Positions 1 through 64,000 of a stretch of 64,000 bases of DNA are shown piece after piece (the stretch's first letter is position 1; each line of letters starts with the position of its first letter). The stretch is from Lineus longissimus. Taxonomy: Eukaryota > Nemertea > Pilidiophora > Heteronemertea > Lineidae. The position numbers were made by a program, and so were the translations under genes. Where the stretch lies: NCBI RefSeq assembly GCF_910592395.1, contig NC_088314.1, positions 10,850,001 through 10,914,000 on the forward strand, given 5' to 3'. The notes beneath the pieces are model-generated. The model was not told the DNA's origin. It did not search any database and worked only from the letters and a program-made list of their open reading frames with translations.

Positions 1-1904
1 GGAAGACACAAGGTTAGCCTCGGGATGAGCAGAGCCTAATCAACGATAGCCCATTTGAATACTCTCGATGTTCTACACTCCAATCCGCCATTGAGTCGAG
101 TATCTGCGCCAATCAAGGTAGGGAATTCCTGCGCAACGAGTCTAAGCTTACTACTATGCAGATACGGTCTATCGCAGTGCTATTTTTAGGAATGTCTAAC
201 GTCAGGGCTGTAGCGGGGGGGGGGGGGGGATCAGGGGGGTTCGAACCAACCCCAGCTTGAGAAAAGGATCCGCTGAGGGCAGTCAAAAATACTTTTCTAC
301 TGAGTTTTGTAACACCATGATTCTATCCAAATGGGCCATTGTACGATAGAGTGACAGGCCTTACAATTACGTGGAGACCTCTACACCCTGTATTTTTTTA
401 TCCTATTTTGGGGGACATGTTTTTTTGCTTTTTGGCTTAATTTGGAGACATTTCATCACGCCAATTTGCCTGAACAGCGATGTCATAAATCAAAGTTAGT
501 GACTGATATCACCACATACACCAGAAAAATCATAATTTTAGGAGAAAACTTTAAAATGAGGCCATTTGGATGAGATTTGGTTATGTTAGGGGTCAAAAAA
601 CGCTTCAGGGGGGTCATATTTAAAAAAAAAGAAAAAAACCCACCTAATTTGGGGACATCCTGTACGGTAACAGTGTAGGAATCATGTAATTGAGAGGCCT
701 GAGTGACCTTATACAGTCCTTCGTAACTGGGAGTGCTGACCTGCCAGATTTCGGTCTCATGTTCACGGGCTTAGCACTAGGCCTACCATTACAATGTGAT
801 ATGTCAATGATTGATGACAAATAATGATGAAGATGTCCACGCATCGAGCATTTACATACATTTACGGCAGCAGCATGGGGATGCATCTCATTTATCAATA
901 CAGGTGGTAGGCCTAGCTTGGCACGTGCCCTGCTGGGCCTGGGCCGGGGCTGGGCGACGGCCATGCTTTTTTCTCAGATCAATTTAGGACAATTAGGTGA
1001 CAAAAAAACAACACCTTTGGCGACCATCTGGCTATACTTACCACCAAATTCCATGGTCATGATATTTGATGCGGTCCTAACTATGACATGGTCTACGTTT
1101 CATAGCCTACCGGTACTTCAAACCGTAAATAGCAATGGAATTGAGCAAAACTGAAATACTACAACACCATCCGATAAATCGAATGTCGCACGTTCTGTAT
1201 CCCGCGAGAACTCGAAACTACTGCGCACAGGCGCGAGAAATTATATAATAGCTCAATTGCCCCCTACCCCTTCAATTCAGCTCAGGCCCCTCGACTGACT
1301 ACCTCCACCCCCCCCCCCCCCAAATGTAAAATGATATCGTTTTTAGATTTGCTGTCGGTGTAGTTGGGGTTTGTTTGTCAGTCAAGGGGGCAACCGAAGG
1401 GGGGGGGGGGGGGGGTCTCTAAGTTTCACGTGCCTGTGCTGCTATTTTAGTAGCGGCAGAGGCAGTGGCTAAAAAAGTAGCACGAGAAACGAGGATGAGC
1501 TGATAGTGTTCCCCAGTAAAATGGGTTGCCGCAAATATTGACAACTTTAAAACTGTCGAAAACTTGCGTAAAGATTAATCAGAATAATTGAAGAGTCATG
1601 AAACTATATGATTACTACAAACCTAATGCAAATCTAAAACATTTATAGGGGCTGGTTTTGCGAATAGATGGATACCTTTGTTTACAAAATGACGTCACTC
1701 TGACGTCACGCATACCTTAAAAGATACTTCGTTGCTATAGTTCATCATTATCCCACTGTAGCGCAATGTCTGTTTAGTTCCACCCCTAGCTGAAAGGTGG
1801 GGCAGCCTGATTTGGATCGTGGGATATGTACGTTATAAGCCACTAATACCAATCGTAGATATACCACTATTGTTTGCGGAGAATGCACTGTGGAACCATA
1901 CACT
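1..1904. other. No gene recognised; homopolymer runs
   Basis: I see no convincing coding exon or known repeat protein here. Short ORFs of 60-110 codons occur on both strands but lack family motifs. The stretch holds long homopolymers: 15 G at 215-229, 14 C at 1308-1321 and 17 G at 1399-1415. These are likely polymorphic or badly sequenced. Confidence 0.6.
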
Positions 1905-1968
1905 CAAAAAGTAGGTCAACGGTGAAAATGATTGAAAAAAGCGCTCCCTATGTTCAGACCCCCCAAAC
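1905..1968 (+). repeat. 62-bp sequence shared with 26543-26613
   Basis: A block starting CAAAAAGTAGGTCAACGG and ending in a C-run is nearly identical to 26543-26613. Here the match stops at about 1968-1971, just where the LINE begins, so it probably marks the LINE insertion site. Confidence 0.6.
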
Positions 1969-2079
1969 CTTGAATTATCCTCAAAGGTGAGAAATCCAGT
2001 CTCGCCATTGAAAACGCTCGCCTCTCTTCGCAATCAAAGGACAATAAACAAAGCCTCCAACTCACCCTCTCTTCTGTCG

Positions 2080-3036
2080 ATGCAATTCGCGCTGATCTAC
2101 ATCTCGCAAAATCCGAAATCCGAATCCAAAGACGATCTTATCCGGTCAAAAATATTGATTATTGATCAGAAGGATGCCGTTATCAAATCGTGTGTTGAGG
2201 AGCGTGAAGCTATGCAAGCGCAAATCCAGGACTTGCTTAGAGAACTCGAACGCCACACTGGACCTGATTCGGGTGGAAATTTTCAGCACGTAAAATCCCA
2301 GAAGCCAAAGAGTGCTAAAATATCTTGCTTGCCCAAACCAGATGAGACCCCACATAGTCAGGAAAGCACCCTCTGTGATAACTTAGTGAGCTCAAACTCA
2401 CCACAGCCTCACCTTGTAGTAACAGATTCGCTCGGGAAGAACCTAGACTATAAACGTCTCTGCGTTGATAGTTCGGGTGTGGTGGTATGCTCGTTCCCTG
2501 GTGCTAAGATTGAGGATATATCCAACTATATCCAAAATGACTCTCGTTGTCAAGGGTCATTCACATCTATCTCTATTTTGGCTGGGACTAATAACATTGG
2601 TGCTGGTGACTCTTGCGATATCATGCATCGAAAATACGAGTCGCTAGTGAAGACCGTGCAGGCTGTGCACTCCGCCTCTGCCCTGCACATGATCGCGCTC
2701 CCCCCGAGAAGAGATGACAAACAACTAGACGAGAGAATACCAGATGCAAATGATGCCCTATATGACATCTGTAAGATGTTCGACGTCCATCTGATCACAA
2801 ATGAAGTTGTGAATGATAGGCAGTCGTTCAACTTCAGGGACCGGTTTGTGGGCCTACATCTGTCATCTGTAGGTACTGCAGCTCTAGCCTCATCTATCAA
2901 GAAGACTCTCCGATACTACACCAAGGAAACGCATCGTGTTACCCCCAACCGTTCAGTCAATCGCGTCGTAAGGAATACGTGGGAATCTGACAAACAGAGG
3001 TCCCCCTCTCCCTCCCCCTCCGGTCAAGAACAATGA
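2080..3036 (+). pseudogene. LINE ORF1, coiled coil plus SGNH/esterase-like domain
   Basis: The open frame runs from 1987 but its first ATG is at 2080. The C-terminal half looks like an SGNH hydrolase, as known for ORF1 of CR1/L2 LINEs: a DS block near 'VVTDSLGK', a 'GTNN' block (GxND-like), and a 'D-x4-LHLSSVG' segment near the end that would carry the catalytic His. The preceding 60 residues are charged and coiled-coil-like (DQKDAVIKS...RELERH). A different frame at about 1998-2130 also reads as a heptad-rich helix (AIENARLSS...), so a frameshift near 2120-2135 has probably split the N-terminus. ORF1 proteins of this type bind the LINE RNA. The SGNH assignment rests on motifs only. Confidence 0.7.
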
Positions 3037-3085
3037 CAACTCAAACTATGACAACTCAAACAATGACAACTCAAACAATGACATT
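3027..3085 (+). repeat. 15-bp tandem repeat at the end of LINE ORF1
   Basis: About 3.7 imperfect copies of AATGACAACTCAAAC. The ORF1 stop codon lies in the first copy, so copy number sets the spacing to ORF2. Confidence 0.7.
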
Positions 3086-3389
3086 GAGAATTTGATTTCT
3101 CTATTTGCAAAGGTTGTTCGTAACGTTAATGATGTGAATATAGTGATGTTTAAGAAATATAACACTCCCTCTGGTCTTCTTTAGAATAATGAGGTATCTT
3201 AATGACAATTTGAAATTAATGATTGCACTTTATGTCATATAGCACTGCCTGATCTAGGTCGATATTTCTAGTTCTCTCTTACGTTACTTTGTTCTCTCCC
3301 CTTTGCGGAGGTTACTATTGTATTGTGTTCACTGTTTATTGTACATTAGATATCAAAGGTAAATCAAACCAGTACTGTTACATGTAAAT

Positions 3390-5872
3390 ATGAATAATGT
3401 GGATAGAAAGAAATCATTGACTCTCGGACATTGGAATATTGAGGGACTGACATCAAAAACTCTGGGTTCAAAACTTCAAGACACTACTTTTCTTGATGAA
3501 ATTGATGGAGTTTATATTATATGTCTTACAGAAACTCATGCTATTGAAAAGAACTCAGTTTTCCTGGATGGCTATCAATTTTTTCAATCTAATAGAATCA
3601 AACATCATAAAGCAAAAAAAGGATCTGGGGGCGTTGCCTTTCTTGTAAAGGATTATTTAAAGAGATATGTTAATTTTTCCTCCAGCAAATCAAATGACAT
3701 AATTCGGGTAACTATTGACAAAAGTTGTACAAACTATGATTTTAATGTATCAATATGTAACGCTTATGTAAGCCCTCAATACTCCTCTTATTCAGTCCGA
3801 AACGATTTACAAACATGGGATATTTTAGAAGAAGGAACTGAACTTTATAATCAATCACGAAGAGTAATTATTTTTGGGAATATGAACACAAGGACTGGGA
3901 CCCTAGATGATTTCATTCAAAATGATGATAATATTTATACTCCTGTTCCCAACAGTTACATAATTGATGACGCAAGTTTTCAGTCTGAGCGTCAGAATTG
4001 TGGTTTCACCAAAGGATTATGTGACCAAATTTCTTGATATTTGTGCATCTTCAAGCTTAAGAATTTTAAATGGTAGAACTCTAGGAGACACTGGTGGTAA
4101 ATTTACATGCCATAAGTACAATGGTAGCAGTGTGGTAGACTATGCAGTAGTACAATCAACTCTCCTGCCTCAAGTTCAATACTTCAAAGTTTACAACTCT
4201 TTTGAGGCAATTTCTGATTGTATGATTTCTATGTGTTTAGAACTTTGTGGCAATGTGCTCCCTACTCCTCTACAGGAGGAAACCAGTCCCAGAGGGTATA
4301 ACATGGGATGACTCCTCGGAAAGTTTGTTCATCGATGAAATAAAGGGCTCATTTTTCCAGGAATTTATTAAAACAATTGATGATTCAAATTTGTATGAAG
4401 CTGATATAAATCAACATGCGAGAGACTTAGGGAGTAACCTTATTAAAGCTGCCATTAAAACTGGTAAAGTTGTATATGTAAATAAGAGATCACCTATGTC
4501 TAAACTCAAGAAATCTCGTCCAAATGCAAAATGGTTTGATAGAGACTTGGTACTTATGAAAAGATCTCTTAAAAGGTTAGGTGAAGACCTGATAAGTTCT
4601 CCTTTCGACAATAGTGTCCGAGCAAGATTTTTCAGTTACAAAAAACTTTATGAGAAAAATGTCAAAATTAAAGAGCAAATGTACCGGAACTCTCTTGTCA
4701 CCAAACTAAAAGATCTATCTGAATCAAATCCCAAAGGGTATTGGAAAGTGGTGGAGGAACTGAGAAACTCCAAGCCAAAATCACCCATTCATGGTAGTTC
4801 TAGTATTTCTATGGAGCAGTGGAAAAAACATTATGAATCGCTTTTAGATTTACCTCCAGAAACTCCCCAAAAATTGCTTAATGATATTAAAAATTTAGAA
4901 AATGAACCGTTTTTCTCGATTCTTGACAGTAAAATCACGGGTGATGAACTTTCGAAAGCTGCCAAAACCCTCAAAAGAGGCAAGGCGGTGGGGTTAGATC
5001 GTATTTCAAATGATATGTTGAAGTCTTCCATGCCTCTTCTGGCTAATTGTTTTACTAAGATTTTTAATACTATTCTACAAAAGGGTTGTTTTCCTGAACA
5101 ATGGAGTAAAGATTATATTGTCAATATTTATAAGGCTGGTGATCGATCCGACCCTGGCAACTATAGAGGAATAACCATTAATAGTTGCTTAGGTAAACTT
5201 TTCAGTAATGTTCTTAGTAACCGACTCGAGCTTTATGTTGAAAAGAACAAGATCATGACTCCTACTCAACTTGGTTTTAAGAAAGGGGCAAGAACCTCAG
5301 ATCATCTTTTTACCATCAGCACTCTTGTTGATAAATATATAAAAAAGGGTAAAACACCGCTTTTTGCCTGTTTTGTTGATTTTCGAAAAGCGTATGACAG
5401 TGTATGGCATAATGGTCTTTTTCTCAAGTTACTCAAATACAATATTCGTGGTAATTTCTAGAATGTTATCAAGAAGATGTATTTACAGAGTTCTGCATGT
5501 GTTCGCTCAAATGGTCGACAAAGTTCTTTTTTCAAATGTACAAATGGGGTCAAACAAGGTGATACTTTGAGCCCTCTTCTTTTTAATCTCTTTATAAATG
5601 ACCTTCCTACAAATCTCTCCCAGAATATTAATGTTGATGACCATATTCCCAGCCTAAATGGCCGGTTCTTTGATCATCTCTTCTACGCCGATGACTTGAT
5701 TATTTTGTCTAAAACAGCAAAAGGACTTCACTCCATGCTAAAGCAATTTGAGGTTTTCTGTACTTCCTGGAACTTAGAAATAAATGTAAAGAAAACAAAG
5801 GTGATGAAGTTAAGTGGTAATGGTCATGCATGTAAAGATGCTTTCTTTTTCAAAGGTATCCAGAAGTATTAA
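3390..5872 (+). pseudogene. LINE ORF2, AP endonuclease and reverse transcriptase (broken)
   Basis: The protein starts at an ATG with an endonuclease-exonuclease-phosphatase fold: 'GHWNIEGL', 'CLTETHA', 'GSGGVAFLV'. Its active-site motif reads GNMNTRT where GDxN is usual, an Asp-to-Asn change that should kill nicking. The frame shifts at about 4030 and again at about 4265. The RT follows: 'GDRSDPGNYRGI', 'TQLGFKKGARTSDH', 'DFRKAYDSVWH', then a TAG stop at 5459-5461, 'GVKQGDTLSPLLFN' and the catalytic box 'FYADDLI' near 5687. The frame ends where the E element begins (last residues QKY are E sequence). The product would nick DNA and copy the LINE RNA at the target. Confidence 0.9.
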
Positions 5873-5953
5873 GGTAGCAGGAAGGGTTGGGCGTTTGTTG
5901 TTTCTGAGTCTGAGGGGGTTGGTGTCTGTTGACTGTGCTTTAAGAGAGACTAG
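5866..5953 (-). repeat. Family E element, left piece of a split copy
   Basis: It begins TCCAGAAGTATTAAGG and matches the outer ends of the E copies at 8755, 16113 and 23217. It stops at CTAG, immediately before the gypsy LTR. The missing remainder resumes at 24278, again starting with CTAG, so the gypsy element inserted here and duplicated CTAG. Confidence 0.85.
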
Positions 5954-6171
5954 TGTTATGTTCTCCTGGTTCCATTTCATACAATAGAGGCAAGTCCTGG
6001 TTTATAGTAGAATATCACTTTATTATTCGAAATGACAATCTCCATCACATGAACAAGCTGAGCGCGTCGCTCCTTCTCGGAAGATCCCTGGATGCACAGG
6101 GTCTACACAACCCGTGCCCTAATTAAAGGAGTCTGGGCCTGCTCTAAATATTGTGCTATTTATACATCACA
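5954..6171 (-). repeat. Gypsy 3' LTR
   Basis: On the plus strand it starts TGTTATG and ends CATCACA. On the element's own strand it starts TGTGATGTATAAATAGC, which puts a TATA-like box only about 7-15 bp inside the LTR, and it has an AATAAA-type signal (AATAATAAAGTG). Its partner is at 24060-24277. Confidence 0.9.
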
Positions 6172-6186
6172 TCCCCCTTATTTACT
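6172..6186 (-). promoter_or_regulatory. Polypurine tract of the gypsy element
   Basis: On the minus strand the sequence AATAAGGGGGA directly abuts the LTR start. This is the expected position and composition for the plus-strand primer. Confidence 0.7.
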
Positions 6187-7289
6187 AAAAAATCTTTAAC
6201 AAAGATTTTTGATTTTTAACTAAACAACCTACTTTACTTCTTAACCTATCCTGTTCATGAAGTTACACTGAAGTCTAACTAAGATTACATGTACCTAGAT
6301 TCAAAGTACCTGGATTCAAAAATAGCTTATAACATGTATCAAAGTTACATACCAATGCAACCAGTTACATGTACTTCTGTTTTACAACAATATAGCTAGA
6401 AACTTAAATAATTACTATACAATATTACTAATATTGTATTATCAGACAAGACATCACTTCTAACTGTACTTGTTCCTTCCTGCTTGAAATATGAACTTGG
6501 CCTAATTCACCTCTCTTGATAAATTCAACTACCAGACAGATACCTGTATTTCACACAAGATATTGCTGCATCACATAACGTCACATTAACACTTTAAAAT
6601 GACTGTCGAGTTAAATTCTATACTAAACTCAATTGATGCAACTGGAACTTAGAAAACAACTTGCTCATTTACTCAAAATGATCACCTTAACACCATGAGG
6701 CATCGAGCAATTGGGTACAACCACAAGATAAAAACATTACCACAAAATCATCAACAACACTCTACACCTATACCTACATTATCCTTATGAAAAATGGAAA
6801 ACTCAATACACAAACACAATGTGCACACAAGACTGAGACACAGTTGCCATTTCAAACCACATAGAATGTTTAAGACCAATATAAACATATACATGGTTTA
6901 GCAATTGAACTACTATACTAGTTCTTCTTGAAATGGCTTCAATCCTACCTCTAGGAGCTGAAAACCTGGAATGTAAAATAGTAATACTATTATCCCTGTG
7001 CAATATGTACTTAATGTAGCAAAACACTGTTCTGAACACAGACAGTAGTATATTTTGTCACACAGAGAAAGGATGTTTACCAGAATTGCGTCTATTCCAT
7101 CCCCCTTGGGAAGGAAAGTTGTACTACAATCAAAATAGTCTGTAAAAGACATACCGTACAATACAAACAACAACGTCATAAGACTGAAAATTACAGAATG
7201 AACGATTAGTAACTATAAAACAAATTCTACATATATGAACTTAGATGCACTTTCTGTTAGGCTAAATGCACAGTTATCAAGTAGAATGG
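6187..7289 (-). other. Gypsy 3' non-coding region
   Basis: An AT-rich stretch between the end of the pol frame and the polypurine tract. It has two short minus-strand ORFs (6803-7039, 6913-7179) without recognisable motifs. I see no envelope gene: no signal peptide followed by a furin-like site and no C-terminal anchor in one frame. Confidence 0.5.
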
Positions 7290-7925
7290 CTATGGTCGAA
7301 CCATTCCATAAAGATGTCTGGCAAACCTTTCGGGTGAACCCGAACATCTCACTTTACTATCTTGTCCAAGGATCTTGCTAACAACCTCGGCACAGTTTCG
7401 TACACTGTGAGGATCCCACCAGAACCTGAAAATACCAGACTGCAATGGAAGAGACAACAAAATTCGCAATTGTCCTGCTCGAAACTTGGCTCTGACAACA
7501 GTATAGTCTGTGTGAGACGGAGGCGCCATCTGCAATTTCTGCACCAAGCGCACCTGTTGCTCCCTTGACATAGGAACCGGGGCGGCAAACCCATTATTCC
7601 CCTCTAGATTCTCCTTGTGCACCGACAGATCGATGGGCTGGCCCTGTGCTGAAAAGACGAAATCAGACTCATTACAAGAACAAACATTACTTATTTCTTT
7701 ACCTGTCTCATCAACAAAATGATACTTAGGTGTGTCCTCGCTGTTGAGATGACACTTGTCCTCTTCAACATCAATCTTTGGTTCGTTCATAGCCAAAGCT
7801 TCTCTCAACTTTTGCAAGTTAGAGATATTACTACACTCAGTGGCTCTCATAAATGCCGGCTTAATTCGGTTTATATGAAACACATCTCTCAATATCTGCA
7901 AACAATACATGGCTAGGATCCAACA
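7290..7925 (-). pseudogene. Gypsy pol C-terminal end (after integrase)
   Basis: This continues the integrase interrupted at 8756. It starts with remains of the GPY/F-type module: 'DVFHINRIKPAFMR' reads in the long frame, and a DPSHVLF-type stretch just upstream reads in another frame, so there is a small frameshift. About 190 residues of acidic linker follow, then a basic tail with 'REQQVRLVQKLQMAPP' and 'FWWDPHSVRNCAEVV', ending in a stop at 7290. The upstream Met at 8003 belongs to the inserted E element, not to gypsy. The tail may be a targeting or nucleic-acid-binding module; I cannot assign it. Confidence 0.75.
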
Positions 7926-8755
7926 CTTGACGCAATGGCCCAAAGCGCCGCGTAGCGGCAAAAAAGCGAAGCTGGCGAAACATTTATAACGGGTCACCGT
8001 CACTTATTATTGGACTTCTAGCGCATTTACGGGGTTGCAACTATTTTGCTTTATAGTGTCACCAGGAAAGAAAAGCATGCGACCTAACGCCGATCTATTT
8101 GTATAAAGTGATAATTGGAAGGTATATAGTAGGAAATATCAATAAAATAATCATTCCATGTCGTCTTTTGAGGGCATTTTTGATTGTAAAAAATATATGT
8201 GTACGTCACCGGAGTCTCTGCAATGATAATTTTATCACAGCAGTCTCGCGCAAGTAGAAGTTCTTTACCTATTAGTTCTTCACTTATTAGTCTCAATGTC
8301 TGGCGCAAAGCCAGACGTTTTCCATTACGATTTCACTACGATGTTTGACAAGAAGGAGCAGTGCGCGAGATATGCTGAGCAGACTTCCCTCGCTTGAGTT
8401 TCGGAAGAATGTTCCATATCGCGCTACGCTGACCACTGCTGACCATGACAGGCGTGCATTGGACTGGTACAGGTTGGAACTGAACATTGAATATGCTGGT
8501 GGTGACGCTTTATGATGAGAAGTTGGTCCTGACTGATGCAGTATCCTTGGACTTGTCCACAGCATCGTTCAATCATTGCTCTCTGAGCTGCCTTGATTCT
8601 GTACTTACCCAAACACTGAGACCAAATGCCTGTTGACTGTGCTTTAAGAGAGACTGGCGCCATGCCTAGTCTCTCTTAAAGCACAGTCAACAGAACCCCC
8701 TCAGACTCAGAAACCACAAACGCCCAACCCTTCCTGCTACCTTAATACTTCTGGA
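7926..8755 (+). repeat. Family E element, short copy inserted in gypsy integrase
   Basis: It runs from CTTGACGCAA to CTTCTGGA and interrupts the gypsy integrase between 'GPFVVH' and the continuation at 7925. The left end carries the GC-rich hairpin GCCGCGTAGCGGC; the right end carries the inverted CTCTCTTAAAGCACAG motif. No target-site duplication longer than a single T is visible. Confidence 0.8.
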
Positions 8756-10031
8756 TGAACAACAAACGGACCCACATACTTAGCAGTGAACTTCTTAGCA
8801 TTGGATGTAAGACTAGAACTGCTGGGTTTATGCAAATTAACAAGCTGTCCTTGGGCATATGTTGGACTCTTGGACAATCGTTGCGAGATCTTCTCATTCT
8901 GGGTTTTCTGCTGGTGTTCCTGCAACTGTAACATGAATTTAGACACACTATCAAATCGGTGTTTCAACTGTTCAATATACTCCTGTTGGGACTTGGTCAA
9001 TCCCAAAAGTGGCCTGAAATTTAAACCACTAACATCTTTCGGTTCCCTGTAAAATAACAAATAATAGGGGGAATGATTCCCTAACTGGGGCGAACAAAAT
9101 GTGTTATAAGAGTATTGCGTAACCGAATGATACCGCATCCAATCGTCACCATACTGATCTAAATTCACTTTTATCAAATCAGCGACTGATTTAATCTGTC
9201 TTTCTACATGTAGCGAACCGTGATTCATAACAGACACAACTTTCTGGCTGATACCAAGTGCAGTACACACAATCTCCATGACTTTACCTATCAACGACGA
9301 CTGGGCATCTGTATTAGGACATCTGGGATGCCATAACAGCAAAATACGCACTGGATAAGGGCCTCACTGATAGCTGGAGCATCCAATGTCTTCATTGGAA
9401 CACACACAGTATATCTCGTTATAGCACAGGTAACAACCATCAGCCAGGAATATCCCGATTTTGACGTCACCATTTTCTTGAAATCTAAAGAAATAGTCTG
9501 AAATGGTGAATAATCCAAAGGAATTCGCTCATGGAATGGCCTCAGCATTTCAGCTCTTCCTTTGAATTGCTGGCATTGAGCACAAGACTGGATATAAGAT
9601 ACAATGCGTTGATACATGCCATGAAGATAGAACAATTTCCTCATTGTGAGGTAAGTTCTAACACAACCTTGGTGATTGCTCAACAGAGAATCATGATACT
9701 TGGCTATCAACGGATCAATGAACTGGTCAGGGATCACAAGCTGAAAACAAAAATGATCACTATTAGACGGAAAGAATATTCTGAAAAGAATATCATTGCA
9801 TAATAAATTTTGTTCTGCTCTAAGCATTATCACTCTTGCTGCTTTCTTATCATTGGGTACAATTTGGTAGGCGAGATAATCATAAATAGGTTTAAAGTTT
9901 GGAGAAGACTGTTGGGCTGCCTTGAATTGTTGTGCTTCAAAAGGTAAATTGTAATCTCTGATGACTTTCCGTTTTATGATATTCAAAACTCTGTTAAGCT
10001 CAGACTGGTTGGGGATATGACGGGCCGTCAA
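8756..10031 (-). pseudogene. Gypsy integrase
   Basis: The zinc-binding HHCC region ('HDSLLSNHQG' ... 'CAQCQQFK') is followed by the catalytic core: first Asp in 'ISLDFKK', second in 'NTDAQSS', Glu in 'HVERQIKSV'. The core is split between two frames that change at about 9300-9350 (the upstream frame stops at 9291). The C-terminal part reaches 'KYVGPFVVH' and is then cut by the E element at 8755. Integrase joins the cDNA to host DNA. It sits directly downstream of RT-RNase H, the usual Ty3/gypsy order. Confidence 0.9.
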
Positions 10032-10290
10032 ATCCCCGATCTTGGTGATTAGAGGCTCTGGCTTGCGAAGAAACTCCGGAAATTTCTCTATGTTTGAATC
10101 CTCTATAGCCGGTTTCTTGACAACTCGTCCACCAGTCTTGGTTCTTCTGGTATTGGCTTTCTGGGTTTCGCAGGTTTTGTCTTTGGCGGTGGGTAGAAGA
10201 TGTCCCCCGGTATCATTGGTTCGAAGTCTCTCAATTCACCTGGTCGGGGTTGGTTGTCGGCCTGCAGGGGGCGTTGATCATTATTCTCGT
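10032..10290 (-). pseudogene. Gypsy pol linker between RNase H and integrase
   Basis: A Pro/Glu-rich low-complexity linker. The RT-RNase H frame stops at 10281, while another minus frame (10103-10408) continues in a matching Pro-rich style ('PPPKTKPAKPRKPIPEEPR'). This suggests a frameshift near 10290 in an originally continuous pol. Confidence 0.6.
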
Positions 10291-12233
10291 TCTGCAAAGG
10301 CGGGTCTAAAGACGTCCTCCTGTGGATTGACATCTTGAGCATCTGGAACATCTGGAGCATCTGGAATCGGCTGGTCCTTGTTAGCCTCAACTTCAGGGAC
10401 CTCAGCATCTTTGGGTACGGGTGGTCTCTCCGGAAAAAGTGGCTTGACAGGAATGTTCATCTGTCTCGCGAACGCTCGCGTCACTGGCCTTTCTACTGGG
10501 GCTGCTCTGAAAGGAAAGGCGTGATCATCTGCAGACAATGGGCAGAATTGTACTAGCTGGGCTGGAAGGGCTATTGGCATAATCCTTTCAAGGTCATCGT
10601 CGTCTTCCCTTGGTGCTCTGCTCAGGAAATCTGAAATGACCATATCGGACCCTTTACAGTAAGAAATGTCAAAAGAATACTGAGATAGTCGTTCCCATAG
10701 CTTCTGCAACCTAAGAGTAGGTGGCTGGTGTTTTGACTTGTACATCTTGACTAGAGAGGAGTGGTCAACATAGCAATGAAATGTCGTAGATTGTAAGTAA
10801 TATTTCCAAGCTGTAACATTCATGAGAAGACCTGTCAATTCAAGTTCACTGACACTGTACCTTTGTGCGGCGCTGGGCAAGATTTTGCTGTAATAGCCAA
10901 CAACACGCTGTTGTCCACAAATATCTTGCATTAACACTGAACCGGTGGCACACCTAGAAGTATCGCTGTACAAATGGAAATCACCAGTGCCTTGAGGGGC
11001 ACATAAGATTGGAGGGGATACAAGAAGTTCTCTGATCTTCTCAAATCTGTCGTCATGTTCCTCAGTCCAAAGAAATCTCTGATTTTTCCTAGAAAGAGAA
11101 TGAAGGGGTTTTAAGAGAATCTGGAGTTTCGGTAAATACATAGAAAGAAACGTGACGGCTCCAATAAAGCGTCTCAACTCTCGCTGGTTAGAGGGTTTCC
11201 TCATGTTTCTAATCGCTGCGCACTTGTCCATCATCGCTCGGACTTGAACAATTCCGTCTGGTTCTGAAATGGAAATTTCATGACCAATATAAGTACAACC
11301 TGATCGAAACAAACGGCATTTTTGGGCTGACAGCTTTAATCCATGTTCCTGAAAAACCTGCAGAATACGTTGAAGATGACCCATGTGCTCAGACTCATTA
11401 CGGCTAAAAATCAAACAATCGTCATGTATAGCAACACAAAAGTCATCTTTATCTGGAATTGTAGCTAATATCTCATTAATCTGTTGTTGCCACTTGGCTG
11501 GTGACATGTTCATCCCCATTGGTAACCGTTGGTACATATACATCGGTGCGCCCGGATAGGGGCAAATCCCTGTGTATCTCTGCGATTTTTTTGAAAGGGG
11601 TAGAGTATGAAAAGCATATTTTAAATCTATAACAGAAAGAACTCGACACTCTGATTTTCCTAATCTAGAAAGGACATTCTGCAACGAGAGATAATTCTGT
11701 TGAGCTGTCACAACTTTCCGGTTGTGAAACCTAAAATCTGAAACAAATCTAAATTGATCTGAATTGGGCTTCTTGATTAACAAACACGGCGAACTGTAGG
11801 CGGAACAACCCTTCTTGAGAATCCCTAACTTCACCAACTTCCGTAGTTCTCTATCCATTATGGGTTTCTGTACATCTGGAATTGGATATGGTTTGATATA
11901 AAATGGAGTTGTGTCCTTCAATTCAATATCCACTTCAATGTTTGGACAATGTCCTATCTCACCATAAAGACTAAAAGCATCTTTGTGCTTTAAAATCATC
12001 TCCCTTACTCTTTGTTTCCTTTCTGTGTCTAAAATACAAGTGTCCGAATCAAGATCAATGGTATCCTTTAAAATCTCTTGAGGTGTCTTCCTGGAAAGGG
12101 GATCAGTACATTCAAGGTGGGGATACTTTTTCAGGTTTTTATACTGGACATCTGACTCACAAGAAGCTCTTGTCAAATGCGTCTGTAACATCTCCTGTGG
12201 AACTTGCCTGAAAGTATGAGAAAACTCACCCAA
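10281..12233 (-). CDS. Gypsy reverse transcriptase-RNase H
   Basis: A 650-residue open frame. RT motifs appear in order: 'RKLVKLGILKKGCSAYSSP', 'FRFVSDFRFHNRK', 'VIDLKYAFHTLPL', 'QRLPMGMNMSPA', and a catalytic box that reads 'AIHDDCLIFS', where the usual form is Y-x-DD; the two Asp are kept but the Tyr is replaced. RNase H follows ('LYSDTSRCATGSVL', 'VSELELTGLLM', 'CYVDHSSLVK'), then a Pro-rich linker. The enzyme would turn the element RNA into DNA inside the particle. Upstream is the protease, downstream the integrase. The Met at 12233 is an internal residue of the polyprotein rather than a true start. Confidence 0.92.
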   Translation of the reverse strand: MGEFSHTFRQVPQEMLQTHLTRASCESDVQYKNLKKYPHLECTDPLSRKTPQEILKDTIDLDSDTCILDTERKQRVREMILKHKDAFSLYGEIGHCPNIEVDIELKDTTPFYIKPYPIPDVQKPIMDRELRKLVKLGILKKGCSAYSSPCLLIKKPNSDQFRFVSDFRFHNRKVVTAQQNYLSLQNVLSRLGKSECRVLSVIDLKYAFHTLPLSKKSQRYTGICPYPGAPMYMYQRLPMGMNMSPAKWQQQINEILATIPDKDDFCVAIHDDCLIFSRNESEHMGHLQRILQVFQEHGLKLSAQKCRLFRSGCTYIGHEISISEPDGIVQVRAMMDKCAAIRNMRKPSNQRELRRFIGAVTFLSMYLPKLQILLKPLHSLSRKNQRFLWTEEHDDRFEKIRELLVSPPILCAPQGTGDFHLYSDTSRCATGSVLMQDICGQQRVVGYYSKILPSAAQRYSVSELELTGLLMNVTAWKYYLQSTTFHCYVDHSSLVKMYKSKHQPPTLRLQKLWERLSQYSFDISYCKGSDMVISDFLSRAPREDDDDLERIMPIALPAQLVQFCPLSADDHAFPFRAAPVERPVTRAFARQMNIPVKPLFPERPPVPKDAEVPEVEANKDQPIPDAPDVPDAQDVNPQEDVFRPAFAERE

Positions 12234-12296
12234 GTCAGTAAACGCTACTGGTTTATCAGAACTTAGAGAAATTGATCTTTTCCCCGTATTAGTGAC

Positions 12297-12800
12297 TTAA
12301 ACAGTACACGTGCCCTTCTTAAGCTTTACAAGTATATGAGATGGACAAAATCTGGTCAAATATTTACCAGAGTGTAGAAGGATCTCAGAATTTTTCAATA
12401 CTTTTGGCAACTTACCTTTCACCAATACATGTTTTGTTTCTCCGGGTTTGATGATACTACGGTTGACAGGTGTGAACCAAACCTTCTTTTGTCTCACAGT
12501 AAAAGTACGGGTTGCAAAATCTAATGAACCATTCAAAGCGGACAACGTAGAGGCTCCTACCAACACATCTGGGCCAGTCAGGTTGTCTACTATGCAGGCA
12601 TAAATTCTCAACCTACAACCCTGAATAGAAACTTCGAATGATAGTGCTTGATTAGTATGTAGATATTCTCCATTACCAATTTTGAAGCAACGTGGTGCAA
12701 TATCAAATGCTGGCAAGCTACTAAGAAACTTCGATTTCTGTATACAAGAACCTGAAATAAGACTAGAAGTTGCTCCTGAATCAAACAATAAGAGAATACC
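12297..12800 (-). pseudogene. Gypsy aspartic protease
   Basis: The active-site motif 'LLFDSGATSSLIS' is followed about 75 residues later by 'PDVLVGASTL', a retropepsin-like arrangement. It would cleave Gag-Pol. The frame stops at 12297, about 60 bases before the RT frame, so the present copy has a break between protease and RT. Confidence 0.8.
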
Positions 12801-12918
12801 CTCTTTACTATCAAGATAGCCTTTGGCATAATTATTAGCTGTTAACTGTATGGCTGTAGTGTCAGTACCTAAAAATTCAGATGGGTCTGCAGCTTTTCTA
12901 ACAGTTTCTCGGGGTAAC

Positions 12919-13260
12919 TCAGTTGGTCCTTCTGAACCACCCTCTACTGAAAATTCTGATCTCTATTGGGTTGTCTGGGTCGCCATGACTGTCCTGACCT
13001 ACCTGAGCCTGGGTCTTGCCCGAAAGGAAGACTGGTTCATCATGTGATCGGCTTGCGTCTGGAACATAGGGTGCTGACCTTGTTGGGCTGGAAATGGAGA
13101 GGGTTGTCCCTGTTGAGCTTGAAATGGAGAGGACTGTCCCTGTTGACCTTGTAATGGAGAGGACTGTCCCTGTTGACCTTGTGCCATCTTGAGGTAACTC
13201 CAACACTTTCTCCATCCATGACCAAACATCCCACAGAAATGACACTGGAACGGACGGTAT
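12919..13260 (-). pseudogene. Gypsy Gag C-terminus, CCHC zinc knuckle and Gln-Gly repeat
   Basis: On the minus strand near 13205-13246 the protein reads 'CHFCGMFGHGWRKC', a perfect C-x2-C-x4-H-x4-C retroviral-type knuckle. About five imperfect repeats built on QQGQSSPF follow, then an Arg-rich end. It is in a different frame from the main gag block (stop at 13491), so a frameshift lies between. The knuckle would bind the RNA genome. Confidence 0.85.
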
Positions 13261-13490
13261 CCCTTGTTTTGCGGGCGATCAGTTGACCTTCTAGGACTGG
13301 GTTCTCGTTGTTGATCCTGGGTGGGAGTACGAGGACGAGAGGGGCTATTAGATCAATGACGATACCCGTGTCCGAACTCATTCCTCATTCTCTGTCTTCT
13401 GGGACTCCGACTATTGGGCCTATGATCATCATGACGACGACTTCCTGCTGCATTGCTGGCAAACTGCACCTGTAGGTCTTTGATGCTTGC

Positions 13491-14234
13491 TTATAGTTCT
13501 TGAATGTCACTCTTGATGTCCCTTACATCTTGGGAGGGAGCTGCTACATGCACCTGATCTGTAAAGGATACACTTTTCGGCATGATATCTAAGTACTTTT
13601 GGGCTAAATTGGCAAGAACTTGGGCATTGGCTCCAACTGGAGCGGCCATGACAACTGCTCTCTGGCATTCTTCTGGCAGAGAGTGTAAAAACTTTGTTCG
13701 GATCTGTTGATCATTGTAGTTTATCCTCTGCCCTGCAATTCTTATCTTCTGCAAGAACTGCTCTGCAGATTCACCTGTTTTGTAAACAATGTTGTCAAAG
13801 TATTTGACATTGGCAAACTCGCTATGGTGTTGGCTAAACCGCTGGATGAATGAGTCTCTCATATCATTCAGGTCTGTAAACATGCGACCATGTGCCCACA
13901 ATCTTGCATTTCCTGCTAGAGACAATCTAAACCTAACCGTTACTGCTGGCATTGCTGCAGCATTGGGGTTATCTAATCCATGGACCTGCAAATAGTATGT
14001 AAAGAGATACCAATGACTGATCGCTTTCTCATTAGATACATCTTCACCAGTAAACTTAGGGTCTGGAAGAAAATCTGCTGGTCTAAGTGCTGGTTGAGCT
14101 GGAGCTGCACCTGGAGCTGGGGCTGGAGCTGGTGCTGGAGCTGGGGCTGGAGCTGCGGCTGGAGCTGGAGCTGCGGCTGGGGCTGGGGCTGCACCTGGAG
14201 CTGGGTCTGCCATCTGTACTTGTTCAGAATTCAT
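13491..14234 (-). CDS. Gypsy Gag (retrotrans_gag core)
   Basis: I take the start at the ATG 14234, in front of an Ala-Pro repeat of about 40 residues. The frame is open further upstream to 14543, but that part crosses into the BEL LTR at 14427. After the repeat comes a capsid-like helical region: 'KAISHWYLFTYYLQVHG', 'LAGNARLWAHGRMF', 'FIQRFSQHHSEF', 'GESAEQFLQKIRIAGQRI', 'KFLHSLPEECQRAV'. This matches the retrotransposon Gag fold. The Ala-Pro block is low complexity and its length is probably variable. Confidence 0.85.
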   Translation of the reverse strand: MNSEQVQMADPAPGAAPAPAAAPAPAAAPAPAPAPAPAPAPGAAPAQPALRPADFLPDPKFTGEDVSNEKAISHWYLFTYYLQVHGLDNPNAAAMPAVTVRFRLSLAGNARLWAHGRMFTDLNDMRDSFIQRFSQHHSEFANVKYFDNIVYKTGESAEQFLQKIRIAGQRINYNDQQIRTKFLHSLPEECQRAVVMAAPVGANAQVLANLAQKYLDIMPKSVSFTDQVHVAAPSQDVRDIKSDIQEL

Positions 14235-14426
14235 TAAGTAATATTTAAATTTCCTTTCCTCCAAATTTCTAGGCCTAGATTCTGTGTCAACCTTGGCCTC
14301 TATTGATCTCCTGATTATTAAGTCCGTGGCCACGGTATGAAGTTCTTGATCAATGGGGACTAGGGTTGACACGGTTGTTACATCATTTTCTGGGCCGACT
14401 ATAAATTCGGCAACGCCTCCCCGCCA

Positions 14427-14705
14427 TGTTAGTTGGCATTTTTGGTCTTTCACTCCGGGTGTTCCCACGTTGCACTGGTGCGGGCAAATTCGGTAGGTAA
14501 TTTTCGTATCTTTAAATTTGTCATTTATTGCCCAATTTGTCATTTATTGCCGTTTTAACCGTAGGTATTTTATACTCCCTGATGCAAAGCTTATGTATGT
14601 TTCTTTGTATATTTTAGTTCACTTGTTGCGTTGTCCTTGTTGACCCCGTCGTCGCGGAATAAACGTTAATGTATCGTAAACTTCCGACTCTCTCAATCCT
14701 TAACA
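14427..14705 (+). repeat. Probable BEL 5' LTR
   Basis: It begins TGTTAG and ends TTAACA, an inverted TGTTA/TAACA pair typical of LTR ends, and contains AATAAA at about 14659. It precedes the BEL gag start by 200 bp. No second copy exists in the window and no clear primer-binding site follows, so the right end is uncertain. Confidence 0.45.
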
Positions 14706-14907
14706 ACGTGAACGAATCCGCAGAAACCCAGACCGGCTCCACGCAGACCAGAGTTCCCGTGAATGCTGCTCACGTAAACATATTAGTCCTACGCTTCGTA
14801 ACCTGTGTACCCGTCGTCGCCATGAGTGGACCGAACGGACTAGCTAAATGTACATCACCAAGGTAGGCAGAGTTAGCAAACCTCCGGATAGGTTTACGCC
14901 GTCCACA

Positions 14908-16112
14908 ATGCCGCCGAGACGGCCTAAATCGGCTAGCTATCGAGAGAAAGTTGTTGATGAACTTGAAACGGCTGAGCACGAGTTATCTCGCGTCGAAAAT
15001 GAAATAAAACACTTGGAAAACAGTATTAATCGAAGTAAGGTTAAGGTCCTCGAAGGCGAGCTAGAAAAAACTGTTCAGGAATTAGATAACCTGAAAACTC
15101 AATTCGAAACATTAGCGGAACACAAAGGTGTTTCAGGTCCAGTCGAAAATGCAGCTAATCGAACGTGGATTGACAATCTTCCTGAAGACCGTCGTTGTCC
15201 GTTGGCTACATCAACTCCATTAACTCCAATTCCAGTCAATGCATACAATGCTGTAGGTTTTTCGCCCATTGGGTTCCAGGGTCTTCCCAAATTTCAAGTG
15301 GACATATTTCATGGTGATCCGGCGCAATGGCCGGAATGGTCTTTGAACTACCGAAATCTCATTGAAGAAAATTCATGCTTGTCTCCGTCACAGAAACTTG
15401 GGTACCTGAAAACCTTTTTGGGAGATGGACCTAAAAGCCAAATTTATGGCTTATTGTTAGATGGTGCTAATTACGCCAAGGCTATGAAAGAATTACAAAC
15501 TAGGTATGGTAGCCCTGCATTGGTTGTAGAGTCTTTCCTAAGGAAAATTAGGGAATGGCCGCAAGTTAAACAACTCTCCGAGATTGGTAATTTCGCCACG
15601 AAGGTTGCACAGATGGTCCAAATTTTCACAACTATGGGTTATTCAGCTGATTTGCATGCAATGGGTCTGTTATCAGATCTTGTGGCCAAATTGCCGATCT
15701 ATATGAGAGAATCCTGGGGCGCCTACATTGTAAAAAATGGTGGTAACCCAACGGTTCAATTATTCAATTCCTGGTTGTCCAAGAAAGAGCAAGCCCTGAG
15801 ATTTGGTGGGTTGAAATTTGACACGGGCTCCCAAAGTAAGCAAAATAATAAATCTAGGCCTTATACACCAGTCAAACAGTCAACTTTGTCAACAACGAGT
15901 GCTACCACTCCAAAAGAGTGTTACTTTTGTTCTGGCCCACATTTCTTGTCATCCTGTAGTGTATTCAAAGAAAAAACCCCTGCACAAAGGGTAGAATGGG
16001 TAAAATCCCAGGGCAGATGTTTTCTGTGTTGCCGGAAACGTTGTAAGGCCTCTGAATGTAATTGAGGTGTACAGTCAATAACTGTGGCCGTCGTCATTCT
16101 TCACTATTACAC
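14908..16112 (+). pseudogene. BEL/Pao Gag (DUF1759 type) with zinc knuckles
   Basis: I choose the ATG at 14908 (MPPRRPKSASYREK) over the in-frame ATG at 14848, because the conserved coiled coil starts right after it. A helical coiled coil spans about residues 10-85. The DUF1759 core follows ('LPKFQVDIFHGDPAQWPEW', 'KLGYLKTFLGDGPKSQI'), then Cys-rich knuckles: 'CYFCSGPHFLSSC' and 'GRCFLCCRKRC'. The frame stops at 16065, but the next bases in another frame give 'CGRRHSSLLH', the Pao-type second knuckle, so there is a frameshift. E element sequence interrupts exactly after 'SLLH'. Confidence 0.85.
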
Positions 16113-19100
16113 CCAGAAGTATTAAGGTAGCAGGAAGGGTTGGGCGTTTGTGGTTTCTGAGTCTGAGGGGGTTGGTGTCTGTTGACTGTGCTTTAAGAGA
16201 GACTAGGCATGGCGCCAGTCTCTCTTAAAGCACAGTCAACAGGCATTTGGTCTCAGTATTTGGGTTTTGATTGCCATGACTGTACCCCTGTAAAAGTCAG
16301 AGGAGGAGAAGTTTGGAATGATGAAAGCATTGAAGAAGAAGAAATGTTATTATTGAGGAAAGCAAAATTTATTATGAGACTAGAAGGCAGTGTCCTGACT
16401 TGATTATTTTGAAAATGGCGGTCTGAACACATTAAAAGGTGGAACATGGCATTTTATCGACTTTGAAGTGTTCCGCAGTTAAAGGGAGACTATAGGCAGC
16501 AGCTAGGTAGGCAAGATAAAGTCATACAAATTTGCCAATAGGGGTCAGTCATATCTCTAGGCATGGCGCCAGTCTCTCTTAAAGCACAGTCAACAGGCAT
16601 TTGGTCTTAGTATTTGGGTAAGTACAGAATCAAGGCAGCTCAGAGAGCAATGATTGAACGATGCTGTGGACAAGTCCAAGGATACTGCATCAGTCACGAC
16701 CAACTTCTCATCAGAAAGCGTCACCACCAGCATATTCAATGTTCAGTTCCAACCTGTACCAGTCCAATGCACGCCTGTCATGGTCAGCAGTGGTCAGCTT
16801 AGCGCGATATGGAACATTCTTCCGAAACTCAAGCGAGGGAAGTCTGCTCATTAGCCTATCTCGCGCACTGCTCCTTCTTGTCAAACATCGTAGTGAAATC
16901 GTGGTAAAGTGGGGCGTCCTCGAGGATTGCAGCTGGTCGGACAGACGTGAGGTGGAATGTGGGCGGCTGCACTTCTTCGTTGATGTGCGATGGCAGATAG
17001 CACAGTTGTTGCGTTGCATGACAGCTGAAAGTGAATGTGATATCATAGAACTGAGGCGTTTGCAATGAGACCATAGGTGAAGTAGAAGCAAGGAGTGAAA
17101 TGGGCCATCTTCCAGTGACTAATATACAGAGTAAGGGCACTGGGTGTTGTTAGATTCAGCATTGAATGTATTCCTCATACAAGCGTGAATAGTGTGGACA
17201 TACAGTGAGAGGTGAGAGACCCCTTCTTGTAACTTTATCTTGGATATTATATTAGTATTGAACTTCTAGCCATGGAATATGAAGAAATTGAAGTTGTAGG
17301 CATGGAATATGAAAAGTTATTCAACGGTGAAAGACATTATTCCATGAGGCTTTGCCGTGATCGCAAAGGACGCGACGTGATTGGTTCACATGCTAATGAG
17401 GTATGATAATGATAATTACCTCTATAATGCTACTTGGATAGCGACTGTGTCGTTGACTGGAACAGTGGTCAATGTCAATGTGTGCCTGTAATGTCAATGA
17501 AGTATGATGAGGTGATGACGATAGTGCAATTATTAAATATTGGCAAGAGATCATACTGCAACATAGGTCTTGTTTTTGACAGATGACTGTGCGACATTCC
17601 CATTGGGTCTTGTTAGAGTCAGCGCTGCATGTATTCCTTGTACAAGCTTGAATAGTTGTGACGGACTTTGAGGGGTGAGAGACCCCTATCGGCTACTTCG
17701 TCTAACTTTATCTTGCCTACCTAGCTGCTAGCAATAGTGCCCCTTTATCAAGACTGAAACCCACTGTGCGGGGCTAAGAAATTACCTTTATAATCCTAGT
17801 TGGATAACCACTGTGTAGATGATTTGAAGAGTGCTCTGTGGATGTGTGCCTGTAATGTCAATGAAAGTATGATGAGGTGATGACGATAGTGGAATGACGA
17901 AATATTGGAAAGAGATCTATTCCTAGAAGAACATATGTCCTGTTTTGACTAGGTGGCGCATTTTAGAATCAGCAGTGAGCACTGTGTGTAACATGGTGGA
18001 GGCAGCGGAGATAATAACTGTGTCGAAAGTATTGTTATATGGCCTTCCCTAGGCCCATGGGGTTAAATTTACAATCCACGATTGAAAAGACGTAGTTTGA
18101 TCGCATTCAACTATAAATCCATTGAACAGTTGTGTTCCTTTAGTCAACCGATGACCTTTTGTTGGGCCATGATCGGGGATTGTAAACTGTAAATGTATTA
18201 TGGACTGGGAGACGGGGGGAAACACAAGTGAAACTGAAATAGACCAAAACAAGTGATTTTGGGGCTTTGGTTTAGACGCATGCCCCATGCGCCATGCGGG
18301 ATTATACGGTTCATGTGAACTTGTTGACATCCATATGATCTGGTGCTGTTATTGGTCATGGACATGGTACATGGTAGGTATAATCATCATGCCTATATGT
18401 TTCAGGAAAAGCTCGGAGTAAAATGAACTGCCGATGAATAATGATGTTGTTCATGTTTGTTTACCATGTTTACTAGTACATAGCCATAGGGTATGCACTG
18501 GCCAGTGCACTTTCTGCACGTCGTCATGGTCATGTACGTGATACCTTGCATATTTTGTTTTTTGAATGCGCATGCTTTTTGGGCAAAATCACTTGTACCA
18601 ACACTAATGAATAATGTCTTCTTATCCCTATGACTCCATACACAGTGAGGGCATTGTCCCATTCCCATCAAATGGTAACTTATTGTACCGTATTAGGGTG
18701 GAAGTTGGGGAGCAGATACCTACCGTTGCACGCCTGTCATAATCAGTAGTGATGAGCTTAGCGCGATATGGAACATTCTTCAGAAACTCAAGCGAGGGAA
18801 GTCTGCTCATTAGCATATCTCGCGCACTGCTCCTTCTTGTCAAACATCGTAGTGAAATCGTAATGGAAAACGTCTGGCTTTGCGCCAGACGTTGAGACTA
18901 ATAAGTGAAGAACTAATAGGTAAAGAACTTCTACTTGCGCGAGACTGCTCTGATAAAATTATCATTGCCGAGACTACGGTGACGTACACATATATTTTTT
19001 ACAATCAAAAATGCCCTCAAAAGACGACATGGAATGATTATTTTATTGATATTTCCTACTATATACCTTCCAATTATCACTTTATACAAATAGATCGGCG

Positions 19101-19262
19101 TTAGGTCGCATGCTTTTCTTTCCTGGTGACACTATAAAGCAAAATAGTTGCAACCCCGTAAATGCGCTATAAGTCCAATAATAAGTGACGGTGACCCGTT
19201 ATAAATGTTTCGCCAGCTTCGCTTTTTTGCCGCTACGCGGCGCGTTGGGCCCTTGCGTCAAG
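16113..19262 (-). repeat. Family E element, long copy (inserted in BEL 1)
   Basis: This 3.15-kb copy starts CCAGAAGTATTAAGG and ends GCGTCAAG, in the opposite orientation to the copies at 7926 and 21195. It contains the 64-bp hairpin at 16179-16242, a second copy of its right arm at 16566-16602, and an internal duplication: 17160-17230 resembles 17610-17700, and 17470-17545 resembles 17835-17920. About 1.1 kb (17455-18600) is absent from the 21195 copy. No intact transposase is recognised. Short ORFs near 16661-17068 and 18880-19104 recur in other copies. Confidence 0.8.
16179..16242. repeat. 64-bp hairpin in family E
   Basis: Perfect 26-bp arms (CTGTTGACTGTGCTTTAAGA...) surround a 12-base centre. 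The same arms occur in the copies at 5935, 8640, 23090 and 24290. Confidence 0.85.
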
Positions 19263-20971
19263 TTAGCATGTTGTGGGCACAATCTCCAGTTGAATTGGTG
19301 AACAATAGAACTATGGTTGAAAGTAGGTTTGAGTCTTTGTGCAAAAAGTTGAATAAAAATCCTGACATGAGAAGTAGATATGAAACTGAAATGAATGGCT
19401 ACATTGCGAAGGGGCATGCACGTCGTTTGTCACCTGAGGAAGCTGAATTGAAATCTGATCAGACGTATTACCTACCGCACCATGGGGTTGTAAATCCAAG
19501 AAAACCCGAAAAACTACGTGTAGTGTTTGATGCTGCCGCTAAGTACAGTGGACATAGTCTGAATTCTAAGTTGATATCGGGGCCAGATTTGACTAACAAT
19601 TTAGCGGGAGTTTTGATGCGTTTTCGTCAGGGTGTAATAGCCATGGCCGCCGATATCGAAGGCATGTTTCATAATGTGCGTGTGCCTACATCTGATCAGG
19701 ATTCTCTTCGCTTCCTCTGGAAAGACCATTTAGAATCGTCAGACCCTCCTTCTGAATACCAAATGTGCGTCCATATATTTGGAGCAAAGTGCTCTCCATG
19801 TTGTGCTAGTTATGCTCTGAAACGTGTAGCTATTGACAACTTAGAGTACAGTCGTTTAGCTAGGGAAACAATTCTCAGACAATACTACGTTGATGATATG
19901 CTTAGAGGGTTTGATGGTACCCCTCTGGAAGCTACATCACTAGCGTTGGAATTGATCGACTTGAATAGCAGGGGTGGCTTCAAACTTACCAAATGGGCCT
20001 CCAATTGCCCAGAGTTGTTAGAGGCTGTAGCAAGTGTAGATGGTATCAAAACCCATTTGAAATTAGATTTAGATGGTAGTGTGATTACTCGAACTCTAGG
20101 AATCGCCTGTGATTTGACGCATGATATTTTCATATTTGACACTGTGAGCTTACCAACTGTGGAAACCCTGACTAAGCGTATCCTACTGAGTATAGTCAGT
20201 ACAGTATTTGACCCATTAGGTTTTCTAGCCCCTTTCATTGTGAGAGCAAAGATTCTTTTACAGAGTCTATGGGAGAAGGGTCTCAATTGGGATGATCCCA
20301 TTCCCCTCGATGAGTATTTGAAGTGGGAAACATGGTTGTCAGAGCTTGAAGATTTGCGTCTTTTCAGTTTGAGGCGATGTTTTTGGCCAAATGGTTTGAT
20401 ACCAATGATATTCAATCTTCATGTGTTCTGTGATGCCTCTGAACAAGCCTTTGGTGCTGTTGCGTATCTGCAGGTTATTTCATCCCAGGGATTGGTTCAC
20501 TGTACTATTATTATGGCTAAGACACGTGTCGCCCCTGTGCGGAAGAATAGGTTAACTTTACCTCGCCTGGAGTTGCAGGCTGCTGTACTTGCGGTACGCT
20601 TGTTTCGTACAATTCGTGAAGAGATAGATGTTCAGCTGACTGCTGTTTATCTCTGGTCCGATTCCAGTATTGTTCTACATTGTATCAGAAATGACTCAAA
20701 AAGGTTCAAAACATTTGTGGCAAACCGCATAGCTGAAATCAGACAAGAAACAAATCCATTTCAGTGGCGACACGTGCCTAGTCAATTGAACCCTGCAGAT
20801 GATTGTTCACGCGGATTGTTGGCCAATGAAATTCGACCTGGTCACCGTTGGCTTGAAGGGCCAGAAGTCTTCCCAGAGTTTAAAATTAAAAATGAAATGA
20901 CCGTAAGTATAGCATGCCAATGGTTAGGAGTAATGCATGAAGTTCCCTTGCACTACCACGCCTCAAAATGA
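19263..20971 (+). pseudogene. BEL/Pao reverse transcriptase-RNase H
   Basis: The long frame opens at 19205, but its first roughly 20 residues are E element sequence. The BEL part gives 'VELVNNRTMVESRFESL', 'TYYLPHHGVVNP', 'LRVVFDAAAKYSG', 'AADIEGMFHNV', the catalytic 'YYVDDML', 'LFSLRR', then a Pao-type RNase H ('VFCDASEQAFGAVAYL', 'LTLPRLELQAAVL', 'YLWSDSSIVL') and 'HVPSQLNPADDCSRG'. Catalytic residues look intact. It ends at a stop 20971, before any integrase. Neighbouring Gag on the same strand supports one element, now lacking protease and integrase. Confidence 0.9.
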
Positions 20972-21194
20972 AAAGCTGACCATGTCGGACAAATGAAAAG
21001 TTAACTTGGTAATAAGTAGGCCTATTCCTCCTAGTAAATCAATTTAAGATAGGACTAAGTATAGCTACCGGACAAGGAAAACTGGCAAAGTTGGAAATCA
21101 AGAACGTTATAGCGAGCAAAAGGTTGACACAAACATTACAATATTGACACAAACATATGCAATAATGCGACTAAAAGATACCACATATCTGTAA
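20972..21194. other. Unassigned 223-bp spacer
   Basis: AT-rich sequence between the BEL RNase H stop and the inverted E copy. I see no BEL integrase and no gene. Confidence 0.5.
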
Positions 21195-23217
21195 CTTGAC
21201 GCAAGGGCCCAACGCGCCGCGTAGCGGCAAAAAAGCGAAGCTGGCGAAACATTTATAACGGGTCACCGTCACTTATTATTGGACTTATAGCGCATTTACG
21301 GGGTTGCAACTATTTTGCTTTATAGTGTCACCAGGAAAAAAAAGCATGCGACCTAACGCCGATCTATTTGTATAAAGTGATAATTGGAAGGTATATAGTA
21401 GGAAATATCAATAAAATAATCATTCCATTTCGTCTTTTGAGGGCATTTTTGATTGTAAAAAATATATGTGTACGTCACCGTAGTCTCGGCAATGATAATT
21501 TTATCAGAGCAGTCTCGCGCAAGTAGAAGTTCTTTACCTATTAGTTCTTCACTTATTGGTCTCAACGTCTGGCGCAAAGCCAGACGTTTTCCATTACGAT
21601 TTCACTACGATGTTTGACAAGAAGGAGCAGTGCGCGAGATATGCTAATGAGCAGACTTCCCTCGCTTGAGTTTCTGAAGAATGTTCCATATCGCGCTAAG
21701 CTCATCACTACTGATTATGACAGGCGTGCAACGGTAGGTATCTGCTCCCCAACTTCCACCCTAATACGGTACAATAAGTTACCATTTGATGGGAATGGGA
21801 CAATGCCCTCACTGTGTATGGAGTCATAGGGATAAGAAGACATTATTCATTAGTGTTAATCAACGACACAGTCGCTATCCAAGTAGCATTATAGAGGTAA
21901 TTATCATTATCATTCATACCTCATTAGCATGTGAACCAATCGCGTCGCGTCATTTGCGATCACGGCAAAGCCTCATGGAATAATGTCTTTCACCGTTGAA
22001 TAATTTTTCATATTCCATGCCTTCAACTTCAATTTCTTCATATTCCATGGCTAGAAGTTCAATACTTATATAATATCCAAGATAAATTTACAAGAAGTAG
22101 TCAATAGGGGTCTCTCACCTCTCACTGTATGTCCACACTATTCACGCTTGTATGAGGAATACATTCAATGCTGAATCTAACAACACCCAGTGCCCTTACT
22201 CTGTATATTAGTCACTGGAAGATGGCCCATTTCACTCCTTGCTTCTACTTCACCTATAGTCTCATTGCAAACGCCTCAGTTCTATGATATCACATTCACT
22301 TTCAGCTGTCATGCAACGCAACAACTGTGCTATCTGCCATCGCACATCAACGAAGAAGTGCAGCCGCCCACATTCCACCTCACGTCTGTCCGACCAGCTG
22401 CAATCCTCGAGGACGCCCCACTGTACCACGATTTCACTACGATGTTTGACAAGAAGGAGCAGTGCGCGAGATAGGCTAATGAGCAGACTTCCCTCGCTTG
22501 AGTTTCGGAAGAATGTTCCATATCGCGCTAAGCTGACCACCGCTGACCATGACAGGCGTGCATTGGACTGGTACAGGTTGGAACTGAACTTTGAATATGC
22601 TGGTGGTGACGCTTTCTGATGAGAAGTTGGTCGTGACTGATGCAGTATCCTTGGACTTGTCCACAGCATCGTTCAATCATTGCTCTCTGAGCTGCCTTGA
22701 TTCTTTACTTACCCAAATACTAAGACCAAAGCCTGTTGACTGTGCTTTAAGAGAGACTGGCTCCATGCCTAGAAATATGACTGACCCCTATTGGCAAATT
22801 TGTATGACTTTATCTTGCCTACCTAGCTGCTGCCTATAGTCTCCCTTTAACTGCGGAACACTTCAAAGTCGATAAAATGTCATGTTCCACCTTTTAATGT
22901 GTTCAGACCGCCATTTTCAAAATAATCAAGTCAGGACACTGCCTTCTAGTCTCATAATAAATTTTGCTTTCCTCAATAATAACATTTCTTCTACTTCAAT
23001 GCTTTCATCATTCCAAACTTCTCCTCCTCTGACTTTTACAGGGGTACAGTCATGACAATCAAAACCCAAATACTGAGACCAAATGCCTGTTGACTGTGCT
23101 TTAAGAGAGACTGGCGCCATGCCTAGTCTCTCTTAAAGCACAGTCAACAGACACCAACCCCCTCAGACTCAGAAACCACAAACGCCCAACCCTTCCTGCT
23201 ACCTTAATACTTCTGGA
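21195..23217 (+). repeat. Family E element, 2.0-kb copy
   Basis: It runs from CTTGACGCAAGGGCCC to CTTCTGGA and is an inverted copy of 16113-19262, with about 1.1 kb of internal sequence missing. The two copies flank the BEL RT-RNase H fragment as long inverted repeats with a 1.93-kb spacer. Confidence 0.8.
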
Positions 23218-24041
23218 TACCGATTGTCTATGAAGACGGAATATTATACAAACAACAATAATGATCTAGAAACAGTAGAAGTAAACTAGTCTCTCATACA
23301 CAAAAACAGTGTGCATTATTCGAAGACATCTAAGGATCACTCCTGAAGATAACTGCATAGCGGGTAACAATGTCCATCACTGTTTGACGAGGGGTTGATC
23401 ACGTTGAAACCTCCGACAATCCTTGTAGGTAGTACTGCAGTAGATAACCATCACCTGGTTACTGGCTATCACAACACCGTCACTGATGACGTCGACACTC
23501 ACATACACTGGCAACATGAACTTCGTAAACCGCAGATTGACTATCACGAGACGATAAGACATAGACCAGTACGAGTTTCACTATAGATCGTGCACAGTTC
23601 GAGTTGACAAATACCATTCCTGGTGGTTTGAGTCTGGTGAGACCAGATGTAGCGTAGGTATAGACAGTTTGAAGGAGTTTACACTTACTTCCTATCTCAT
23701 GAAACATATCACTATCAGTGTTCCAACATTGCACTCATCACTCCCTATCAGTAAAGCATCATCAGTATCTGAGTATGTGCTGCAACGTAACGTATAAGGT
23801 ACACCATGTACACGGATGGTTTCAGTCACCTCTCTCCGATCCGATGAAGAAAATGATAACAAAATTTTATCGTCAACAACCAGGTCACGATTGAGTGCAC
23901 CAGCCACCACCACGTGCCACATGTACACAACACAGTAGTCAGTACACACTCTACATTTGAGTGTCCCCGATCGAGCACGCCATCGGCAAACTTGAAACGT
24001 TCGGATGAAAACGAAAACTACCGTCAAATTAACTCACTATT
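23218..24041 (-). other. Gypsy 5' leader with ORF remains
   Basis: This lies between the gypsy primer site and the BEL/E insertion. Minus-strand frames at 23692-24027 and 23480-23734 look protein-like ('GALNRDLVVDDKILLSFSS', 'VYTYATSGLTRLKPPGM') but have no ATG at the right place and no domain I recognise. They may be remains of an upstream Gag-fused segment. Confidence 0.4.
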
Positions 24042-24059
24042 GCCCGGTGTTCAGCACCA
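24042..24059 (-). promoter_or_regulatory. Gypsy primer-binding site
   Basis: On the minus strand TGGTGCTGAACACCGGGC follows directly after the LTR end (ACATAACA). A site starting TGG at this position is the usual start of a tRNA-primed site. Which tRNA primes it is not decided. Confidence 0.6.
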
Positions 24060-24277
24060 TGTTATGTTCTCCTGGTTCCATTTCATTCAATAGAGGCAAG
24101 TCCTGGTTTATCGTAGAATATCACTTTATTATTCGAAATGACAATCTCCATCACATGAACAAGCTGAGCGCGTCGCTCCTTCTCGGAAGATCCCCGGATG
24201 CACAGGGTCTACACAACCCGTGCCCTAATTAAAGGAGTCTGGGCCTGCTCTAAATATTGTGCTATTGATACATCACA
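24060..24277 (-). repeat. Gypsy 5' LTR
   Basis: It has the same length (218 bp) and ends as the LTR at 5954-6171, differing at about 4 bases. It is followed by CTAG and then by the second half of the split family E copy. Confidence 0.9.
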
Positions 24278-25005
24278 CTAGGCATGGCGCCAGTCTCTCT
24301 TAAAGCACAGTCAACAGGCATTTGGTCTCGGTATTTGGGTAAGTACAGAATCAAGCCAGCTCAGAGAGCAATGATTGAACGATGCTGTGGACAAGCCCAA
24401 GGATACTGCATCAGTCACGACCAACTTCTCATCAGAAAGCGTCACCACCAGCATATTCAAAGTTCAGTTCCAACCTGTACCAGTCCAATGCACGCCTGTC
24501 ATGGTCAGCAGTGGTCAGCTTAGCGCGATATGGAACATTCTTTCGAAACTCAAGCGAGGGAAGTCTGCTCATGAGCATATCTCGCGCACTGCTCCTTCTG
24601 GTCAAACATCGTAGTGAAATCGTAATGGAAAACGTCTGGCTTTACGCCAGACTAATAAGTGAAGAACTAATAGGTAAAGAACTTCTACTTGCGCGAGACT
24701 GCTGTGATAAAATGATCATTGCTGAGACTCCGGTGACGTACACATATATTTTTTACAATCAAAAATGCCCTCAAAAGACAACATGGAATGATTATTTTAT
24801 TGATATTTCCGACTATATACCTTCCAATTATCACTTTATACAAATAGATCGGCGTTAGGTCGCATGCTTTTCTTTCCTGGTGACACTATGAAGCAAAATA
24901 GTTGCAACCCCGTAAATGCGCTATAAGTCCAATAATAAGTGACGGTGACCCGTTCTAAATGTTTCGCCAGCTTCGCTTTTTTGCCGCTGCGGGCCCTTGC
25001 GTCCA
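24278..25005 (-). repeat. Family E element, right piece of the split copy
   Basis: It resumes with CTAGGCATGGCGCC where the piece at 5866-5953 stopped and ends GGGCCCTTGCGTC. Together the two pieces give a copy of about 0.82 kb, close to the 0.83-kb copy at 7926-8755. Confidence 0.8.
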
Positions 25006-25740
25006 GAATATGGGCATTACCCACCACTAATTCCAAAAAAAGTCCGTCTGAAGTATTCTGCTCAGAAAATACCCAGGAATAACATATTAAAAGTTTTCAT
25101 GCAGCCAAGGTGTGGAAGACTGCTAATTATGCTAATTATGTTAATTTATGCTAATCACCTCCTGCCATCAGGCGGAACACGATAAACTGATACAAAACTT
25201 GCAATTCTCTCAAATATAATCCCTTTATTGCAACTAAATATCCTCAGTTATGTTATTAGAAGTCACAGAAACACATATCTAACCAATGATTATGATATTC
25301 ATTGATTACGTAATGGTAATTATGCTAATTAGCTGCCGCCATTACCGAAAAACCTTATTTTTGACATAACTGTATGAGTAGTTGACCAAATTTCTCACAA
25401 CTGGTGGCAAACCATATGTTTTCATGGTCAAGGAATCCAATAAAAGGTCATGGAATTTCTGTTACTCTAAGGTCCTTCAGGAGCCATCAGGAACTTGCAC
25501 CATCACGACTGCTAATGTATTAGAAGCCAGCAGTTCAATCCGTGTTGGTTTGACTCTGATATGCACACATTGAAATAACTAGCAGGAAACAAACCAGAAA
25601 GATATTTCAGTTTCTTCTCAGGCCTACTGCTCTCATTTCCACACCTTGGCTGTGTGAAAACTTTTGATATGTTATTCCTGGGTATTTTCTGAGCAGGATA
25701 CCGCAAACAGACATTCTTTTGGAATTAGTGGTGGGTCATG
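25006..25740. repeat. Inverted-repeat element with arms of about 100 bp
   Basis: The left arm (25008-25110, e.g. CCCACCACTAATTCCAAAA, CAGAAAATACCCAGGAATAA) is matched in reverse by 25636-25735. The centre has no recognisable coding sequence. Arms have diverged by roughly 10-15 percent by eye. It may be a non-autonomous DNA transposon. No target duplication was found. Confidence 0.6.
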
Positions 25741-26276
25741 GCATTATAATGACTGGCCTATAAAACTTTATTACAGGGACGTGGCTTGCAACGGTCATTT
25801 TTATCACAGTAGTCACGCGCAGCCAGACCTTCTTCACTTCTTAATCTGGCGCAAGCCAGGCGTTCTTTGTACTAGACCTTTTCCACCACAGTGTATCTGG
25901 GCCGAAGAAACCATGCGCAAGATTACCTCGAGCTGGAGCTAAGAATAGATTATGCTAATGAGCATACTTCCTCATTGAGTTTTCCCAGGAAGGTGCATAT
26001 TGCGCGAAGCTACTTAGCCTAGCACCATTCGGACCCGCGTGGTGGCACTGGGGCGGCCGCTGTAATCAAGAGAGTGGTTGAGTCACTCTAGAAGCTACTT
26101 GGTCATAACAAATGACGGACCTTACCAAGGTTGCTTACATTTTCGAATTGCTACAATGAAAGACCTAATACTGAAATCACATGTCTATTGACTGTGCTTT
26201 ACAGACACCACTATACCCCCTCACACTCAGAAATCACAAACGCCCACCCCTTCCTGCTACCTTAATACTTCTGTTA
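25741..26276 (+). repeat. Diverged family E-like copy
   Basis: Fragments such as TTTTTATCACAGTAGTC, CTGGCGCAAGCCAG and, at the right end, CTGCTACCTTAATACTTCTG match family E. The middle (26030-26100, GGCGGCCGCTG and AGAGTGGTTGAGTCACTC) is specific to this subfamily and recurs near 27050 and, inverted, at 48950-49345. Confidence 0.55.
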
Positions 26277-26759
26277 AAAATAATCATTCCTTATCGTCTT
26301 TTGAGAGCATTTTTAATTGTAAAAAGTATATGCCAACGTCACAAGAGTCTCTGCAGGTCACGCACCTGTAACTAAAGGTCCGGTCGAGGTAGTCCCTTTA
26401 AAAAAAGTGATTCCCTTAGTATGAAGTGGATAAGAGTTTTATCAATTTTAAATGTTTTTGAAAATATTATTAGAATTTAGTATGATATTCGGGGCTAAAC
26501 TTTTTGACATTTTTAGATTACTACGCATTCACAAAGGTTCTCCAAAAAGTAGGTCAACGGTGAAAATGATTGAAAAAAAGCGCCCCCAATGTTCAGACCC
26601 CCCCCCCCAAACATTAAATTTATCATGCATAACGTACAACGAAAATTGCATGGTTTGACAGGCTAGGATAGGTCTATTTGCCTGTGAAAGCGTTCCTCCC
26701 AGATTGGGTCTGAAAAAAAGATATTGCCTATTTAACTAGAAAACGGCTTAAAACTTAAT
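26277..26759. other. No gene; contains the 26543-26613 shared block
   Basis: AT-rich spacer holding the 62-bp block shared with 1905-1968 and a short E-like fragment at 26280-26360. I see no coding sequence. Confidence 0.4.
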
Positions 26760-27182
26760 TACACTTACAGGTACGTGACCTGCAACGATCATTTTTATCA
26801 CAGTAGTCTCTCGCAGCCAGACCTTCTTCATTTATTAGTCTGGCGCAAGCCAAGCGTTAATCGTACTAGACCTAGACGTTTTCCAACACAATGTATCTGG
26901 GCCGAAGAACACTGCGCAAGAGTACTTCGAGCTGGAGCTAAAAATTGATTATGCTAATGAGCATACTTCCACATTGAGTTTTCCCAGAATTTTGCTTACG
27001 TGCAAAGCTACTTAGCCTAATACCATTAGGCCCCGCGTAGTGGCGCTGAGGCGGCCGCTGTAAACAAGAGAGTGGTTGAGTCCCTATGTAATGACGGACA
27101 ACCAAGTCAACAGACACCACAATACCCCTCACACTCAGAAACCACAAACGCCCACCCCTTCCTGCTACCTTGATACTTCTGG
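26760..27182 (+). repeat. Second diverged family E-like copy
   Basis: It parallels 25741-26276, with the same start (GTGACCTGCAACGATCATTTTTATC), the same GGCGGCCGCTG segment and the end CTACCTTGATACTTCTGGA. Confidence 0.55.
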
Positions 27183-28207
27183 ATGGATCAGTGTGTGGCC
27201 GATAAAACTGTGGCAGAAGGCCTATGTGAGAATTTCAGCGGGTGCATGTAGAATTCGACAGACTCGACGGACCGAAGGCCGGGAGGTTATTCCGAGTGTT
27301 AATCGGAATTCCGATAACTGCTGCACGTGCCGATGCCGTTGAGTCCGACGGAACTGGACGGACACCTCGATTATTTATTGCCTGATTGAGTTTGCCGATT
27401 ATGGTCATACAGCCCATACCCTATTGACCGAATTACTCCTATATTGGTTTGCGGAAGGAAATATTTTGTGGTGGCAGAAACTTCATATTCAGATTCAAAC
27501 TCAAATCTTTTATTACACTAAAACGCCCGCTAGGGGCTAATGGCAACATACAATAATTAAAAAATATACACTATAGAATTACAAAGCATGTAATACAAGG
27601 TGTTGTGAAATATACAATGTTAAAAACTCCCAGTGTAAAATTACAGAGTTAGTTAGATTACAGATAGTTAAAATCAGCACTAGGGCTTACTTGTTTATCA
27701 ATAATAAAAAAAAAAATAAATCATGATCATATGGAGCTGCGTAGTTAAAAAAAATCATTGATAATTTCAGCAGAGCGTGGTGAAGGTTGTTTAAGAATTT
27801 TTGTGGACAGATGCCCCTCCTTTGAGTTTATGTTACCCTGCCCTTCCCACCTTGTCTCCACTGGCTAATGAGACCATAGCTTTAGCTCGACAGCGCTGCG
27901 TGAGAATGTAGCCACATATCAACATGGAAGACGATGTGATAAGCCAGCTTGAAGATGATGGTTATTATTGCATATTTTACGCTTTTCTCCTTTTTGAATT
28001 TGTTATGTTTTCACCATTTAGAAACATTAACCATGGAACATCAGTAAAACGCTAAATTTGGCGTGAAAAATACTTCCTTTTATTTAAATGCCAGAGGCAG
28101 AGGTCTCTGACTCGGCTCGCTCTCTCAGTCTCGGACTCGGTCTCAGTCAGTCTCGGTCTCACTCCACGCCTACAGTCACTGACAGTCTGTGTCAGTGGAT
28201 TAGTTTA
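27183..28207. other. No gene recognised
   Basis: Unassigned sequence with an A-rich stretch (27703-27718) and a CTCGG/CTCAG-rich low-complexity run at about 28095-28170. I see no coding exon. Confidence 0.45.
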
Positions 28208-29431
28208 ATCTTAGAGTAACCAGACTAAAGGGAGCAAGTTTGCAGCCAATGTCAAATGTTCTTTCATACAATCCGCCACAGCGATGATCTTCCGCTGCAC
28301 TCGGCCTCTTAAAACCCCTCTTAACTTGAGCGTCTTGTGTTACAACTTGTTACGGAACATTGCCTTATCGGAAGTTATATACCCTTGGTAATTCCTAGGC
28401 CTACATTGGGATCTCTCGGTATCACTCAGTACTGCCCGAACACCTGGTATCATGTGTAAGCCTGCTGCGGCAAACATTATTTTTAGTAGGCCTAGGCCTA
28501 TAACAAAATAATGCCAAGCTATTTTCTTGCGTAGGCCTAGCCTATGTCAAAAAAAATCTGAGAGATGATGAGGAAGATAAAGAAATATGCTTCGCCTCGT
28601 TCAAATTAAAGAATTGATGACATCTATACTGTATTACTGGTAGCTCTTTCAGTCTTTGAATGATTGAGATTTTATCCTTCTCGCAATTGACATTTCACTC
28701 GTGTTTAGTCAGGCCTAATTATTAAGGTTGGCCTTTTTGGTACCCGCACCAGTATTAATTGGCATAAATCTCAACCCTTTGACATTTAATGGCAGTTTAA
28801 TAGCGGATGGGGTGTGGGGATATTCACATCGTGGAATTGAAATGAAAAAACTCCCTGTTCATACCCTTCATGACAATGAACTTTTATACCCCTTTTGCTC
28901 AGTCTGGACGCAAATCATCTTCATTTGACTAATTCCTCTATATGTCATGCTCCACTCCAAAATATCATTCATCACCCATGAGAAACATAATTCACCGAGG
29001 TTCCTGGGGCAAGAAACATGGTAATATTGTCATGCATGTGTATGTGGCCAGTGCAGACGGTTGCATCAACACAAAGAAAGCTTGTTCACTGATTGGCTAA
29101 TGGCCGCCACCAAATCGGAGCCTGGCTGGTTGCTAGGAAAGTCTCTCCCCACGTGGCTAATATCGGCGCGGCATCAGACGTTATCATATCAAAAGGAACT
29201 CTTCACTAATCTTTATTTGATCATGCGGAAGCTGTGAGAAAGTGACTTTGATGATCATTTTCCAAATGCCTCCCGCTGAGCACCAGATGGCCTTGGGGTT
29301 TATCGGGGCTTATCAGTGGCAGTAGATTTGAACTCGTCTGGGCTTCTATCTAGTGGGTTATGCAGTGTGATCTATTGGAAATTATGAGCAGATAATCTCG
29401 TATTTGCTCCCTTTAGTCTGGTTACTCTAAG
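28208..29431. repeat. 1.2-kb element with 28-bp terminal inverted repeats
   Basis: CTTAGAGTAACCAGACTAAA at 28208 (continuing GGGAGCAA) is repeated in exact inverse at 29404-29431. The interior has no transposase. It lies about 1 kb upstream of the first visible COG5 exon. No clear target-site duplication. Confidence 0.65.
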
Positions 29432-29460
29432 GTCTAATATCCTACAATACATTTAGGTGT

Positions 29461-29486
29461 AACACCTACCTCTAGAGGTAGGTGTT
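29461..29486. repeat. Perfect 26-bp palindrome
   Basis: AACACCTACCTCTAGAGGTAGGTGTT is self-complementary along its full length. It could be a protein-binding site or the tip of a small foldback repeat. Confidence 0.8.
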
Positions 29487-29598
29487 TGGGAGTGAAACCC
29501 AACAAAAACGCACAAACTACTTAATTGCTGTTCATAATTATTCTAGATGATTTGTTGTACGTACAGACGAAACAACGAAATTCAGAGAAAAATCCAAA

Positions 29599-29734
29599 CA
29601 TGGAAGCTGTTCATGTTGAGGATTCCGATCCGGCCGCCTTTTTAAAAGAATTTACGAGTTCACAAAAACACCTCAAACGTCCCAAGCAAGCGATGTCATT
29701 CAAAACTGTTCACTTCGTCACAATCCTCGGGTAA
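29599..29734 (+). other. Possible small exon or ORF upstream of COG5
   Basis: An ATG opens a 45-residue frame (MEAVHVEDSDPAAFLKEF...) ending near a GTAATG that could be a donor. It could be a first exon, but its phase does not fit the next COG5 exon and I do not recognise the peptide. Confidence 0.2.
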
Positions 29735-30093
29735 TGTTTTATCAAGGGAACGAGATAAGAAACAAGGATTTCTGACATAAACTTTACTATGGATGCAGTT
29801 TTTCCGACAAACAAGTGCCCTTGCCCAGCGGTTGTTTTTTTGGCTGTTACGCATTCAACTAGGCTGACGTGACTGACAGATTCTGCCTTGACCGCGCCGT
29901 GACACAATGGCTGTCTTTACAAAAATACCTTCCACACAACTCGCTCTGCGCTTGAAAATAATCACCAACAAGGGTTTAATTGTGTGTTTTTTGGTTGAAG
30001 CGAGAAAACAAGATGGCCTGGACGCAAACACCTATAGTCAACTCCCGGGTTACACTTGTTTTACACCGGTGTTGCACTTTACACCGTGACCTT

Positions 30094-30233
30094 ACACCAG
30101 GGCCCGGTTGTTAAAAAGCATGTTAGCTCATAACATCATGCTGACATGTTGTTACATGCATTGATGTACATAAAACAACATGTCAACATGATGTTATAAG
30201 CTAACATGGTTTCTGACAACCGAGCCCTGGTGT
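30094..30233. repeat. Foldback element, about 60-bp arms
   Basis: ACACCAGGGCCCGGTTGT...AACATGTTG on the left is matched in inverse by CAACATGT...ACAACCGAGCCCTGGTGT on the right, with a centre of about 20 bases. It is a small MITE-like hairpin in the sequence upstream of the COG5 exon. Confidence 0.75.
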
Positions 30234-30400
30234 CACCCTGGTGTTGTCGAAGTGTTACCCCGGTGTCCAACCATAGCTCGCTGTAGGGAGTTGGGGTAGG
30301 CCTCCTACACCTTCATCAACACTACACTAACAGTAACACCAACACCTAACACTTCTTCAACCCAAAGACTTTTGTAAATGAATAATTATTATCATTTCAG

Positions 30401-30540
30401 AGGTATTTGAAAAGTTCCTACAAGATGACTTCGATGCCAAAGCATATGCTACCAAAGCTATCCAGGGTCTGGCCATCACTCGGCAGTTAGCAAAGTTGGC
30501 AGAGGGAATTAATCTCTTGGATAAAGACTTACACTCTCAG
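30401..30540 (+). CDS. COG5: COG5 exon (N-terminal region)
   Basis: COG5 is a subunit of lobe B of the conserved oligomeric Golgi tethering complex, a cytosolic assembly that holds retrograde vesicles at the Golgi. This exon follows an acceptor (ATCATTTCAG) and encodes EVFEKFLQDDFDAKAYATKA and, further on, a 'QLAKLAEGI' segment and 'LDKDLHSQ'. That is the conserved start of the COG5 helical N-terminus. The exon ends in phase 0 before GTGCGA, a weak donor. The next exon begins VVAHHEDLL, which continues the family sequence exactly. Exon 1 with the true start codon is not identified. The gene is the only clear host gene in the window. Confidence 0.9.
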
Positions 30541-32576
30541 GTGCGAATAGCTCATTGCTTTGTGAATAAAAGGACCACACCATGCCTGCTCATTCAGTTT
30601 TGAACGAAAGATCCAAGCAAGGATGTATTGGGTTATCTTTAACATCACCTTATTCTCCAATTTCAAGCAAATAAGTCAAGAAAAGAATCCTTTGACTCCT
30701 TGAATCAGCCAAAACCACATAACTCAACCTGTACAGGGCAGGCATGGTGACTTAAAGGGTAACTCGTGTCAAATTTCACCGTATAATATTTTAGCTGTTT
30801 TTGACAAATGTCTACGTCACTTTCTCATAAATCGGTAAGGTTTTTGAATCGAAATGCACATTTTCTAGAAATTGATGGTTTGATCCCGCCCGGACGGCTC
30901 GCTTCGATGCCGTTGAAATTGTGCTACGTCGACGACTTTTTCGTTGATGACGTCACAACATGAACATTTTCGCGGTCGCGGTGGTTTACATTCAGCGATT
31001 TTATAATAAATTCAAACAAAAATTGAAAATTTGAGCTTTACATTTGTGATGAACAATTAAAAATGGATGTATTTCCGCAAAGTTGTAAATCACATCATTG
31101 TATCACTTTAAGGAATGACACCTTGCAGGTGAATGTAGGGCAAAGCCGAGTTGCTTGCCAAGGCAATCCGATGACTTGGCATCCGCCGTCGTCGTCGTCC
31201 GTTGCCGCTTGAGGTCTGAACTTGGTACACATGTACCCTTGGGCCCTGGCAATGACTGGGGCGATTCACAGCAAACTTCGTTCCAAAATTATTCTTGGTT
31301 CAACGACCAGGGATCGTAATGCACAAGCATGAAACATGTAATTTAGGGCCCGTGATTTTGGTAGGATTTTCATGAAATTCATTTGGTAGGTTTTCCTAGC
31401 AAGGATACATAACTTATGATTTGAACTATTTTTCAAGGTCACAGAGAGGTCTTAAGTTCGCTAAATCACCCATAGGTGGCACGTTTCGTTTCTATTTGAG
31501 CTAGAAGGTTCTAAACTGGTGTGTATCTAGGGACCCTCTATTCCACCAAAACAATTTGGCCCGCACGGAGTTCAAATATGGCTGCCAGGTGGCCATCTTG
31601 AAAATTAAACAACGTCCTATTACTCTGAAACTAATGAACCAAATTTTATGTGATTATATAACCGAATGTGCCTATCATTACGAGTTCTCTATCATTACAA
31701 ACAGACTTTGAACTGCCAGTCCGTGATGGAAACACCATGTTTTTACTTGAAAATTGCTGTGCATCTGACCTGGATAACACTCAAGCCCTCTGCTGCCGCC
31801 CATTACGTAATGTTACGATATTTTGTTCACAGAAAGTAATTTTGTGAACCTCAATTACTTTTACGGCTTCCCGACGATCGGATTGTATCGAATGTATCAT
31901 TTATGTAACAAGCCTTCTGATTGGTCAATATCAGATATTAACAGATTTTCAGCCAATCAGTGAAATTCGTAATAATAGAGGTCTTGCTAACAAAACATTG
32001 TCTTCCAATTTCAAGGCTATGTCGGGCGATAAAAAACACGATATCTAAATAAATTATAAGTGAAAATGTAAAATAATGAAATCGTGATTGCTTAATCATC
32101 AGCGTAGACTTACAAAACAAGCTGTGAAAAGTAGTGAAATCTGTCATTGAATCGGCACAATTACACCCTCTTTGTAATGATGTGACCCTTTAATGTACTC
32201 TCTACAACATCCCTGATTTTCAGTCAAACCCGATAACCAATGTGGCCATCTTGAAATTAAACTAATTCCTATTATTAGTGTTACTCTGGAACTAATGATC
32301 AGATTGCAACCAGATTTCAGGTGATTATGTACCGGGGTATCTATGTTCTCTTTACCATCCCAAATTTCCCAAATTTTCAGTCTGATTTGATGACAAATAT
32401 ATATGACTGCCAGGCCGCCATCTTGAAAATTCAACGATGTCCTATTACTCCTAAACTGTTGAACAGATGTCAACCAATTTCCATGTACACTCTACAATAA
32501 CCCTGAATCTCATGAACACTATGGTCGCCAGGTGGCCATCTTGAAAAAACAATAAAATCTTATTATGCCTTCGGTC
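30541..32576. other. COG5 intron: degenerate tandem repeats
   Basis: No gene. From about 31560 to 32560 a unit with GGCCATCTTGAAAAT and CCTATTACTC recurs four times in diverged form, resembling the array at 61380-62340. A GTCGTC run at 31185-31202 is followed by sequence like the HINE-type elements further right. Confidence 0.5.
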
Positions 32577-33243
32577 TCATTAGGGACTTTTTTTTGTATT
32601 CATGCGCGATGGTCGTTCCAGTCTTTCCTTTTGAGAAAAGCTGTGTTGTCGGTTATCAGGAGACTTGTAGGAGGCTGACGTTTTGTCAATTGTTAAAAAA
32701 AGGCTGTCCGGGTAATGTCAACCTTACCTTAAAAGGTCTCATTAGGGACTTTATTTTGTATTCATGCGCGGCCAACCCCTTACCGTAGTTCTAAAATCAT
32801 TGATTTCTCAGTCCTCACAGTATGTCAGTGTTGATTCAGCAGTTGTTTTGGCAAAGACATGTTTTTTGGAGTTTCTGAATCCTAGAGCGCTACTCAATAG
32901 GCGGCTAACAAGAAACTACGCATTTATTGTTGTTGCCGACGTATGTGTACACTGAACTTGGAATGTGCGTCGGCCACGTGTTGAAACGCCGTCCAGTGCC
33001 AGTTGGTGCGTTTTTCGCTGATTTGTGCAAAATTCAACATATCTCAAAAGTTCAATGGTTGACCCTCGTTTTTACATCCTGCAGAATCAGGGGAATCGGA
33101 TTTTTCCAGTGATATACGACAAAAATGGGTTGTCCTCATGCATTCACTTTGGAAACGCATTTTAAAATAGATGTTATGTCCTGTTAATGGGGCACGTCAT
33201 CATCACGTACATTTGGGAAAAACTCCCTAACGGGACCTTTTAA
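32577..33243 (+). repeat. X repeat, copy 1 (uninterrupted)
   Basis: It matches 42912-43053, 47461-47772 and 48777-48948 in the same order. It therefore serves as the empty-site copy that shows the other X copy is split by a 4.4-kb element and by a foldback element. Confidence 0.75.
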
Positions 33244-33349
33244 GACGTAATGACGACATTTTCATGAGCTCAGAAACTATTAATTTCAACTTAACCACGT
33301 AGCTATGAATAATTTGAATAATTTCCAACAGAAATCTATATAAAATATG

Positions 33350-33563
33350 TGTGCGCAGGAGCACAGAGTTGAGCTGATGGCGAACGAGAAGACAAGGGTT
33401 TGATCTATATCCTATGAAGGTTTATTCTCAACTAACTCACATGCATGGTAAATGATACAACAGATAGAAAATAAAGCTGATTGGCTAAGTAGCGCGGGAG
33501 GCGTGGCTAATGCAATGGTAATTAGGCCAATGGTAACTAGGCTAATGCGGAGGTGCCGCAACA
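33350..33563 (-). repeat. BEL 2 3' LTR
   Basis: On the minus strand it begins TGTTGCGGCACC right after a purine-rich GGGAG, contains AATAAA, and ends GCGCACA next to ATATG. Confidence 0.9.
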
Positions 33564-33937
33564 CTCCCGGCGGCGGCAGTGATAAAGGGACCGCACAACA
33601 GTAATCCAAATCCGGACGTTAGACAATCTACCAGTCAAAACAAACCGATTATAAAGGATTATAGTTAATGTAAGATAATTACTGAACACTAGTATATAGA
33701 AATGCACGTTGTACATAATGTATCCGTAATGTAATTATGGCGTCCAGCCTGATTAGAGTTTGTTTACATGACATTTAAACGCCCCTATAAATATAAAAGG
33801 GCATGATCATATAGTGGATTATAGAACAAGTTATATTACGTTGTGTTCGTTGCGTTTGAGAGTCACGTGCATTTGATGAGCAAACTTCAACGGCAAATGC
33901 ATAAGCGATATAATGCTCAGACGCAATACCATTATCA

Positions 33938-34348
33938 TCAATTGTCACTAGTGATCCATTGTTTTATTTTAACATCGGCGCGCTGAGCGGCGAGTCTCTT
34001 TGGGCGCTTGATCTGGCTATCCTTGCCATGATCAGGCCTATTCTTGACAGTGGTAATCGTCGGTTGTTTGATTTGACTATCCTTGTCATGATCAGAACAA
34101 TCAGTGTTCATGTTTGGAGATTCATTACATCCAGTTGATACCTCGATCGGATATAATTTCGCGATTGGTAGATTTTTGTGTCCAGATTTTGTTTTGATGT
34201 TGGCAGCACGTGCCAAGCCATCATTGCCATAGATGAGAGATTCGATCACTGCCATATCCCAGTTCACCCGTTTCTTTTGATCAGAATGTACGAGTACAAC
34301 ATCACCAGGTTTGACACGATTATAAATATCGCCAAGTTTTGTCTGCAG
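33938..34348 (-). pseudogene. BEL 2 pol C-terminal domain (DUF5641-like)
   Basis: It follows integrase after a stop at 34349. 'DIYNRVKPGDVVLVHSDQK' and 'WDMAVIESLIYGNDGLARA' match the small domain after BEL/Pao integrase. A duplicated segment built on 'DHGKDSQIKRP' and 'DHDKDSQIKQP' comes before the final stop. Confidence 0.75.
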
Positions 34349-35175
34349 TTAATGACGTTCTCTTAATGCAGTGAGGTATTCACTGCTCCATCGATTCCAG
34401 AATCGTTCTAGAATGGATGCTAGGTTGTCACGTCGTTTGATGAGATCATCTCTGTTGTATGTCGGATCTGAGTATTCATCTGCATCATAACTGGCATGTG
34501 GTAGATGGGTTAACAATCTTCCATATAGTAAATGCCCTGGAGTTAACGGTGTTGGCTCGTTTTCACTGTAGACGTACGTTATGGGACGATTATTGAGCAC
34601 TGATTCGATTTCGCAAAGCATGGTGGTCACTTCGTCGCGAGTGACGTAAGCGCGCCCAAGCACTTTCTTTAACGGGAGTTTGTTAAGTCCGATAATGCGT
34701 TCGTAGAATCCTCCCCACCAAGGGGTGCGCTTGGGAATGAATGTCCAATCGACGTGTTTGTTTGCCATTTCGATTTTGACCTCTTTGGCGGCGGATAGGA
34801 AAGTTGTTGCATTGTCACTAATTACGCGTTTTGGGAGAGATCGCCTGGCGGAAAAGCGGCGGAACGCACGTAAGAACGTTTGTGAAGATAAATCTCCGAC
34901 GAGTTCTAGGTGGACTGCGCGTGTGTTTGCACATGTAAACAAGCATACATAGCATTTATGTTCACCGAAATGAGATTTGACGTAAAGTTCGCCTGTGTAG
35001 TCAACTCCTGTTATTGTTAACGGTGGGGCTTGGTGTACGCGGAATTCCGGTAATGGAGCTCTGAGTGGTTTCGCGTAAGGTAATCTAGCTACCTTCTTAC
35101 AAATGACGCATGACAAAAGGATGGACTTAACCGTTACACGTATTTTTGTAATCCAGTATACCTGACGTAGGAATG
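34349..35175 (-). pseudogene. BEL 2 integrase
   Basis: A continuous core: CC of the zinc domain ('SCVICKKVARL'), then the catalytic triad in 'TGVDYTGELYV' (Asp), 'RVISDNATTFL' (Asp) and 'PWWGGFYERII' (Glu). 'VLNNRPITYVYSE' and 'TPGHLLYGR' are typical of BEL/Pao. Catalytic residues are intact. The frame joins a shifted upstream frame at about 35176 and stops at 34349. Confidence 0.9.
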
Positions 35176-37123
35176 TTACAGCGGCTTGAACACCTGAATG
35201 TAGGGTTCGTTCATGTGCATCAACGATGCGAAGCTTAGTGAACGGATGCTGCGGTGGTAGGAGTATTGGGAATTTCGCGCCTCAGTGATTGGGGCATTAT
35301 GTAAGCGGCCTCCACAACGTAGGATCTGCTGGTCGTCCAGGAACAATCGAAGTTGTCTTGAGAGGGCGCGCGTACGGTCTGATGTGCATGATCTCAGGTT
35401 GTCAATGTCCTTTTGATAGTGTGCTGCCTGTATGAACTTTATCCAAACATTATTTGCCCGAAACATGTCAGCGGCATCCAAGAGTCCAACATTGCGTAGT
35501 TGAGCCAGTTTCTTTAGATTGTCAATGAATCGAAATACCAGGGCAGTGACACGTTTGAGTTTAACGATAGAACTGAATCGATCAATGTCTAGGATCTTTC
35601 CGATTCCTAGTGATGGTGTGCTTTCCGCAACGTTGATGTGTTCCTTGGTCACTGCACTGCTCGTCTGACATGAATCCATAACAACTTCATGGTTGTGTTG
35701 GGACACTGTCGAGGATGGCCACACAGCATCTATAATCCATTTTGGACCCTTCCACCACAGATCAGAGGTTTTCAGGGTTTCTGTAGGAATACCCCTGGTC
35801 AAGAAGTCGGCAGGATTTTCGTTGGTTGGGCAATACCTGTACTCCTTAAATCAAATGATTTGACCTCAGCGACACGGTTGTTGACAAAGGTTGGTAACTG
35901 TTTGTTACTTTTAAGCCAAGCCAACACGATTTGACTGTCTGAAAACAGAGTTTTGTCAGTGATGACAATCTGGGCCCGTAACAGTTCGCATTCAACAAAT
36001 CTAGTCAACCTCGTGCCTAGAACGGCTGCCATAAGTTCAAGTCGTGGTAATGTAAGTTCCTTGACGGGTGCTACTCTTGACTTAGCCATGACAAGGCTAA
36101 CATCATTGTTGTGCCGTAAGTAAACAGTCGCTCCATTTGCTTTGATGCTACTATCTACAAAACAGATGATCTGAGTTTGTGCGGGAATGGCGGATGTGGA
36201 TAACATGGTCGAGTACAGTCTTGGTATTTCAATGTTTGTTGAGGCTCTTAGGTCTTGTTCAATTTCAAACCATGTACTGCGATAATCCGGAGGCAAATTG
36301 TCATCCAAGCCAATGTTTGCTTTCCACAGTGACTGTACAAATACCTTGGCCTTAACATGAACTGGGGCAAGTAATCCGAGGGGGTCAAACAGGCCGGATA
36401 CACGCTTGACAACTTCGCGTTTGGTGAGTGTGTCAGATTGATCGTAGGCATAGGGTTTGTATCCAATAACATCAGTCACTGTGTTCCACTTGAGTCCTAA
36501 AAAGGATGGGGTGTTATCTGCGTGTAGTACCTCATCCATCTTGGCCATTTCTCTTGAGTCGGGGGCTATTGGTTGACCATGATCGGAGTTTGAATCCACC
36601 TGTCTCGACCAATGTGTTGGCTTCTTTGTAGTCGACGATGGCTTCATCTTCATTTTGAGTACCACTGACAACATTATCAACATAGATGTTGTCCTTGAGG
36701 TCGACTGAGGTGTCTGAGCTATTGGCATCTAGATGGGTGCGAATGACTGCATTTAGAATAGCAGGACTGGAAATCGATCCAAAAAGAACAGATGAAAATC
36801 TATAGACAACAAAGTCACTTTCGGGATCCCTTGGGTCCGTCAACCATAGAAACTTCGTGAAATATCTGGATTGTTCGTGAAGGCCAACACAGAGAAAGGC
36901 TTTTTCGATGTCACTGATGAGAGCTATCGGATTCAATCGAAATCTGAGTAAGATGCCTACCATATCATTGAGTAATGGCGGTCCCTTTTCGAGGCGGTCA
37001 TTCAGGCTTGGCGAATTCTTCATATTAGAGCTGCAGTCGTAGACCACACGAATTGGTGTAGTGGGAGAGTCTTTCTTTACGCAATGATGGGGTAGATAAT
37101 GTCCCGTGATGATGTCATCATCA
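35176..37123 (-). pseudogene. BEL 2 reverse transcriptase, RNase H and pre-integrase linker
   Basis: RT motifs: 'GHYLPHHCVKK', 'IRVVYDCSS', 'LISDIEKAFLCV', and the catalytic box 'IYVDNVV', where the second Asp of DD is Asn, so RT is probably dead. The frame shifts near 36560. RNase H follows ('CFVDSSIKANGATVYL', 'LTLPRLELMAAVL', 'TLFSDSQIVLAWL'). It shifts again at about 35800 and continues through 'RGIPTETLKTSDLWWKGPKW' to 35176. The 5' portion lies beyond the Kolobok insertion at 38663-38955. Confidence 0.9.
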
Positions 37124-37397
37124 TTAAAGGTCATATATCAAGGTTTTTTGCCATTTTCTGCTGTAAGACGATTTCAAAAGTGTACCTAACACTCTATACA
37201 ATACAGAAAACCAAATGCAATTATGTGTTTGACAACTTGATTACCTGATCAGGCTAGCAACTGGCTTGTTAGAGCCAGGCGGCGGGTTCAGCAAAAGTTG
37301 TGATGTAGATCAGGTCATCTGTACATGTCATGCAATCATAAAAGCAGGAGGGCCTTAATTAATTATGCACACCTGGAAGTAATGTGTTTCATTCACT

Positions 37398-37751
37398 ATG
37401 GTGTATTGTGTGGCTCCGAATTGTGTCAAGGCTAGCACAAAGAACAATCGAATGACGGATGGGACCCATTTTCATGAATTTCCAAAGCCAGTTGAACGAG
37501 ATAGGAGGAAGCTGTGGATTCGGAAGTGCAAACGTTTGGAGTGTTGGAAGCCTGGGCCTTCGGCCAAACTTTGCAGTGATCACTTTATCGATACGGATTA
37601 TCACATGAAGCCGGATATCTGCATCCAACTGAATATTAAATGCCACTTGTTAAAAACAGCTGTTCCATCTGTATTCGATTTGACCAACCCCACTTACATG
37701 CGACAGCCTCCAAAGGAACGTTCGTTAGCCAAAAAACGTAAACATCAAGAA
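37398..37751 (+). pseudogene. THAP-domain first exon of a Kolobok transposase
   Basis: It starts at ATG 37398. Zinc ligands of the C2CH THAP finger are visible: C4 and C9 ('YCVAPNC') and 'CSDHF', with the conserved Trp ('LWIRKCKR') and an 'AVPSVF' box near residue 91. The frame runs into GTGAGT at 37752, a good splice donor, like the exon 1 donor of the 57323 gene. No later exons follow in this short element, so it is a remnant. The finger would bind the transposon ends. Confidence 0.85.
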
Positions 37752-38303
37752 GTGAGTTGAACACTATTTCATGATTTATACACTGCTGATGCACACAACA
37801 CTCATACTACCCAAATGGCACATGTCATCCACTGTACAGTGGCTACACAACCATGTCAATTGCATTTAATGCCCGAGGCTGCTGAGGTCGGTTGTTATAC
37901 ATAATGTGTAGGCCCTATTGGGGCCTGTGATACCGCATAGTGTCTTCTTGTGTTCCAGCCATAGCAAGGTGACAGCGAGGTGACAGCGACACAGGTCAGT
38001 GTCAGTGACAGCCACTGTCAATGACAGATTATTGTCATCTGACATCTAGGCCTATCTAACGTTGCACGGCATTATATCGTCACGTCAAGATGATTGTGCA
38101 TAATACCGTCACTTTTCAATAGTAGTTCAGCGTCATGACATAACTGGCGATACAACACAGACGAGGTGAAACAATATTGTGCAACATTAGTCTGTTCAAA
38201 AATCATACAATACATGTTATGCATCTGCAACCATCTATCAATGTCTTCTTTGCTATATCGGCAGGTCTGCCATGCAAATTGATTAACCACAAATTCTAAT
38301 TTA

Positions 38304-38423
38304 TCAATATATCAATATCAATGGCTCGAACATGTATGGCTCAACGTTTAAATATCCTTCTGTATCGACCAAAACATCCTCAAATTCACTGCTCTCACTC
38401 TCTGAACTGTATGCGGAAGCCAT
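38304..38423 (-). pseudogene. Acidic first exon resembling the P2X7-ballast partner gene
   Basis: A 39-residue frame from ATG 38423: a Ser/Glu-rich start (MASAYSSESESSEFED) and then 'VEPYMFEPLI'. The partner gene at 50574 also has an acidic Ser-rich start and 'GYQFEPLVE'. It lies opposite the THAP exon and converges on it, as in the large element. A further minus frame at 38072-38290 could be a decayed second exon but is unconvincing. Confidence 0.5.
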
Positions 38424-38662
38424 CTTGCTTTGTTCTGACTGACCTGACCTACGTAATCAAAAAATCCCTAGCGGCCACATGTGGAACTAATCTAAAGTTG
38501 TGTGTGGTGGGAAATTCAAATAGGTTCAAATTGAAAATTGAAATAACTAAATAATGACTTTATTATTAGAATTTTTTTAATGTCTGGGATCTTGTTTTTT
38601 TAACCCTCAACATATTTCATGAGTATCAAGCATGTTTTCAAACCTTGATATATGACCTTTAA

Positions 38663-39135
38663 CTCTCTCGACAAATCCCCTTGTCTCTTGCTCTTTGATG
38701 ATTCTGTCATAAACGGATAACAGTTCTGGAGAAAGTTTCCATACCATATTCCTTGTGCGATTGTTAGTTATCCTGTAGTTGGGCGGCAACGGTGAATGTT
38801 CATCTTTCCAAGGGATTTTTGCGACATATTGCGACTCTCGTTTCTCAATGTACTTGTTGCTGAATGATTGCAAGTCCTTGCTTACCGATACTTCGTTTTG
38901 AACACCATTGCAAGGTTCACGGATTCCGATTGCTTCCAAAACTTGGTCAGGGGGTCGGACTCTGGTATGTCAGTAGTTACTGCCACGTGGAAGGAGGCGA
39001 GGAGGATTGGTGGGAAGGAAAGGCCAGGTGGAGCAATGTATGGTGTCTGCTGTTACACTTGCGGCATGTCCCGTTTGATGTGCAATAGCTGGCGCCATGT
39101 TTGCTGCTCAAACAATTAAAGCATAATCCGTTGCG
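38663..39135 (-). pseudogene. BEL 2 zinc knuckle and pol N-terminus
   Basis: Near 39020-39115 one frame reads 'CRKCNSRHHTLLH', the Pao-type knuckle. Within about 80 bases follow 'ESDPLTKFW' and then 'IPWKDEHSPLPPNYRI' and 'GFVERV', the region just before RT. The aspartic protease expected between knuckle and RT is not there. Several frame changes occur. Confidence 0.75.
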
Positions 39136-42121
39136 TCTAGCAATTTGGTAGCGTTTCTGATGGTCCTTGATAACTGAACATGCATTTGAGCTATGATCTT
39201 ATCCATTACAGAATGCACAGTTTCTAGTGAATTGCGCGGCGTTGGTATGAAAGGCTTGGGTGGATGCCGTATTTTGCGGGCGAAAATCGGGACCATGCGA
39301 TAGAAACGAATCGGTACTATAATCAGTAGAAACATCTCCCGCCTCCATTGCATCGATCTCCTTCTGAAGCGCAATTCGTAAATCCTTTAAGAGCCATCGT
39401 TCGATCCATGATCCCGGGCGATTATCCTTCGTATGTCACCCGGAATCTTTTCCACGACAATGGGAACGAGAAGAGCACCAAACAATTCATCACTGTTTCC
39501 CAGTGCATCCAATCCACGAATATAACTTTCTAGGTTGTCAAAAAACACTTTCAATGACGTTAGTTCGTTAATTGGGCGTGGAAGTTCCCAGAGAGCTTTC
39601 ATGTAAGCTCCACGAATTTTATGCTCCTGGCCGTCTCGTTTCTTTAGTAGCTCCATGGCATGTTTGTAATTCGCGTTTGTCAGTGATAGTCCTTCTATCG
39701 TTTTTGCAGCTTCCCCCGTCAACTGAGCCCTCAGGTACTGAAATTTCTGAATATCATCTAAGGAATCGTCCTTATCGACAGCGGCTTCAAATGAGTCACG
39801 AAAGCTCTGCCATTGCAATATGTCCCCATTGAAGTGGGAAAGTTGTAGCTTAGGCAAGTTCACTTTCTTTTGGCGACCTACCGAGCTTGTCGCTGAGATG
39901 GATGTATCGAGGCCGGGATCGGGATCTAGGGCCACAGCAGCCATTTTGCGTCTATCCAAAAAGTTCTGGAAAATCGTCAGATTTTTTTTCACGTCGACTG
40001 TATAGTCGTCGGCCTCTATGAATGCCGTTCCGTAGGCGGTGTCGTCATCGATTTTATCGAGCAGAATTTCGTCGTACCTTTTAATGAGTTCGAGTCTTGT
40101 CCTTATGTCGGCTACGGTAGCCATCAAAATATCCACGTCCTGTTGTGCTAAATCCTCGTTTTTGGCTCACCGTAAGGGGAGTCTATATGATAGCGCTGTG
40201 TCCGTCGTCGTCGTAGTCGTCGTCGTCGTCGTCGTCGTATCCTAACAGTGGCACATTTCTTAACTGCTAGGGCTATGAACTTGAAACTTTGTACACAGAA
40301 TGCCCTAGGTCAGCTGACCTCTGACACTGATTTTCGGTCCGATCTGATTCTCTGTTTGGCCACCAGGGGGCCAAATGTCGATATCTAAAACGTGTGATAT
40401 CTCGCTTATTAGTGACTTGTTTTCGATAAAACTTTTGTTGTAGGTACTCATAGCAAATATACATTTTATATCATACGGGTTTTTAATTTGACCTTGTTTT
40501 CAATGTCACAGAGGTCATATGGCGTAAATTGGCCATTAGAGTGTAAACTATGGCACGTTTCTTAACCACTAAAGCTATGAACTTGAAACTTGGTACTTAT
40601 AACCCCCTATATCACATAGCCTCTGGTGCTGAATTTTGGTTTGATCTGATTCCTAACTTTGCCACCAAGGGGCCAAAAGTGGAAATCTAAAAAGTGTGAT
40701 ATCTCGCTTATTAGTGATTTGTTTTTGATGAAATTTTTATGGTAGGTTTTCCTAGCAAGGGTATATCACATATCATACGTGTTTTTGATTTGACCTACTT
40801 TTCAAGGTCACAGAGGTCAAATGGCGTAAATTTGCCGTTTGAGTGTAACTGGGGCACGTTTCTTAACCAATAAAGCTTTGAACTTGAAATTTGGTGCACC
40901 TGATTCCCTACATCATTTAACCTCTGACACCGAATTTCAGTCTAATCTGATTCTCGACCAAAAAATGTAAAAAGTGCAATATCTCGCTTAATAGTGACTT
41001 GTTTTCAATTCTATTTCATGGTAGGTACTCAGAGCAAGGATACATCACATATCCTACGGTTTTTGATTTGACCTTATTTTCAAGGTCACAGAGGTCAAAT
41101 GGTGTGAATTGGCCGTTTGTGTGTAACTATGGCACGTTTCTTAACCACTAAAGCTATGAACTTTAAACCTGGTACACATGACTCCCTAGGTCAGATGACC
41201 TGTGACACTGATTTTCGGTCTGGTCTGATTCTTAACTGGGCCACCAGGGGGCCAAAACAAAAAATTTGAATAGTGCCATATCTCGCTTATTACTGATTAG
41301 TTTTTGGTAAAAATGTTATGGTAGATACTCTTAGCAAGGATACATCACATATGATGCGGGTTTTTAATTTGACGTTCTTGTCAAGGTCACAGAGGTCAAA
41401 CGGCTTAAATTGGCCATTTTAGCATAACTGTGGCACGTTTGTTAACCCCTAAGGCTATGAACTTGAGACTTTGTACAAAGAACCCCCTAGGTCAGCTGAC
41501 CTCTAACCCTGAATTTCAGTCCGGTTTGATTCTCGACTTGGCCACCAGGGGGCCAAAAGTGAAAACCTAGAAAGTGTGATATCTCGCTTATTAGTGATTC
41601 GTTTTCAATAACATTTTTATGGTAGGTTCTCTAAGCAGGGATACATCACATATCATATGAGATTGGTCGTTTGAGTGTAACTATGGCACATTTCTTAACC
41701 ACTATAGCTATGAACTTGAAATTTGGTGCACATGACTCCCTACGTCATGTCACCTTGGACACCCAATTTTGATCTGATCTGGTACTCAACTTGGCCACCA
41801 AGAGGCCAAAACTAAAATTGGTAAAAAGTGCAATATCTCGTTTATTAGTGACTTGTTTTTGATGATATTCTTATGGTTACCATAATGGTACTTACTCCAA
41901 GCAACGATACATCACATGTCATACCGACTTTGGTTTGACCTATATACTATACATGTACAATGTTTCTTAACCTGGATGAATTCCAAAGCACCAAATATCT
42001 ATACGGTGAGCACAATGGCCCTGGCCGTTTCATTTATCAAGTCCGATGCTTTCTTGGTTTGTGTTGTCATCTGCCCCTGTTGGGCAGTCCGCTGGCACAG
42101 TACCTTATCTCCTGCCATCAT
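39136..42121 (-). pseudogene. BEL 2 Gag (DUF1759 type), split by a HINE-like element
   Basis: Gag starts at ATG 42121, 27 bases after the LTR. It reads 'MMAGDKVLCQR...KKASDLI', is interrupted at 42034-40161, and resumes in frame with 'EDLAQQDVDIL'. The core shows 'VNLPKLQLSHFNGDILQW' and 'KFQYLRAQLTGEAAKTI', typical DUF1759. It stops at 39387. The rest of Gag continues in another frame (39108-39374). Confidence 0.85.
40161..42034 (+). mobile_element. HINE-like element, copy 1 (about 300-bp tandem repeats)
   Basis: Layout: T-run, GGCTCACCGTA, a GTCGTC microsatellite (40200-40238), then about six monomers of 250-303 bp starting GGCACGTTTCTTAACC (40249, 40552, 40853, 41131, 41432, 41685). It ends TACGGTGAGC, a small hairpin ATGGCCCTGGCCGT and TTTCATT. 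The subterminal GCTCACCGTA is the inverse of TACGGTGAGC. Insertion left the BEL Gag frame open across the gap, with no duplication and T on both sides. This fits non-autonomous Helentrons; the assignment is inference. Confidence 0.7.
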
Positions 42122-42147
42122 GTAGATCCTGGTCACTGGTCACCAAA
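42122..42147 (-). promoter_or_regulatory. BEL 2 primer-binding site and leader
   Basis: On the minus strand the LTR end GCGCACA is followed by TT and TGGTGACCAGTGACC, a plausible tRNA-primed site, then the Gag ATG. Confidence 0.6.
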
Positions 42148-42361
42148 TGTGCGCATGAGCACAGAGTTGGGCGGATGGGGAACGAGAAGACAAGGGTTTG
42201 ATCTATATCCTATGAAGGTTTATTCTCAACTAACTCACATGCATGGTAAATGATACAACAGATAGACAATAAAGCTGATTGGCTAAGTAGCGCGGGAGGC
42301 GTGGCTATGGCAATGGTAATTAGGCCAATGGTAACTAAGCTAATGCGGAGGGGCCGCAACA
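42148..42361 (-). repeat. BEL 2 5' LTR
   Basis: Partner of 33350-33563, same length. The outer flank is ATATG, the target duplication. Confidence 0.9.
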
Positions 42362-42366
42362 ATATG

Positions 42367-42911
42367 CAATGTTGGTGAACAGAGCGCCGTTTGTAACAAC
42401 AGTGTGTCATCGTTTTCTTCAACGCATTTCCAGTAGGCCCGACGTGAAACTCGGCCCTTTTCATCAAATTTGGTATCTCAAGACAACGGAGGTGTCCTCT
42501 TAGAGAATCCAGTCAGACTCTTTTTACATATTACAAAGAAATGCCTTGACTACCTGAAAATACAATCTGTTCGGCATTCCCAAGGTCAGTTTGCAGCGCG
42601 AATGCAAAATGACCAGTTGAGCTTAAAGGGGTACCTGTTTAAAGTGCAGTTTCCGTCAAATGTGAACACTGCGGTGGCACAAGGCATGAATTGCCTTGAC
42701 CAAGGACTAAACAAATATGCTTCTATATGATATATGTTGAATATGAATAGCTAGATGCTTTCCGGATCAGAATATGCATGATTTGCAGTATGTGATTGAC
42801 GCTGAACGTGATTATTTTGCACAATTGAGGCGTTCTATATATTTCGACGTATGGGATGCTAAGTATGACACAATTTGAGCAGATTGTCATAGTACATATG
42901 GTATTTTTAGA
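42367..42911. other. No gene recognised
   Basis: Intronic sequence between BEL 2 and the X repeat. An 86-codon plus-strand ORF at 42470-42730 has no recognisable motif. Confidence 0.4.
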
Positions 42912-43053
42912 TGGTCGTTCCAGCCTTTCCTTTTGAGGAAGCCTGTGTTGTCAGTTATCAGGAGACTTGTCGGAGGCTGACGTTTTATCAATTGTTAAAA
43001 AAAGGCTTTCAGGGTAATGTCAACCTTACCTTAAAAGGTTTCATTAGGGACTT
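42912..43053 (+). repeat. X repeat, copy 2, first part
   Basis: It matches 32611-32755 and stops at GGGACTT where the element at 43054 begins. It resumes at 47461. Confidence 0.75.
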
Positions 43054-44603
43054 TTTAGCTCAGCTGACAATGTCAGCAAAGCTAGCAATATTACTTAGGG
43101 AATGGTGTCCGTCCTTCCTTCCTTCCATCCATCCGTGTCACTTTTGGGCATTTTGTAACATAAGACCTAGGCACTTTGTTGACGCTGCTAAATTAGGAGT
43201 AGCCCAAGATGAACTCAGAAACCAAAAATCAGCGCGATCCGACCTACATTCGGCGAATGAGGTCATCGAGAAGTTTAAACTTCTTTCCTTTATACCCTAC
43301 CTCGGTCCGCAGAGGAAATATTGTTTTCAAATCTGGCCGAATATTTTTTGATAATTTTTCATTTTGACTTGTAATGGAATTAGTTTAGTTTTCACCGCCA
43401 GTTGGCGCTACAGGCACATTTGACTGATTTTTTGACGATTCAAATCCCGGGTTATGACGTATAGTTGCGCAGTTGTATTCTGCGCATTGAATTGGCCAAG
43501 GAACCAGGCTATATTTCAGCATACCTGCTGTGACCAGTCTAAAGATTGAAGATTGAGTTTGCAACAAGTAACCAATTTTCTGCTAAAAAGTAGTCAAGTA
43601 GGCGATATTATCACTAGTTCCTTTCAGTGGGTAGTCATAAGGTCTTCAGGGAATATTTTCAGAAATTAGTTCTTGAAAATTTGGCCACAATTCTGTGAAA
43701 ACGATATCGGAAGTGCACGCTCTGTTCGCGATGTATTTTGAAGTGGAGAATTCCCACAGTATGTGCAGTGAATCGGCATGATTCTGTTTGTATATTAGTT
43801 TTTAGTACTACGATTCTTACACGAGTAAAAAGTAGACATTCCAAGCAACACAATAATGTTACTCCCATAAAAATTGATTCAAAATTGACGGAGGTATGGC
43901 ATTCTGTTCGGCAATTGGCAGCGCTGATAAAATACATTGCATGCCAAATGGCACACTTTAAAAAGCGCTCATTGGACAACGTAGGGAATCACCAGAAATG
44001 ACGTCATCGTTGGTCTAAATCTTCTGTATAATAATACTGGAAGGGGGACGAATAAAGTCACACTTAGAGGCGTTGGATCGCCTTGAAATTTTGCATGAAT
44101 GGTGGTGACACCTTACCCTGATGCTACGTCTTGGTTTTGTTCAAAAATTTACTTCAGCGGAGCAGTAATAAGGGATTTTTAATCGGACACTGTCAATTCT
44201 CCGTACCACTCACAGAAGCCAAGCCATTGCTGTTAAGTTATGCAGGGGCTTAATCAATTACCTGCACTCCCTGTGGGGTGAATGACATTACCTTTTGAAC
44301 AGCTGGCTGTAGGGGGATGATTGGAACAGCCGGTATACCTGCTGACCTGCTGAACCCAGGTTATTGTTATTTTCAATCCACGATTGCAGGTCACCTGATT
44401 TTTTGAGATTTCGCGGGAAATGAAATTGTAAACAAACGCATGTGTGCAGTTCAAATGTAAACAAAAATGTATTTTTGGTGACTTGGGTTTTCCCGCAGTT
44501 AGGAGCTGGGGTCAAATTGGTGGTCTGTTGTTTATGGGTGCTGTTTTAGTCAGAGCTAGCCCTTGATTATGAAGGGATTTTCAAATTAAGGTGACCATGG
44601 TTT

Positions 44604-46344
44604 TTTTGGCTCACCGTAGGGGAGTCTATGTAATACCGCAGTGTCCGTCGTCTGTCGTCCGTCGTCCGTCGTCGTATCCTATTTCAAAAACAGTGGCACG
44701 TTTCTTAACCGCTAGGGCTATGAACTTGAAACTTTGTACACAGCACCCCCTAGGTCAGGTGACCTCTGACACTGAATTTCGGTCCGATCTGATTCTCAAC
44801 TTGGCCACCAGGGGGCCAAATGTCGATATCTAAAAAGTGTGATATCTCGCTTATTAGTGACTTGTTTTCGATGAAACTTGTGTTGTAGGTACTCATAGCA
44901 AATATACATCTTATATCATACGGGTTTTTAATTTGACCTACTTTTCAAGTTCACAGAGGTCATATGGCGTAAATTGGCCGTTAGAGTGTAAACTATGGCA
45001 CGTTTCTTAACCACTTAAGCTATGAACTTGAAACTTAGTACATATAACCCCCTATATCACAAAGCCTCTGGTGCTGAATTTCAGTTTGATCTGATCCTCA
45101 ACTTTGCCACCAGGGGGCCAAAAGTGGAAATCTAAATTGTGTGATATCTCGCTTATAAGTGACTTGTTTTCGATAAAATTTTTATGGTAGGTACTCTTAG
45201 GAAGAATACATCACATGTCTTAGCAAATATACATCTTATATCATACAGGTTTTTAATTTGACCTACTTTTCAAGGTCACAGAGGTCATATGGCGTAAATT
45301 GGCCGTTAGAGTGTAAACTATGGCACGTTTCTTAACCACTAAAGCTATGAACTTGAAACTTGGTACATATAACCCCCTATATCACATAGCCTCTGGTGCT
45401 GAATTTCAGTTTGATCTGATTTTCAACTTTGCCACCAGGGGGTCAAAAGTGGATATCTAAAAAGTGTGATATCTCGCTTATAAGTGACTTGTTTTCGATA
45501 AAATTTTTATGGTAGGTACTCTTAGGAAGAATACATCACATGTCTTACGGGTTTTCAATTTGACCTACTTTTCAAGGTCACAGAGGTCATATGGCGTAAA
45601 TTGGCCGTTAGAGTGTAAACTATGGCACGTTTCTTAACCAGTAAAGCTATGAACTTGAAACTTTGTGCATATAACCCCCTACATCAGATAATCTTTGATG
45701 CCGAATTTTGGCCTGATCTGATTCTTTATTCGGCCACCAGGGGGCCATAATGGAAAAAGGAAGAAGTGCAATATCTTGCTTATTTGAGTGAATTGTTTTC
45801 GATAAAATTTTTATGGCAGGGACTTCTAGCAAGGATACACCACATGTCCTACGATTTTTGGATTTGACCTCCTTTTCTAGGTCACAGAGGTCAAATGGCG
45901 TAAATTGGCCATTAGAGTGTAACTATGGCACGTTTCTTAACTGCTGAAGCTATGAACTTGAAAGTTGGTACATGTAACCCCCTACATCAGATAATCTCTG
46001 ACACCGAATTTTGGCCTGATCTGATTCTTGATTTGGCCACCAGGGGGTCAAAACTGAAAAAAGTAGGACGTGCAATATCTCGCTTATTAATGACTTTTTT
46101 TCGATGAATTTTTTATTGCAGGGACTCTTAGCAATCACACGATATTGATCTTGTTGATGTCATAGACAATTATTGGTTGGATCATAAACTTATATATACT
46201 GCCCTGTCTTATTACTTGACATCTACACATCTAAAAAAAGTCTTCATGCCTGATTGTGTTCACCATATTCACCTCTAAACTAAGCATGATCCTGCCTACT
46301 AAAAGATGTATACGGTGGGCACAATGGCCCCTGGCCGTTTCATT
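44604..46344 (+). mobile_element. HINE-like element, copy 2
   Basis: It has the same ends as the 40161 copy (GGCTCACCGTAGGGGAGTC; TACGGTGGGC, GGCCCCTGGCC, TTTCATT). GTCCGTCGTC repeats lie at 44641-44672, and monomers start at 44695, 44997, 45322, 45623 and 45927. No protein gene. Confidence 0.7.
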
Positions 46345-47458
46345 ATGTGCTCACCACAGCTTTCAATACTTGATGTATCTGAAGAGGCGTGCTGAACCTG
46401 ACATGGCCTTATCAGGAGCTGCTCACGATGCTGAACTTCTAGCTTGCCTGTCGACTAAGTGCCTTGCCCGAAACATTGCTACATGTAGGAGAAGCACGTA
46501 TTTTAAAGTTATAGTAGTGATAGTACAGTGGGTTTGAGCCATTTGGAAGCCGACATGTGAAGGCCTATCTGGGTTCTCCTTCTTCTCCGTATAAAAAGGG
46601 GCATATTGCTGACTAAGGAACGAGGCATATTGACATTGCCTCATCATCTCTATCGGACCAATCGATATACTTTTATACATACGCCATTGCAGGGTCTGAG
46701 TCTGTGGACAATTGGTTTGATTAATTTGTCTCTTCGATATTGCTCCTTTATTGCATTAGATTTTCATCGTAATTCAATCTATTCAAGATATAGCCAATTT
46801 GAACCGTCTGCGCCACGGATAGATTGGTTCCCGATTGACTCACTAGGGATACGCAGTAGAGCACAATGCTAGTAAAAAATAGATTGGTTCCCAATCGACT
46901 CACTGGGGATACGCAGTAGAACACAATGTCATGAAAAACGACCCTTTGTATTGTAAATTCCAATCACCTGCAGGACAGGTCAGTTTCTCTCAATAAAATT
47001 AATTTTGTTGACTCCTGTAATCTCTACCTTATTAAAAAAAAAGACAGTGGTGTTAGTCCCAAACTGGTCATTTCTATTTATCTTGACCTCTGTTAAATCG
47101 GGATACCTCTCAATTACAGACAGCATTTTGTATCCTTGTGCTGTACAACCCAGCCTGGACATACTACAGTTGTCCATGGAGAAGTCACATCCTCTCTGAC
47201 ACTTCTTGTCTGTAAAGCTACCGATACAACATACTGAACTAGGGATATCTTCCGTTGCCTCCTGTAATATTTACATACCATGGATGATTAGTTCAATCAT
47301 ACTTCATCCAGCTGGCAGCTCTGCATTGGAAATTTTAGTGGTATAACGTGTTCTCTTGATCTTCAAACAGTAGTATAAAGCCGACATTTACTACTTTACA
47401 CCCTCAGTCCTGTGTTATTAGGTCATCCAGCTGAGCGCCAGGCCCTTGGGCCTCTTGT
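46345..47458. other. Right part of element W, no gene
   Basis: It contains a local duplication (46850-46880 resembles 46905-46935, GACTCACTRGGGATACGCAGTAGA) and no recognisable coding sequence. Confidence 0.45.
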
Positions 47459-47460
47459 TT

Positions 47461-47772
47461 TTGTATTCATGCGCAGCCAACCCTTAACCATAATTCCTAA
47501 AATCATTGATTTCTCGGTCCTCACAGTATGTCAGTGTTGATTCAGCAGTTGTTTTGGCAAAGATAGGTTTTTTTGGAGTTTCTGAATCCTAGAGCGCTAC
47601 TCAATAGGCTGCGTACAAGAAACTACGCATTTACTGTTGTTGCCGACGTATGTGTACACTGAACTTGGGATGTGCGTCGGCCCTGTGTTAAAATGCCGTC
47701 CAGTGCCAGTTGGTGCGTTTTTCGCTGATTTGTGAAAATTCAACATATCTCAAAAGTTCAATGGTTGACCCT
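47461..47772 (+). repeat. X repeat, copy 2, second part
   Basis: It matches 32756-33070. It is cut at GTTGACCCTCGATTT by the foldback insertion and resumes at 48777. Confidence 0.75.
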
Positions 47773-48776
47773 CGATTTTTTTTGGCTACAGGAAAATTCG
47801 TCCCCGGATAATTCGTCCCCGGAAAATTCGTCCCCAGATAATTCGTCCCCAAGGTAAATTCGTCCCCGAGGATAATTCGTACCCGGAAAAGTTGTCTCCG
47901 AGGATAATTTGTCCCTGGAAAGTTCGTCCCCGAGGATAATTCGTCCCAAGAAAATTTAACACAGTTGAAAGTTTCTGACTTTGCTTTCTAAGACTCAGTC
48001 TTATCGAATGGACTGTAGTAGTAACTACTACTTTCGATTTTTCTCATTCAGTGTAACATCTCTCTTGACCACCATACTAGCTTGTTACCTACCCCACTAT
48101 TTTCATAGTAGGTAGAGGTAGGCAGGCGAAATACTTTATTGAAGAATTTAGAGCTTTTCTTTCATTCTGACCAGTAAAAATACTTATTTGAAAAAAAAAA
48201 TTATTTTGCCTGTTACCTCTACCTACTATGAAAAGAGTGGAGTAGGTAACTAGCTATAAATAGAGATATAACACTGAATGTGAAAAGTCGAAAGTAGTAA
48301 GTAGTAGTTATTACTAGAAAGTAATGTCAGAAACTTTCAACTTCTGTTTAATTTTCCGGGGATGAATTATCCTCGGGGACAAATTTCCCAGGGATGAATT
48401 ATCCTAGGGGACATATTTTCCGGGGACAAATCCACCGGGGACGAAATTTTCCTCAGGGATAAATTTTCCAGGGACGAATTATCCTCGGGGACGAATTATC
48501 CGGGGACGAATTTTCCTAGGGGACGTGTTTTCCGGGGACGGATTTTCCGGGGACAAATTTTCCTAGAGCCGATTTTTTTTGAATTTTTGTGTAGCGTAAG
48601 CAACTGTCTTTCATGGGAGAATGGTCACTTTAAGAATTATTCAGGAAGCAATGTATAATATTTGGGGGTTTTCGTGATTGTCCGGCCCAATTGGCAATAT
48701 TGCCATTTGGGATGGTGAACAGAGCTAGGAGCAAATTCGACGCTTATGATTATTTTAAAAAAAAAAAATGCCCGAT
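47773..48776. mobile_element. Foldback element tipped with TTCGTCCCCGGATAA repeats
   Basis: About ten copies of a 15-16 bp unit (ATTCGTCCCCGGATA) at 47790-47948 face about twelve inverted copies at 48352-48565. Inside are further inverted arms (GTTGAAAGTTTCTGAC; TACCTACTATGAAAA/TTTTCATAGTAGGTA). CGATTT occurs at both junctions (ends about 47770 and 48780) and may be the target duplication. No gene. Confidence 0.7.
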
Positions 48777-48948
48777 TTAACATCCTGCAGAATCAGGGGA
48801 ATCGGGTGTTTCCAGTGATATACGACACAAATGGGTTGTCCTCATGCATTCACTTTGGAAACGCATTTTAAAATGGATGTTACGTCCTGTTAATGGGGCA
48901 CGTCATCATCGCGTACATTTGGGAAAAACTCCCTAACGAGACCTTAGA
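48777..48948 (+). repeat. X repeat, copy 2, third part
   Basis: It matches 33073-33240 (CATCCTGCAGAATCAGGGGA ... AAAAACTCCCTAACG). Confidence 0.7.
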
Positions 48949-49345
48949 GTGACTCAACCACTCTCTTGATTACATTACAGAGAGTGGCCCGGAACTGGCC
49001 AATAGTGGTTACGTTACACACTGGCCACCTGGCGGGAGCGTAGGGACAACGTATATTACAGAAGTTGGTCGTCCATTTTCAAACATGGAATATTTAGTGA
49101 ATTAAATCTGCTTGTCCATACTGTCAATCAAGTTGTGACTGTAATTTATGACTGGAGCAGACAACCTGTATGAAAAACCAACTGTAAGATATTTTTTTGT
49201 GTCGTTAAAACACAAAAACTTAATCCTTGCCAAAGATTCGTATTTTCCAAAATTCTGAATTACAAAGTAAAATCATTTAGAATACGACCCCTGGAAGCAG
49301 CCGCCTCAGCACCACCACACGGGGCCTAATGGTATTAGGTTATTT
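48949..49345 (-). repeat. Diverged family E-like copy, inverted
   Basis: GAGTGACTCAACCACTCTC and the GCAGCCGCCTCAG...GGGGCCTAATGGTATTAGG segment match, in reverse, the copies at 26030-26100 and 27005-27080. Confidence 0.5.
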
Positions 49346-49600
49346 ATGCCTAAACTAATGATTGGATGTCAACCAATTTGCATGTGATTAGTCTCTATGA
49401 TTATACCTGAAATTCAGTCAACTTGAATGCTATACTTATATGGTACCAGTAATTTTTACCCCTCAGCCGATAAAGGCTATTGTCGAGGCGAGCGCCTTCC
49501 GTCCTTCCGTTCATGGGTCGTGCCGTCCGCCTGTCTTTAGATGTTGTTTCCGGAGCCTATCTCCGTAACCATAAATGCTAGGCATTTCATCTCTGGGTGA
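49346..49600. other. No gene; start of a Helentron-like repeat fragment
   Basis: From about 49446, TTTTTACCCCTCAGCCG followed by CCGTCCTTCCG resembles the left end of element W, but no right end is seen. Confidence 0.35.
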
Positions 49601-50573
49601 TTGGCTCGTAGGGGAGTCTATACAATAACACAGTGTCCGTCATCCGTCGTCGTCGTCGTCTGTATCCTGTTTCAAAAACAGTGGCATGTGCCTTAAAGGG
49701 AGGCTATTGGAATGAATCCATGCTACAAAATCAATATTTTTTTTAAACAAATACATACCAAGTTACATGACAAACAAATACTCTACACCAAGGATATTAT
49801 AAATATTCTTAGCTTGTGCAGAAAATTGCATTTATTTGAGCAGTTTGCGGGGATAGCCATATCTGTTCAAATCTCCCGGGCGAATGACATCATGGATGTA
49901 GCTCGCTCCTCGCAAGTGACTAATTCTTCTTCTGTATATCCCAGTTTGAACGCATAACCTCAGCCAAAACCAAGGCCAAAACCTCGAAATGATTTGTCCA
50001 AAGAACCATCCACATCGCTTGACATGATTGACGAACTGTCGGTCTCATTATCGTCCGGTATCCCAAGGGAAAAGATTAGTTTTATTTGACTTCTTTTGAT
50101 TCGATTTGACTGAATTCATTTTGTTTCGTTGTCACATGGCTGCATCCATGACGTCATTGACTCTCCGTTTTGGAGGAGAGACCAGGTTAAATCAAACAAG
50201 ATGGCGGCATACTTGATTCAAAAATAAGCAGTGACAAGTGGATTAAAATCATCCATTTCACTCATTAATGTTTGTTTATTTATAAAACCAAGAACCACAG
50301 TTGTTGTTAAAGAGAGACTTCAGAGCTCAGGACAACTTTGCATTTTTGAATCACTTATTATAGTCAAATTTGAGTGAACATAATTTTTTTTGTGTTTGCC
50401 CACTCCTTTCCTTACTTGTAACATTTTTTGTTTCGGTCTCATCACTGTTTTGCGTCGTCTGCTAATAATCACAGTAAAAACACGGTTCGCCTGGCCGCCA
50501 TTACGATGACGTCACGAAATGGACAGCTCTCTCGGCCTCGCTTTCACCCACAGTGCCTGTGTACACATTCAAC

Positions 50574-51834
50574 ATGTCAGACTCGAGCGCAATAAGTGAT
50601 TTTCAAGTTTCTGATAGTGATAATGCTAGCGTTGTAACATCCTCGAGTAATTTCACGGATAGTGGAGATGAATCAGTGGTAACTGGTGTCATTCTTGGCT
50701 ACCAGTTCGAGCCCCTTGTTGAAGGCGGTTTTGAGGATATGGAAGAAGGCGAGGATGTTGATGACGAGGAAGAGGAAGATAGATTCTGGCGACTTCGTAT
50801 GGAGGAGCAAAACTGGTACGTGAATTGCTGGATGCAAAAATGCATTTTTGACAATATTATCAGTTACAAATGGTACAAATCACGTAGATCTCACGGTCTC
50901 CTTATCCATGTCCTATTTGTCTGCTCTCGAAGTGCATTAGCAGCGTTTTTCGTTGGATGCTTCGATACACTTGTCCGACAATTGATTTTCGGACTTTCAA
51001 TTTCGCTCATTGTACAGCTTGAGCTTGGCTTCCTTTTTGCATTATAAGTTCTTGCTTCCATGTTAGTTGACTGGATATTGCTGCAGCAGTGCCTACAAAT
51101 GCCTAACTTGCTGTTTTCGTTTAGCTAATGTTATGTTATCACTTTGTTTACTAATGAACCATACTAAGCACACACATCATGCATTGGCAGCTAGCTGGAC
51201 TGCACTGGATGTGGAAGACACCTTTGCCTTGTTTATAAATATAATGTGTGATATTTTCTTTTAGGTGCATATGTGGTGACAAATGTGAGGTGCAAGATGT
51301 CCCAATAGAAAATGCCTGTTGCCATGAAAAGGAACCAATTTTGAGGAAAATTGAGGCGTACAACGAGGAACATGGCGGAAACATTCGGTGCATCACCGAA
51401 CATCCCGGGTTCCAGTCCAATTGCCTTGATGTGTGGGTGCTACAGACTGCCTACTCCCATTACAAGCAGCAATATCGGGCGGCAGTAGATGGAGAAACAA
51501 ATGAGTACGTGATACTTGTATTTCATTCAATATTGATAATATATTTTCATTCCTAATGTTATTACAAATGATCAGAAAATATTGCACTCATAATACATAA
51601 TGAAGAGTAGTCAGTCACAACATGACTAACAAAACATACGTCTAGTGATATATTGGTCATGCATATACCTTACTCCTTTACTAATGTTATGCATTATCTT
51701 TCAGGAAATATAGATACGTTGCCTATCGTCAACTCGTCAGGTGGTGCTGGGGATTCCTTGGGAAAAAGAATCGAGTGCCCCTACCAGCATGTGCTTTGGA
51801 GAAGATCCGGTTAAGATTTTATGTTCTTGGATGA
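50574..51834 (+). CDS. P2X7-type ballast-domain protein (transposon partner gene)
   Basis: Three exons: 50574-50815, 51265-51504 and 51705-51834, with GT-AG borders (GTACGTG, TTTTAG; GTACGTG, TTTCAG), 203 residues. Residues 1-70 are acidic and Ser-rich with a GYQFEP motif at 42-47. Residues 81-200 match the cysteine-rich intracellular domain of P2X7: W81-CICGDKC, CC at 99-100, 'CITEHPGF' at 123-130, 'YRYVAYRQLVRWCWG' at 163-177, 'LPACALEKIR' at 187-196. There are no membrane segments, so this is not a channel. In P2X7 this domain binds zinc and guanine nucleotide; the Cys pattern here fits zinc binding. Its role in the transposon is unknown. It may help transposition or act on host chromatin; that is inference. 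It converges on the transposase gene. Confidence 0.85.
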
Positions 51835-51963
51835 CTAGATTTATAGAATGTATCACAAAGCATTCACTAGTGTTTATTCATATCACCCAGTCATGCCAGT
51901 GTCATGCAAAACTTGTGCCATTGGATTGTTCATGAACATGAATCTCTATAGATTTACACGGAT

Positions 51964-54900
51964 TCAACGAGTGGATTTTCGTGAAGGCTGGATGTAACAT
52001 GATTTGGAGTATCGCTTGTGTCTTTCGTTATAGCTGTCAACAGCTTCAGCCTTATTAGGGTGATCATATGAGCTACAGAGTGCTGGTGGTATGTAGATAT
52101 TGTTGTCCTCAAAGTCAAAGTCGTTCTCTCTGCACCGGCGCTGAACTTCTACCATCAACTTGTCGACATAACCTGAAGTGAAAGGAAAATTTTATCTTGT
52201 AAAGCATCTGTCAAGCACGAACCTATATTCACTCTTTGTCATGTCTCGCACTTTTTGAAAACTTATAAAAACTGTCTTTTTGTCACTGTTACCTTACATG
52301 TATTCTAGAAACAAAGGGTGATATGAATAAAGACTTGTAAATGCTTTTACTTCAGTTTTGTACAGAAAGGCCTAGTGTACTGTATGGAGTTTTCAGTAAA
52401 AGCATTTGCTAGTCTTCACCCATTGACTGGGTGTGTGATTTGTACATTTAATGATCTAAAAATACAATTATTTTATACAACTTTGCAATTTACTTCCTCT
52501 TATGTATACATGTATGACATAAGACATTTCTGAAGAATGGATTCTGGGCAGCTTGACTGCTTGATATCTGCCCAGAAAGAGTCACGTCGATTGAAAATAA
52601 TGTAGTATTTTTTATGCTTACCATGACTAGAATCGTCCTTGATTGGTCTCACTGAGTAACCACCTTTCTTGGATTTGATGAAGGTTACTGACCATCTTAG
52701 TCGTTGCCTGCTCCCTGTCACCATTTTCATTATAATGTAGCGCTGACAGGAGAAGCCTAAAAAGTAAAATATAAAAAGTTCTCAGATACTTGTGCATGTA
52801 TGTCATTCAAGGCTCATTGGCGGGTGAAGTTCTCAACTGATAAATTGACTTGATTGATAGATTTTGGAACATCACTCAGCTGTGCCTGGTTCTGTCTTAT
52901 TTCAAGTACACGTACACACCTCACTGACAAATTTCTAAAGTTGGTAATTTCATGAAGACTTTGAGTAGATTTCACTACTCCAGGACTTCATGTACATTTG
53001 TACTGCGGCCTTCTATCAAACTTGGAATTTACCTGCATAGCATCCCTTTGAAGCTGAATGCAGTCATTTTGGGGGCAAAATGGAGGATGAGACTGTGATA
53101 TGCCTCAATACTTGACGTCTGTTCGCCAGGAGACATTTTCTTCACAGCCGGTTTGAAGTAGGCATTGTCAATAATGTTGCCAGCTTTCACTGATGCTGCC
53201 GATCCTGAAATTTGAAAATGTGAATAGGTCACACAAATAATTTGATGTTCATTTTATCACTAGAAGACAGACCATTCTATCCGAGAGTTTTGTTTTGAAA
53301 CATCTCTCCAAAAACTTTGTGCATGTCGTGATGCATGTCCACTCAAGTCGATACCCGAAGGTCTTCGATATCAATTCGAGAAATACTCACCTTGTTCAAG
53401 CCACTTCGTGCCCTTCTGGCTTCCTGGAATCGACAACCACTTGGCCAGCATCATATTTGGGTCCCCATCTGGAGTTGTTGCAGCGCACCTGTAAAGGTGA
53501 TTGATTATAGACCTCCGCCACTCCTCTAAAATCCCACAGTTTTTCTCCTTTGAAGCCTTGCCAACCTTCTTCTTTAAACCTGGAAAAAAGGAGAACAGTC
53601 CTAATAATTCTAGCAATTATCAATTTGCTATGGACTATGACATTCATTTTTGTAAAGTGTTTCTCTTGACTCGTGCATTCACTTTTCTAACAAATCTCCA
53701 CACTGGACCAGGCTGAAAAGTTCAATCTAAGAACAGTACTGTACTCTAAATAATTTCATGCCCAATATAATATGTAGACACTACGGACACTTACTCTTGG
53801 CCAAATGCCAGACGTCAAAACGATGGTCTGTATCCGGTAGATTTTCTCTGAGCCACTTGTTGATTTGGACATGCCGATCAGTCACTATTTTTGAAATAGT
53901 GACATCCTCCGTTTCCAGGTATCTAACACATCGAATCAACCCTTCCTTCTCAATGTTAACACTATGGTTGACGCCCTCTTCATTCGACTGAAAGAGATGA
54001 GGTATGGAGATTGATACTTATGTCCTAATGTGCATATCAATTTCATGGAATCAAATTAAAATCTAGTTACATGTACAATCTGGAGGAGTGTTCTACAAAG
54101 TACATTACAATAAGAACAAACTCTCCAATAAAATCCATGTTGTTTACATTTTATGTATGATTATCGTCATTTAACGGCAACAGTATGATATCAACAATGT
54201 TATCTAATGTGATCTTCTTCATGATAATCTGAAAACAAGGTTTACTGATCCATATTTACATGTACAATTTTCTTTTATATCGCCTGTGTAATTGAAAAGC
54301 AATAATTATAATTTTACTTACTTGAACTAATTGCACATCCAAAATGCGGTTGACATTCAACTCCAGGAGAGAGTAGGAGCCGTCTTTTGCACAATGCCCT
54401 GGGCTGTCTGATCTACCGTCCCCTCCAACAACAACTGGCTTCCTGGAATCTTTCACTTGCTGCAACACTTCCTGCTGGTTCTCCCGCCACACTGTCATCA
54501 CTGCCGGCCACAGGTATTGCCTCTGGTGCTGGTAGAAGGTGCCCCGTTTTATCGCTTGGCATCCAAGATAACTGAAGACTTTCAGCGTTTTGGCTGCAGT
54601 CGATCCAGCGAAGAGGATGGCACTGGAGAGCAGCAAGTTTCCAGCTGGAATACGGTTGATAAATGGTTGGCTCTCCCAAAATCTGAAATGAAAGCAATGT
54701 TCAGCATGACACAAAATGTACCAAGTGAAAAGGACTCTGGAGAAAACACTATTAAACACCTAGCTATTATTTAGTCACACTAATGCTGAAAGATGTATTA
54801 ATTGATTGATGTACTTGGTTAGCCAAAATTTTGGCAATCGGGGAAAAAAACATGACAACAATTTTCATACAAAAATACAGGATTTCCTTCAATCTTACCT

Positions 54901-57323
54901 TTCAAAAGAACATAGTTTATTGGAACAACATTGCTTAATGGATAGATATGTCCCTAGGGTCCTGATGTGTCTCTTGGCTGGGGAACAGCATACAGGACAT
55001 ATCTTGAAGAGTTCCATCAATTTCGAGTGGAACACGAGGTACTTCGTCTGACAGTGTGGATCATCTTTCCTACGGAAAAATCGAGAGAAAATTCACAAAG
55101 AATACACAAAAGTCAAAAGCACAGGAAAAATTCCAATCTGCATGATCTGTGTTGGTGATGACTATATAAAAGGATCAGTTTTGTGGACTGGTCAATATCA
55201 CTGGTAAATTTACAAGGCTGTTTTTTAAAAATGATCGCACAAGCTGTTGCCAGTGTTGGGCCCCTTTTTATAGAAATTCCTGGAAATAACATTTAGATGC
55301 TATATTGTTTTTTATTATGTTGAGATGGCTTATATCAGATTACATGATTATGTTTTAGACAACCTTCTTCAATGCAAGGACACTGTAGTGTTACATAAAT
55401 GTAGTAAAATACTCACTCATTATCATTATCAATGAAGTTGAATTCTTCATCAGAGACCTCCTCGCTGCTGATGTCGCTCTCTGCTGGTTCATAGCTCTTG
55501 TCAAGGGGATCAACCGTATCTTCAAGAGATTCATCATCAGACGATTCTGACCCAGGTCCATCCTCCATTTCATTTGAAGCTGATTTGGCTTGAGGGCAAT
55601 TTCCTGTGGCTATGTTTGGAAGGTGGTCAGGGTCAGTTCCAGTTGGTGTTCCTGTAAAATTCAATATACATGTAGCATTAGAACATGCAATATCATATCG
55701 ATTTTATGTTAAAACTAATCGGATAGATTCTTGACAGTGAGACAACATGCAGATGCTGTGAAAATTTCCCGTGTTCAGTTCCAACATATTATCTCGACAT
55801 TGACGGAGATCTTTCACAGTTTGTCTTTTTCATTTCTCTGAAAACATCATTTCATAAAAGCTTTACCTGATGAGGAAACATTTGGCTTGACATCAATGCT
55901 GGAAATGCTGCACACCTTTTCATCTGTTTGTGTTCCTGAATATAAAAACAAAAAGTTTCTCAAACTTGTCTCAGTTCCCTAATAAATTCTATTGTGTTCA
56001 ATTTGGCAAAAGCTACTTGTTTATGGAGTCGCCCTGTTTTATGACCAATATTAGTATATTATGCTTTAAAAATACTTACCTATTGAGACTGTCACCTTGG
56101 TCTTTGGTTTTTCATAATTCGTCTGCACCCTCATCGAACGATGCTTTGGTCGCCGAATTCGCCTATTCACTTGGGTGAATTGACTTTTGGTCTGACAAGG
56201 CTGAAAAGGTGGAGTAAAGAGCTCAAATAAAAACCATTGCCAAAACTTTGTTTCATGAATTCAACTTTTTGCTATGCATAGTCAAGTCTAGTTACATGGC
56301 TGCTTGTTGTAAAGTCTGTTCCGAAATATTGAGTAAAAGAGACAAAATGTTTTCTTTTACCTGGAAGGCAATGATGATGGGGGAAATTTTTACTGTTCCA
56401 TCCAGAGTAATGTCAGCTTGTTAGTTTGATTCTCAACTCACCACAGATTCCTGACCACCATCTTCATCATCACTGACATCAGCTTCGATAGCAGCTTGGA
56501 AATCCATGGCTTCCTTCCAAGCACCAGCAGCCTCCACGTCCTATGTAATTGTAAAAAGAATGAAATTATTGCCAGTGATTGTCCCACATGTCAGTCTATA
56601 CCCCTGATTATCTCGTCTTATATTGTCTAACTGCTCTATGCATCCGTCAGGAAGTAAGGAAATGTATGGGCCTTAAACTGTCATGACTGTTACTGTGTGA
56701 TGCTTCATACATAGGCCTACAATGAGTACAATGCATAATAAGCATAACAAGAATGTAAACAAAACATGACTTACTCGTTTTCTCTCCCTTATCACGACGG
56801 CATTTCGACTTCCAGTCAATTTGGGGGTCGTAAAAATGTCTGATGAAGGACCAGGAACTGGGGTGAGAGGGCTTCGTGTAGCTTTCGGACGTTCTGTGAC
56901 TGCAGGGGTCCCGTGTTTCGGCTTGCTGGGGAGAAGTGAAACAGACGGGATCGCATCGTCGGCCAGGCTCCAGTTCACTTTGATGTCCTTGGCATCTTTC
57001 TGATATGCCTTCGCCAGCATTTCTTTCTGCATTTGCCTGGACACACTGTTGGTCATATCGTCGGGAAAATGTTCACTACATATCACTGCATTTTTGGTCC
57101 AAACGAAATCTGAACGGGAGTGGGAAACGACCCTGCACCAAGCTTTAAATCTCCGAGAATCATCAGCTCTATCAGGAAACAAATGCGCTCCGATTTCACT
57201 ATTTGATGTGGTGTTGCCGCATCCATAAACAACACATCGTTTTCCCCGGTCTTTCCTCAGCTTCTTCAGGGTTTTAGTCCTCTTCTCCGGCGGTTCGGCA
57301 GTATCTTCACTTGTACAATCCAT
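51964..57323 (-). CDS. THAP-domain Kolobok transposase, 12 exons, one frameshift
   Basis: Exons (minus): 57323-56775, 56540-56442, 56200-56080, 55935-55867, 55651-55417, 55069-54899, 54682-54322, 53987-53795, 53579-53391, 53204-53033, 52756-52622, 52172-51964, all with GT-AG borders and matching phases except exon 11. Total 2503 bases, about 833 residues. Residues 29-100 are a THAP finger (C30, C35, C82, H85). Exons 2-5 are an acidic linker. Exons 6-12 hold the transposase core: 'KICPVCC', 'FWESQPFINRIPAGNLLLS', 'VVGGDGRSDSPGH', 'IVTDRHVQINKW', 'DVWHLAK', 'INHLYRCAATTPDG', 'EQTSSIEAYHSLILHFAPK', 'SKKGGYSVRP'. Likely acidic catalytic residues are D of GGDGR, D of TDRH and E of IEAYHS (inference). 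Exon 11 carries one extra base, or two lost, between 'REQATTK' and 'SVTFIKS'. The product would cut and paste the element at TTAA. Confidence 0.85.
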
Positions 57324-58238
57324 CGCAATCTTTCAGTATATGCCGCTGATGAGAACATTTTACCTTTATGTAGCCTGTAGGGGCCTAAGTTCCTAGTTAA
57401 TCCCATTGTTTAGCCCGATAATCCCTCTAATTAGCATTCAGGAACATGGTTCGTCTGACACCTTTGGCTTATCAGCACCGCTGTCAAAACACGATATGGG
57501 TGTCCATCTCGTGACGTCATCCAACATGGCGGCCGTTATTGGAATTTCTTTAGCAGAGACAAGACCACAATTGATTTTTTAAGCCTTTTAGCAGTTAAAT
57601 TGTCAATGTTTGACCGCGACGCATCAAAGAATGCGTCAAGTAGTGAAACTGAAATTCGGATATGATATACGGGTTAGTCTTGCGAGTAACTGGTGCGATG
57701 GAAATTGGTGATTGACCACGGAAATTTTTTTATAATCGACAAATTAGATAGACTTTGATATTTCCACTGTTTTCAGCCAACTGGCAGAAAAAACTCAAAA
57801 CACGCCCCGTATTACCCAATTAGCAAAATTCGAAATTAATTTTTTCATCAAATAATTTATTTATATCTGTAGACTTGCCACAGCAAATATTTTTTCAATA
57901 CCTCTCCAAATATGTACTTGAGAGTAAAAAACATGCACTCGTCTAATTGATAGGCCTCGACCCTCCAACCTATGAATATTCATTAGTGGTCTTGTCTCAG
58001 CAGGCTCGTAGCAGACGATGGATTTGGAAATTTTAAAACGCTAATTAAAAAATAACTATCCGTAGGAAAATAATTATTTTCATTCAGGATTGATTAAATG
58101 ACTGCCATTAACCCATTTCTAAAGTTTTATCAGTACATCAAATATCTATGAAGTCTCTCTTTAAGAATACGCAGTTTACATAGATGTTAAGGTTATGTAA
58201 CTGTTGGTCGACTGGGCAATTATTCCAATAGCTTCCCT

Positions 58239-58885
58239 TTAACCGCTAGGTCTATGAACTTGAAACTTTGTACACATAACCCCCCCCCCCCCCCAGGTCA
58301 GGTGACCTCTGACTCTGACTTTCAGTCCAATTGGATTCTTGACCTGGCCACCAGGGGGCCAAAAGTTGTGACCTAAAAAGTGTGATATCTCGTTTATGAT
58401 TGACTTATTTTCGCTTAATTTTTTATGGCAGGAACTCCTAGCTAGGATACATCACAGGGTTTTTGATTTTAGCTAATTTTCAAGGTCGCTGAGGTCAGAT
58501 GGGGTAAATTGGCGGTTTAAGGGTAACTATGGCATGTTTCTTAACCACTGAAGCTATGAACTTGAAATTCGGTACACATTACCCCCTAAATCAGATGACC
58601 TCTGACACTAGATTTCGGTCTGATATGATTCTCGACTTGGCCACCAGGGGGCCAAAACTAAAAAGGGTACAAAGTGCAATATCACGCTTATTAGTGACTT
58701 GTTTTCAATGATATTTAGTTACTTGGTATCGATGATATTATTATGGTAGGTACTCCAAGAAACGATACATCACATGTCATACCGACTTTGGTTTGACCTA
58801 CTAAACATGTAGCATGTTTGCCAGGATGAATTCCTTACCACCAAATATCTATACGGTGAGTACAATGGCCCGTGGCCGTTTCATT
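58239..58885 (+). repeat. Right part of HINE-like copy 3
   Basis: Two monomers starting at 58243 and 58530 followed by the terminal hairpin. The CCAGGGGGCC motif of each monomer is kept. Confidence 0.7.
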
Positions 58886-60730
58886 TAAAGGTGTTATGGT
58901 GCCATTGTGCCTTTTGGCACTTTTGATGATTTTCCAACTATGCTCTTGGCCCCAGGGGGCACTTCATGTCAAAAATTACTTTTGGCTATATCCCATGATT
59001 TCTGCTAGCTAAAATAAAGAAATTTTTACTTAGGACACTGCTCAAAGGACTTCATCACATAATACCCAGGTTTTTTATTCGACCTACTTTTCATGGTCAC
59101 AGGGGTCAAATACCCTAAATTGATCATTATTGGTTTCTGGAGCATGTCTCCATAACTATTGAGTTATATGATGGTCTATGGTGCCATTGTGTACTTCGGC
59201 ACTTTTGCTGGTCAGCCAAAAAGGTCCCTTTTTCTCACAAACTACTTTAGCTATATCTCATGAATGATGCGCGTAGTTGGAGTCCTCAGAGCAAACTTTA
59301 AGATCATGTCACCTTCAGCGTGTGTGGGCTGAAGGATTATGCTCGCTTTGTGATGCTATTTTTTTGTGCCATTGAGCTGAGAAGAATAATATTATTCATT
59401 GGAATCAAAACTGGTAAAAACAGCCAAGATATTGAAGCTTGGGCCTCGGTTGTTATATTCTTTGGTTTACGGGCACCCTGAAAGTTACCCGAGGTACGGA
59501 GGGCGAAATAAATTATGTATAACGTATCTTTTTCTTCAAATTTTACCCGATGAATAACAGGTATATTGGATGTGCAGGGTATATTTTTTCATCGAATTAT
59601 GGGTCGCTCTATCATTGTTTTGCACCTCAGCTCAGTTTGTAGCTTGATTAAAATAGACTTCATCATGGCTTCCAGTGAATTGCCCAAGAGAGCTGTGGGA
59701 TCAAAGGAAACTTGCCGTGACCAGACTCTTTATTTTGAAGACTCCGGGTTGCCCAACCATAATCCGCCAAAATATGGCACTATATAAATTTTGCCCGCTA
59801 CGGAGGGTAACATGCCGAATGTCACCCCGCCGGGATGCAATGTCTCCCGAGACTTTGCGAGGTGGCAATATCTATTATCTTGCACCAAAAGTCATTGTTT
59901 ATTTTAAGAATAGGCCTACACTTAATAGACTTATTCGGGTAATAGAAACACCAGGTGTGGCGAGCACACTAGTTTCACCATCATCTAGAACATGGCGCGT
60001 CAGTTGATATCGGCTATTTACGTGGAGATGCCAACGTCTTAGAAAACACTGGTTGCGGCACATATCAACTTATAATATGCTATCAAAACTCGACAGAAAT
60101 GCTCGTGAATTCAGTGTGTATTTGGCAGTATCGTATGACTGTCAATTTTTCCACGAGAAACGATTCACTCTTCGCATATTATGTAAATATTGCCCGCCAT
60201 GGAGTGTAACATGCCGAATGTCGTCACGCCGGGAGACATGGCAAAATGTCGACCGGCTGGAGCGGGCAACATTGTGTATATCACACTGTCACGTGACGTT
60301 CACGGAATCTCACTTGAGGTATGAGATATACATTATATACTGTTAACAATATTACATTACAACTTAAAGTCATTTTAGTATTCCTATCATAAACATGTAG
60401 GTATGGATAGTTAATCATTATTTAAGATACCAATCAGGTGAATCCAAAGAAATAAAGGTGCCGGCTTAATTCAAGCTGGCTGCAGTCATCTCCAGGCTGA
60501 CCCTGGAGGCAAAGAAGCATACTAACGTTTTAAAAAATATTGATCTTTTTCCTGATTTAAAACCACTGTTTTAGTAGTCTTAATAATGTTGTTGGTCTTC
60601 ACAAGCAACAAATTGCGGAGAATTCTTAGATAAAATTGGAGATTGTTTCCTGGGGTCTGAACACACATTTGTACATACTTGAATTATGATTTCTTTTATC
60701 AAAATATAAGTATATTTTTCATATTTGCAG
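58886..60730. other. COG5 intron, no gene; scattered short repeats
   Basis: Holds HINE-like fragments to about 59300, and a GCCCGCTACGGAGGGTAACA unit at 59792 that recurs diverged at 59473 and 60190. Short plus-strand ORFs at 59566-60346 cover these repeats and are not convincing genes. Confidence 0.45.
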
Positions 60731-60843
60731 GTGGTAGCGCATCATGAGGATCTTCTGTCCCAGGCCACCGGAGTTGAAACTTTGGAAGGGGTCCTGCAGA
60801 TGATGCAGACAAGAATTCAGTCTCTTTTAGCTGCAGTTGAAAG
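60731..60843 (+). CDS. COG5: COG5 exon following the 30-kb intron
   Basis: Acceptor ATATTTGCAG, donor GTACAA. It encodes [20 protein letters not shown] and '[13 protein letters not shown]', the most recognisable stretch of COG5. It starts in phase 0, matching the exon at 30401-30540, and leaves two bases (AG) for the next exon. Confidence 0.95.
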
Positions 60844-61204
60844 GTACAAATGCATTACATAATTTGTAAAATTATTATTATTAAATTATTATGTAAGCCT
60901 GGTGGATGATCAAGATACACTGGCCATTTTTTTTCATACCATTTTTTTCTACCATTACTTAACTCTGGAGTACTTCAGCTAACACTTTTAATAGCCAGTG
61001 CTGCTGAAATTCAACGTTCCTGTCGGTCAACTTTTATATGCTTTGCTTGGGTGACACTAATTTATGAAATTTTCTTGTCTCCAATAGAGGATCCTCTCCC
61101 ATAATCATCGCTGCCAAATATCTAAAGATAGCAGATAACCAGCATTGCTGACTTTTCCTTTAATGCCTGGATACACTACAGTGCATCTTGTCATCTCTTT
61201 TTAG
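60844..61204. other. COG5 intron, no other feature
   Basis: A 361-bp intron with normal splice sites (GTACAA ... TTTTTAG). Nothing else seen. Confidence 0.7.
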
Positions 61205-61274
61205 AATCAGAAGTAAAATTACTGAGCCCTTCAACAAAATTTTGACCAGAACGGCGCAGCTGAGAAGGCTACAA
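61205..61274 (+). CDS. COG5: COG5 exon
   Basis: Acceptor CTTTTTAG, donor GTAAGT. It encodes 'RIRSKITEPFNKILTRTAQL' and 'RRLQ' and ends in phase 0, directly continuing the preceding exon in the COG5 order. Later exons lie beyond the window or were not recognised. Confidence 0.93.
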
Positions 61275-61379
61275 GTAAGTTAAAATGATCCAGTTGTGAG
61301 TTTGTCTTCAAAAGACCAATTTGAGTTGAATGACAATGAAGAATCTCCTTCTGTGCAACCAGTTCAACAAAGTGAGGTG

Positions 61380-62340
61380 GGGCATTATGTTTTCAGCTGG
61401 TTTCCGCCATCAACATGGCCGCCAGGAAGCCATCTTTCCCATTCTGGACTATACCTCAAGAACAGGTGGCCGATTGATCTCTTATTTTTATGGTGTAATG
61501 GAGTGGATGGTGGGAGGTTCCCTATCGATTTTGGTCATGCTCCAGAATTCAATATGGCCACCACAAGGCCATCTTAGATTTCGCATTCTGAACTATAACT
61601 CAAGAACAGGTGGCCTGACTGATCTCTAATTTCTATGGTGTAATGGGGTGAATAGGAAAACGGTCCCTATCGATTTTGGATCCGACCCAAAATCCAAGAT
61701 GGGCACCATCTTTTTTGGTATTCTGCACTATAACTCGAGATTCGAGTGTGTGACAGACCTGAAACTTATGTGGTGAAATGTCCTAGGGTAGAGGAGGTTC
61801 CCTATCAATTTTGGACTCGACCCCAAATCCAAGATGGCCGCCACGCCAACAAAGTTAGTTTTTGGCATTCCGCCCGATAACTCAAGAACCAAGTGTGTGA
61901 CAGACCTGAAACTTCTGTGGTGTGTTGACCTAGTGTAGGGGAGGTTCCCTATCAATTTTGAGCTAACATGGCCGCCATCTTGGTTTTTCGCATTCTGCCC
62001 CACAACTCAAGAACCAAGTGAGTGACAGACCTGAAACATCTGTGGTGTGATGACCTAGTGTAGGGAAAGTTCTCTAACGATTTTGGACCCGATCCAAAAT
62101 CGAACATGGCCACCAGGCCGCCATCTTTGTTTTTCGCATTCTCCCCCATAACTTCAGAACTGAGTGAGTGACACGCCTGAAACTTCTGTGGTGTGGTGGC
62201 CTAGTGTAGGGGAGTTTCCTATAGATGTATGACCTGACATGATATCTAATATGGCTGCCAGGCTGCAATCTTTCCTTTACACCCCATAACTTCAAAACCA
62301 GTTTAGTGACAGGCCTGTATTTTTGGTGCCCGCGGAGCCG
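61380..62340 (+). repeat. About 140-bp tandem repeat array
   Basis: Six diverged units are marked by TCCCTATCGATTTTGG at 61520, 61665, 61800, 61948 and, weaker, at about 62070 and 62215. Each has AAGATGGCCGCCA and AACTCAAGAACC. ORFs on either strand in this stretch are a by-product. It resembles the diverged array at 31560-32560. Confidence 0.7.
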
Positions 62341-62587
62341 GGGCATACATTGCAATTGCCCTCGATCACGTTATATATATAGTTATCTCCCTGCTTTCCG
62401 AAAAATGTGGGGAGATATTGTATTAATTACCGTTCACCGTCAGCCCGTCTCCTAGGCCATTCAACGTACTAACTTGAAACGTTGGTTCATAATTGATACA
62501 CCTCCACTGAAGTGCACAACACCCTTAAAATTTCAATCCAACTCGGTCTCTTGCCAAGATATGAAAATTTGTGTCTTATCATACATG
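62341..62587. other. Unassigned, Helentron-like fragments
   Basis: CTCCCTGCTTTCCG...GGGGAGATATTG followed by CGTCAGCCCGTCTCC resembles the left part of element W. No gene. Confidence 0.35.
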
Positions 62588-63599
62588 TTTTTGGCTCACC
62601 GTCTAGGTGAGTTTATACAATACCACAGTGTCCATCATCCATCATCGCCGTCGTCGTCTCCTTTTTCAAAAACAGTGGCACGTTTCTTAACCGCTAGGGC
62701 TATGAACTTGATACTTTGTACACAAGACCCCTTAGGTCAGGCGACCTCTGACAATGAATTTCAGTCCGATATGATTCTTAACTTGGCCACCAGGGGGCTA
62801 GAAGTGGAAACCTAAAAAGTGTGATATCTCTCTTATGAGTGACCCGTTTTTGATAAGATTTGTATGGTAGGTACTCCCAGCAAGGATACATAACATCTCT
62901 TACGGGTTTTTGATTTGACATAGTTTTCAAGGTCACAGAGGTCAAATGGTGTAAATTGGTGTAAATTGGACGTTTGAGTGTAACTATGGCACGTTTCTTA
63001 ACCCCTAAACCTATGAACTGGAAATTTAGTGCACATGACTCCCTTTGTCATATAACCGCAGACACAAAATTTTTATTTGATCTGATTCTTGACTTGGCCA
63101 CCATGGGGCCAAATCTAAAAAAGGTAAAAGGTCAAATATCTTGCTAATTAGTGACTTGTTTTCGATGAAATTTTTATGGTAGGTACTCCTAGCGAGAATA
63201 CATCACATATCTAATGGGTTTTTGGATTTGGATGGGTGTGAATTGGCCATTTCAGTGTAACTATGGCACGTTTCTCAACCGCAAAAGCTATGAACTTGAA
63301 ATTTGGTACACATGACTCTCTACATCATGTAACCTTGGACACCGAATTTCGATCTGAATCTCGACTTGGCCATCAGGGGACCAAGACTAAAAAAAGGGAA
63401 AAGTGCAATATCTCACTTATTAGTGACTTGTTTTCGATGATATTTTTATGGTAGTTACTCCAAGCAACGATACATCACATGTCGTACCGACTTTGGTTTG
63501 ACCTATATAATACTATTCATGTAGCCTGTTTCTTAACCAGGGTGAATTACTAACCACCAAGTATCTACGATGTGCACAATTGCCCTTGGCTATTTCATT
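62588..63599 (+). mobile_element. HINE-like element, copy 4
   Basis: GGCTCACCGTCTAGGTGAG at the left, CATCATCGCCGTCGTCGTC at 62635-62660, monomers starting at 62677, 62989 and 63267, and a right end GTGCACAATTGCCCTTGGC, ATTTCATT at 63599 (diverged). Confidence 0.65.
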
Positions 63600-64000
63600 G
63601 ATTTGACCTACTTTTGAAGGTCACAGAGGTCACTTGGCGTAAATTGGCCGTTAGGGTGTAACTATGGCATGTTTCTTTTAACCGCTAAAGCTATGATCTT
63701 GAAACTTAGTTCACATGAACCCCAAGATTAGGTAACCTCCGCCGCCGGATTTCGGTCAGATCTGCATTATGTTCATGATCCACTGAATTATGGTTCGTCT
63801 GATGGTGTGTGTACACTGGTGGCAGAATCTCCCCTTATGTTACCTTCCCCTAATGCAAGTATCAACGTGTGACTTAAACCCTCCCCCCAGAAGGGGTCGA
63901 CACCTCTTCACGATCTTAAAGATTCTTAATGTGTAAGCATCCCCGCCTCTTCACGTGCATTTCTCTTCAAAACGTCAAAGCAACGACATACCAGGGCAGA
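63600..64000. other. Further HINE monomer fragment, then unassigned sequence
   Basis: 63600-63760 is one more partial monomer (GGCATGTTTCTTTTAACCGC). The last 240 bases hold nothing I recognise. Confidence 0.45.

Follow-up and report, generated by a model that had tools for sequence, protein, structure and literature searches.

Within a 64,000-nucleotide stretch of the Lineus longissimus genome (the window), we found what is very probably a damaged copy of a Kol0-type Kolobok DNA transposon, carrying a THAP/DDE transposase gene and a convergent gene for the ballast-fold protein KolX, and nested in another element (Table 1). As judged from the nucleotide sequence, the copy has TTAA-bounded inverted ends at 50311 and 58160, two genes and a ballast-domain product, and its convergent gene pairing recurs in the genome of the species. 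The original prediction regarded the pairing as lacking a known description. The passages on Kol0 in Kojima and Bao (2022; PMC9587614) already identify the second protein, KolX, with the ballast fold, derive the P2X7 tail from it and report the transposase–KolX pairing in several animal groups. Since KolX was published as a ballast fold in that year, the combination of transposase and ballast gene is known, and our result confirms the published pairing and is no discovery.

Table 1. Features of the nested transposon and the element around it (positions in the window)
Feature	Position	Strand	Remark
Outer, different TTAA element, left part	49697..50310	.	left end in the original prediction
TTAA target-site duplication, left	50307..50310	.	
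Kolobok (Kol0-type) transposon proper, very probable	50311..58160	.	homology limits of copies in the same genome and inner TIR pair
Left terminal inverted repeat AGAGAGACTTCA	50311..50322	+	exact match to right end
GCCGCCAT..TGACGTCA stretch upstream of KolX	50493..50525	+	inverted repeat of 57501-57534 upstream of the transposase; BLAST, 34 columns, 88%
KolX exon 1, acidic, Ser-rich N-terminal part	50574..50815	+	low-confidence region in the model of relative P0001
KolX exon 2, six of seven zinc cysteines (by alignment)	51265..51504	+	
KolX exon 3	51705..51834	+	C-terminus truncated by a short deletion
THAP/DDE Kolobok transposase gene, ~12 exons	51967..57323	-	zinc-finger stretch missing in exon 9, frameshift in exon 11
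16-nt stretch at the transposase deletion	53416..53431	-	identical to 54435-54450 (exon 7)
Nested repeat, ~442 bp, in the transposon's right part	57557..57998	.	missing from C20, C1 and C11 (three of four other copies)
Right terminal inverted repeat	58149..58160	-	exact match to left end
TTAA target-site duplication, right	58161..58164	.	
Outer TTAA element, right part	58165..58238	.	right end in the original prediction

Two Convergent Genes

The two genes of the original prediction, a THAP transposase and a spliced gene for a stand-alone P2X7-type ballast domain in convergent orientation, were both found, on the minus and plus strand, respectively. The KolX reading frame encodes 203 amino acids in three exons and matches PF20478 with an E value of 5.7e-11 and 43.1 bits, the curated Pfam cutoff being 23.5. 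The assignment to Kol0 is based on this encoded KolX with a predicted ballast fold; none of the transposase relatives listed bears a lineage name. Exon 2 was found in all five other copies examined, each of which has the full left end, and the last C-terminal residues missing from the window KolX are present in three other copies.

The transposase is a multi-exon gene read on the minus strand from 57323, and its translation contains the THAP domain usual in Kolobok (PF05485, E value 4.1e-11). The DDE and DxxH residues, assigned by eye from the published motif description, are present in the window translation and its aligned relatives: among 14 transposases chosen for alignment A2 (from 120 relatives listed and 220 found), D414, D484, D505 and H508 occur in all 14 and E665 in 12. 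The H2CH zinc finger of the family is likewise present in the chosen rows (H565 in 13 of 14; H570, C580 and H582 in 14 of 14), as it is in P0040, a relative that is 94% identical to the window transposase over 675 alignment columns and has a gene model beginning after the THAP domain. The window transposase has lost this zinc finger through a deletion, and the reading frame is lost in exon 11. The H2CH finger is usual in Kolobok, the Kolobok1 lineage being without it; we read the loss in the window as damage rather than as the mark of a different family. The 16-nucleotide stretch at the deletion, identical to a part of exon 7, may be templated filler. The window copy is not intact: the transposase is without its zinc finger and frameshifted and the KolX C-terminus is gone, and the copy is probably immobile unless an intact one supplies the proteins.

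Ballast Fold of KolX

A search of PDB with the window protein alone (phmmer) did not retrieve P2X7, which was reached only with a profile of 29 KolX relatives (alignment A1; 29 of 39 relatives found). With the profile, P2X7 was the only protein matched, accounting for all four sequences at E ≤ 1 (best E value 4.6e-11). The predicted model of relative P0001 (pLDDT 72.6, pTM 0.61) gave a similar picture: P2X7 fills the first 14 rows among the best 50 of 61 structure matches at E ≤ 10, with probability 1.00, a best E value of 4.6e-4 and a TM-score of at most 0.40 on query length, and the E value of row 15 is 2.1. Scans of viral and genome contigs with alignment A1, each made with a single short motif, retrieved no relative, and a virus or prokaryote source was dropped.

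The seven zinc-coordinating cysteines of the P2X7 ballast domain have putative counterparts in KolX, and by alignment all seven positions are cysteine in the window protein. For residue counts, we kept the relatives of at least 120 amino acids, 95 of the 120 listed (137 found), and among these the seven positions are cysteine in 76/79, 73/79, 77/79, 84/89, 87/89, 89/92 and 93/93 rows. KolX differs from P2X7 in being without the P2X channel part and in having His127 (82 of 92 relatives) and Cys134 (77 of 93; both numbered as in P0001), neither of which human P2X7 has in the alignment from the profile search. The 29 rows of A1 suggested a third metal site specific to KolX, a His/Cys/Cys triad. 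In the wider set only 31 of 91 rows have the full triad, and it was dropped as a general feature.

Rat P2X7 contacts GDP through five residues (PMC7016195), which are not defining for PF20478. The window KolX keeps two of them, the arginines matching R546 (93 of 94 relatives) and R578 (87 of 93), which P2X7 and KolX thus have in common; H547, R574 and K583 are absent. Among the KolX columns occupied in 80 or more of the 95 rows, the two arginines rank 3rd and 15th; this filter left out three zinc-cysteine columns with 79 rows.

A ballast tree was built from 94 rows with few columns, comprising the window protein, P2X7 of human and rat, and 91 relatives out of the 95. In it, the window KolX joins rows from nemerteans (Tubulanus P0002; Lineus P0003 and P0005) together with three further rows. 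P2X7 falls among the KolX rows, on a very long branch beside another long row, a kind of join that the tool warns may be false. A ballast tree including vertebrate P2X7 had been proposed as a check; the present one does not indicate which KolX lineage was ancestral to P2X7.

Possible Roles of KolX

Within the transposition complex, the THAP domain would bind the transposon ends and the DDE core would cut and join at TTAA, and KolX may act as a zinc-stabilized accessory protein supplied along with the transposase. A passenger role in the host cell, such as defense or the regulation of expression, is possible though rather unlikely. It would fit the ballast domain of P2X7 acting in a signaling receptor, as well as the role in transcription proposed for zebrafish Nanor, a host gene (PMC7016195). 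It fits less well with several diverged families having kept KolX next to their transposase, and with the stretch combining TGACGTCA and GCCGCCAT that lies upstream of both window genes. The latter is a weak argument, since among 22 other loci scanned, only L033 has TGACGTCA upstream of both genes.

An accessory role in transposition could take a more specific form. KolX might be a guanine-nucleotide-binding zinc subunit of the THAP transposase, with the GDP pocket of P2X7 a relic of such use, although we consider this improbable. The conservation of the arginines at R546 and R578 speaks for nucleotide binding, and the three other P2X7 contacts not being kept speaks against it. The related THAP transposase of the P element uses GTP. 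GDP binding by ballast domains was raised by Rump et al. without a transposon context. If the idea were true, KolX would be a nucleotide switch for transposition.

Boundaries of the Transposon

The transposon's own ends, TTAA-AGAGAGACTTCA, lie in an inner pair of inverted repeats, TTAAAGAGAGACTTCA (50307-50322 and 58149-58164), matching exactly over 16 nucleotides, whereas the longest match in 300 shuffles is 12. The termini are of the form AG...CT, consistent with the 5'-RR and YY-3' ends defining the Kolobok superfamily in section 3 of PMC9587614, and the TTAA target-site duplication is found at both inner ends in the window copy and in C20, C1 and C11. We took 50311-58160 as the unit because the homology to other copies begins and ends at the inner TTAAs: at the left it begins at 50305-50307 in all five left ends compared from family copies in the same genome, and at the right it stops at 58164-58170 in three of four right ends, C3 ending at 57999. 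Beyond the inner ends, the flanking DNA differs in every copy compared, and the outer left part is without homology to the flank of any of the five. An assignment to piggyBac was dropped, as the ends are 5'-RR and the window proteins match no piggyBac family at E ≤ 1.

The original prediction placed the ends further out, at AGGG/TTAA termini at 49697 and 58238. That inverted pair exists: TTAA-bearing AGGGAGGCTATTGG termini, located at 49693-49713 and 58222-58242, are 95% complementary over 21 nucleotides and are the only two matches in the window at three or fewer mismatches (shuffle mean 0.00, n = 100). They belong, however, to a different TTAA element of ~0.7 kb (614 + 74 bases), into whose TTAA site the window copy would have inserted. 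For the whole of 49697-58238 to be one transposon, the inner pair would have to be a subterminal repeat. The complementarity and TTAA of the outer pair could be taken that way, as could the resemblance of the outer TIR to that of a ballast-carrying family (L025, L027 and L028; 5 mismatches in 21, TTAA included) and 41 bp of the outer left part (~50141-50181) that match L025 and L035, inverted, near their left ends. Against the homology limits, the differing flanks and the TTAAs at both inner ends of three copies, this reading is very improbable, and we rejected the outer ends as those of the transposon.

Recurrence of the Pairing in the Genome

We found a PF20478 match within 9 kb of at least 11 of 33 transposase clusters, among the matches listed, whereas random draws gave 0.155 on average and never more than 2 in 1000 draws. 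When hits to the KolX leader of the window family were counted as well, the number rose to at least 17 of 33, among the matches listed and with the window's own copy included, and the orientation is convergent in all 17 paired clusters, across diverged families. In the opposite direction, a transposase accompanies most sampled ballast genes: 16 of 20 sampled ballast loci in the same genome have a Kolobok-type transposase on the opposite strand, or 17 with a wider query. In the other three, and in the further locus L034, the initial 10 kb examined contain none. Only four of the 20 loci (L018, L020, L025 and L028) gave TTAA-anchored pairs with a spacing above 3 kb, in comparison with 5 of 200 shuffled loci; for most sampled loci, the 10 kb retrieved therefore yielded no recoverable ends. 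In total, the genome holds at least 96 ballast matches at about 95 places, 23 loci being read here, and many of the matches may be fragments or damaged copies; a 2020 survey gave "only one or a few (<10)" ballast genes per species.

Copies without a ballast gene would suggest a host gene picked up by chance in one copy. There is one candidate, L050 (C9:8129203), a window-family copy in which a search of 2.5 kb beyond the transposase, on its downstream side, found no KolX, and 16 of the 33 transposase clusters have no ballast match among those listed. Nevertheless, the recurrent convergent pairing in diverged families and its reported occurrence in several animal groups, in the Kol0 passages of PMC9587614, leave chance capture next to no probability, and it was dropped. 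The refuting conditions named in the original prediction turned out largely in its favor: transposons of this Kolobok type carry a ballast gene repeatedly, rather than as a chance acquisition by a single copy.

Discussion

The closest known system is Kol0/KolX as represented by Kolobok-1_XT, which has the same TTAA duplication, 5'-RR/YY-3' ends, and DDE transposase with a ballast-fold second protein. The families described here differ from this reference in their nemertean host, as the relevant passages of PMC9587614 list vertebrates, annelids, cnidarians and sponges as hosts of Kol0; the window copy, moreover, has been damaged and lies within another element. Zebrafish Nanor resembles KolX as a stand-alone ballast protein and is a proposed domesticated KolX in the same source; it differs in being described as a host gene, and the passages on it mention no transposase or TIR beside it. 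KolobokP is likewise a Kolobok element that encodes a second protein on the opposite strand, but it is distinguished by a His-Me nuclease and by long direct repeats (~450 or 660 bp) at its ends. The longest direct repeat among the families listed for the window is 34 nucleotides and no nuclease family matched at E ≤ 1, and KolobokP was rejected on these grounds.

That the ballast domain of P2X7 is a transposon protein had been claimed in print, and the analysis checks this claim independently and quantitatively in one whole genome. Near-identical copies in the same genome carry a longer KolX reading frame, and the function of KolX should therefore be testable.

Gene content and extent of the Kolobok

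The original prediction of two convergent genes, a THAP transposase and a spliced ballast gene, was confirmed: the product of the forward-strand gene, KolX (the stand-alone P2X7-ballast-fold protein of Kol0-type Kolobok transposons), matches Pfam PF20478 (P2X7 intracellular domain; E 5.7e-11), and the gene on the opposite strand matches THAP (E 4.1e-11). The outer ends proposed for the transposon, at 49697 and 58238, are a genuine TTAA inverted pair, but they are not the ends of the gene-carrying element. A second TTAA pair, TTAAAGAGAGACTTCA, lies inside them at 50307 and 58164; in 300 shuffles no TTAA-anchored pair exceeded 12 nt. A genome DNA search with the sequence just inside the inner left end returned 12 matches, six of them full length, the window included. 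In all five other full-length copies, homology begins at the inner left TTAA, and the DNA adjoining it is different in each. At the right end, homology halts at the inner TTAA in three of the four copies compared, the match of the fourth (contig C3) reaching only 57999. Because homology to other copies breaks at the inner TTAA, the Kolobok proper is, judged from these alignments, the stretch 50311-58160, and by the same judgement it is inserted into a different TTAA element of ~0.7 kb, with an inverted repeat similar to the one in another ballast-carrying family (5 mismatches in 21). That second family, of ~6.0-6.3 kb, has the TIR AGGATAGCTCCTGGAATAAATC and TTAA at each end.

Coordinates of genes, elements and repeats (window positions unless a locus of the same genome is named)
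Feature	Position	Strand	Remarks
KolX (ballast) gene	exons 50574-50815, 51265-51504, 51705-51834	+	product 203 aa
THAP/DDE transposase gene	57323 to ~51967	-	~12 exons
Repeat nested in right part of Kolobok	57557-57998		about 442-445 bp; imperfect inverted ends 57553-57579 / 57975-58001
Second ballast-carrying Kolobok family	L025 3730-9705; L028 285-6244; L035 548-6810		
TTAA-anchored inverted pair	37124-38662		TTAAAGGTCATATATCAAGG
Transposase matches inside this pair	37395-37754		
TTAA-anchored inverted pairs on one axis	5869-26265		core 16122-23207; e.g. 16122/23207, 16225/23104, 16479/22850
Pao-type retrotransposon frame	19205-20968		Peptidase_A17 E 2.8e-49
One-axis TTAA-anchored inverted pairs	L017 7200-9578		adjoining ballast locus; exact over 40 nt compared

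The repeat nested in the right part of the Kolobok is missing in three copies (contigs C20, C1 and C11) and covered by the C3 match; elsewhere it has one match in locus L033 and three in L019. The TTAAAGGTCATATATCAAGG pair encloses 12 matches to Kolobok-type transposases, the best six to their N-terminal (THAP-side) part, and looks like another TTAA element, non-autonomous and without a ballast gene. The one-axis pairs of the window suggest that long nested inverted repeats surround the Pao-type frame, and those of L017 form what is, from their arrangement, a large palindromic repeat.

KolX and the state of the window copy

The closest protein to the window KolX is P0001, a Lineus longissimus entry with 99% identity. 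When a profile of 29 KolX relatives was searched against PDB, only P2X7 was matched, with four of four sequences at E<=1. A structure model of P0001 (pLDDT 72.6) had P2X7 as the best 14 of its 61 matches, the best 50 being listed, with three at E<=0.001 and TM-scores of 0.38-0.40 on query length. In an alignment of 95 relatives, the seven zinc positions hold cysteine in 76/79, 73/79, 77/79, 84/89, 87/89, 89/92 and 93/93 rows, and the arginines at the R546 and R578 positions of P2X7 are shared by 93/94 and 87/93. Kojima & Bao 2022 (PMC9587614), in the parts concerned, have Kol0 elements encode a transposase and KolX, liken KolX to the ballast fold, its seven cysteines included, and derive P2X7 from a P2X4-like gene fused to KolX. 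The pairing, of which the original prediction knew no description, is thus already in print for Kol0; among the papers listed by full-text searches on P2X7, ballast, KolX and Kolobok, that paper is the one in which the transposon-ballast link was seen described. The relevant parts of Rump et al. 2020 (PMC7016195) report the ballast domain across animals and leave the transposon unmentioned.

Both genes of the window copy are damaged. Its transposase is identical to the relative P0040 in 633 of 675 alignment columns and, in the same alignment, is without net 23 residues spanning the H2CH zinc finger, part of the usual DDE, THAP and H2CH set of Kolobok transposases (2018 Xenopus paper, PMC6004289, in the part concerned). 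The deletion joint bears 16 nt identical to exon 7 of the gene, which look like templated filler, and the frame is lost in exon 11. Owing to a short deletion, KolX is without its last residues, the C20, C1 and C11 copies having a longer C-terminus. The C3 copy is missing KolX exon 3, and the copy at C9:5263139 has a stop inside exon 2 and, past it, no match within the 1 kb read.

Regularity of the gene pair

We found at least 96 PF20478 matches at about 95 places in the genome (150 of 187 candidates scored), a lower bound because the window's own KolX gene is missing from the list. Twenty loci around 20 of these matches were read for a neighbouring transposase. With nine queries at E 1e-4, 16 of the 20 had one on the opposite strand, all matches lying 3' of the ballast gene in 15 and on both sides in L016. 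With 120 queries at E 1e-3 the number was 17, L024 being gained with matches on both sides. When the four loci empty with nine queries were extended by 4 kb, one further, marginal case appeared (L013, E 4e-4); in L012 and L014 a transposase was absent even with 120 queries at E 1e-3 and 4 kb added. Among three additional loci, L033 and L035 had the convergent pair, which was not found in L034. TTAA pairs enclose both genes in four of the 20 loci, compared with any such pair in 5 of 200 shuffled loci, and also in L035 and, less exactly, L033. For most of the sampled loci, then, no ends could be recovered within the 10 kb read.

From the transposase side, at least 86 matches (58 of 705 candidates scored) formed 33 clusters by coordinates alone, the window's included. 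Eleven had a PF20478 match within 9 kb, counting listed PF20478 matches only; for this count, 1000 random placements (18 Mb assumed for some contigs) averaged 0.155 and never exceeded 2. Once the best seven of 12 KolX-leader matches were added, 17 of 33 were paired, the random mean still referring to the PF20478-only count. All 17 are convergent, the genes being 7 kb apart in one (C10). Sixteen of the 33 clusters had no partner among the matches listed, and KolX was not found in L050, the 2.5 kb downstream of the C9:8129203 transposase. These cases speak against regular pairing.

KolX and the transposase of the window copy share a 34-column upstream stretch containing GCCGCCAT and TGACGTCA. 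Among 22 other loci scanned, TGACGTCA lies within 200 bases upstream of KolX matches in L025, L027, L028, L035 and L033, and is missing or more distant in the rest. Common control of the two genes is a mere suggestion, because TGACGTCA is upstream of both only in L033 of these loci and the window holds five further copies outside 49697-58238.

Proposed function

The question of GDP binding by the ballast domain was raised by Rump et al. 2020 (PMC7016195, parts concerned); a guanine-nucleotide role for KolX has a low probability. The best-supported reading is that the THAP/DDE transposase would move the Kolobok by cut-and-paste at TTAA, a step drawn from family knowledge and the ends of the element, with KolX as a putative zinc-held accessory protein supplied by the same element.
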